Shown: piece by piece, positions 1 to 64,000 of the stretch | Layout: each line of letters starts with the position of its first letter | Numbering within the stretch: the stretch's first letter is position 1 | Notes under the pieces: generated by a model | Database searches by the model: none | The model's input: the letters and a program-made list of their open reading frames with translations, nothing else | What the model was told of the DNA's origin: nothing | Assembly (NCBI GenBank): GCA_016946835.1 | Contig: JACVTC010000097.1 | Location: 506,001 to 570,000 of the forward strand | Reading direction: 5' to 3' | DNA: 64,000 nucleotides | Origin: Neocallimastix lanati (nom. inval.) | Taxonomy: Eukaryota > Neocallimastigomycota > Neocallimastigomycetes > Neocallimastigales > Neocallimastigaceae | Position numbers and translations under genes: made by a program

Positions 1-520
1 TTATTGAATAATATTAATCTTTAAAATGATTGTTATCACTTTTTTTTTTTATTCAATAAAAATTTAAAAATAATCATTTTATATATATATATATATTAAT
101 TATATATATATAAATTTATTAATTGTTAGATTTGGATTAATTATATTATTAATATAAATAAATAAATTTTATTATAATAAATTAATAATTTATTATATTT
201 GCTAAATTTATTTAAAATATATAAATTATATATAGAAATTTATTAAAATTTAGAAAAAAGTTTTGTATATATATATATATATATATATATATTTTTTTAT
301 TTGGTATCCATTTTTAACATTAAAAAAACGTTAAAAGTGAAATATTTACGATTAATTAATTTGAAGTAAAAAAAAATTTTACATTAGAAAGAGCAAATGT
401 GATTAAATAAATTTAAGTTCTTTTATATTAAATTTAGGTGGTACAATATAGTAAGATAGTTATAATTTCACGTGAAGGCTAAAAGATGAGGGTGAAATGA
501 GAATTACACTTGATAAACCA
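1..520. other. AT-rich non-coding segment
   Basis: Almost pure A/T with TA-dinucleotide runs near 80-115 and 265-290. No reading frame with protein-like composition was seen. Around 420-520 the sequence becomes slightly less AT-rich and may belong to the decayed gene that follows. Confidence 0.5.
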
Positions 521-558
521 GATATATATCATATAAAAAATATAGAAATAGTAGTAGT

Positions 559-1047
559 AGTCATGGTGAAAAATGTTATCTAATACTAATTAATAATTAT
601 TGTATTCAAGATAATTATAATTTTAGTACGGTAAATTATATTGTTGAATTTTTTAATTATAATGACAAAATAGATTATATAATTGATTATATCTAAATAA
701 TATAATTTTAGATATTTAATGGAATATGTACAAATTTTAAATTTATAATTAACATATTGTATTTCCATAAATTGCACTACTGATTCAAAATGTTTATATA
801 ATAAATATTATAAAAAAATATTGCATGTACAGCACATTGAGATGATATCTATAAACAATCTACATCATTTTAATCGGAAGTTTATATATATATTGTGGCA
901 AAGCATATAGTGATCCATGTAATAATAATGATGAATGTTATTCTAAAAATAGTACAAACAATGAATGTCAATTTCAAAATAACGGCTCTTCAGATTCTGA
1001 TAGTGTAGAGGGAATTATAATAATAGCCTATTTTTTAACATTTTTTT

Positions 1048-1089
<42 letters not shown>

Positions 1090-1131
1090 TTTGTTAGTAT
1101 TATTTTGTTATTACAAAAATAAAAATAAAAT
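559..1131 (+). pseudogene. Relic of a Cys-rich membrane protein
   Basis: Two stretches read like protein in otherwise AT-only DNA. From 559 to 696 a frame beginning SHGEKCYL has two spaced cysteines and ends in TAA. From 894 onward a second frame reads CGKAYSDPCNNNDECYSKNS, followed by further Cys, Ser and Asp residues, then a hydrophobic stretch (VEGIIIIAYFLTFFF) that runs into a 40-base poly-T tract. This order, a Cys-rich ectodomain next to a membrane segment, resembles a surface protein. There is no start codon, the two parts are separated by non-coding sequence, and the poly-T has swollen the membrane segment. I therefore call it a relic. The family is not recognised. It could also be the last exons of a gene that begins outside the window. 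Confidence 0.4.
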
Positions 1132-1866
1132 AAATAATATATAATAAGCTTATAATAAGCTATTATTATTATTTTTATTTTTTAATTTTTCAAAAAATAA
1201 CTATTAAATTATAACTATTTTTTATCAATAGTATCCAAAATATTCTTTTAATGATTATTATAGTTTTTAAAAATAAATAATATTAAATTATATTCTAAAT
1301 GTGTTATATTATTATATTATAACTATTAAATCTACATTTATTTAATATAAATTAAAAATAATATTTAAAAAATATAACAAAATATACAATTCAAATATTT
1401 AGCTATTGATATAACTTTTTGATAATTAATCAAACTATAGTTATTTATCTAACAATAGTTTGGTTTATTAAGTTTAGTTTCAGTTTATTGTATATAATGG
1501 TTTTATTTGATTTATAAGTTTAAAATATAGTTAGATTGTTAGGATAAATATTGAATTAATAGTAAGATATGATTAGTGAGTTTATGATATTAGTTAGATA
1601 TTGAGTAAGTTTTGATAAGTTCAATAATTTATAGATTATATTGAGTAATTTATACAAATTACAATTCAAAATTAATTTTTACAATACGTAACATAGTGTT
1701 TAAGAATGCAGTATTATCTATTTTGTAACATCACATTACATAAAATACTTTAATAGTATATATGAACATAATAATTAATATTCTATTATTTATTAACCAT
1801 TAATAATAATATATTTATATATATATAGCAAATTATAAAATACAGAAAGATAACAACAACAACAAC

Positions 1867-1904
<38 letters not shown>

Positions 1905-2183
1905 TTATGAATTATTAATTTTATTCCTATATTTCAAATTTTTATATTTTGATAAAGTTAAATGATATACTTCTTTTTAAATTTTTTATTTATTATTAAT
2001 TATATAATTAATCATCAAATAATAATCTTTTTAAAAGAAGTAAAAAATGAAATATATAGACTATGAATATATACAATATATATATATTAATTTTTTAAAT
2101 CATTTATATTAATTTATAAACATTATAGTAAATCAGTATAAATTATATTTATTAATATTATATTTTAACTATTAAAGGGTATT

Positions 2184-2214
<31 letters not shown>

Positions 2215-2223
2215 TTATTATTA

Positions 2224-2255
<32 letters not shown>

Positions 2256-2813
2256 AAAGATAAAACATAAAAAGATAATAGTCTAACACATATTCTAGAT
2301 TGCATTATTAAACAATATTTTTAATTTTTAAATGAACTTATAATATTAAATATATTAAAAAAAAAGTATATAATAATATATATATATTTATTATATATTA
2401 ACTAATAACTCTCTTTTTATTAATTTATTATTATTATAATTATATATGACAAGAGAATTATCATTACTTTAAAAATTTATAAAATAATATAAGATTAATA
2501 ATAAATTTATTTTATTACGTCCTTATTGTTATTTCAAATAAAATATTAATTAAGACAATTAATTAAGAAAAAATTAATACTTAAATGAATTTAAAATAAG
2601 AATATAAATATTATATATATATAATACTATTTAATTTCAACCTTTTCTCATATTTATATAAAAAATGTATTTTTAAGGTTTTTTATTTTATTATTATTGT
2701 TACTACTATTATTTATTCTTCTATTTTTTTTTCTTTTTTTTTGTATTTATTTATAATAACAACAAATACTTTTAATTAGTATTTTACGAAAAATAATTTA
2801 ATTCATTGTTTTT
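1132..2813. other. AT-rich intergenic region
   Basis: No coding region seen. It contains an (AAC)n/(AAT)n microsatellite at about 1852-1900, a (TTTA)n run at about 2185-2215 and a T/A homopolymer junction at 2226-2258. The stretch at about 1440-1740 is somewhat less AT-biased and has LTR-like ends (TGTTAG at 1537, TAACA at 1693), but no target-site duplication. Confidence 0.5.
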
Positions 2814-3347
2814 TTAATATTTTTTACTAGAGTTAGACTTCTTTCTACCTTTCGAATCATTATCAGGGACAGTAATAATAAAGTCAGTACTTGAGGAATT
2901 ATAATTATAATCTATACTGTCCTCTTGTGAAATGGCCGGTTCTTTTAATTTTGCTTCTTTTAATTCATCCATACCATAGCTATTAAGATTACTATTACTA
3001 ATATTTGTCATACTACCTTCCTTATTTTTTTTTTCTAATTTTTTTTTCATTTTTTTTTGTTTCCTCTTTTCAATATATTTTGGTCTTAAACATACGAGAG
3101 TATGAATAAAGCATACTAATACAAGCATACCACCTAAAGAACAAAGAAATACCATTAATTTTAATTTGAAATGATCTTCTTTTTTTTTTTTAACATATTC
3201 AATTTCAATAGATCCATATGTGGTATCTATATTTGATTTTACTGTTTCATTATTTCTTGGTTCAATGTGTGATAATGTTTTTGAAATTATTAAAAATAAA
3301 TAAATAAAAATATTGAAATAATGTTTATTATTTATCATTTTGAGCAA
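2814..3347 (-). CDS. Hypothetical single-pass membrane protein
   Basis: Single-exon 177-aa protein of unrecognised family. Residues 1-26 look like a signal peptide: a short polar start, the hydrophobic core FNIFIYLFLII, then SKTLS. A short polar ectodomain follows (about 27-60, with an NET glycosylation sequon at 33-35). One strong transmembrane helix lies at about 63-87 (LMVFLCSLGGMLVLVCFIHTLV). The cytoplasmic tail begins with a very basic Lys/Arg stretch (RKQKKMKKKLEKKNK), a positive-inside stop-transfer, and ends in a Ser/Asn/Asp-rich region. The layout predicts a type I surface protein. A second Met at position 4 could be the real start. Base composition and codon use match the host genes nearby. 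No intron is needed. Confidence 0.6.
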   Translation of the reverse strand: MLKMINNKHYFNIFIYLFLIISKTLSHIEPRNNETVKSNIDTTYGSIEIEYVKKKKEDHFKLKLMVFLCSLGGMLVLVCFIHTLVCLRPKYIEKRKQKKMKKKLEKKNKEGSMTNISNSNLNSYGMDELKEAKLKEPAISQEDSIDYNYNSSSTDFIITVPDNDSKGRKKSNSSKKY

Positions 3348-3801
3348 TTTATTTTTCTTTTATTATGTATTTTTTTTTTTTTTTTTTTTTTTTGCTTTGT
3401 TTTTGTTTGGTTTATTTTGTTATGTTATGTTTTGTTTTGTTTTTTTTAATGAATTTCAATATTAATTTTTTAAAAATAATTAGATTATTTATAAAATCCA
3501 ATAAATTTATTATATAAAAAATATTATTAAAAATAAAATACTGATGTATTTAGTTCAAAATATACAAGTTTTATTTTAGAATAAATATATATATATATAT
3601 AATACCTTACTATAATATTTACAATAATTATTAATAAAAAATATAAAAATATAATATAATGAAATAAAATACTTTATTTTTGTGAAAATTAATTAATACA
3701 TATTATACAATATCAATAATTAAAAAATAAAAAATAATAGTAATCATTTCATTAATAATTTTTTTAATGTTATTATTTTTTATTATAATATTAAATATCT
3801 T

Positions 3802-3841
<40 letters not shown>

Positions 3842-4316
3842 TTAATTATTATTTAGGATTTAATGTATAATCCAATTTTATATAATTTAGTTTATTATCT
3901 AATTGAATTGAATATATATCACTCATATATTATTTAATTTAATTTTTTTCCTGTTTTTTATTTTATTTTTATTTCTATTTATAGTTTAGAGTTTATTATA
4001 ATAATATTATATTTATTACAATAAATTATTTGTATAATAAATTAAATATTAATTCATACATAATAGTAATTATTTATGATACTTTAAAAATATATTTTTT
4101 TCTGTAAAGTGATATATTTTTAATAATAATGAACATTCAACAATAATTTATTTAGATGTTTATTTTTTTTAATACCTTTTATAGAGAATATTAATAAAAA
4201 AAAAAAAAATTAAAAATAAAAAGTCAATATTAATTCAAATATAATTTCTTTAATAATATAATAATAATAATAATAATAAAAAGTTTAATATTATTAAATT
4301 ATATAAAAGAGCGACC

Positions 4317-4348
<32 letters not shown>

Positions 4349-4691
4349 ATAAAAATATTATATATATATATTTATTTATTAAATTGAATTTAATAAAATA
4401 AAATAATAGATTTTGATTTATACAACATTATATTTTATCAAATTAAATTTATAAAAATTAAGATTTTTATATTTTATTTTTTATATATTAATATTATAAT
4501 AATTAAAAAAATTTATATTAAATATAGGTAAAGTAGGTATAAAATTTAAATCACGATAATAACATTTGTATATTCTGTATAAAATATTATAATAAATATA
4601 CATATATATATATATTTTATTTTCCCTATTTCATATATATATATAAATATAAATGAAAATAATAATAAATTCTTTAAAATTTATTTTTGTA
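3348..4691. other. AT-rich intergenic region
   Basis: Lies between the membrane-protein gene and the 3' end of the MAU2 homologue, both on the minus strand. It holds poly-T runs at 3367-3392 and 3805-3836, a poly-A run at 4317-4344 and an (AAT)n run near 4258-4280. No gene seen. Confidence 0.5.
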
Positions 4692-4878
4692 TTAATAACG
4701 AAGTACTAATTCATTCGTTTTTTGTGATGCTAATTTAGCATGATAATTTCCAATAATATGTTGGTATTGAATATTAATTTTTTCATATTCTTGACTTTCT
4801 TTAATTTTATTAACATTTTTATAATATTCTATATTTGTTAAAATTATTTTTTATATAAAATTATTATTAGCAATAAAT

Positions 4879-4911
<33 letters not shown>

Positions 4912-6719
4912 TATATATATATATATATATTATTTACTATCATAAAATAAATTTTTATGTTCCAAATAATTTTCTTTTTATTTTAATTTTACCTTTCAAT
5001 ATATTTGTAATGATATAAGAGAAATATATCATTTGATTTTTTCTTGAAATTAAATAAGCTGTATAAAAGATTTCTTCGGATTGTGGTGGGTTAATAATAT
5101 ATAGATTTAACCCTAATACCAATAGAGCATATACTTTTATATGTGATGATCCGGTATTTTCCATTATTTTAATTGATTCAAATAAATTGGTTCTTTTAAG
5201 AAGAAGAAAAAAAAATTTTTATTTTTTTATTTATTTATTTAAATTTATATTAATTATTAAATAATTAAAATTAATAAATTTAAATGATACCTCGATTTTC
5301 TTAGCTCTTTATTAAATGTATAAGCCATACTTTTTAAGACTAATAAAGATAATTTAAATTGACTATCATCTACATTACCAATTAAACGAGTTACTTCAGA
5401 TTCCTTATTTAAAATATTAATTTTAAATTATTTAAATTTTATTAGCATAACATATTTTATATTATTTATTATATAAAATTATATATATATAGTTTTATTT
5501 AATTATAATTTACCATATTATTATTATTTAATTTTCCATTGCTTTTATTTAACAATATTAAATTGATTTTTGCTAATAAGGCAACATTACTATTTTTATT
5601 TTTTCTTTCTATCATCTAAAAAGTATATATATATATATATATATATTATATAATATTTATATATGTTAACAAATAAATAAATATATTTTAATAAAATTAT
5701 TATTTTATTTTTTATTTTTTATTTTTTATTTTTTTTTATTTTTTTTTTTTATTTTTTTTTTTTTATTTTTATTTTTATTTTTATTTTTATTTTTTTTTAA
5801 TAAAAGTACCTTAATTGCGTTTTGATACCAAGTTTCAGCATTTTCTACATTCCCTAATGAATGATTTAAATAACCCAAATACAATGCTAATTGTTGATTT
5901 TTATTACTAACTTCAGTTGTTTTAACAGGAACTGTTGCAAATTCATTTATGAACTTTATTAAATCATTTTTTTTTATGGTTTAAAGAAATAATTTTAGAA
6001 AATAATATTAAATAAATAATTATTTTAATAAAAGTAAATAAATAATATATCATAAACTTACATTAAAAGATCTTAGATAATCACAACGATTAATTAACAA
6101 TGATATTATTTCTTTAAGTAAATTTCCTTTTTGATTGATACACCATTCTTTATAATCCTCTATATCTTCATAAAATAAAAAATTTTCTTTTTCTTTTTTT
6201 ATCAGTATTATTAATATTTTTTAATATATTTGTTATTAATAATTAACATATTTTTAACAATTATATTTATTATTATTATATTTATTATTATTTTTGTTAT
6301 TATTATATTTTAATAAAATTTTATTAACATTTTTAATCTACTTACTATCTAAAACAAGAGCCACTATTATATAAATAAACAATACAAAATAATAATAAAA
6401 TTAAAATAAATAAATAAATTAATATATATATGTAAATTATTAGAAAATTGATATATATAAGAACAATCTTTAAATAAAATAAAATGAAATAAAATAATAA
6501 TTATAATAATAATAATATTATTATTGTATACTTACACTGAATATTTGAAATTTCTTTTTCTAAATATTTTAAAACTTCTTTAGATTCTGTTTTAAATTTT
6601 AATTTTCTTGTTAAAAATAAAATGTATGAATATAACTGATGTTCAGATATAAATGAAATATCTATATGATCAACTACAGGATCATTTATTGGTATCTAAG
6701 AATTATTTAAAATAAATTT

Positions 6720-6794
<75 letters not shown>

Positions 6795-9700
6795 ATTAAC
6801 ATTAGATAAATTAATAAATTTTTTTTTTTTTTTTTAAAAAAAGAAAAAAGTTATTATATTATTACTAATTAAACAAATTAAATATAAAGTTAAAAAGTTA
6901 TTATCATTATTTTTTTATTACATCACAAAATGGCATTGCACTTGGAATAATTTCAGAATATTTTTTATTTATTTCATAGATTTGATTTAAATAATTATGT
7001 GCCATTTTTAAATTATTAAGTTTATAATAACCGTATGCTTTAAGAACATAATCATACATCAGGTAAATTAAACTATTTTTATAAGGGAAAGTTGGAATAA
7101 TATTTTCATCTTGATTAGTAAATACAAATTTTATAATAATATCCAATAAATTATCAATTTGTCTGAAGGAATTTTCCATTTCTTCATAATTTTTATTATT
7201 TATTAGATATTGAACTTTATATAATAATAATGCAATCATAATTTCTATATCTACATTTTCCAATGCTTTATTAATGATAGTATCAACTTCATTTAAAAAT
7301 TCATGCTTATTTAAGTTATATAATCGATTTAATGCTTTCAATTGGAAATAATAATACCAATACACATTTCTTTCTAATAAAGCTTCATTTGAAGCTTGCT
7401 TAATTAGTCCATATAAATTTGTTTCATTCATTGTTTTGCTATTGTTTTTTTCACTAATTTTTATATGAATATCTATAATTCTGTATTTCAAATCACTGCA
7501 ATTTAATTTTTTACAAAGCATATATGCCTTTTGAATATGCTGTTCTGCTTCATAATAATTATCAGTATAAATATATAAGATTTCACCTAATTTAAATCTG
7601 GTTTTTGCTTCAACTTTTGGTGTTATAAGTTGTTTACAAATTGGTGAATTTAAAATTGATAGTAAGCATTTAATTGCTGTTAAAATTAGATTTTGAATTT
7701 TTATTTGATCAGATGGATCTGTAGTTAGTGAAATTAATTTTTGAGCCTCATGAATATATTCCTCTGAGAATGACCAAAGAATTACATGAAGCGGTATCTG
7801 TACTTCTTCACTTGCTTCATGCTCTACCTTACTCTGATTATTAATTTCTGAAGATAATTCATTTTGAGAATTGGTATTGTTTTGGTTCCCAAGTGCAGCA
7901 TCTTGTTTTTGTTCTAAAGGTTGTTGCTTTATTTTTGGTTGCTCAAGTCTCTGTTGTTCTAACTTTTGTTTTTCTATTTTTTGTTTTTCTAATTTTTGTT
8001 GTTCCAATTTTTGTTGTTCCAATTTTTGTTGTTCCAATTTTTGTTGTTCCAATTTTTGTTGTTCTAATTTTTGTTGTTCTAATTTTTGTTGTTCCAATTT
8101 TTGTTGTTCTAATTTTTGTTGTTCCAATTTTTGTTGTTCCAATTTTTGTTGTTCCAATTTTTGTTGTTCCAATTTTTGTTGTTCCAATTTTTGTTGTTCC
8201 AATTTTTGTTGTTCCAATTTTTGTTGTTCCAATTTTTGTTGTTCCATTTTTTGTTGTTCCAATTTTTGTTTTTCTAACTTTTGCTGTTCTAATCTCTGTT
8301 GCTCTAATCTCTGTTGTTCTAATCTCTGTTGTTCTAATCTCTGTTGTTCCAATTTTTGTTGTTCCAATTTTTGTTGTTCCAATTTTTGTTGTTCTAATCT
8401 TTGTTGTTCTAATCTTTGTTGTTCTAATCTTTGTTGTTCTAATCTTTGTTGTTCTAATCTTTGTTGTTCTAATCTTTGTTGTTCTAATCTTTGTTGTTCT
8501 AATCTTTGTTGTTCTAATCTTTGTTGCTCCAATTCTTGTTGTTCCAATTTTTGTTGCTCTAATAATTGTTGTTGCTGTTCATTTTGTGTTCTTATACGTT
8601 TTCTTCTTTTAATAACTTGGCCTGAATGTTGTTCATTTGATACATTTAAATTATAACCATCAGATACTTTTTGAGAATTTAGATGTTGTTGTTGAGATAA
8701 ATTTGAATACGAAATTGAAGATTGAAACATATTATTTTGATCACTTGTTGGTGTATTTGGATATGAAGGCAAGAACGACTGGCTTCCCATTTTCTGTAAA
8801 TAACCAAGGTTATTATTATCGTTAATATTATTTTGTTGATATTGATTGCTAGTTGCTACTGAAGGTGTATTATTATTACTATTATTACTTATATATTGAC
8901 CTGACGATGAATTGTCAATATAAGTATTTTGATTTTTTGAATTTACATTTTGAGATTGCTGATGAGATTGACTAGAAACAGATAAATTTGTATTTTGATT
9001 TTGAATGTTTTGATTATTTTGTATAGAATAATTCATTTGATTGGATCTTGTTTTAAAACTTTGGGAATAATATTGATTAGCTTGTCTTTGATCTTGTTGT
9101 TGCTGAGAATAACCATATGGAGAATTAATTTGATGTTGTTGATTTTGATAATATCTCTGTTGTTGCTCTTGTTGCTGCTGTTGCTGTTGATACTTCCTTT
9201 TTTGTTCTTCCTGTTGACGTTGAAACTTAATTCTTTGTTCTTCCTCTTGCTGTTTTCTAAGTTGCATTTGTCTTTGCTTTTCTTCTTCTTGTTGCTTCTT
9301 TAATTGAATTTGCCTTTGTCTTTCTTCCTCTTGTTGTTTTCTAAATTGAATTTGTCTTTGTCTTTCTTCCTCATGTTGCTTTTGTAATAGTAATTTTCTT
9401 TGTGATTCTTCTTCTTGTTGCTTTTTTAATTGTAATTGTTGTTGTTCTCGTTGTTGCTGTTGATACTGAAATTGACGTTGTTGTTCTTCTTCTTGTTGCT
9501 TTTGTAAATGATACATACGACGTTGTTCCTGTTGTTGTCGTTGAATTTGATATTGTTGTTGTTGTTCTTTTTCTTGTTGTTGCTGAAGCTGCATTTGCCT
9601 TTTTTGTTCCTGTTGTCGTAAAATTTGTACTCTTCGTTGTTCTTCCTGTCTTAATAATTGTATTTGTCTTTGCTTTTCCTGTTCCTGCTGTATTTGATAT

Positions 9701-10074
9701 TGATATTGATATTGCTTTTGTTGTTGATATTGTAATTGAGGTTGCTGTTGTTGTTGTTGTTTAATTTGATATACTCCTTGTTGTGGCTGTTGCTGTGGTT
9801 GTTGAGTTTGCTGTTGTTGGTAATTTTGGTACATCTGATTTTGCATTTGATTTTGATAATTATATTGAACTGAATTATTTCCTTGTTGAGACACCTGAAT
9901 CTGTATTTCATCCACTGGAACGTAAGAATTATAATATGTATTTCTATTATAATTATTCATCTGCTGATCGACCTGTTGTCGCTCAGAATAACTTACATTA
10001 TTGATCATATTAACATTTTGATTAGAATTTTGATTTAAATTCCAATTCATATATTTATTATTATAATTCATCTT

Positions 10075-10077
<3 letters not shown>
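4692..10077 (-). CDS. MAU2: MAU2/SCC4 cohesin-loading factor homologue
   Basis: MAU2/SCC4 is the TPR partner of NIPBL/SCC2 and helps load cohesin onto chromatin. Exon 1 (6922-10077) encodes about 1,052 residues: a Gln/Asn-rich N-terminus, a charged Q/E/R coiled coil, an LEQQ[K/R] tandem repeat at about 505-735, and from about 761 the TPR-like helical start of the family (LGEILYIYTDNYYEAEQHIQK). I trace at least seven further exons with good splice sites: 6536-6695, an 18-nt micro-exon at 6346-6363, and coding blocks near 6070-6210, 5815-5970, 5515-5610, 5292-5410 and 4955-5190. The last block ends at the stop codon at 4692-4694. They encode further TPR helices (ALYLGYLNHSLGNVENAETW). Without the Q-rich extension the size is about 600-640 residues, normal for MAU2. 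The family call rests on recalled conserved spacing. The exact borders of the small exons are inferred. Confidence 0.78.
7921..8560 (-). repeat. 15-bp minisatellite encoding LEQQK/LEQQR
   Basis: About 40 tandem copies of a 15-base unit (on the plus strand roughly TTGTTGTTCCAATTT) sit in frame inside exon 1 of the MAU2 homologue. Blocks of LEQQR flank or alternate with blocks of LEQQK, and C/T differences in the second codon mark sub-blocks, so the array probably grew by unequal exchange in segments. Expansion keeps the frame because the unit is a multiple of three. The plus strand is also open across the array (CCSNF repeats), which is a by-product of composition. Confidence 0.9.
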
Positions 10078-10117
<40 letters not shown>

Positions 10118-10744
10118 AAGAATATAAATGTGTATATTAAATTAATTACTGTTTATTACTGTTTATTTTCTCTTCTATTTACTTCTAATACTTTTTAATA
10201 ATTTAATTATTTATTTAAATTTAATATTATATTGAAATATATATATATATATCTAAATATATAAAAATATAATTATTATTAATTTGAAATTTCATTCATC
10301 TTTTTTAATTTTTAAAATTCATTATAATTATTTATAAGAAATAAATAATATATATATATATCATTTCTAAATATAGACTTGTTTTATCATTAATAAATAA
10401 GTTTAATATCCATATAATATATATATTTATAAATTTTTTAAAATTTAAAAATTTAATAATAATTAATTTATTATATATACAATTTTATATTTATACTTTT
10501 TTATAAACCTATATCTACAAAATATATATATATCTAATTTTTTATGTCAATTAAAATTTATGATTTGATTTATACTATTATAAATTTTATTTTGTCGAAT
10601 TTTATATTTTTTATTATTTTCAAAATTTTCAAAATATTACATATAAATAAATAAATTATATATATATATAAAAGAAAACTATCTGATGTTATTTAAATTA
10701 AAAAATTAATTTAATTTTTTTTTTTTTTTTAGGATTTTTGTATA
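10078..10744. other. Upstream region of the MAU2 homologue
   Basis: An A-tract of about 38 bases (10076-10114) directly abuts the start codon of the minus-strand MAU2 gene, so its 5' leader would be poly-U/T on the sense strand. The rest is A/T only, with TA runs. No separate gene seen. Confidence 0.5.
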
Positions 10745-10749
10745 TATCT

Positions 10750-10921
10750 ACATATATTATGCCTTTCTTTTACTCATACCGTATAAATATTTATATACAT
10801 TGTAAGTAAAATCAAGAGCGGTATAATATTCAATAAATATAGGTCACCATAAGCATATATAATGTATCGATCAACCACAATAGTTACTAATTGGTCATAA
10901 CCAGTTCGATAATTTATCATT
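10750..10921 (-). pseudogene. Unidentified coding relic
   Basis: This patch is markedly less AT-rich than its surroundings. On the minus strand it reads MINYRTGYDQLVTIVVDRYI, continuing to a Tyr-rich stretch. After a one-base frame change it reads IEYYTALDFTYNVYKYLYG and ends SKRKA before a stop. Both halves look like real protein but lie in different frames. No upstream exons are visible in the homopolymer and (ATT)n DNA beyond 10925. I do not recognise the family. It may be the last exon of a decayed membrane-enzyme gene. Confidence 0.35.
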
Positions 10922-10931
10922 ATTCAAAATA

Positions 10932-11136
<205 letters not shown>

Positions 11137-11554
11137 TAAAACATTATTTTTTTCTAAAAATAATAATAAATAAAAAATAAAAAATTAATTTTAATAAATA
11201 AATTATTATTAATAAATTACTTTGAAAAAAGATTATTTTAAGTATTTGATTTTATACATAAATAAATTAATTTAAAATTATTTTAATAGTTAAAGACAAA
11301 ATTTTATAATTAAAAATTCAATAAATTTATAATTATATATGTAAATCTATATTTAAATTTATCATTAATTATTGGTTAATATAATAGGAATAAATATGGG
11401 AGGAATATATATAATAAAGGTCTATATTAATATATGTTTAATTATTTTAAAATTTAAATATAATAGGAAAGAATAATATATATAATATATATATTATAAT
11501 ATATATAGAATATTAAAATATTAATTTTTTGAAATTTAATGTTTTCAAAATATA
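11137..11554. other. AT-rich intergenic region
   Basis: Downstream of the ASH2 homologue stop codon. No gene, RNA or structured repeat seen. Confidence 0.5.
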
Positions 11555-12607
11555 TTAATGATTTATAAATATAGCACTATCCATTTTTTCAAAAGTGTCA
11601 TTCATTTTAACTTCACTATCATTTACACTTTTAGGTTTTTCATGATTTATTAGAATTTGACTATCATCACAATAAACCATACTACTATTTTCTTGACTGC
11701 TCTGAATTGAATTTTCTATTATATTACTTAAGTCAGTTTCCATATTTGATAATTCAAATAATTTTGGATTATATATTTTATTATTATCAATATTAATGCT
11801 TTCATCTTCATTCTTAATTTTAATTATGTTATCCTTTCCATTAAAGTTGATTGGTAATGGTGATATCTTCTTATCTTGAAGTTTTTTATTATCATTTAAT
11901 GAATCATTATCTATTGATTTAGTAGACATTGATAATCCTGTGTTACATTTTGAAATTTTAATATTTGAAATTCTATTGGTAATATTAGATTCAGATTTAC
12001 TAACCTTACAATCATCATTAGAAATCTTTCTCTTTTTACCAACTATACCATTTATATTATTACTATCGTTATTATTATTGTTGTTTATCGTTTTTCTCTT
12101 TTTTAACAATGGATCATTAATATAATCATTATTATTACTATTACTGTGGTTCTTAGTATCATAACTAATAGCAATATAATATTTTTGTTTATTATAATTT
12201 TTGTTATCTTCAAGTGAAACTTCATTAATAATATCATATAAACTTTCCTATTTTATTCAAAATTAATATTTAATTTTAATGATTTATTATTATTATTGAT
12301 GTTGTTATTGTTGTTGTTGATGATTTTATTATTATTATTATTATTATTATTACCTCAATTTGAACTTCATCATATCTATCACATAATGGTTTCCAATTTT
12401 CTTCTATATCATTTGGTGGATATTTAAACTCTGGTCCAAAATTTAATGTAACAGAACCTCCTTTAAATAACGATACAGATGGATAATATCCTAAGGAGCC
12501 ATCATCATCTTATATATTATTTTTTGACAAAAAAAAATTAGTAAATTTATTTAATCAAATTAAAAAAAATATAATATTAAAAAATTAAAAATAAATTCTT
12601 TAAAAAC

Positions 12608-12678
<71 letters not shown>

Positions 12679-15523
12679 CATACATATATTAGAAGATCTA
12701 TTATAAGGCTCAAATTTACAATTTCTATATTCAGGACGTAAATATGAGGTAGCAGCAACAGGTAATGGTATATCCTGAAAAGCTATTCCTTGATTTTTAC
12801 CATTTTTATAAAATACAATTTTTGAATTCGGAAGTTTAGGGAAATCGTTTGATGTTAATGGTATACTATTCATTATTTCATCTTTAGAATCTTCATAATT
12901 TGTTGAACTGGATGAATCAGATGAAAAGGAGGATAAAGATGAATGTTTTGATTTTAGATTATATTGTACAATGAGAGGAAGATTAATAGGAAGATAATCA
13001 TTTGTTTCTGAATATAATCTTTTCTTATATTTAATAATCTTTCTTTTATGCAAAACTCTTTTATTAGATAATATATCTAATGGTAAATCATAAACGTCAT
13101 TAACAATCATATCTTTATTAATATCTTTAAGAGATAATGATCTATAACGACTTTTATGAATATTTTTATTATTAGCTTGAGAATTTGATTTCGATAATTT
13201 TGATATTAAATTTTTATCTAACGAAGGTAATGATATATAACAACCAATAACGTCACCTGATTTATAAGGCTCACCATATGGTGTCGGTAAGGATTCATGA
13301 AGTTTTTCACCTGTTTTATCTCTATATCCATAACCATATGAATCATATCCTACAGGACCATGAAGTGTTGCTGTTATATTTATATGAAAGAATGTAATTA
13401 TAATCACATTAATTACAAATATATGATTATTATAAAATTTGCATTGATCATATTTTAATAATTTGATAATATAATTATTTATGGAATATTAATAGAATTA
13501 TTAATAATTTAATATTTAAAATATCATAATAATAATAATAAATAATAAATAAAAATAATAAAAATAAGAACATACACATAAAAAAAAAAAAAAAAAAAAA
13601 AAAAGAAAAAAAAGAAATTAAAATACCTTCTCTTCTTGACCACCCAACTCTAACATTAGGGCCATTAGTGGTTCTCTGTTGACCTATACCATGACCTGCC
13701 TTATTAACTATAATTTCAAAATACCAATTGCCTTCTTTCACACCATAATTAGTTCTTGCCATACGAAAACCACCATTAGAATATGCAGTTAAACCATTTT
13801 TAGTTATATTAATAGATGAATCACAATCAAATGGACATAAATGAATTGCGGATTCAAGTGAATTAAAATCTCTTTTTTTCCTGAAAACTAAATTCTCTAA
13901 TTTTTTATTTACCTCAACACGTTCATATTTATATCCATTTTTATTATAAAAATGCTCCTTTGAGCTATTTGAATTATCCAAATTATCTAATAAATCATTT
14001 ATAGATACTTCTTTTAATTTAATAGAAAAACCACTACTCTTTTTTATTAATTTATTGGTTTTTTTACCCAGAAGATTTTGATGATTATTACTATGACTTG
14101 AATGATTATTATATGAATTATAAGAATTAGAAATGGAGGATGACGAATTGGAACTAGAAGTAGATGAGGTATAACTATTTAATTTTCCTGATGATTTTGA
14201 ACCTTTTATTAAAGATTTTTGATGTTTAGATGAAATCTCAGATATATTATTCGATTTTTTATTCAGATATTGAGATTTAGATGATTTATCATGTTTTAAT
14301 TTTCCTTTTGAACTATCGGAATTATAATTACTAGTTTTCATACTTGGAACACCCTATAAATATTTTTTGAATAATTTATTATTTATAATTTTATATATTA
14401 TATACAATGTAATATAAAAAAAATTAAAATTTTATTATTATAAATTTTATTTTTTCAAAATATATTTCATTAAAATTTTATATTAAATGTGTGTAAATGA
14501 ATATATATATATATTATATTACTTGTCCTGTAGGTCTTAAATTAAAAAGATCCCTATCTAATAAAATAAATTCGGATGCTGCACTTCGAGCATGCTCATC
14601 TTTTGCTATATAATTATCTTTTGATGTATACATGCAACTTCCAACCTATTGTATAAATAAAAAATATTTTTACAATTTTTTTCAATTTAAAATTAATCAA
14701 GTCAATATATATATTAAATAATTAAAAAGAAATTAATTTAAAAATTTAAATCCTAAAATGTATAATACTTACAGTTGCCCACCATGTTGGAGTTCTTGCA
14801 CTAATTTATTTTATTTTATTTTATTTTATTTTTTAATTAATTAAAATAATTTATATAGATATACGATAATTAGATAGAATTAATATATTGATAATATTAT
14901 GTATATGAACTATTTAAAATTTAATTTTAAATAAGATTTTATTTAAAAACATTTTATTTAAAAAAAAAAAAAAAAAGACCACATTTAATTAAAGAAGTTT
15001 ATAATATATAATATTTTGCCTACCGATTAGTACATAAGGCTTCCCAATGTTTATCTAAAAATGGACATATACCATCTTTTTTATCAAACCAATATCCTTC
15101 AGGAATAATAGAAACTCCTTGACCATACTTATTAATTAAGCCTTCTTTTCTTAATCTTTCTACTGAAAGATTTGCGAAAGCAGCATTAATAGCATCCTTC
15201 CAACTAGCTGTAACTTTTTCAAAAGTTTCTTCCGGGGAACATAATTGACAAGTAAATCTATAGTTTGTCATGAATGGTACAATGGAATTTTTAGAAACTA
15301 TTAAGCTTGGATTTTTTAAACATTCTACATGAAACCAATTTTTACATTGAATACATTGCATATTTAAGGTGGTTAAAGTACGATCTTTACCACAATAGCA
15401 ATATTTTCTTTGAACATTTTGTGTATGTTCTTTATTCCATTCAAGTTCACTTGGATTATACGGAAGTTTTATATTTGATACAAATGTATTTATTTTTTTA
15501 CTTTTCTGTTTTTCTTGTTTCAT
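11555..15523 (-). CDS. ASH2: ASH2/BRE2 subunit of COMPASS
   Basis: ASH2/BRE2 is a core nuclear subunit of Set1/COMPASS, which methylates histone H3 Lys4; its SPRY domain contacts RBBP5 and stimulates SET-domain activity. Seven exons can be traced with clean splice sites: 15024-15523, 14773-14804, 14525-14645, 13628-14353, 12685-13370, about 12355-12510 and 11555-12248. Exon 1 gives the N-terminal PHD-like zinc finger (CYCGKDR, CIQCKNWFHVEC, CQLC) and winged helix (TWKDA-like ASWKDAINAAFANL). Exons 2-3 give the family block PTWWATVGSCMYTSKD. Exons 4-6 give the SPRY domain, split by low-complexity inserts: NWYFEIIVNKAG, VRVGWSRREG, GYDSYGYGYRDKTGEKLHES, GDVIGCYISLP, IVFYKNGKNQGIAF and VTLNFGPEFKYPP. 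The C-terminal exon is Asn/Ser-rich and not conserved. Having the PHD-WH and SPRY in one protein is like animal ASH2L. The call is strong; the exact start is supported by the lack of upstream coding sequence. Confidence 0.9.
12607..12675. repeat. (AAT)n microsatellite inside an ASH2 intron
   Basis: About 22 copies of AAT lie in the intron between SPRY exons 5 and 6 of the ASH2 homologue, just after the GTATGT donor. Translating through it gives an artefactual poly-Tyr tail. Confidence 0.85.
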
Positions 15524-15583
15524 TTTTAAAATTTATATACAAAGAAAATTTTATATATTGAAAATAAAGTAAGAAAAGTACAA

Positions 15584-15625
<42 letters not shown>

Positions 15626-16229
15626 AAGCAATGGAAAGTTAATCTAACAAAAATATTCTATTTATTTTAAAAAATAAATTTAATTATTATTGATACTTAT
15701 TATAAAAATATTTATAAAATTATTATATTATATATTAATAATAAATATATATATATATCTAATGTATATATAAATAATTATATATTCTTTAAATGATATA
15801 TAATAATTGTAATAACTCTATAATACAAAAATTAAGAATTTTTTGTAATTACAATTTAATTTATAAGAAAAATAATAATAATTTTATTATTTAAAAAAAA
15901 AAAATAAAATAATATGATGGCTTTTAACAAAATAAATAAATTGAATTTTTTAAGAAATATAAATTTATCAATTTATAAATACAATCCAAAGATAAAAATA
16001 TTAAATTTAATTATAATTTAATATTAAAAAAATAAAAACAGCTTTAAAATACTTACAAATTAATATAATAAATAATTAATTAATTAATTATTGGGAAAAA
16101 AAAATAAAAAATAACATTGTATAATATTTATAAATAATTATATTATTTTTCAATCTATATATATATATATACAAATCTATATTAAGAATTTCAAAATTTG
16201 AATTTTAATGCATTTATCTTTTATTATTC

Positions 16230-16282
<53 letters not shown>

Positions 16283-16633
16283 TATTATTTTTAAAATTAT
16301 AAAATATTTTATTAAAAAATATATTTCATAATTTTAAATAAATAATTATTAGTGTTATATTATTTTATTCACTTTAATAATATATTTAATAATATACTAA
16401 ACATTAATAATAATTTATTAATAACATATATAGTTATATATAGTTAATAAAAATTATAAAAAATATATCTAATTAAAATTCAATTAATATTAAATTATTA
16501 TTATATTCATGAATATATTAAATTAAAAATTTTGTATATTAATAAATATAAAATTTAAAATATAATATATTGTTTATCCATTTTTTTTTTTTTTGAAAAT
16601 TACAAAAAAATTAATTTTTTTTTTTTTTTTTTT
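15524..16633. other. Upstream region of the ASH2 homologue
   Basis: A poly-A run at 15588-15623 lies about 65 bases upstream of the start codon, similar to the A-tract beside the MAU2 start. A poly-T run lies at 16239-16280. No gene seen. Confidence 0.5.
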
Positions 16634-16715
16634 AGACTGGGATTAACGAGGGCCTCCAGTCTCTCCCTTAAACCTATTAGATTCTCATTGGATTCTTTAT
16701 CATATTGTTTAAAAA
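16634..16715 (-). pseudogene. GC-richer coding fragment with hairpin
   Basis: On the minus strand this island reads FKQYDKESNENLIGLRE and continues RLEALVNPSL before a poly-A run. It uses CTG, GAG, GCC and CTC codons that are rare in the neighbouring genes. The DNA also has a perfect 7-bp inverted repeat, AGACTGG (16634-16640) and CCAGTCT (16656-16662). It looks like a remnant of a foreign or repeat-borne gene, perhaps a coiled-coil segment of a transposon ORF. The family is unknown. Confidence 0.35.
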
Positions 16716-18865
<2,150 letters not shown>

Positions 18866-21403
18866 TTAACTGGAGCAACAACAATCCTCACTACAATGTG
18901 GACCTGGTTGAGAACTATCAATATTATCTATAATTTCATCTGGTGGGAAAGCATTTCTATGACCGAAAGAAGAATCATATGGAATAAAATTACCAATGAT
19001 TGCAATGGGTATATCAAATTTATCACGATAGATTGTGAAAGAAAAGGAACATTTAACAACACGTCTAGTATTAGTTTGATTTATTAAAGCTGTAATAGAT
19101 ATAATTGCTTTTTGACTTGTATCAAATGCAATTTCTGTAAATTTTTCCCAATAATCCATAGCGTATCCTTCAGGCATTATTTCATAAATTAATGTATCAC
19201 CACAAATTAATTTTTCCATAGGAATACCAGTTAAAAATGCAAAATGATGATTTGCTTTAAATATTTCACCATTTCTTCTCCATAAACAAGAAGGTAGAGG
19301 CATACTTGCAAATACTCTATCAAATTTTACTAAAAGTCTTTCAAATGTTTCTTCAATCATTAACAAATCTAAATCCTCTACATGTAACGAATGTTCTTTT
19401 AAATTTTCTTGATATTTCGCTAAAACCATTGACATTTCTTTCTTTCGTTCAGTTGTAAGACGTAAATTTATATAAGATTTTAATCTTAAATATCCTTTTG
19501 CATAATTATAAGGCTTAATTAATCCAACTTTATATTTTAGCATTAATAAATGTTCAAAATCTATTTCTTTTCCTTCTTCTGCTTGTTTTAATTCTAATGC
19601 ACTTAAAAATTGATCCATTCTACCAAATGGACAAGTTTGACATCTTTTTGGCATATCATCACGGGATGAAATATAATGACAATAACCTACTAATGAATTA
19701 TATTCAGAATTTGATGCTTCCGCTGGAAAATAAGGTGTTACACCCAAAAACGGAACACAAGGTATTGATGAATGAAATTCTTGTGGTTCTAACTTGTAAT
19801 TTGGTTCGGGAACTAATTATTTAATATATATATATATATATATAATTTGAAAAAAGATTTATATTAAGATTAATATTTATTTATTTATTATATTGATAAT
19901 GAAAATTTTATAATATAAAAATATGCAATATAATAATAATAATAATAATTAATATAATAATAGAAATAATCATTTTTAAATATTTAGTATTAATATATAT
20001 ATTAAACATATTATATATATACATATATATTTTAGTTAATTATGTTATTTGTAATATTAATTATTTATAATTTTTCTTTTTTTCTACTTTATTTTATTTT
20101 ATTTATTTATTCATTTTCATATATTTTATTTTTATTTTTATTTTATTTTATTTTATTTTATATTGAATATATTTATATAAATTTAAATAATATTTATATA
20201 TTAAAATATTGTTATATATATATTATTCAACTTACTTATATCCTCTATAGCTGGGGTTTCCTCCTTTTGTATAGGAAATAAATTAGTATCATACTCTATA
20301 TTAACATCATCCGCTGAAGTTTCCATGAAATTTCCTAAGTTATTAGGAGATGCCATATTGTTAGCATATTGTAATAAATTTGCTCTATTAATATCTTTTA
20401 TTTGTTCTATTAATTCTGGTGGTACTGTTTTTGAATTTGTTAAATGATTTATAATATCGTTTTGTTGTTTCTGTAATTCATACATTTTATGGATTTTTCT
20501 TTGTAATTCTGCTGGAGTTAAATCAGGGAAAATAGGGCATGATGTACATTTTAAAGGATTTGTTAACTTTCTAGGTGCATCTTTACATAAATTAGGGACG
20601 CCCTTTGCTATGCAACGTGAGCATGGTCTTTTATTATCACATGACAAATGTGATCTACGGCATAAGATACATGCCACTGATACCTTTTTCCTTTTTTCTT
20701 TTATTTCACTTTTATCACTACTTTCACTATCTTTTCCTTTTTTATCACCTTCTTTTCTAGATTTTTTTATTTCTGAATTAGTTGGGTGACCTCTTTTCCG
20801 TTTATTAGCCTTTTGTTTTGCTTCATTTTTTATTTTATTTTTAATTATTCTTTCATATAAATTATCTGCTTCTTTTTCTTCCTCTACTTTTTTTACTTCT
20901 TCGTTTTCTTGTATTTCTTGAAAATTTAGATTTAAATTTAAATTTAAATTTTGATTTAGATTTTGATTTTGATTTTGATTTTGATTTTGATTTTGATTTT
21001 GATTTTGATTTTGATTTTGATTTTGATTTTGATTTTGATTTTGATTTAGACTTAGATTTTGATTTAGATTTTGATTTTGAATTAAATTTTCATTATCATC
21101 TCCTGATATAATTTCGTATACATTCTCAGTTGTATTAGATAAATTATCACTATTATTTTCAATTGTTGAATTTCCACTTCCAAGGTCATTTTCATACTCC
21201 AGCTCACCATCATCTTCCTCTTCTAATTCAATTAAATCATTAATATCATAATCTTCATATGGAATCTCCTGAATGACTCTTTTAACATTGGGTTCTTGCA
21301 TTACATTTAAATTATTTTCTATTTCATTTTTATTTTTCCGTTTATCATTAACAAAAAGATCTATTAATGAATTTAACCCTTCAATTGGAATTATATCACT
21401 CAT
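18866..21403 (-). CDS. Zn2Cys6 transcription factor with PAS-like domain
   Basis: Nuclear DNA-binding regulator of the fungal binuclear zinc cluster class. Two exons (20236-21403 and 18866-19812, phase-1 junction with GTAAGT donor) give about 700 residues. From the N-terminus: an acidic region (about 50-105), a QN-repeat (about 108-160), a basic region with an AT-hook-like KRKRGHP (201-207), and the zinc cluster with C245, C248, C255, C261, C264 and C273, fitting C-x2-C-x6-C-x5-C-x2-C-x8-C. Exon 2 carries YCHYISSRDDMPKRC and a PAS-like sensor (RVFASMPLPSCLWRRNGEIF, HHFAFLTGI, IIGNFIPYD). A cluster plus C-terminal PAS is the layout of ERT1/RDS2/AcuK regulators of gluconeogenesis and non-fermentable carbon use. 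The family is likely; the biological role in an obligate fermenter is unknown. The protein ends Cys-rich (CSEDCCCSS). Confidence 0.82.
20953..21085 (-). repeat. Hexamer repeat encoding (QN)n in the zinc-cluster factor
   Basis: Near-perfect tandem GATTTT hexamers (plus strand) encode about 20 Gln-Asn dipeptides, flanked by LN variants. The result is a prion-like tract placed between the acidic N-terminus and the DNA-binding domain. Confidence 0.9.
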
Positions 21404-22983
21404 TTTACTCAGTTATTTTATATTTTATTATTTATAATAATTAATAAAAAACCTCTAATTATTTATAAAATATAAATTAAATTATTATACACATATGTAT
21501 TTATTGTAAAGGTTTACTTCTTTATTTCTTCTTTATTTTCTTATAAGATTGAATGTGAAAAAAATATAATAATATATAATAATTTCTATTAATAATTTTT
21601 TATTATTTATTATATATTTGTTATATCATTTAATTATTCATAATATTTTTAATTTCTTTTTTGTAATATAAAAAAAAAAAAGAGTAAAAATTTCATTTTA
21701 TATATATCAAAATATGAAAAGAAATGGTAAAATGTCGTTTAAATATTATATTTTTAGAAATTATTAAATTATTTCTTTCTAGAAAAATATATATATGTTT
21801 ATTGATTTAATTATAAATATATTCAAAAATAATCAATTTTTAGAAAATAATAAAATATTTAACATAATACAATTATTTTATTATTTTTTAATATGAATAA
21901 TATTAAGCAATAGATACAGTAACAAAAATATAGTAATAAATAAACAATAAAAAAAGAAAAAATTTTATTATAAAAATTATTATACTTATTTCTAATTTTA
22001 TAGAAGAATCTTTTTTTTTTTTTTTTTATAATAAAAGAAAAAATATTAATGTATATAAATAAATAAATAAAAATGAAATAAAAAAAATATAAAATATAGA
22101 TTTATCTATTTTTATTATTTTTATATTAATTTTAGTTTTATCTATTATATTAATAATAAGTTTTTTTATGTATTGTATAATATAATGTAATATATTTGAA
22201 ATTGTATTTTTTTTTTTTTTGTTTGTTTGTTTTTACTTTATTTTATATTTTATTTTATTCATTATTTTTTTTTTTTTAATATTTATTAATAAAATTTACA
22301 GATACTTAAAATATTTATACCTATATTACTATTATAAATATTAAACATTAAAACTTCTGGAGAAATTAACTATATATATATTAATTAATAAAATATTATT
22401 TTATTTAATCAATTATTTAATTATATTTAAAAATTTATTTAATCATATATAAAAATTTATTTAATTAAAATATTTATTCATTATCTAAATATTTTTCAAT
22501 TTTTGCGAAGATAGATATGAAAAACTAAATAATAAATATTTTAATTATAAAAGTTTGCGGGGAAAAATCATATATATTATATTTAATTTGTATTATATAT
22601 AATATATAATATTATGTATTAATTTAAATAAATATAAAAAACTACTTTTTTTTTTTTGGTGTTAAAAAATTATTTTTATTTATATTGAAATTAGTTTATA
22701 AAAAATAACAAATATAATGTAATATACAAAATATTAAAATATAAAATATTTATGAAAATAAATATAAATCATTTTAGTTAATATATATAAATATATATAT
22801 TCTCCAAATTATAGGAAAGTTATTCCAATAAAAAAGAATTATTATTAATGTAAATTAAAATTAATTAGATTGTATAATATTAGGAATTTGGAATTTATAT
22901 GTTAACTTTATTAAATTGTGATTAAGGGTTATTTTGAGTTACTTATTAAGTAAACTAACGATTTAAACTAATACGAATATACA
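21404..22983. other. AT-rich intergenic region
   Basis: Upstream of the transcription-factor start. Short poly-T runs lie at about 22011-22028 and 22207-22219. No gene or promoter element could be recognised. Confidence 0.45.
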
Positions 22984-23135
22984 TGTATTTGTATGTTTAT
23001 ATTGTGGCTTATATATTTAATTCATTACAATATGTATTAATATATTTGACATGTATTAAATATGCTTAAATATGTAATTTAATATGTTTTTAATAAATAT
23101 GACATTTATTTCATATGTTTTCACATATTCTAACA
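22984..23135 (-). repeat. 3' LTR of the miniature element
   Basis: Follows the polypurine tract on the minus strand. Runs from TGTTAGAATATG to AATACA. Confidence 0.7.
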
Positions 23136-23839
23136 TTCCCCCTCAAACCTAATTGTTTGAATAAAATAATTTGGTTTGTCGGTGAATATGTGTATTATTT
23201 CTTTAAACCAAATTTTCCTAATTCAATAAAATTATCTAAATAATTTAGTTAAATTTTGCAAATTGATATTATTATTCCCCCTCAGGTTAGTATTCTTAAA
23301 TTATGATATTATGTTTAAGCCTAAGAATTCATATAAGTTTATTAGAATATTAACCAATAATTTAATGATCATAACATTTTATTAATGTAGTGAAATGAGG
23401 TGACTAATATTGTCACTGCTTGTTTTAGTAAGTCGGAGTCACAATATTTTATAATATTGGTCTATTTTATATAAGAATATATGATCAATGTATATAGTTG
23501 TATATTGTATTAAATGAAAAATATTGCTAAACTGAAAAAGCATTACACTTAACTACATATGCTCATATCTACAACTATTTTAATAAATGCATATAAGAAC
23601 TATAAGTCAATAACTGATGCTTTTAGATTAGAAATAACTGGTGATTGTTAATGTAATATAAACTACATATCATCTTATGGTAACATCAATAAGATTTTTG
23701 TTATAATAAATAATTAGTCATCTTGAATAGCTTCAAATAGAGTCAGACGAGATTAAAACTTCATCGAATTATATAACTCATTGGTTAAATATTATGCTTT
23801 CTTGTATTGAAGTATCTTAGCAATAATTGTAGTTATACG

Positions 23840-23991
23840 TGTATTTATATGCATATATTGTGGCTTGTATATTTAATTTATTACAATATTCATTAATATA
23901 TTTGACATGTATTGAATATGTTACAATAAATAATTTAATATGTTTTTAATAAAATATGACATTTATTTCATTTGTTTCACATATTCTAACA
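23840..23991 (-). repeat. 5' LTR of the miniature element
   Basis: Same orientation and length as the other copy, with substitutions and small indels spread along it. Confidence 0.7.
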
Positions 23992-24299
23992 AATAATAAT
24001 AATAATTAATAAATTAATAATAAAACACTTTACTTTCTTTTCATAAGAATAATATATTTTTTATGATTTATATATTAAAAACATTTTAAATATTTATATA
24101 TCTACTTTTTATATTTTATTTTATATTTTATCTTTTGTTCTACTTTTTTTTTTTAAAAAAAAAAAAAAAAGAAAGAAAAAAAAAAGCATACGAAATTAAA
24201 TAAATAATTAATAAAATAATAATAATAAAAAAAAACTACATAAAGATAAAATTGATACTATTAAAATAACAACAAGTTATATAATTCTAATACTAATAC

Positions 24300-24334
<35 letters not shown>

Positions 24335-24480
24335 TGAAGTAAAATTAAATAAACATATTATTAATTCAAAAAAAGATGAGAAAATAAAAATAATTAAATA
24401 GAAAATAATTATATATTGAAATAAGATATACAGATATATATGTATTACATAATTTCTTCTAAATTTTTTTTTAAAGAAAG

Positions 24481-24522
<42 letters not shown>

Positions 24523-24566
24523 AATTAAATCAAATATTATTTAAACCATAATAAATTGATATATAT

Positions 24567-24601
<35 letters not shown>

Positions 24602-24690
24602 AAAACTTTTTCCTTTTTTAGTAATAATAAAATAATTAATTTTTTATTATGGAAAAAAAAATAAAAAAATAAAAAAAGATAAAATAATAT
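23992..24690. other. AT-rich intergenic region
   Basis: Holds a poly-A run of about 40 bases (24480-24521), a poly-T run (24570-24597) and an (AAT)n run (24300-24332). No gene seen. Confidence 0.5.
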
Positions 24691-26381
24691 TTAATTAAAT
24701 GTGATAACAATATTCGATCCATCAAGCAAATATCTAATATAAAACCAATAGAAAATATATATAAAAAAAAAAAAAAAAAAAGAATAAAATTATTAATATA
24801 TTAAATAATTAAAAATAATTTCTAAAATATTTTAATTTGTATTTTTTTAAAAAAAAAAAAAAAAAAAAAATAAAATAAAAAATAAATAAATAAATAAATA
24901 AATAAATTTACCTATTATATTTTCGTCTGAAGCGAACGGCAGAATTTGATGAATCGAACGTTATTTCAGCGGTTAATTTTTTTGGATCAAATTTTATATG
25001 CTATTATAATATAATTAAAATAAAGCAATATATATATATATTTAATAAAATATTAAATAATTAAATATAATAAAATAAAATGGAAAAATAAAATATTAGT
25101 TTTTAAATTAAATTTGAATTTTATTTTATTTTATTTTATTTTATATAATTTTATATTTATATTTATAAAATATAAATATAGCAATATTTTAAATTAATGA
25201 ATACAATAATTGATATATATATTTTTATTCAAAATTTATGAATTTATATTTACCCTTAGGTTTCCTTCAGATTTAGCTAATTTTATTAAAGTACTTTTAG
25301 TTGTTTTTGAACTAATATTTTTAATTAAGATATTTGATGAAGCAGATAATAATGTTGTATGAATTTTATTTGTATCTTTATTTGTATCTTCAGTGTTTGA
25401 ATGATTATCATAATCATCTGTATCATTATAATTATCATTATTTGAATGATATGAATTTATTTTTGAAGATTTTGATTCATTCCTATCATCCCTTTTTATA
25501 TAATTCGTTATTATTAAAAAATAAAAATAAAAATAAAATAAACAAATAAACAAATAAAAAATAATATATATATATGTAAATTTTAATTACTTAAATTATA
25601 TATATTTATTATAAATATTATTATAATTACAAAAAAAAAAAAAAAAAAAAAAAAATAAAAATAAAAATAAAAATAAAAATAAAATAAAAAAATAAAATAA
25701 AATAAAATAAAAAAAAATTAAAAAAAAAAATTTTTTTTTCTAATATTTAAATAAATTACCTTAAATCATAGTCCGATGAAGAACGTTTTCTCTTATAGGA
25801 TGATCTTTGATTTTGTCTTGAACCCGCACCACTAATACTATGTGAAACATTGGAACGTCTGTTATCTTCATTATCAGAATATTTATCAGAATAATAATCA
25901 TCATCTTCACTATTATTATTATATTTATGGCTATTATTATTATTATTATTATTATTACGTTTTGATTTTGAATATTTTGAATTTGATTTTTCATAGTCAT
26001 GATCATCTGAATATCTTTTTGATGAAGAATTTCTATCATCACGTTTTGACATAGATCTTCTTGAGCCTCCTTTATCATCACGCCTATTTGATGGTTTCTT
26101 TGATGAATCTCCGTCTCTGTTATCCCTATTGTCTCTATTATTCCTATTTGAATATTTCGATGAATTTCCTCTATTATCACGATTATAATCATCATTACGT
26201 TTAGATGAAGACTTATTGGAATACTTATAATTTTTACGATTATTATTAGAGGATCTATTATTACTATTACTACTGTTATCAGAGCTGTTGTTATCATATT
26301 CATTTTCACTTTCACTATTTTCGGAACCCCTTGAATTATTATCTGAATCATAATCATTATATTGTTGTTTATTATTATATG

Positions 26382-26430
<49 letters not shown>

Positions 26431-26883
26431 TCCATTATTATTATTTCCATTATTATTATTATTTTTTTGTTGTGATCTTCCACCATCTTGTTTATCAAAG
26501 TACATCTTCTGATTATTTTGATTCATCATTTTATCCTTTGATATTGTCCTTTTCCTATACATATCATCATATCCCATTAGTGGTCTTTGAAAATTTTGCA
26601 TATATGGATTGAAAAACTTATTTTTTTTTTTTTTTTTTATTGTTATTTTTGTTTTTATGAAAATGATTCATTTAATAAAATAGTATATATATATATATTA
26701 TATTAAATAAATATACATATAAATAATATATAAAATAAAAATATTAAATAATACTTTAATAAAGTTTTACAATAATAATATATATATTATTACAATTATA
26801 TAATTATACTATATTTAAATTAATTTTTATTTTCAGATTTTTAATTTTAAAAAAATACAAAATAAATAGATAAATAAAAATAA

Positions 26884-26932
<49 letters not shown>

Positions 26933-28138
26933 AATTACAAAAATGAATTACTCTTTGATGCTGTTCTGGATAACCCATTCCAGGATTCATTGGCATCATT
27001 GGTTGCATCATAGGATTCATTGGCATCATATTCATATTACCATACATTGGTTGATTATATCTCATAAATTGATTATTAAAATTATTATTTCCCATTAAAC
27101 CAAACTTAGGATTAATATAAATTTTTTGATTTAAATTTCTAAGCATGGGTCTATTCATTGGTGCCATTGGATACATTCTAAAAATGGATAATAATAATAA
27201 AATCATTAATAAAAAAATTTTTTATTTTTATTTTTTATTTTTTTTTTTTTTATTGGATTTTTTCGATTATAGACAATTTATAAATAATTATATATATTTT
27301 TAAAAAAAAAAAAAAAAAAAAAAATACTTTATTTCTAATTTGGATATTTCATTATTTTAAAAATAAAAATATTTATTATTAATTATATAAATAATTTAAT
27401 AATGATACTAATACATGTATATATAATTTACCTATTCATATTCATATTTCTTTTATTATATGGCATTTTATTTGGATACATTTTTTTATTTAATTTATTA
27501 TACATATTATTCATTTTATTATTCCTTGCTTGGTTTCCATTTTTTTGATTAGTATGTTGTATGAATCCTGATTCATGTACTTCACCTTCTTCTTTTGATT
27601 TTTCTTCTAAATTTTCATTATTATTAGCATTATTATCATCTATTTCATCTTCATCATTAATATTATTTTGATAATCGTTTGTATCATTGGAACGTTCATT
27701 AGCATCATCATCCATATTTCCTGAATTATCCAAAATATCACCATTATTTGAATCTTGGTTGAAATCAAAATCATTACCATTATCATTGGTATCATTATCA
27801 TAAATATTATCATTCTCATATACTTGATTATCATCTATATAATCATCTTCATTATCTAATGAATAATCTACTTCATCTTCATCAACTAAACCACTACCAG
27901 TATATTCATTTTTAGTTGTAGAACTATTTAAATCTGTATCCAATGTCTCTTCATTATCAATAGTTAGATTTTCGTCATTATTTGTTACTTTTTCAATATC
28001 TTCATTATTCAGAGAATTATCAATTTTGATGTCATCATCATAATTTTGATTATCTTCAATATTATTTGATATTTCATTATCATTATTTATAAATGTATTT
28101 TCGTTCTCAATATTTAAATTTGCTTCGTTATCATCCAT
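24691..28138 (-). CDS. Acidic Asn-rich RNA-binding protein, C-terminal RRM
   Basis: Six exons join in frame: 27434-28138, 26952-27177, about 25762-26605, 25255-25491, 24914-25004 and about 24691-24740, ending with TAA at 24691-24693. The N-terminal exon is highly acidic (Asp/Glu/Asn). Exon 2 is Met/Pro/Asn-rich (PMYGNMNMMPMNPMMQPM). Exon 3 is poly-Asn followed by a Ser/Arg/Asp-rich, RS-like segment. Exons 4-6 form one RRM: ILIKNISSKTTKSTLIKLAK gives the RNP2 strand and first helix, AEITFDSSNSAVRF the RNP1-type strand and second helix, and YLLDGSNIVITFN the last strand at the extreme C-terminus. This suggests a nuclear mRNA-processing or export factor. The acidic N-terminus plus terminal RRM recalls metazoan RBM33, but that comparison is from memory and tentative. 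Confidence 0.7.
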
Positions 28139-29788
28139 TTTTAATATATAATAAATAAAATATGAATCAAATTTTAAAGATAGGTATTATTATTTAAATT
28201 ATTGCTTTCTTTTTTCAATAATTAATTTTTTTTTTTTTTTTTTAATAAAAAAAATAAAAAAAAAAAACTTTCAAATATAGAAACAAAAAAAAGTTTTTTT
28301 TTTTTTTTAAAAAAAAAAAATAGTAATAAAATAATTAAGAAATAATAAAATTAAAGATAAAAAACAACTAAAGAGGTACTTTTTTTTTTAATAACGTTGT
28401 AATATAATATATTAATATAACAAATATTAATATAAAATATTTTGTCTATCTTTATTGTAAATATATATAAAAAAAAGATTATTAGTTTATATTGTTCACT
28501 TATATCATACAAATATTTGTGAAAACAGTTTTAAATGAATGTTAAAAATTTTAAATATAGAAATATATAATATCGAAAATTAATAAATTAATGAAATATA
28601 AAATAGTTTTTTAAATATAAAATTTTATTTAAAAGAATAAATATAATTTATGAAATTAAACATGAGTCTTTTATTAATAATAATTGTTTATGAAGTTAAA
28701 AATTTTTGGAATTTGGTTTGAATGAAGAATAATATTATTATTATTATCTATTCATGACATTTATTTTATATATATTTTAATATTTTAAAGTTTTTTTTTT
28801 TTTTTTTTTTTTTTAATAAAAGTTTAGTGTATGAGTATTTGGTTAATATTGAATAAATTTTTTATTTATTGATATTTTAAAGAATTTTCTCTTAAATGTT
28901 TTTTCTTATTTTTCCTTTTATATGTTTAAAGTTTGTGTATTAAGTTTAATAATTGAATAAAAAATATTACTTATAAAATATTGATAAATAAACTTATATT
29001 TTGCATATTGATAAATAATTTTTTTTTCTGTATTAATATTTTAAGTGGTGTATTATATGTATATATATATAATAATGATAGTATTATATTGAAAATATTC
29101 ATATATTATAAATAATATAAAAAATGAACATTTTATATTTTGTTAATTATGAATTTTTTAAATGAAGGATGAACATTATATAAATTCTATTTTATATTAA
29201 TTAAAATATATTTTTAATAATATATTATATAGTTAATAAATTTATCATTAACAGTAATAATAATTCATAATTAACAATAATATATATTAATAAATATATT
29301 AAAATTTTATTATTCGTTATTTTATGTTTTAAATTTTTTTTTTCTTTTGTTCATCATGATTATTTATTCAATTTTAGTTTATTATTTTATTGGTATTGAT
29401 ATTATAATTGCTTTTATAACTATTATATTAATACAATACTTTTATTATGCCTTGAATGGATATAAAAATTTTTTGTATGTTATAATTCCATATATTATAA
29501 TTATGTACTTTCTTATTTTTAATAAAAAAAAAATAAAAAATAGAAAATTTAATATAGAAAAATAAAAATAAAAAAAAAAAAAGAACTAAAAAAAAGAACG
29601 AAATTATACTATATAACAATTTTTTAAAAAATTAGCAAAATAAAATATATAATAAAACAAATTATAATAAGAAGATATATATTTTATTTATATTATATAT
29701 TACATTTTAAATAAATTATTTTTTTATAAAAAAAAAAGGATTTTTTTAATATTTATATACTTTAAATATATATAAGATATAAGATATA

Positions 29789-29819
<31 letters not shown>

Positions 29820-30193
29820 CCTTATTATATATGTGAATTAATGGTATTTCTTTTGTGCTTTTTTTTTTAAAAAAAAAAATAATAATAATAACAATAAAAG
29901 GATTTGATTTATTTTATAAAATAATAATTTAAATTTTATAATATTTTTAGTTTAATGAATTTCAATTCATCTATTTTTTTAGAAAAAAATAATTTATTTA
30001 TATTGCAAATATTAATTTTTTAAAAATAATTATTATAATAATTTAATAATACTTTAAATTGGTAACAAAAAAAAGAAAAAGAAAAAAAAAAAAGGATTTC
30101 CAATAATAATAAAAATAATAAAATATATTTTTGACATAAAAATAGCATAAAACTTTATTTTATTTGTTAATATAAATAATATAGTTAACATAT
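28139..30193. other. AT-rich gene desert, part 1
   Basis: Upstream of the RRM gene. Poly-A/T runs are frequent (28226-28243, 28795-28814, 29789-29814). Short hydrophobic open frames such as the one at 29347-29565 consist of Ile/Tyr/Phe only and reflect base composition. No gene supported. Confidence 0.5.
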
Positions 30194-30520
30194 ATTATTT
30201 ATTATTTATTATTTATTATTTATTATTTATTATTTATTATTTATTATTTATTATTTATTATTTATTATTTATTATTTATTATTTATTATTTATTATTTAT
30301 TATTTATTATTTATTATTTATTATTTATTATTTATTATTTATTATTTATTATTTATTATTTATTATTTATTATTTATTATTTATTATTTATTATTTATTA
30401 TTTATTATTTATTATTTATTATTTATTATTTATTATTTATTATTTATTATTTATTATTTATTATTTATTATTTATTATTTATTATTTATTATTTATTATT
30501 TATTATTTATTATTTATTAT
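30194..30520. repeat. (ATTATTT)n heptamer array
   Basis: About 46 uninterrupted copies of a 7-base unit. Because seven is not a multiple of three, all three plus frames read the same heptapeptide cycle without stops. Confidence 0.95.
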
Positions 30521-32947
30521 AATATATTAAATATTTTAAATAAATTGAAATGAATAATCCATCAAAATAAATGAAAATATATTTATGATAAAAATTTTTT
30601 TACTCTTTATTTATCATATACAATATTTTTATTTTATTTATTATATATTTATTCATTTATTTATTGTATTATTTACATATTTATATATCTATTCATTTAT
30701 TTATAAATATGATATTATCAATAATTCATACATAATATTTACCTATCTTTTTTATAATCTTTATTGTATTTATTTAATATATATTATTAGTTTTATTTAT
30801 TGAATGCTTAATAGAGTAATATTTAATATTAACAAAAATACAATAAAAAAAAATATGAAAATATTCAATTTTTAAGAAGATAAATATTTATATGAATAGT
30901 TAAATTATACTAATTATAACTACTAAATATTTATTATATTTATTATATTAAAAGTATGTGTGTATATAAATATATTTAAAGCTATAAATTATAAATTATA
31001 TATTATTATACACCTTCATTATTATTAGTGTAAAAATTATTTTTAATATTTTTCAGTTTTGTAATAATATTATCCTTTATGTTATTATTGGAATTAGAAT
31101 TATTGTTATTTAGGATTAGAATTTTCTATATTATTTCTTATAAATATGATATTAGAATATATAGTTGAAGAGAATATGATTGTTTTTATAGAGTTATAAA
31201 TTGTCAAAACTTTTGAAAAGTTTTCCCCTTAATTTTGAATTAGAATTATTAGGTATATTATAACAGTGAATATATATTATTTCAAAACTTTGTTTATAAG
31301 AATTATTTGGTGTTATATTTTGATATAAAATAAATATATGTAGTAACATACTTTTATATTTATTAAATTTATATCTTTTTTGATAATAATTATTTTATTT
31401 CATTTTATGTATTATTATATATTACTTATTTCTTATAAATCGATTAAATTATTTACATAGAAATGGAAGACTCTTGTAAATTTTAGGAATTAGTATTATT
31501 ATTTTAATTGTAATACGAATATTATAGTTTTATTAATAAATTTTACTAAACTACAATTATTTAAAACCCGCTGCTTATAAATTATTGCACATAAAAGTCC
31601 CGCATATCAATTTCATAATCATGTGATTTTAAATCAAAACCTTGATTATGAGAGTTATTTGGTATCATATTATATTTTATGATCATAGATACATTTTTAT
31701 TATGTTGATAATGTTCAGATCAATTAGTATAGTATATAAATATTATTATTAATAAATTTAAATATCATAATTTTATTTTACTTTTCTTAAAAAAAAAAAA
31801 AAAAACCTTTGCATAGAACAAGATAAAAATTGCATATATTAAATAGGATAGATATTTAAAATAAGGCTTTTTCACTTTCATAAAAATTATAGTATATTTG
31901 ATTCATAAATATTTACATATAAAAAAAAGTCATAATTTTTTTATTTTTTAAATTATTATAAAAAATCAATAATTAATATTACTGTAAATTATACAAATTA
32001 TATTAAGCTTTTCACTGTTAACATTAATATAATTAAAAATAAAAAAAAAAAAAATTTTTTTTAACAATGTTATATATTTAATAAATCACAATAAAAAAAA
32101 TTAAATCAGATTTTATTATATTTTAATTAATGATAATTATTTCTATCAATGGATAATACATTTTCATTGATTATTATTAAATCAAATAAATTTTAAATGC
32201 ATAAAATCAAAAATTAAATATATATTATATATCAATTCATACATAAATATATGTATTTCTAAAAACAATTTATCAACTATATAATTTTTAATAACTATGA
32301 TAAAAAGATTTTTTTTTTTTTGTTTTGTTTTGTTTTTGTTTTTATTTACTATTTAAACCATGATAATTGTTTTATTATAATTATATTTATTCATTTATTA
32401 TTTTTATTTTTATTTTATTTTTATTTTTATTATTATTATTATTAATCTTTAATAAATTTAAATTTATATTTCTCTATAACTAAAAACGAATTACGAATTA
32501 TTTTATTTTTTTTTTTTAAACTTTTTAAAAATACTTATATTTATTTAATCTAATTATTATTGCTATTGTTTATATTTTTCAATTATTAGTATATTTTTAA
32601 TATAAGAATTCTATATTTCTTTTATATAAAAGTATACTACCAATTTAATACTAATAAATTACTAATTATTAATTAAATATATATATATTATTAACAATAT
32701 TATCATTCTATAAATTTATTAATTATAATTATATATATATTTCTATAAATATTTTTCTTTTTTTCTTTATTTTTTTTTTTTTTTAAATATGAAAAAAATA
32801 AGAAAAAAGAAATTTTTAAAAGATAAAAAGAAAAAAAATAAACATATATATTTATATATATATAAAAAAAAAAAAAGAAGTTAAAATAAAAATTGGAAAT
32901 CATGATAAATAAATAAAAATGACTTAACATTTTTATTTATCATTCCT

Positions 32948-32982
<35 letters not shown>

Positions 32983-33274
32983 ATTTATACCATAATCATT
33001 ATAAATCTTAATTTTTTCTATTAATCTTTTGATATTATTATTAAGTTTAATTTATAAATATATTTAATGAATTTATAATTATATTAATATATTAATATCA
33101 ATATTAAAAGAATTAATATTATTTTGGATAAAAATTAATAATTATAGTGATTATATATTTTATAACCTTGTTTATCTTTTAAAATAACGAAGGTTTTTAA
33201 ATATTGTTCATATCTATTTATATATATATTTAAATAATAATTATATTGAAATTTAATATACAAAAATAATACGT

Positions 33275-33307
<33 letters not shown>

Positions 33308-33863
33308 GATTTATTATATAAATTCATCTATATATTAAATATAATAATTATTATTAGTAGTATCATTATTTTTCTATAAAATAAATTTTGTACTATTAAA
33401 TTATATAAATTTATCATACTGCACTCCCTTTATATCATACTTTTGATTATGATTTTCTGTTTTTTTTTTTTTTTTTTTTTATTTATTACTTTTAATTTTC
33501 TGATTAAAATTAATTTTTATTTTAATTATATTTACTATATTAAATGAATTTGTATTTCTATATATTAAATAAAAAAGTATAATGGATTGGCACATCATAA
33601 AATTAAAATCTTACTGTTTCTTCTTTACTAAAATTTTTTAAGCTAATTTTGAAATCTCCAATTCTTTAATAATCATTATATATAGATATTCATTTTGTGA
33701 ATATTATCTTCTTATTTATTATTAACTTTTTTCGTTTTTTGTTTTTTGTTTGTTTATGAAATAAATATGTAGTTTTAATATATAATAATGAATAATAAAT
33801 AATTTATGATTTTATTATAATTAAAAAAAAATTGTATATCTATGTTGATATATATAAATATAT

Positions 33864-33894
<31 letters not shown>

Positions 33895-34001
33895 AAAAAA
33901 CTATTTTTTACTTAATAAAATATTTTATTTTTCTCTTTTTTTTTTTATTTTATTTTTTTTTTTTTATTATTATTTTATTTGTTACTTATTTATTAAATAA
34001 A
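30521..34001. other. AT-rich gene desert, part 2, with a possible relic
   Basis: Mostly A/T homopolymers (for example 32949-32978 and 33278-33306). Between about 31080 and 31720 the composition is milder. On the minus strand short frames read MIPNNSHNQGFDLKSHDYEI, then IDMRDFYVQ before a stop, and elsewhere NIPNNSNSKLRGKLFKSF. The recurring PNNS words hint at a degraded Asn-rich repeat gene. No complete gene is supported. Confidence 0.4.
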
Positions 34002-35896
34002 TTATTGAGGAGGTCTTGGTCCCATTGGGGGACGAGGCATTCTTTGTGAAATACCATTTACATTTGGACTAACTGGTCTTGGACTTCTTGATGGTGGAAT
34101 TCTCGGTGAGACACCACCAGGTCCAGTTTGTATTTGTGGATGAGACATTTGTCTTGGTGGAATTTGACCACTTGGAGAACGTTGTGGTGGAGGTGGATTA
34201 TAAGTTTGACTTCTAGGTAGTACAACTGGAGCACCACCATTTGTATGGGGAGCTGGAGTAGTCATTGTATGTTTTAATTCACCACCAGGAGGTATATTTT
34301 GTGGTTCCTCTCTCATTGGTTGTGGTGGAAATGGTCTAGCTTGCATTGCACTTCCTTGACGCTGTGGAACTGGAGATGGGAAAGGACGAACATTTGGACT
34401 GGCACCTCTTGGTGGAACATTTATTGGTGAAGGTATTGGTCCACCTTGTCTTGGTGGAATTTGTACTCCCGGAGCTGGTCTTATTGGAATTGGTGCAGTT
34501 GCAGATCTTTGTAAGGGTGGTGGTCTTGCTGGACCACCCATTGGTGAACCTTGTGGAGGTCTTGGGCCACCCATTGGATCACCCATTGGAGCACCCATTG
34601 GAGCTGGATAATTTTGTTCCTATTTATTTCAACAAATATATATATATTAATTTTTCATATTTTAATTTCAGTTTTTAAATTTTTCAAAATAAAAATGCTT
34701 TTAATCGTACCCTTGGTGTTGGTTTATATTGAAGCTTTAAAAATACATCTCTAAATATAATATTATATACATAATAAATAAAAAGTAAAGTAAAAATCAA
34801 TAAATATTATCATCTTTATTCTACTATAAGTTATAAATTATATAATATTCAATATTTACCCCTTATGACGATCTTTTATTATTAAGAAAAAAGAACATGT
34901 AATTATATATATTATTATTTATTATTATAACGTTATAAAATTTATAAAATTTATTATTAAGAAAAAAGAACAGGTAATTATATATAATTATTTATTATTA
35001 ATGTTATAAAATTTATAAATATCACAATTTATATTAATTATATATAATAAATTTTATAAAAACATACTTTTATGTGGATGAATAACTGGAACCCACATTT
35101 CAGCATAGCCTATATTTCATTATTATTATTATTATTTGTTATTGCAGTGGAAGTAATAGCATTAATATTATCATTGTAATTATTATTATCACTATTTATT
35201 TTAATATTATTATTATATATATATATAATACCTTTTTGGAAAATTGGTTTTAAATCAACCTTTATATCTCCGATAAATTCATCTTCAGAAATTTCTTTTC
35301 CCATAACTTTTCCATTTAAAACATCTCTTCCTTTAATGATTTCAAATTCAATTAAATCATTCCATTCTGATATATCATTTTTATCAATAAAATTTTATAT
35401 GTTATAAAATATCAAACAAATATACATATATATTTACTTATTTATTTATTTATTTTTATAATATATATATATTGATTATTATTCAAAACAATTTTCTTAC
35501 TTGGATTCTTTCCTTTTCCTTTACTAACTTTAGTTTTTTTCTTCATATGGTCGATTTGAAAAGTAATATATGGATTAACTGTTTAATATATTAATAATTA
35601 ATTTATTAATTTTTTTTTTTAAAAAAAAAATATGAAAATAAAAATATCATGTTTCAATTATTAATAATTTGAAATTCAACAATTACCGGAAAACATAGAT
35701 CTTCCTTTTATTTCCTTTCCTCCAACCGCTATTTATAATTATTTTATTATAAAGAAAAATATTTTAATATAATTCATTACATAAATCATAGAATAATAAT
35801 TACTTTTCAATAAAAAAAATTTTTTTTAATCAAATGAAAAAAAGAAAATAACTAACCAAGAACGGATAACATTCCAAGGGTTGTTCTATATTCCAT
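34002..35896 (-). CDS. C2-domain protein with proline-rich tail
   Basis: About eight small exons join in frame from ATG at 35894-35896 to the stop at 34002-34004. The first ~140 residues form one C2 domain: MEYRTTLGMLSVLAVGG (first strand), NPYITFQID, then the hallmark NPKWNDLIEFEI, an acidic loop (EISEDEFIGDIKVDL) and YAEMWVPVIHPHK. Such domains bind membranes or proteins, often with Ca2+. The final exon (34002-34620) is a ~200-residue Pro/Gly/Arg tail with repeated PPRQ, GGP and SP motifs, suited to SH3 binding. An N-terminal C2 plus Pro-rich tail is the layout of fungal Inn1/Fic1 cytokinesis proteins, so a role at the membrane or division site is a reasonable guess. The exon is noticeably GC-richer than its surroundings because of Pro and Gly codons. 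Confidence 0.75.
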
Positions 35897-37036
35897 TTTG
35901 GTTTATATCTAAATAAAATTTTAATATTCTTTTTTTAATTTTCTTTTTTTCTACTTTTTTTTATAATATTTTTTATAAAGAAATCTGAAATATGTAATAT
36001 ATTTTTTTTAAATAAAATAAACAATAACAAAACAAGGTAATATAATAATAATAATAATAAAAAAAAAAGATATTAATATTATTAATATTATACTTCATTT
36101 TTTAATGTTTAATAAGTCTCCGTAATATATATTTATTTTAATATTAAAGAAAATAATAAAGAAATAAATATTGATATTTTATATTTACTTTTGTTCTATT
36201 TAATAATAATAATAATTGTTAAAATTTATGTTTTGTCAAATTATTATTATTAATATTATCGTTTTATTATAAATTTATGGTGTATAAAATTAAAACTAAT
36301 TCTATGAGTTTTAATAAATATTTTATTTATGTTTAAAAAAAAAAATCTTGTATTTTTTTTTTTTTTTTTTATGTTTTATTTTATTGTATTTTTGTATTAT
36401 AGGTTATTTTTTGTTTCGAAAAAATATAAAAAAAGTATGGATATATGTATATAATAAAATATATTTGAATATTATATATAACATATATTATTTTATAGAT
36501 TATATTATAAATATATACAATTATATAGCTTTATTATTACAAATTATAATTATTATAATTATTATTATTAGTAGTAGTAGTAGTAGTAGTAATATATTAA
36601 ATATATTAAATAATAATAATTTCTAGTTTTTTATTCATTAATCTTAATAATATTAGTATAAATTTATTATATTCATTAATTATATATAATTTTTATATTT
36701 ATTATTATTTTTTAATTTACTTGTATATATTATTATTATTTTTTATTTTACTTTTATATTAGATTATACTTAACATTAGTTTTTATATATACTTCTATTA
36801 TATTAATTATAAATTAATTAAATATATTTTTAATTATTATCATATTAAAAAAAATTATTAATCAATTATTGATATATTTAATATATTAATAGATTTAATA
36901 ATAATAATTTAGTTAACTGTAATATTATATGTTATATATAAACTATAATGATGTTTAAAGATATTTATGTATTTTATAATAAGTTTTATTATTATTACTA
37001 TTATATTATTATAATTATTATTATTATTATTATTAC

Positions 37037-37073
<37 letters not shown>

Positions 37074-37100
37074 TTGTGTAGTCATTTTTTCAAAGGTAAT
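35897..37100. other. AT-rich region upstream of the C2 gene
   Basis: Contains (ATT)n/(AGT)n microsatellite at about 36555-36592 and 37015-37073. No gene seen. Confidence 0.5.
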
Positions 37101-37109
37101 TATATTAAA

Positions 37110-37221
37110 AAAACGAATATTATTAAAAATAACTACCCTAAATTGATGCAAGTATTGAACCTTTATTTAATAAAGGTTTCACAGTCTATTGAAGAGTAAG
37201 GAGGAACCTCAACAATATAGG
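37110..37221 (-). pseudogene. Short coding relic (last-exon-like)
   Basis: On the minus strand, after a plausible acceptor (AATAGATAGATAG), the frame reads SYIVEVPPYSSIDCETFIK, a stop, then RFNTCINLG. This is protein-like and less AT-rich than its flanks. The VPPYSS word followed by a helix and a Cys resembles the end of a HECT-type ubiquitin-ligase domain, but only loosely. The same DNA has an inverted repeat AACCTTTA/TAAAGGTT near 37159-37179. No upstream exons found. Confidence 0.25.
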
Positions 37222-38264
37222 ACCTATCTATCTATTTATTAAAGTTTATATTATATAAAAAATGTTAATATACATAATGATTAACGTTACTCATTCAAAC
37301 ATACTAATTTAATTAATGAAATTATAAAATCTGTTCTAAATGAATTTACGTAGAGTAATCTTTTTATTTAAAATTTTAATTTTGGTTATTTTTTTTTTCT
37401 TAAATTATTATAAAAAAAAAAAAGTATAGTTATATTAATCATAAAAATGAAATTGGTTTAATGATTGATTAATTGTTAAAAAACTAATATATTATTTGTT
37501 GTTAAAATTATAATTAAATTATAAATAAACTTAATTTAATATTTAAAATTTAAGATGATGAAATTATCAAATTATTTTTATAAATTATCTTGAATCAGTA
37601 TATTAAAATAAAATAACATTTTAAAAATTTAAATATGATTGCAAAAAAAAAAATATATAATAAAGAAAAAGTTTGAAATATATTCTAAATTTTTTCTTGC
37701 TTTATTAGGTTTTTATTTTTTTTTATTTTTTTTTTTTTGTTTCATTTTGTTTTTGCTTTTTGTCGTTTTTTCTTTTTGAAAAACATTTATGAAAACATTA
37801 TAATTTTTTATATGAAAATATTTTTAATTATTCATATATAATATATTAATTATTGAAGGTTTTATTGATAATAATATTATTATTCTTTTAATCATTAAAT
37901 AAATAATCAATTATTTTACTTTACATATGTGATATATATATAACATAATTGATAATATATAAAATATAGTATTATAATAAAATATATATATATAAAATTA
38001 ATGAAAATGATAATAATATCATTATTAAATAAATAAAAAAAATAACTCATATTTATAATTTATACAGACTTAATTTTTTGATATAAATTAATAAATTATT
38101 TTTATTTTTTATTTAATCATTTTATAGTTAAATAAATGAATTTCCTTTTATATTATCTTATTATTATCAATATAGTTTATTATAATATAAAGTTTCTTAT
38201 ATAACACATTGCACAGATATATATGTAAACAAAACCTTTGAGAATTAATATATAAAATTATTAT
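37222..38264. other. AT-rich intergenic region
   Basis: No gene or structured element seen beyond short poly-A/T tracts. Confidence 0.45.
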
Positions 38265-38513
38265 TATTTATTTATTATTTATTATTTATTAATATTTATT
38301 ATATTTGTTATATTTGTTATTATTTATTATTTATTATTTATTATTTATTATTTATTATTTATTATTTATTAATATTTATTATATTTGTTATATTTGTTAT
38401 TATTTATTATTTATTATTTATTATTTATTATTTATTATTTATTATTTATTATTTATTATTTATTATTATTTATTATTTATAATTTATTATTTATTATTTA
38501 TTATTTACTATTA
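38265..38513. repeat. Composite heptamer array with a duplicated block
   Basis: (ATTATTT)n copies interrupted twice by the same variant block containing ATATTTGTTATATTTGTT, so a stretch of roughly 80-90 bases has itself been tandemly duplicated. Confidence 0.85.
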
Positions 38514-39216
38514 TAAATACTAATTATATGTAATATATTAATTATATATAATTAAAGCTGTTTCACAGATTATTAAAAGTTATAATAATAATTTCATATA
38601 ATTTCATAGATGATGAATTTAATATTAAGAATATTAAATTTAATATAAATATTAAAAGTTTTTATTTTATAATATTAACTGATTTAATATTTTAAATTAT
38701 GAAATATATTTTGTGTATTTATATATATATTTATTAATATTAAAAAATATTTAATTATAAGTATGTCATGAAATTCATACTAATTATATATTAGTTGCAC
38801 AAATGAACACAGAATAAATAAATTTCTACTTTTATTTATTTTTCATGTATCTTAATTATCATAAAAACAATTACTTCATTATTTGAATAACTTCTACTAC
38901 CGTTTAAATATTAATTTATTTCAAATTTTTAAATAATTTTTTATTATTTTATTATTCTTTTTTAAATATATTATTAATTGAATAATAATAAAATAAATAC
39001 TTTTAATATATTTTAATGTAAAAATAAAAAATAATAAATAATAAATAATAAATAATAAATAATAAATAATATTAATTTAACAATAAAAAAATAAAAAATA
39101 AAAATAAAATCGGTTTAAATGTATAAATAAAATGGTGTATATATTTTCAATAATTATATTAATGCTAAATAATTTTTAAAGATATTTTAATTTAGTTAAA
39201 TTGAATATACTATCAT

Positions 39217-39250
<34 letters not shown>

Positions 39251-39501
39251 TATTATTATTATTATTCTTATAACATTATCCAAATTTAAAATCCATATTA
39301 TACTATTATTAGAGCCCAATATATTAAAAAAAATGTTTTTGTTGTAGTATTATCATCTAAAATTTAAACATCGTAATATAAATTGATACAATTAGAAGAA
39401 ATACAACAAAATAAAAATATTTGGATAAGAAATAACCTTAAAATCAAATAATAATTTTAATTATAAAATCAAATAATAATTTTTTTTATGTTGCTATTAT
39501 T

Positions 39502-39550
<49 letters not shown>

Positions 39551-39759
39551 AAATTTAATTAATTTGTTTATTTTATAAATTTAATAAATTTAATAAATTT
39601 AAAGTTTCAATTGACTGCCAAAGAAAAAAATTCAAAACTTTAAAATTTATAAATCAAAAAAAAAAAAAAAAAAAATATTTAAGACTGTTCTTTAAAATTA
39701 TGAATATAAAAATATTTTTTTAACAATTAATTAATTTAAAAATCTATTATGAATCAATA

Positions 39760-39790
<31 letters not shown>

Positions 39791-39905
39791 TACTTATTTT
39801 TTATTTTCTGTTAAAAAAAGAAAAATATATATATATAAATATAAATTCATTTGTTAACATTTAAACATTTATAAATATTGTAGATGAAATACTTATTAAT
39901 ATAAA
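38514..39905. other. AT-rich region upstream of CFAP251
   Basis: Poly-T at 39222-39248, poly-A at 39509-39548, and a short AAATAAT heptamer run (opposite orientation) at about 39030-39070. No gene or clear promoter element. Confidence 0.5.
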
Positions 39906-40460
39906 ATGGATGACAACTCCTATGTTCTTGTATAGATAGATATATTTTATTTTTTATTTAAAAGCAGAAAAATAAAATAAATAATAACAAATAGAAAAAA
40001 CAATATATATAATTATATATGAACATAAATATATGATTAATTATTTCAAAATATATAAATATATTATTATTTATAATTAATTTTTAGAATTATAAATGGG
40101 CATTTGGTCTTAATCACAGAATTAAGAGTGGTATACAATATTTAACAAGTTCAAATAGAGATGTAAATGAACAAGAAAACCTAATACATATAATTATTCA
40201 TATGTTCAAAATTATTAAATATTAATATAAATGTAAATTATTTTGAAAAAATTATAATTTTTTTCAATTATAGCAAATACTATATGCTTCTGCACACACT
40301 GGTGTTATTTATGATTATGAAAGTAAAAGACAATATCTATTAAGAGGACATGTATGAAAAAACAATAAAAAAAATATTTATATATAATTAATTTCAATGA
40401 TATATCAAATTAATTTAGATAATAAAAATTATTAATTATTGTTGTTTTTGTTATTCTGAG

Positions 40461-40513
<53 letters not shown>

Positions 40514-41998
40514 TATTATTATTATCCCAATATAATTAATATTTGATATTTATTTATTTATTTTTTATTCTTTTTTTTTTTTTTGTTCAAAAAAAAAAAA
40601 AAAAAAGTGTAATACTATTACGAGTTTATGTAAAAGTCGTGATGATCATTGGGTAGCAACAGCTGATTCAGGTCCAGATTCCTTAATTATAGTATGGGAT
40701 ACTCAACCATCCCTAACACTTAAACAAGAACAAGAATATCAACAACAAATGTTAAGAAATCAAAAAAATACCCTTAATAATAGTCAAGAAAAAGAAACTA
40801 ATAATGATGCCATCAGTAGAGAATCAAGTACAGATACAATTGATTTTGAAACATTAAGAAATAAAAATAAAAATGAAAGTCTTTTAGATATTCCTGGAAA
40901 TGAAGAAAATAATGATAATGATGAAGAGGAGGAGGATGAGGAGGAGGATGATATTGAAGAAGAAATTAATAAAATTACAAAAGATAATGATAAAAATGAC
41001 AATGAAACACGTAAAACAGAGGATAGAGAGAATGATAATTCAAAGCAAAGTGTTGAAGAAGAAACAATAAATGATAAAAGTTTAAATACTTCTAGTACTG
41101 AAACAACTGTCACTGAAAATGATAAAAATAAACCATCTACAGAAGATACTAATAAAACTGAATCAGAAGATGAAAAGAATACCAATATCAAAGAAGAAGG
41201 TAATGTTTCAACTGATATAGTGGAACCAATTAATAATGATGAAAAAAAAACTGATTCAAATCCAACAGAAGATAAGGTAGAATTAATAGATGAGGTTGAT
41301 AGTATATTTGATAGTAAAAAATCATTAGCAAATGATTTTATCAAAAGAAAAGGAAGTAAATTTCATAATGGCTATAATGATGAGACAGATGATATCGATT
41401 TTCTTCCTATTAAAACTATTATTAATCCTCATCATAATTGCGGTGTAGTTGCTATGAAAATGTCAAATGATTCAAAATATTTAGTTACCCTTGGTGCTGG
41501 TAAAAATTATACATTTTTTTTTTATTTTATAATATATTACGATATAAATTAATAAAAAATATATAATTTTTGTATTTAAAATAAATCATTTATATTCATA
41601 TGCGACTTTATATTATATATAATATGATTATTAATAATTAAATATATATAAGATTCCCCACAAACATTATGTATTTGGAATTGGACAACTGAAGATAAAG
41701 AACCACTCTTTGAATTTGAATTATCCGGTGAAAAACAAGTAAATAAAGGAATATAATATATAATATTTCATTTTTTAATATTAAATATAATAAATATTTA
41801 AATATTGATATATTATTATTATTATTTATACTCTAATACTATTTATAAAAAAGAATTTTGTCGATTTTAATTCTTCAAATCCATTTGAAATAGTTACAAA
41901 TGGAATAACAACAATCTACTTTTACACTTGGGACTTAGAAGATGGCATTAAACAATATACTCCAACAATGAATTTAAAGTAATAATTTAATTTAAGAA

Positions 41999-42029
<31 letters not shown>

Positions 42030-42154
42030 TAGATAGATATTAACATATAAACATATATAGAGAGAGAGATATAAATATATTTATATATATATGTATTGAT
42101 TAAAATTTATAATAATATATTACAAATTAATATTAATTCAAAAATCTATATTTA

Positions 42155-42237
<83 letters not shown>

Positions 42238-45200
42238 ATAAAAAAATATTATGATATTATAGAGAATTAGCTAATTATAAAATTAAATTTACTTATACTA
42301 TATTTATTCCAAATACCCAAAAAGCCCTAAGTGCTACAGAATGTGGAAGTATTGTACTGTGGGATAATTGTGTTTTAATGAATTTATCAAAAAAATTAGA
42401 GCATGGAAAAAAATCTGCTATTAAAATAATGAAGTAATATATATATATATTAAAAAAATCTCTGTATATTTATGTAATATTCATAATATTAATATATATT
42501 TATAATATAAACAATAAAATATTTTTCTATAATTATTTTTATTTTTAAAAAAAATATAATAAAATAAAAAAATAAAAAGATTACATAATGGACCGATTAA
42601 TGTCATTGATATTATAAATAATAAATACTTTATAACAGGAGGTGAAGATGGATTTATTAGAATATATGATTTCCAAGTAATGAAATAAATTGAATATCAA
42701 TAATTTAATATTAATTATTAAAAATGAAAACTTTTTCTTATATATATAATAGTAATAATAATAATTAATATATATATATTAATAAAATATATCTCTCTAA
42801 ATATTCATAAAATTATAGTATCGATTGTATATTTGGTTAGAAAAAATCAATGCTGGACCAGTTCTTTCTATATCATTTAATAAAAATAGACCAGGACCAT
42901 GTAAATATATTACATTATCAAAAAAATTAATAATAATGAAATAAAATAAAAATTATAATACTAATTGAAGCTATTTTTAATATACATATTTATATATATA
43001 AAAATTATAATTATATTATTATTATTATTATTATTTAAAAAAATATTTTTTAATATTATATTTATTAATATATTCAACTTATTTGTATTTTTTTTTATCA
43101 CTTATAAATTATAAAGCAATTATAAATAGTATTAATATACCTGACTTTATGGTTTTAACCAAACACTCAAAAATTATACATATATATAATGGAGAAGATG
43201 ATGATACCAATAAAAAAATGATGAATGCTAGTGATTCTATTACATTAAGTTCTTCGAACGAAAATAATAATGAATTAAATACTTTACTGGAACAAAATGG
43301 ATCAAAAGCTCAATTTGAAACTAATTCTACTAATGAAAAATTAAGCGAACAAAATAAAAGTTCACCTAATTATGATATTGATAAATTTATTACAATATCA
43401 AAGGTAAAATTATTTTATATTAAAACAAAAAATAGAATATTTTATAAAAGAAAATGGAAAAAATAAAAAAAAAAATAAAATAAAATAAAATGAAATATTA
43501 ATTTTATAATTTTTAATTTTAACTTTTTTATAGTTCCCTCAATTTAATATAATACTTGAAACGCAATATGAAAAAGTATCTTCAATAGAAACTCACCCAT
43601 TAAAGCCAGAAATTTCTGTTGCTGGCTATAGTGGTAAAATATATTTTTATTTTTTTTTTTTTTTTGGTTAATTTTTTTTTTTTTGTTAAAGTCTGATATG
43701 TTATTTTTGTTCTATATTGTATTAAATTTTTTTTTATTTTACTTTTCTTTATTTTATTTTTTTTTTTTAAAAAAATAAAAATAAATATTTATAAATTTTT
43801 AATAATAATATATAATAAATTATTGAATATTTTTATTATTTAAATTATAATAAATTAAATGAAATAGGTTTACTTCAAGTCTACAATTATTTGACAAAAG
43901 AATTAATTGCCCAAAGATTATTTGAATATGAAGAAGAAAAAAAAGATGATGAAAAAAATAGTAAAGAAAAAATCATAAATAATTTATTGAGAAGAAAACA
44001 ATACATTAAAAAAATAAATAAAATTGAATCTATTGCTTATTCTACCAAAGGTTCATGGATTGGTAATGTCATATTCATTTAATAAATATTCAAAATTAAA
44101 AATTCAAATGACTGTTTTTATATTGTTTAAAATTTAATTAATATTATATATATTAATTTTATTTTAAATTATAATAATAATATTAATATTAATAATTATA
44201 ATTATAATAATAATAATAATAATAATTATAATTATAATAATAATAATTATAATAATCTTTTTTTTTATATATATATTGATAAAAAATAAATATAAATATT
44301 ATAATGGAAAGCGGTGGGATTTACGAACGGTTTAATTAAAATTGTTGATTCAGAAAAATTAGAAGATATATTAAATACTCCTGATAAATCACTTCTAATA
44401 TGTAGTACTCAGAAACCCATTACACAATTAGTATGGTCCATGGATGATTCTATATTAGCTGCTGCAGATGCTGATAATGCTGTATCTATAGTAGTCAGAG
44501 AAGATGCCAGCTTCAATAAAAAAAAAATTGATCTTAATTTTAAGCCAGTAGAAATTCATGGTAAATGTCTCAGTATATTTAAAGATGTTGAGGAAAGTAA
44601 CAATAATACTAAAAACTATTATATGGGAGATGAATCTCTTAAATATGAATGGAATTTCATTGGAAGATATCAATCTCATTGGAAAAAAATTATAAGTAAT
44701 TAAAATAAAAAAAAATTTATTATATAGTATTAATATAGTTTAATAATTTATGTATTGATAAATGACCATATAAATTAAACTAATTTATTTTTAAAAATAT
44801 ATTGTATTTTTGATATATATATATATATATATTTAAAAAAAATTCTTTAAATATAAAATAGAGATTTTATTTGTACCATCAAATCCTCCACGTTTACTTT
44901 CATTAGGTAAAGATAGAATGATTGTTGAATATGATTTAGAAAAATCAAGTTTCGTCGATGGTGTAAAAATTAAGGTAATAATAATAAAAATGTAATATTA
45001 GAAAAAAAAAAAAAATAGGTGATATTAATTTTTATAGTAATGGTTAATATTAATTGTAGTAATAATTAATATATATATAATATTGATTGATTTATATTTT
45101 CGTATATATTATTTTTGTAAAAAAACTTTTTTTTAAACTTATGAATAGGTTAAAAAGCAATTAGAGCAAACCTCAGTACCGTCAGCATTATGTTTAAACA

Positions 45201-45456
45201 ACTCAATATCAGATTATAATAACAATGAGGATTTCTTTATATCTGCTAATGAAGATTATAAATTAAAACTTTTTAATTGTAATACCTTTTTATGTAGAAA
45301 AACAGTAATGAGTCCAAATTACGGTAGCCCAATTAATAAGTAATTTACTATAATAAATATATCAATATAATAGTAAAAGTTATTTAAAAATTGAGAGTTA
45401 CAAATAATTTAGAATTTTTGTCTATTTGTTAATCGAAAATTCTTTCTTTCTTTCTT

Positions 45457-45510
<54 letters not shown>

Positions 45511-47766
45511 TTTTAAACACAATAATTAATTTATAATAATTTTTAACTTTTAATTAAAAAAAAAGAATGTGTATTTTACCAATTCAAAATACTCATAATA
45601 GATATTTAGCATATTCAGTTGAAAATAGCGTAAGTTATAGTAAAAATTATTAATTTAAATAAAATTTATTCATCTACATATATTTTCATATATTTAAAGA
45701 TTTAAAAAATATTATTATTATTTTTACAAATATTAAAATTTAATTAACTTTATTATTATTATTATTATTATTATTATTTAAATAGATTATTGGTATTTTA
45801 AAACTACCACTAAGCGGAAATCCATATGATAATTTAGGTGTTATGGCTCATTCAGGAGAGGTATTATTTATAAGAATAATAATTCAATATATATATAATG
45901 AATAATTAAAATGTTATTCATTAAATAATTAATAGTAGAGATTTAAAATAAATATTATTAGAGTTTAGAAATTTAAAATATAAATTAGAATACATTAAAT
46001 ATTTAAAAAATATTATTTTATATTAAATTATTTAATAAATTTTAACATAAAATATATCTAATATATTAATAAATACATTAGATTGTTGGATTGTGTTGTA
46101 GTAAGGATGGACATTACGTATTTTCATGTGATGCCTATGACACCGCTATTAATATGTGGTCCGTAAATGTGGAAGTATTAGAAGCTCAAAATGCTATTGG
46201 TGGAAAAGGAAATGAACCATTTATTAATTTATTAGATCCAGATGGTAGAGATAGTGAAATATATAAAGAAATGGAAGATTATTTTTATTATGCTCAATTA
46301 AGAACGTAAATGTTAGAAAATTGAATAATATAACATAATAATCATTATCAATAATAATAAATATTAAATAGACAAATAAATAAATAAATAATAATATAAA
46401 AATTACTTAATATAATTATTATTAAATATTTATATTTATATAAATAATTAGACAAGGTGAGGATTGTATAAGAAATAGAGTGATAGAAAAAAAAATAAGC
46501 ATAAATGAAGTTGCTAGTATTTTACAAGCTATTGGATATTATCCAAGTGAACAAGATATTGAAGATATTAAAAATGAAATTAAATACAGTAAAGTTTTAG
46601 AAACTGGAGATTACATTGAATATATCGAATTTGAAGATTTAATTAGAAGTAAAATCAAAATATAAATATAAATATAAATATTAATATAAATAAAAAAAAT
46701 TTTTTTTCTATTTACAAAAAATATATATATAAATATTTAACTAATTAATTCTTTTTTATTACTTTCTTCTTTAAAAAAAAAAGTTTATCTTAATCATAGA
46801 CCAGCAATTGATTTAACAAAACAACAAATTGAAAATGCTCTTATTCAAACCAGAGAATTTGAAATGCCAAATGTTGAAACAGATGATGATGAAAATAATG
46901 ATGTTTATTATTTGGGTGAAATAGATAAACAAGAATATCTTGAAAACTTCAAATTTAAAAAGAGTGAAAATGATGACACCAGTATCATTAAAAAAATATT
47001 AAAAAATAGTAGTTTATCTGCTTCCTCCTCTAAAAGTAATAGTACTGCCTCTCTGGATAGTAATTCTAACTCAAAAGAAGATATTTCAAATTCTAATTCT
47101 AATCCTGCTGAAAATGATTCCTCTTTATCTAAAAACGATAATCAAAATGGAGATATTAACAACAAAATTAACAATCAAAAGAAGGAAAATCCCGACAATA
47201 ATGATGATACCAAAAATCCTCAAAAATCTAAATCCTCTAAAAAACAAAGAAAAAAGAGTACTAAAAAGAATGAAATGGATGATGAAGATCTAACTGAGGC
47301 AAGATATAAAGTAATGAAATCTAATGAATTAGAACGTAAAGAAAAATTAGAAAAAGCTCGTCAAAGAAGAGACTACCTTAAATATAAAGATTATGGAAAA
47401 TTCTCAAAAGAAGCCCTTCTTTCTATGCTTCAACAATATGGTGAATCAATAAGTGCTGATCTCTTTGAACAATATATTGAAGAATTATTAAGAGATAATC
47501 CTTCGAATTATAAACAATTGGCTGAATTCTTTACTCTAGAAGAATTTGTCAATAATATTTTAAACTTTGAAGAAGAACCATTACCGGAAACTTTAATTGA
47601 GCGATTAAATAATAATAGTAGTAATGAAAATAATAATAATCGTAATAATAGTAATACTAATAATAGTAATAATAGTAATAGTAATAATAATTATATAAAT
47701 AATCAGTCTAATAGTAGCTGGAATGATACAGAAGATACTGAGCCATATTATGTTTATACTGAATAA
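39906..47766 (+). CDS. CFAP251: CFAP251 (WDR66), ciliary calmodulin/spoke-associated protein
   Basis: CFAP251/WDR66 is an axonemal WD40 protein of the calmodulin- and spoke-associated complex at the radial-spoke base of motile cilia. I trace 20 exons in frame, from a 24-nt first exon (39906-39929, MDDNSYVL, donor GTATAG) to the stop near 47764. Family landmarks in order: YKWAFGLNHRI; ILYASAHTGVIYDYESKRQY; HWVATADSGPDSLIIVWDT; a ~220-residue acidic insert in exon 4; TLCIWNW; FVDFNSSNPFEIVTNG; FITGGEDGFIRIYDF; WIAVGFTNGLIKIVD type block; HYVFSCDAYDTAINMWSV; then an EF-hand-like region (SILQAIGYYPSEQDIEDIKN) and YLNHRPAIDL, a block typical of WDR66. The C-terminal exon (about 46785-47766) adds a charged coiled coil (LEKARQRRDYLKYKDYGKF) and an Asn-rich end. 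It implies the organism makes motile flagella, as zoospores do. Confidence 0.9.
45442..45508. repeat. Poly-T tract in a CFAP251 intron
   Basis: A (CTTT)n start is followed by an almost unbroken run of about 48 T residues close to the next exon. Confidence 0.85.
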
Positions 47767-49200
47767 TTATTATTTTTTTAAAAAATATAATACCAAAAAA
47801 AAAATAAAATAAAATAAAAATAAAAATAAAAAATAATTACCTATTAGCATAATAAAATATTGTATTAAATAAAGTATAATTAAAAATAAAAATAGAAAGA
47901 GAATATACATTAAATTAATAAATTATTTTATAATACTTTTGTATAAGAAATAATTTAAATAAAATACTTTTTTTTTAATTGTATATAATTGTTTTATTGT
48001 TTTCAACTAATTAACATAATATAAATTTATTTAAAAGTAATAAAAAAAAATTATCTAAAATTATATTAACATATTAACACGTTAAAAAATATAAAAATCT
48101 AAATAAATTTAATTAATGAATTAAATTCTCTTAATAAATATAAAATAATATGATTCTTTTAAATCGTACTATTAATAAAAATAAAATGTCATTTAGAAAT
48201 TAATAAATATACATATATATTAATATTAATTTTCTACTTATACAATCATATTATATGTTATCATGGTATTTCATTCAACAATGGGTAGTCATTTCAATCA
48301 ATTATCCTTAATAATCAGTCTAACGTTATTTTTCATATATTCACATTTTCAAACATCCTTAGGAACAGAATAATAATAATTTCATTAATTTTTGTTTTTT
48401 TTCAAAAAAAAAAAAAAAAAAATATGTATATTAAAGCTATATTAAAGCATATATTATATTATACTGTATTATGCATTACTAGATAAAAATCATTCTTTTA
48501 TACTACTTTTTTTTTTTTTTTTTGAATGATAATATAGTATTAAAAAAAAAATCTTAATCATGTGAATTAACTTTGAAATCTAATATGATAAAGAAAAAAT
48601 TTTTCTTATTACTATTATTTTAAATAAATCAAAAAATTAATTAGCAATAATTGTTCCACAATGTATTAAAATAGTAAATATTTTTTTTTTACATAACATA
48701 ATAACTATATATTAAATTTCCATTATATACAAGGAATTAATAATAATCTATAATTGACATAGCAATTAATGAATAATTTATTCATGACATAACAAACTAA
48801 TCAATAAATCATCCTTTCTTGACATAACAAAAAGAACAAATTAATATTAAAACTCATAATCATCATTTCTGTAGGTTTCGAGTGAGAATTTATTAGACAC
48901 TCTATTTTTTTTATTTTTATAAAAAAAAAAAAAAAAAAAAATACAATAAAAAATAAAATAAAATAAAATAAAATAATTTTACTTTTTAATTAAAACTCTA
49001 ATTAAATATATGGAAATATTAATTTATAATAAATTACTTTGTCTAATTTTTACTATTTTTAATATTTTTTTATTTTTAATATTTTAATATGATTTTTCTT
49101 TTTTTTTTTATTTTCAAGAATATTTATTTTAAATAATTTTAATATATTTCATTTATATCAATTATGGAATTTAATTAATATTATTTTTATCTATTCTAAG

Positions 49201-49234
<34 letters not shown>

Positions 49235-49305
49235 ATTTATTTTATTGTATTTTATAATCTTTATTTTTTTATTTATTTTTATATTATTTATTTATTTTTT
49301 TTTCT

Positions 49306-49346
<41 letters not shown>

Positions 49347-49405
49347 CTAAAAAATATAGTTATTTTTAATTTCAATTTTTATTTTTTATTTTTGGTTTAA
49401 ATAAA
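47767..49405. other. Convergent intergenic region
   Basis: Between the 3' ends of CFAP251 (+) and the mannanase (-). It contains a TA run (49206-49233), a poly-T run of about 38 bases (49309-49347) and a few less AT-rich words (TGACATAAC three times at about 48757-48830). Apart from the small frame at 48263 no gene is seen. Confidence 0.5.
48263..48373 (+). CDS. Possible small secreted peptide or orphan signal-peptide exon
   Basis: A 36-codon frame starts MVFHSTMGSHFNQLSLIISL and continues with a hydrophobic core (TLFFIYSHF) to QTSLGTE and TAA. Composition is clearly richer in C and G than the flanks, and the second Met is followed by a signal-peptide-like profile. It may be a tiny secreted peptide, or the first exon of a gene whose rest has decayed. 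No donor or downstream exon could be found. Confidence 0.25.
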   Translation: MVFHSTMGSHFNQLSLIISLTLFFIYSHFQTSLGTE

Positions 49406-50859
49406 TTAATTAAGTTTAAGGAATTTCTTTCCCATTTTTTTAAGGAAATTAATCATATCAGTATCTTTATCATAGATACCATACCATCCCGGATGTTCAT
49501 GAGCTGGATCCCCAAGATATAAATCACGACTATCTCCTGATGCTGGACATCCTTCACCTGAATAAGCCCAGAAGTTTTGTCCTTGGAAAATTTGTTTATC
49601 CGTTAACTTATATACTTCATTTAAAATGGCTTTGAAATATTTAAGACGGTTGGTGGCTGGAGTGGAAGGATCATATTCATCTTGACCATCCCATCCATCA
49701 CGAGCCATACCATATTCTTCAAAAATAATTGGTTTATTTTGAGAGCCCATCCGGCTGTTTCTCTTAAATGATTAATACAATAATCAATAGCATGATGTAA
49801 ATTAGCATACGTAACATTCTTTGGATCATATTGATTCCAGTTTTGAACCCAAATATGAGTAGTAGAATAATCAAGATTCTTATGATTATTTTCACGAAGG
49901 AAAACATCTTTTCCAATCGATGGATGAGCTTCAGATCCAAGAGTAACCATATGATTTTTATCAAGAGACTTTATATATCCTGAAATATCTTCAATAAATT
50001 CATCGGTCATTGGCAATGATCCATCATTATTTTGTCTTGGTTCATTAGCAAATTCCCATGAGAAAATGGTATCGTCATCCTTATAACGTTTACCAGTGTA
50101 AACGTTCTTACGATTAATTACTGTTTTAATATGTTTCTTCCACATATCAATATATTCATCACAAGTATAAAATTGGGCTGCATAATTTACAAAGTCATTC
50201 CATGTATTTTTAACACGTGAATCATTTTCTGGATAACCTGGAGGTATTGGAATAGTTGTATTCTTGACCCATGAAACATATTGAGCAAAACCACCACTCC
50301 ATTGCCAGAAATTATTTAAAACCATAACAGCTTTCATTCCACGTTTTTTCATTTGATAGAGAGTATAATCAAGACCTTTGAACATATCATCATTATAAAT
50401 ACCAGGTTCAGGCATGAGAACATTAACTGGTTTTTGAGAATCAGCAGGACCTTCGGAAGCTGCAATAATACGAAGATTATTAATATTCATAGATTTCATT
50501 TTATCAAGATCTCTTACAAGACGATTACGATTTCCTGTTTTTTGAGCACCTATAATTATAAAAAAAATAAAATTAATAAATAAATAATAGCAATAATATA
50601 AATTTAAAAATATATGTTAATAAAAAAATTACTTTTTTTTTTTTTTTTTTTTTTTAATTTTATTGATATACATATATATAAAAGTAATAGAAAACTAAAT
50701 ATTCATACCAAGATTCATAGCTTCCCAATAATTAGCACCCCAAACAATATAACGTTTATCATTTTCATAGAAGTTACCATCATCTTGAACGCTAACAAAT
50801 CCAGCATTAGTGAAAATAGCAGTTAAACCAAGAATTGATAAAGTAGTAATTAATTTCAT
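49406..50859 (-). CDS. Secreted GH5 beta-mannanase, broken by a frameshift
   Basis: Glycoside hydrolase family 5, subfamily 7 type: endo-acting hydrolysis of beta-1,4-mannan outside the cell. Exon 1 (50709-50859) encodes a signal peptide (MKLITTLSILGLTAIFTNA) and the first strand (YIVWGANYWEAMNLG). One intron has GTATGA/TATAG borders. Exon 2 (49406-50549) has NINNLRIIAASEG, GLDYTLYQMKKRGMKAVMVL, NNFWQWSGGFAQY, the acid/base FSWEFANEPR (Glu near 220), VTLGSEA and HIWVQNWNQYDP. The frame then changes at about 49737-49752: ETAGWA is in one frame while the nucleophile motif KPIIFEEYG and the C-terminus (GQNFWAYSGEG) are in another, consistent with one lost base. As given, the product lacks the nucleophile. 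There is no carbohydrate-binding module or dockerin. It resembles rumen Bacteroidetes enzymes and was probably acquired by horizontal transfer. Confidence 0.85.
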
Positions 50860-50879
50860 TTTATTATTGTTAATATTAA

Positions 50880-50961
<82 letters not shown>

Positions 50962-52556
50962 AAATTAATATTTTTTTTAAAAAAATTAAAAAAATTTTTT
51001 TATTAAATTATTATTTTTTATATTGATTTATTGTGAATGGAAACTTTTTTTGTCCTTTTATATTTTATTACAAAAAAAAAAAAATTAATAAAATATTAAT
51101 ATTAATTAATAAAATGTAAAAATGTAAAAAAAAAAAAAAATTATAATAAAAAATAGTTCTTTTTACATTCCACCAACCATTTCTTATTATTAATTCATAT
51201 AAATATACTCATTTTACAAATGTAATTATTATATATTAAAGTTTCAATATTTATAATATTTAATGGAATAAATAAAGGAAAATTATTACAATATTAAAAA
51301 TTAATTATATAATTATTTAAAAGAATATTAATATATAAAAAAAAAATTTAAAAAATAAAATTTTTATTTTAAATTAACTTTTGACAAACTAATTGGATAC
51401 TATTTTATAAATTTTTTTATTAATGATTATTAATAAATATTGAAATAATTTATATAAACATATGTTTTTTTTTTTTTTTTTTTTTTATTTATTAAAAGAT
51501 AGAATTTTAATGTATAATATTATACGACTTAAAAAGCTGTATTATTTATAAAAGTAACAAAATATCATCTAAATGAATATTAAAAAACTTTAAAAAAATA
51601 ATATATTCCTTCATAGTATAATTATATATTTTTATAATAAAAAAATTGACTAGATATTTTCATTTTCATTTAAATAAATTGTTATAAACTTTTAAATTTT
51701 TTTTTATATAATTGATAGAATTTATTTGTATAATATTATACGGATTACAAATATATATCACTTATATATATATAAAATTATTACCGCTAAAATAATTTTG
51801 AATTATAAAAATATATAAATACTACAAAAAATATATATCATTTGTATATTAGTAATTTAATCAGTTAAATACATTTATAATTGAATTTATAGTTTTTTTT
51901 AATTTTTCTCGTTGTTTTAAATATATGAAAATATGATAATATGATAAATAAAATATAATATTTGAATAAATATTTGCATACATTATATAAAACCCTTCAT
52001 TTATTTATATAAAACCATGGATTTTATCAAAAAAAATTTTAAAAATAATAATAATAATAAATAATAAATAATATAAGTAAATATTTCTTATAAGATTATA
52101 ATTAATATATAAATATATATATATTCACTTAACTCTGTGATAAACTTTAATAAATAAATTTTATAAATTTTATTCTTTATTCATCTCTTAAAATGTTTTT
52201 TTTTTTTATTATTTTATTTTTCTTAATACAACAGTCGAAAATTTTCAATAAAAATATACATAGTATTAAATAATATTAAAACCAAAATATCAAATTATAT
52301 TAAATGAGGGTTATATAAAATCAATTTTTTATAATTCTTGTATTATTAAATTATAGCAATTAATAAATTATAATAAAAATAGTTAAAATAATCAATAATA
52401 AAATATTTAAAAAAAAAGGAACTCATATAATATTTAAAAAAAAATTCTATACTTCACACATAATTACATCTTAGTTTTTTTTGTTTTTTAAATATATATA
52501 TATAGTTATGATAATTATCTAGAATAACTTTATAATTAATAAAGTATAATACTCCT

Positions 52557-52629
<73 letters not shown>

Positions 52630-52667
52630 ATTTTAATAATATATCTATTTAAATTTTTGATTTTAAC

Positions 52668-52698
<31 letters not shown>

Positions 52699-52957
52699 AT
52701 ATAATAATTAATACTCAATAACACTCAATATTATAAAGTGAAAAGTTTTTTTTAAAAAAAAATTAAGAAATTTGTTTAAAATACATATATTCATTTTATT
52801 TTTATATAATTCATAATTATTTAAATTATATACTAATTTAGTAAAAATATATATATATATATTTTTATTCCATTACATTATAAACACTAAAACTTTAATA
52901 ATAATTTAATTATAAATATATTATTTTATTATTATAAAAGTAATAAATATAAAAAGT
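50860..52957. other. Upstream region of the mannanase gene
   Basis: Begins with an (ATT)n array (50880-50959) just upstream of the start codon. Then AT-only DNA with a TA run (52564-52591) followed by a poly-T run (52592-52628). No gene seen. Confidence 0.5.
50880..50959. repeat. (ATT)n microsatellite in the mannanase 5' leader
   Basis: About 26 copies of ATT lie some 20 bases upstream of the start codon, so they are probably in the leader or core promoter. Confidence 0.9.
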
Positions 52958-52966
52958 GAGTGTGTG

Positions 52967-53088
52967 TCATTTCGCAAAAATTCATTTCGGAAAAGTTTCA
53001 TTTCGCAAAATTTTTTGTGTCATTTCGCAAAAGTTCATTTCGCAAAAATTTCATTTCGGAAAAGTTTCATTTCGCAAAATTTTAATAA
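52967..53088 (+). repeat. Left inverted terminus, seven CATTTCG[C/G]AAAA units
   Basis: Units occur in the order C, G, C, C, C, G, C (the base after CATTTCG). The two halves are near copies of each other, so the end was itself duplicated. Confidence 0.85.
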
Positions 53089-53496
53089 ATAGATAAATAA
53101 ATAATAAAATAAATAAATAAATAAATAATAAAAAAATAAAAAAAAAAAAATTATAAAATATAAAATATAAAATATAAAATAAAAAATAAAAAATAAAAAA
53201 ATAAAAATAAAAAATATAAAATATAAAATATAAAATATAAAATATAAAAAAAAATATAAAATATAAAATATAAAAATATAAAATATAAAAATATAAAATA
53301 TAAAAAAAAAATATAAAATATAAAATATAAAAATATAAAATATAAAAATATAAAATAAAAAAAAAAAAATATAAGTATAAAATATAAAAATATAAAATAA
53401 AAAAAAAAATATAAAGTATAAAATAAAAAAACAGATACCACCTAAAATCATCATAATTTTGTGCTACTTTTAACTCCCTTTTTTATGATGTCCTCA

Positions 53497-53545
<49 letters not shown>

Positions 53546-54046
53546 GAATTATTTATAAATATTTCTTTTATTAAAAAAATTTATTAGCAATTTAAGATTT
53601 TTAAAATACTGCGCAAGGACTTAAAAGGTGTAAAATGATCAATTAATTATTTAAATATTATTTTTTAATATTTTTTTTAATAATTATATTTTAAATTTAA
53701 CAATTATATTTTAAATTATTATCCTTTACATCTTTTAAATTATTAATACTTATTTTTTTATATATATAAAATTCTTATATATATTTTAAAAAATTATAAA
53801 ACGTTTAAAACATATGATAAAATATTTTATTTTTTTAAAGCGTTAATTCTAATGAATATTTATTATTATATAATGTATATTTAATATATATATGTCCATA
53901 TATATATGTATATTTTTTTTTAAAAATTTAATTTTAAAATTTATTTATTTATTATAGTTTTATATATTTATTTTTATTTATTTAGTTTTTTATTTAAATT
54001 ATATATATTATTTATTTATTTTATTATTAATTTATTTATTTATTAA

Positions 54047-54129
54047 AAATTTTGCGAAATGAAACTTTTTATGTAAATTTTCCGAAATGAAACTTTCCGA
54101 AATGAAATTTTGCGAAATGCTCTTCCCCC
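54047..54129 (-). repeat. Right inverted terminus, four CATTTCG[C/G]AAAA units
   Basis: Read on the minus strand the units are C, G, G, C. The innermost part AAAATTTTTAATAAATA mirrors the inner border of the left end. Confidence 0.85.
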
Positions 54130-54138
54130 ATAAAAAGT

Positions 54139-54560
54139 ATAAATATAAATTATAAATAAATTCTATTAATTAGAAAAAAATAAAAATAAAAAAAAAAAAA
54201 GTTAAAGTTATAAAAATTAAAAAAAAAAATAAAAATAAAAAAAAAAAGTTAAAGTTATAAAAATTATTTCAAAATATTTATTGTTTACTTTATACCCAAT
54301 ATTTTACGGTATATTACTATTTAAAGTAACTTATTATTTTCAATTCTGCAAAAAATATTTAATATTAAAAAAAAAAAAAACTTTATTTATTATTATTTTT
54401 AATTAATATAAAGTTTAATATTTATTATAATAAAAAAAATATGTATATATATAAAATATTGCTATAAAATATTCTTTGAAGAAATAATTACTATATATAT
54501 TTTATATTCAATAAACTTTGCAATATACCTAATCATTAAATTTAAAATTTTCATTTCATA
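54139..54560. other. AT-rich spacer
   Basis: Contains a tandem pair of an ~55-bp A-rich unit with GTTAAAGTTATAAAAATT (54200-54265). It separates the inverted-terminus element from the decayed gene module. Confidence 0.5.
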
Positions 54561-54564
54561 TACT

Positions 54565-55581
54565 TAACTCTCAAAATAAAAATTTACTAAAAGAACCATT
54601 TTCATCATTAAATACACCAAAAACACCTTCCTATAACTTATTACTTGATTCGGATATAGAAGAACCATCAAATTCAGAAGATAAATCAGAATTCAAAGTT
54701 ATTGATCATATCAATATTCAATTAAGTAACCTTGAGAAAAAAATTGAACAACTTGAAAATGATAACAACTCAAATAATGACAAACACTTAACAAACAGTC
54801 AAGAAACTATTAACATTCCATAACTTGATGGAATATCAGAGGAATTAGAAGATGATTACAGAAACATTTATAAATCTGTTAAACAAAAAATATTTATAAA
54901 CAAAAAATACAATTAATACTTCATATTAACACATTCATCAGAAAAATTAAAATCGCTTTTAAAAAAAAATGTATCAACGAAATTAACATTTATTAAAAAA
55001 CTCAAAAAGTACAATTAATACTTAATATTAACACATTCGTCAGAAAAATTAAAATCGCTTTTAAAAAAAAAATGTATCAACGAAATTAACATTTATTAAA
55101 AAACTCATAGAATACGAAACAAAAAGCATTTAATCATTAACAAATTTAAATTATTCAAATATAAATTTCTAGATACTTCAGAACGCAACAATATTGATAT
55201 TTGTTGCCATTGTAAACATGGTGTACTAAATCAATGTTCATGTACTGGTTCTTATATTACTAATATTGCAGCTGAAACATTTGAAGAAAAACTTGAAATG
55301 AAAAAAATAATATTAAAAAACTTAAAGACATTAATAAAGATTTATGCAAAATATTTTATCATATTATTGACCTTAAATGATAACTGCTTTAATATTTGGA
55401 AATATAAGAACCAAATTGGCAACTTAAGAACTCAAAAAACTGAATTATTAACTAATCACCCATTTATTAAAAAATTTGACGACTATTCCAAAAGCTATTC
55501 AAAAAAAAAAATATGTTTTTATTGCAACTACGAAGTACCTAAATTCTGTGAATATAGTGGCCATTTTATTTACACAATTTA
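54565..55581 (+). pseudogene. Decayed ORF with coiled coil and Cys motifs
   Basis: First gene of the decayed module; family not recognised. An open stretch from 54565 gives a Ser/Asp/Glu-rich segment and a coiled coil (VIDHINIQLSNLEKKIEQLE) up to a TAA near 54820. More stops follow, then a tandem duplication of about 100 bp (54907-55104). From about 55170 the frame reads NIDICCHCKHGVLNQCSCTG and later CFYCNYEVPKFCEYSGHF before the stop at about 55580. The paired C-x-x-C motifs suggest a zinc-binding protein. At least three in-frame stops and a frame change show it is no longer functional. Codon use and base composition are like the following relic, unlike the A/T desert around them. Confidence 0.55.
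54907..55104 (+). repeat. Tandem duplication of about 100 bp
   Basis: The block starting ACAATTAATACTT and running through CATTCRTCAGAAAAATTAAA to AAAAAACTCA occurs twice in a row with only a few differences, inside the first decayed ORF. Confidence 0.85.
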
Positions 55582-55599
55582 AGTAGTATTATAAATACT

Positions 55600-57483
55600 T
55601 TATCAAATAATACAAATATAAACCCAGAAGGTTTGAATAAACAGTATATGAAAGGTTTGACTATAGTTGATGATAATGCTGTTAGTGAGTCAACAGATAT
55701 TGTTATTGATAGAATATATAATAGTTTTACAGTTTTTCCATTAGATTATATTGATATTACCGAAACTAATAGGTACAGTACAACAAAAGAAATAAGAATA
55801 AAAATTGAAAATTTAATACAGGGTGATTATAATTTAAGAAATAGCATGACCGTTACGTTAAATAATACTTTAAATTGTAGTTTTGATACTAATTACGGAA
55901 ATGATTATACTTTAGTTTTATATGATTATGTAATAACAAATTAATGTAAAATACCAATGAATTAGTATTAGCGTCTGAATATACAGATAATAGGAAAATT
56001 AAATTATTAGAAGTAATGAATTTAAGCGATTTAATTAATAACCAATGGATAATATCCCCCATAGGCAGTAATAATACGGTTAGTCCATCATTATTATATA
56101 CTGCAATGAAAGAAAATGGTCAAATAATAGATGATATTAATATAATAACAAAATTGGAAGATTATAATAATATTGTTAATTTGTGGCCAACGGATGCAAC
56201 TGAAATAAGAAGTAGTAATTCTTTTCCTATTAATTATACTAATAATACAGAAACAATAAGACCAACTAAAGGTTCGGATTCAGGTAATAATCCGATATAT
56301 TATTTTCTATGAAAAGTTTTATATATACATTGAATTTAAAGGATGTAGTTGTGCCGTATAGAGAAATAAACAGTAATATATATAATTTTATTGTTTCGGA
56401 AATTGTTGGGAATCAAGGTTAAACTATAAGTGGTATTAAAAGTATATCATTTAAATTGAAACCTTTATATATTGGTTATAGTACATTGCAGAATAATGGT
56501 AGTTATCAACTATCAAGACAGGAAACTGATAATGGATATCTTGGGTTATTAAATGGAATAGTTATTAGTTATGTAGATAATAATATTATTAGTGATGGTA
56601 GTGGAGTTTTAAATGATAATGAAGTTTATTTTAAAAGAAGAATAGAAAGAATAATTGAAAGAGGAAATATTAATGGATATTGTGATTATGAGAGTGTGGC
56701 GAAGTTGTATAATAATAAAAATACTTATACAATACAGAATTATAATCATTGGGCTGATTCGTTAGATAAATTAGTAGAACATGACAAATTAGTGTTTCAA
56801 AGTGTAACTCAAGATTCTTATATTCCTATAATGGATAGTATAACTTTACCTGCAATAACTGATAATGGAAATGTTACATTTAACATATCAGATTTTAATA
56901 GTTCATATGATGAAGGTAATTTGAATGCATTGAATCATTATAAGAGATGATTTGGGTGTTGATACTATTACAATTCCAGTAGAAGTACAAAAAACTAATG
57001 TAAAAATAATACAACAAAAAGCATTACTTCTAATGGAACTTATAAAACCTCCCCCCAAGTCCATATACTGGATTTAACAGTGTTAGCGTTTATGTTACTA
57101 CTAGACCTTCGTTTGGATGGATAATAACTAATCCTTTTTATGACGGATATGTTACTGGTGAATGGACATATGGCAAAGGAATTGTTAAAAATGGATATAT
57201 TAGTGGTTCTACGGGTTCAGTAACGACGATAAGACATTTGTTAAGTGCAAAATCAAGTCAAGGATATTATTGTTTAGTTTGTTAGTCACAGCTTGAAAGA
57301 CAAAATTACTTTTATAAATATGCTTTTAATTCTTATCCTTTTATAAATAAAAGTACATCAAATAGTTATTATATTAATATAAAAATATCATTTAATGGAA
57401 ATGAATCTGAATTGGATAATAAAATTTATGTTATTTGTGATAAATATTATACTCAGTCGAGTTGTCCATCTACATTTAATTAA
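55600..57483 (+). pseudogene. Decayed long beta-rich structural-type protein
   Basis: A continuous protein-like reading of about 620 residues can be followed through frame changes near 55945, 56310, 56945, 57015 and 57055, and through stops near 56420 and 57285. The segments are Asn/Thr/Ser/Tyr-rich with short alternating strands, for example TNRYSTTKEIRIKIENL, KSISFKLKPLYIGYSTL and NISDFNSSYDEGNLNA. Near 57020-57100 a split motif, SITSNGTYK then PYTGFNSVSVYV, matches the 'NGTYTP..GYDGFSSVTVNV' repeat known from phage and gut-bacterial surface or tail proteins. It lies between the Cys-motif relic and the helicase gene, all on the same strand. A virion or adhesin-type structural protein is inferred. 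The degree of decay argues against present function. Confidence 0.55.
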
Positions 57484-57674
57484 ATATATATATTTATAAG
57501 ATTATAAAAGTTGTAATTTGTCAATATTTTTACCAATCAAAAAGAATATATAATTTTAATTAATAATTAATTAATACATTTTAAAAAAGTAATTGTAAAT
57601 AGATAAAAAAAACTTAGAAATAAATAAATATAAGTAATATTGACTAGAATTAAATAAAATATAATAATAACTTT

Positions 57675-58118
57675 ATGAATATGAAAATTATAAATGGTTT
57701 TAATATTAGTGCTGAAGAATTATGCAAGAGAAAGAAGGTTTATTGGATACAAGGACCCAGTGGAATAGGAAAGAGTAAATTAGCTTATGACATTATAAAA
57801 TTTTGTAATAAAAAAAATAATAATGAACATGAGAGTTTAAGTGCTATTTTTGGAAAAGGATATCAAATTCAAATTTTCGAAAAATCTAATATTGTTTTAT
57901 TTGATAATTTTATGAAAGGTTGTTGTACTCCAAAAACATTAATAAACTTAGTACAAAATAAGAGACCATTGAAAGCTAAATTTGGAAGAAAATTTTCTAA
58001 CTTTAATATAATAATGATTTGTTCTTGTTATAGAATAAATGAAATATTTCCAACAGTAAAAAAGGAAAGAAGAAAAATGTGGGAAGATTATATTGAAGTA
58101 ATTGATTTTTATAATTAA
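57675..58118 (+). CDS. Superfamily-3 helicase domain, Rep-like (CRESS-DNA type)
   Basis: Intact 147-aa ORF, the only undamaged gene in the module. Visible motifs: Walker A GPSGIGKS (27-34) preceded by KVYWIQ; a Walker-B-like IVLFDNF (73-79); a motif-C-like IIMICSC (112-118); and an ERRKMWEDYIEVIDF end. This order and spacing match the ATPase half of replication initiators (Rep) from circular ssDNA viruses and related plasmids. The N-terminal HUH endonuclease (HUH histidines, YxxK tyrosine) is missing: only about 25 residues precede Walker A. The second acidic residue of Walker B is Asn and the usual Asn of motif C is Cys, so ATPase activity is doubtful. It could be a cellular fossil of a Rep protein or a separately encoded helicase. 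Start chosen at the first Met; the second Met two codons later is equally possible. Confidence 0.72.
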   Translation: MNMKIINGFNISAEELCKRKKVYWIQGPSGIGKSKLAYDIIKFCNKKNNNEHESLSAIFGKGYQIQIFEKSNIVLFDNFMKGCCTPKTLINLVQNKRPLKAKFGRKFSNFNIIMICSCYRINEIFPTVKKERRKMWEDYIEVIDFYN

Positions 58119-58269
58119 AATCAATATAATGATAATTTAAAATATAACAATAAACATTTAATTAATTGTTTTTGATATAAATTGATTTGTAAAATCTAAG
58201 AGCAAATAAAATAAAAATAAAGATTATTCATACAAAATAATGAAGTTTAGTTTAAATTTAAGAAAAACT

Positions 58270-58629
58270 TTTAAATAAGTTAATTGGAGAAAAGGATAAA
58301 TTTAATAAAATCATTATAAATTTTTTATTAATTAGAAAGAATTATAAAAATTGTAAAAATAAAAAAATAGGAAAAGAATATATAATAGAATATTAAAATG
58401 TTGTTGAAAAATATTTTTAAAGTTTTACTAAAGTATAAGAATAGATATCTGCAAAAAAGAAAATTTTACTTTAGAAAAGGAATTTGAGAAGGATAATTTG
58501 GAATATACTATCTCTGATTTTGAATACTATTTTATGATGTTCATATTTAAGAAATTAAATGATGATATCTACCCTAGGGATAATTTGTTAAATTACTATT
58601 ACTTATTATTTAAGCTCTCTTTCCCATAA
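58270..58629 (+). pseudogene. Coding relic downstream of the helicase
   Basis: From about 58284 one frame reads GEKDKFNKIIINFLLIRKNY and continues for about 15 residues before stops. From about 58459 another reads KENFTLEKEFEKDNLEYTIS, then FEYYFMMFIFKKLNDD and PRDNLLNYYYLLFKLSFP to TAA at about 58627. Acidic-hydrophobic patterning and mixed codons show these were coding. The family is unknown. Same strand and similar decay as the upstream relics, so probably the last gene of the module. Confidence 0.4.
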
Positions 58630-58753
58630 TTATTTATTAATGTTAATATTTACTTTAACAAAATATTAAATTTAAAGGATAATATATATTATTGAATAAA
58701 ATATTGATTATATATTTATATTAAAATCAAAAAATTACATTGATTAAACATTT

Positions 58754-58799
<46 letters not shown>

Positions 58800-60167
58800 T
58801 GAATTATATGATTGATAAACTACAAATTGTATAATCATTTTATTAATGTAAAAAAAATTATACTAATTATATATATATATTTTTTATATATATATAATTA
58901 AAAAATAATAATAATAATTTTTTTGGATAATATACAAATAATATTTAACTAATAATAATTTAAAAAATCAAACAAAAAATTATTGAAATTAAAATTTCTT
59001 TTTTTTTTTTTTTTTTTTTTTTTGATGTAATAATATATAATATATTAACTTTTGTATAAATATATAAATATAAATTAAAAATTTATAAATATTTATATCA
59101 TTTAAAATTTATTCAAAGTTTATTTTTTATTATTTAAAAAATTATTTATATACAAAAAATAAAAAAAAGAAATAAAAAAATTAAATAAATAAATTACAAC
59201 ACCAATAAAATAAAAAATAATAAAAAAATAATTATTAGAACATGAATACAATTAAAATACAAATACAGATTGAATAAAATAAAATAAAACAAAATAAAGA
59301 TATATCTTAAACAAATAACTTTAAAATTTTTTTTCTTTTAATTAATTATATTATTAATAAATTTTAAATTTTAAATTTTTCTATCTGTAATTCTCTTTTT
59401 TTTTTTATTAAATTTATATATTCACTCATTTCTTATATTTTATATTCTCTGTTCTATTTCATAAATGATTTTAGTTAATGAAAATTTTATATAAAAATAT
59501 AATGATCATCACAATTATTTAATAATTAATTTAAAAATATTCAATAATTTTATTTTATTTTATTTTTTTATTATTATTATTATTAATTGAGCCATTTTTA
59601 GTTTCGACATATTTATTATTACAGTATATTAATTATTAATAATATATAAAATTTTCATTATCATGACTGTGTTAATTCGTTTGTGTATTTTTGTACTAAT
59701 TTTTTTTTTTATTTTAATTATTCATTCAATTAGTAATAATTGGTATTTGTATAAATCCATATTATATATAATATATATATATTATTTAAAATAGATATTA
59801 TTTACTTTATATTAGATAATATAATACACAGTCATAATACTTTTCAAATATTATTTGGTCGATTAAAAAAAATAAATAAAATGAAATAAAGTAAAAGGCT
59901 AAACTATAATAATTTATCCTTTTTCTTTTAAATATTATAGTATAGCTACATTATAAGAAGAAAAAAAAAAATTTAAATATCCAATTCAATTAAAGTATTA
60001 TCAATGCATTTATTGAAATAATAATTAATTTTTCTTTGTCGTCCTTTTTTTTTTTTTTAAATATAATTAAAATCTTAATAATATTAATTTACATATATAA
60101 ATATATATAAATTATGATAAATTATATATATATATTATTATTTTTAGTATTATTGTTATTATCATTA

Positions 60168-60212
<45 letters not shown>

Positions 60213-61080
60213 TATTATTATTATTATATTATTAATATAAAATTTTAATATTATTACTGTACATTATTTAATATTACTTTTTTTGTATAAATAATAAAAT
60301 ACAATAAAAATATTTTTTTTTCTTTTTCTTTTTTTTTTTTTTAATTAGCAAATAAATGAATATTAAAATTTTATGTTATAGTTAACTAATAATATGAAAA
60401 GTGTAGAAATGAATATTGAAATTTGAAATTATAATAAAGATTACGATTATAAATATTTATATTTAAACCTTTATAATAATTCTGCTATTGAAGTAATACA
60501 CATAAAAAAAAAACTCTCCCTGAAAAAAAGAAAATAAATAAAAAAAAGTTAGTTTTTTAAATTAAAGTTATATAGATAGTCATACCAAATAAATAAATTT
60601 TTTTTTCCTTATTGTCATTATTTTTAAATATATTTTCTAAAATATAAAATATTTTAAATATTCGAATGTACTTTAAAATAAATAATTTTTACAAAAATAT
60701 ATATATATATAAACAAGCTTTAAATATAAAAAAGTATAAAATGAAATAAAATGTTACAAAAAAAAAAAAAAAAAGCATTAAATACACATAAAATAAACAA
60801 AAAAATTCAAATTCATGTGTCAATTCATAATAAAATAAATGATAGACTGTACTTTTTTATTTTTATTTTAGTCATTATTAGTATAAATTTTAATTTTATT
60901 GTAAACTTAATATCTAAATTTATGTTTATATTTTACAAATTTGAATTTTGAAAATGTTTAAGATAATTCTAAATCATTAATTTTAATTTAAAAAAATATA
61001 TTATTAATTAAAAGTATCTAATGATAATGATAAATGACTATTTTTTTCTCAACATTGTATAATAGACTCATTTTACATAT
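58630..61080. other. AT-rich gene desert, part 3
   Basis: Poly-A at 58760-58796, poly-T at 59000-59023, (ATT)n at about 60170-60230. Small frames such as 59663-59800 (MTVLIRLCIFVLIFFF start) are short hydrophobic strings without support. No gene called. Confidence 0.5.
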
Positions 61081-61697
61081 ATTATTTATTATTTATTATT
61101 TATTATTTATTATTTATTATTTATTATTTATTATTTATTGTTTATTATTTATTATTTATTATTTATTATTTATTATTTATTATTTATTATTTATTATTTA
61201 TTATTTATTATTTATTATTTATTATTTATTATTTATTATTTATTATTTATTATTTATTATTTATTATTTATTATTTATTATTTATTATTTATTATTTATT
61301 ATTTATTATTTATTATTTATTATTTATTATTTATTATTTATTATTTATTATTTATTATTTATTATTTATTATTTATTATTTATTATTTATTATTTATTAT
61401 TTATTATTTATTATTTATTATTTATTATTTATTATTTATTATTTATTATTTATTATTTATTATTTATTATTTATTATTTATTATTTATTATTTATTATTT
61501 ATTATTTATTATTTATTATTTATTATTTATTATTTATTATTTATTATTTATTATTTATTATTTATTATTTATTATTTATTATTTATTGTTTATTATTTAT
61601 TATTTATTATTTATTATTTATTATTTATTATTTATTATTTATTATTTATTATTTATTATTTATTATTTATTATTTATTATTTATTATTTATTATTTA
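61081..61697. repeat. (ATTATTT)n heptamer array, about 88 copies
   Basis: Longest array in the window, interrupted only by single A-to-G changes at about 61140 and 61588. It produces a long stop-free plus-strand frame of repeated LLFIIYY, which is a composition effect and not a gene. Confidence 0.95.
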
Positions 61698-61719
61698 ATT
61701 ATTATTATTTAATTATTGG

Positions 61720-61762
<43 letters not shown>

Positions 61763-63517
61763 TTTTAATTTAATTTGATTTTTTAATTAAAATGATTTTT
61801 ATTTATTTTATATTTAAACTTTATTTTTAATATAAATAAATTTTAATTTTTTTTTTTAAAAAAAAAGTTTTAATTTTTTTCCAGTAGTTATAATTAATAT
61901 ATTTTACACCTATATTAGAATTAATATTCAATTAATAGGCTAATTAAAAATTTAATTAAAATTTTTTAAAAGTAAAAAAAAATAAAATTGATTAAAAAAA
62001 AAAAAAAAATAAAATGAACTCAAAAAAAAAAAAAAAAATAAATATTAAAATAAAATAAAAAAAGAAAAAAAATAATAATAAAAAAAAAAAAGAAAAGAAA
62101 AGAAAAAGAAAAGAAAAAGAAAAGAAAAAAAAGAAAGAAAAATTAATACAGAAAATATTAAAGAAAAAAAATATTACGCTTCTTTTTTTTTTGTTAATTA
62201 AATTTAAACAATAGTAACTAAAAAAATGAGTATAATAATACAATAATTGGTATTATCAAAAAAAAAAAAATTGTTTTTCTTTATTGTAATTAAATATAAT
62301 TATATAAAGTTTTGTAGTATTTATAAATAAAAATAGAAATTAAAAAAAAAATAACAATATTTCAATAATTAAAACAGTTTCATATAAGTATTGAAAAAAA
62401 ATAATAATAATAATAATAAATAAAAATAAAATAAAAAATAAGAAAGAAAAGAAAAGAAAAAAGAACTAATAGTTCAATCATGAATTAAAATTATAATATA
62501 CCTATTTACTATATATCTAATTTAATAATTATATAATAAAATATAATTAGTACTAAATTACTAAATCGTTGAATAGTTTCGTTTTTTAGTTTTAATATAT
62601 TACTTAATATTTGTTCATTTAAATTTCGACTTTTCTTTCTATATTCTTACTTAATAATTATTAATTATGACCAAAAAAATTAATTAGTATCAAATGCTTT
62701 TTAATCATTTTTAAATTATTAAATTGAAGGAAAAGTTTTTATTTTATTGTTTATCCTAATTTTTTAATGTTTGTATATATACAATTTTGAAATTTCCTTT
62801 TTTTTTTTTTTTTTTTATTATTATTTTCTTAATTTACATAATAAACAGCGAAAATATATATATATATATATATATAATTACATTCTTAATACCAATCCAT
62901 TGTAAATAACATAGTAGTACTTAATAATAATATCATTAATAATAATAATAATAATAATAATATCAAATACTTCTAGAAAAGTATTTCATTTAATAATCAA
63001 TTAATAAAAATTAATAAAGTACGTAATATTTTTAATATATATTTTTTATATGAGATAAAAAGTATAAATTAACTGTATTTAATAATAACTGGTTTAAATT
63101 TAAATTTAAGAAAAAATATATCAATAATATTGAATAAAATATTAAAAAGTAGAATAAAATAAAATAAAAAAAAAAAAAAAAAAAAAGTTAAACCAATAAT
63201 AACATATAATAAAAATAAAAAATATATATAGCAAAAGGAAAAATATAATAATAATAATAATAATAAATAGTAGTAGTAACACATAGATTTTTTTTTATCT
63301 AAATAATGATAACAAAAGTAGACATACTATTTAGCATATATGAAAGAAAATAATAATAAATAAGCTACTAAATCATTAAATGCAATAATTATTTAAAAAA
63401 AAATAAAAAAATAAAAAAAATAAAAATAAAAATAAAAAATTGAAAAATAAAAAAAATAATATAATAAAAGTAAAAGTAAAATAAAATAAAAAATTATGTT
63501 AATAATAATAATTAACA
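61698..63517. other. AT-rich region upstream of the last gene
   Basis: A TA run (61728-61754), purine-rich A/G tracts (about 62080-62150) and (AAT)n at about 62936-62960 and 63248-63268. No gene or recognisable promoter. Confidence 0.5.
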
Positions 63518-64000
63518 ATGAGTGAATATGATTATTATGAAACCGATCCTTCAAAATATAATTATACCTCATTAGACAATGATTTTATTGGTGGCAAATC
63601 CCTCATAATATTAAGTATAGTATTTTTTGCTGTAGTTGTATTAATTGTACTAGCAATTTACCTTTTTTCGAAAAAATTAAATAATTTGGAATATGAAGAG
63701 AGTAGTGAACAATGTAATAATCCTATAGAAGAAATGGAGCCATTACCTGAATATGAAGAACGAGAAATACATCCAGATGGTGAAGTAGATTTAACTGATT
63801 ATATTCAAGAAAATAATACAATAAATACTATACCAAGAGATACAATGGCCATAATTAATATCTTGAGTAGAAATTCTCAAAGAAATATTCATATTAATGA
63901 TACTAATACTCATAATAATGGTCTAACTAGAGATAACAATGTAGATGGTAATCAGATAAATGAAACTGAATTAAACGGTATGATATCTATTCCTTCAACT
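63518..64000 (+). CDS. Single-pass membrane protein, 5' part
   Basis: Open frame from ATG at 63518 to the window end (161 codons, no stop), so the gene is truncated by the window. Residues 1-27 are acidic and polar (MSEYDYYETDPSKYNYTS, with an NYT sequon), without a cleavable signal peptide. One strong transmembrane helix lies at about 28-50 (SLIILSIVFFAVVVLIVLAI), followed by SKK. The cytoplasmic-looking tail has an acidic block with PLPEYEE, a possible WW-domain ligand or endocytic type motif, then Asn/Thr-rich sequence. The family is not recognised. Its composition matches host genes, and the layout is like that of the small membrane protein at 2.8-3.3 kb. Confidence 0.65.
   Translation, partial: MSEYDYYETDPSKYNYTSLDNDFIGGKSLIILSIVFFAVVVLIVLAIYLFSKKLNNLEYEESSEQCNNPIEEMEPLPEYEEREIHPDGEVDLTDYIQENNTINTIPRDTMAIINILSRNSQRNIHINDTNTHNNGLTRDNNVDGNQINETELNGMISIPST

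Follow-up and report, generated by a model that had tools for sequence, protein, structure and literature searches.

The Rep protein of CRESS-DNA viruses combines a nuclease with a helicase. Rep-like genes of circular ssDNA viruses occur in fungal genomes, and the fungal proteins have been called geminivirus-like (Liu et al. 2011, PMC3198968). Whole CRESS genomes have been found in Entamoeba and Giardia (Kinsella et al. 2020, PMC7493932), and the origins of SF3 helicases have been treated by Kazlauskas et al. 2019 (PMC6668415). In the Neocallimastigomycota, RNA viruses are described from two of eight isolates, in a survey the dsRNA part of whose method ignores DNA viruses (PMC7482067); no report of CRESS relics in this phylum was found in the literature, among the matches listed.

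Here we describe a locus on contig C760 of the 199-Mb, 762-contig genome of Neocallimastix lanati, situated in a 64,000-nucleotide stretch of DNA analysed as a whole (the window). With the Pfam results and a genome search with the RNA_helicase family in view, we consider it somewhat probable that about 3 kb of this DNA (~55.58-58.65 kb) is the relic of a small Rep-encoding element, related to CRESS-DNA viruses and long integrated in the AT-rich fungal chromosome. The best reading is that of a virus or plasmid with CRESS affinity and an unusual build, in which a long gene (B) is combined with a helicase-only Rep. The features are as follows (window coordinates):

54533..55582, + strand: A, broken Cys-motif ORF; pieces A1 54533-54823 and A2 55100-55582
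55558..57483, + strand: B, a long gene now broken, its eight open pieces spread over three frames (from open frames): B1 55558-55944, B2 55950-56312, B3 56291-56422, B4 56423-56950, B4b 56934-57077, B4c 56999-57124 (NGTY letters), B5 57046-57285, B6 57286-57483
57484..57674, no strand: AT-rich spacer between B and the helicase, 10.5% GC
57675..58118, + strand: SF3-type (CRESS-Rep-like) helicase ORF, intact, 147 codons (from sequence comparisons)
58119..58650, + strand: G-rich tail of the unit, holding piece D (from composition)
58432-58629, + strand: doubtful piece D, 65 codons

Structure and decay of the locus

The setting is a fungal chromosome, as a preliminary description of this DNA had proposed: the window has genes that encode a Zn(2)-Cys(6) cluster, an ERT1/acuK PAS domain and an ASH2 PHD finger. 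The AT content of the window is extreme, and the coding pieces do lie in the AT desert noted earlier, the named pieces (54.5-58.65 kb) having 20-35% GC and the flanks ~10%. Together with a near-identical helicase on metagenome-type contigs (see below), this AT-richness suggests an anaerobic gut fungus as host. A tRNA search and an Rfam search gave no match.

The long open pieces between 54533 and 58118 described here (A1, A2, B1 to B6 and the helicase) are located on the + strand. In 1000 dinucleotide shuffles, the longest frame was never reached for either A (160 codons; shuffle maximum 117) or B plus helicase, 55558-58118 (175 codons; shuffle maximum 122), and the latter segment contains five pieces of at least 75 codons, against a shuffle mean of 0.08. 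The length of D was equalled by 15 of 1000 shuffles, and this piece can hardly be separated from chance; the part of the tail that precedes it (58119-58431) has a GC skew of +0.49. The preliminary description had proposed a one-strand module of four units, three of them riddled with stops and frame changes. The open pieces on the + strand are real and both A and B are broken, whereas D is near chance and A is off in composition.

Within ~1.9 kb, as counted from the eight open pieces of B, the reading frame changes five times and is interrupted by two further stops in frame; at its start B shares ~30 bases with the end of A2. In an HSP70 control on the same assembly, 48 of 52 matches (1.6-1.9 kb) had no internal stop, the 52 being the best of 118 candidates, a choice that favours intact genes. 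Since HSP70 matches mostly lack internal stops, the breaks in B probably represent real decay, and assembly error is unlikely.

B and the helicase have in common their strand and, mostly, a G-rich skew (B4 and helicase +0.43; remaining B pieces from -0.03 in B6 to +0.44 in B3). In A the skew is negative (A1 -0.42, A2 -0.13), opposite to that of B4 and the helicase, and third codon positions contain 2-4% G and 12-16% C, as against 6-10% G and 1-9% C in B plus helicase. Because of this difference in composition, A is taken as a neighbour, probably of other origin, and its membership in the module, as first described, is doubtful. Host genes have 6-14% G and 4-9% C at third positions; this measure therefore does not set B and the helicase apart as foreign. 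The A relic contains a tandem duplication of ~102 bp (54901-55115); its pieces matched no family better than E 0.01 (Pfam, PHROGs and NCBIfam-type libraries), and A2 had no relatives in IMG/VR in a scan that finds close relatives only. Membership of the neighbouring relics in host families present elsewhere, named at the outset as speaking against a module, was not seen: A1, A2, B1, B4 and B5 are each single in the genome.

Repeats of the CATTTCGCAAAATTT type are clustered at 52963-53085 and 54045-54125 of the window, mutually inverted and ~1 kb apart; they resemble the termini of a small transposable element and lie immediately upstream of the relic. The window also includes a long tandem repeat (61034-61768), readable as a YYLLFII-repeat frame, and, on the - strand, a Q-rich ORF of 1056 codons (6907-10077) with long LEQQR/LEQQK repeats.

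The helicase and the Rep relics of the genome

The helicase frame is open throughout, as claimed. Its comparison with the genome gave five matches from six candidates, all scored: one was the ORF itself, and the other four were all located inside relics of CRESS-type Reps (C224, E 7.8e-7; C15, E 2.7e-5; C335, E 9e-4; C699, E 0.03). With the C15 Rep as query, C224, C335 and C699 were matched a second time, and the window was matched at E 8e-4. Host AAA or STAND ATPase genes were not found as the closest genome relatives, so that the grouping is with Rep relics (all four non-self matches) and not with the cellular ATPases that had been named as contrary evidence.

A set of 5.8 billion proteins, in which lengths of ~81-257 residues were covered, so that whole Reps were out of reach, yielded five candidates and one protein for the helicase query. 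The metagenome protein P0001 (six member sequences, 12 contigs) differs from the helicase at 2 of 147 residues and aligns with the C15 Rep at 29% over 115 residues (E 4e-9). Moreover, with a profile built from nine helicase pieces of the relics, the window ORF obtained 35 bits (E 9.8e-10), against E 0.037 for the next-best window frame and a top score of 11.7 bits among 2000 shuffled helicases; since this profile includes relics first found via the window ORF, the independent evidence consists of the genome matches and the alignment of P0001 with the C15 Rep. The likeness to Rep relics extends into the C-terminal stretch. These results back the SF3, Rep-like type originally assigned, and the ORF resembles a Rep helicase, with which it probably shares its descent.

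Comparisons with family and structure libraries gave a less specific picture. The top Pfam family was NPHP3_N (E 3.1e-4) and the second RNA_helicase (E 6.6e-4), both below the cut-off, and the best PDB Rep match reached only E 0.011. The predicted structure (pLDDT 64) was most comparable, as a model, to general P-loop ATPases. The Walker-B-like site reads D-N, as against D-D in four of the six relic rows that cover it (N-D and E-E in the others), and this substitution would make helicase activity doubtful.

A complete Rep was not supported, as no HUH domain was detected before the helicase or elsewhere in the window with a profile of seven HUH pieces from the genome's own relics. The top score was 6.9 bits (E 0.56) for the window as a whole and 4.5 bits (E 3.1) for frames of the module, in a search that a very diverged HUH would escape. 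Given this result, the unit is not classed here as a CRESS virus. As for a stem-loop origin, the module lacks TAGTATTAC; looser nonamers, two in number and located at 56.1-56.3 kb, have little meaning, the DNA there being AT-rich.

Clearer fossils occur elsewhere. The C15 Rep gave 17 matches on eight contigs, which define, besides the window, eight Rep relic loci (one each on C15, C744, C224, C335, C412 and C699, two on C124). Stops interrupt 10 of the 17 match rows, from six of the eight loci. These loci fit endogenous CRESS Rep elements well; they support a host lineage that took in CRESS-type Reps, and suggest that these fungi are present or past hosts of CRESS viruses. On C224 (~1470.4-1471.7 kb) the Rep relic takes the form of tandem partial copies, and an open frame of 264 codons spans parts of two of them. 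At two of the eight loci a capsid-like ORF lies on the strand opposite to the Rep relic, and a lone piece of it occurs at a third place:

C124:680.7-682.4k: Rep relic on +, then a 243-codon capsid-like ORF on - (in stretch C124:677000-685000, Rep 3677-4622 +, capsid-like ORF 4711-5439 -)
C744:187.0-187.3k: pieces of the same capsid-like ORF on -, ahead of a Rep relic on + (in stretch C744:184500-192500, capsid-like 2481-2815 -, Rep 3692-4643 +)
C112:898.0k: lone capsid-like piece on - (in stretch C112:894000-902000, positions 4021-4218), with no Rep piece found within 4 kb

The opposite-strand second gene, and its differing linear order at the two loci, fit a circular two-gene virus opened at different points. 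The capsid-like ORF had no Pfam or NCBIfam match, nothing better than E 0.17 in PHROGs, a best E of 1.2 against PDB sequences and no relatives in IMG/VR (close relatives only); it therefore owes its name to place and size. Neither the helicase, the C15 Rep nor the HUH alignment had relatives in IMG/VR scans of the same reach, and the C15 Rep matched no PDB sequence at E <= 1 and no phage or plasmid record. When 12 module pieces were tried on 8-kb stretches round the eight loci, the helicase alone was convincingly matched, in five of them; B was not found at any (B3 gave one match, E 0.98).

Origin of the unit

Taking these data together, the active element may have been a circular DNA copied by a Rep whose helicase part is the window ORF, the nuclease step being carried out by a since-lost domain or by another protein, and B would have encoded a structural or surface protein. 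Integration was presumably accidental; B would then have decayed, while the helicase frame may have survived through luck or because it was kept. Of the endogenised CRESS-like virus or Rep plasmid first envisaged, the Rep-type helicase and the decayed neighbour thus remain, but not a complete Rep or the four-gene module. Speaking against a CRESS-related relic are the missing HUH, NPHP3_N as top Pfam family ahead of RNA_helicase (both below the cut-off), the general P-loop ATPases given by structure comparison, host-like third positions, the matchless state of B and its absence from the eight other Rep loci. Also on this side is a search of the genome with the RNA_helicase family (E <= 0.01), which hit a single place, on C643, but not the window or the Rep relics. 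The B pieces belong to no Pfam or NCBIfam family and reached nothing better than E 0.011 in PHROGs (B3, B4b, B6 and D were scanned against family libraries only, which for B6 and D were just Pfam and PHROGs). PDB sequences gave nothing better than E 0.18 for B1, B4 and B5, which also had no relatives in IMG/VR (close relatives only). In the 5.8-billion-protein set, covered for B at ~350-1120 residues, none of 3040 candidates reached E <= 10. The predicted model of the largest B piece (pLDDT 28.9) was unusable and lends no support to the beta-rich character first described.

A helicase ORF taken up alone as a Rep fragment, putatively domesticated by the fungus, beside a B that is an unrelated adjoining pseudogene, is a rather unlikely alternative that would account for several observations: the helicase is intact whereas B is broken, it has an ATG of its own where the domain begins, it is nearly identical to the metagenome protein (2 of 147 residues; six member sequences, 12 contigs), and B is at none of the other Rep loci. 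At B's break rate, however, the helicase would have stayed open with a chance of ~0.19, so that an intact frame says little for function, and the D-N at the Walker-B-like site, where four of six relic rows have D-D, makes activity doubtful. We regard as very unlikely a bacterial or phage stretch, acquired horizontally and composed of a surface protein plus an ATPase or helicase loader. A PHROG DNA helicase does match the ORF (E 0.0015), and the best phage match of B5 is a Providencia phage protein (E 0.05). The NGTY...GFNSVSV letters of B, which lie within the open frame 56999-57124, are, we assume, like a repeat in gut phage and Firmicutes surface proteins. The motif described earlier is thus present, but its phage-type link has no database support, and for the proposed bacterial or phage surface protein the B pieces gave nothing better than E 0.011, from tools of limited reach. 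Moreover, the helicase is closer to the Rep relics; it had no match in plasmid records at E <= 1 or in GTDB genomes, and nothing better than E 0.9 in phage records. B4 likewise had no match in GTDB genomes (both GTDB scans find close relatives only), and B2, B4 and B4c had none in phage records.

It is barely credible that the unit derives from a positive-strand RNA virus, part of which (a capsid followed by a 2C-type SF3 helicase) was copied into DNA, even though RNA viruses are known from these fungi (PMC7482067), the long gene sits upstream of the SF3 helicase, and RNA_helicase is among the Pfam matches (E 6.6e-4). The helicase most closely matches the Rep relics of DNA-virus type, C-terminal stretch included, and is set apart from B by the AT-rich spacer and its own ATG; no polymerase or protease was matched by Pfam in the pieces searched. 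The CRESS-related relic remains the reading we prefer. Its boldest extension, which we consider unlikely, is that anaerobic gut fungi have small DNA viruses of a lineage not seen before, of which the window holds the first trace; their Rep would consist of a helicase only, another protein supplying the nuclease, and a structural protein of great length would replace the usual capsid.

Comparison with described elements

The Rep and capsid-like relics would constitute fossil evidence for anaerobic gut fungi as past hosts of CRESS viruses, and the relic in the window hints at another lineage, of different build.

RNA viruses of early-diverging fungi (PMC7482067) resemble the putative element in infecting the same host phylum, but are RNA and not DNA. 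The bacterial pCRESS plasmids share with it the SF3 helicase superfamily (PMC6668415); as described there, however, they carry nuclease-helicase Reps, and plasmid records, as reported above, offered no match to the helicase. Close to it, too, are the endogenous CRESS Rep elements of eukaryotic genomes, those of fungi included, as presented in PMC3198968 and PMC7493932. As in those, a decayed Rep-type helicase is integrated in a eukaryotic chromosome; the window unit differs from them in having no HUH domain that could be found and in carrying a long B gene on the same strand.
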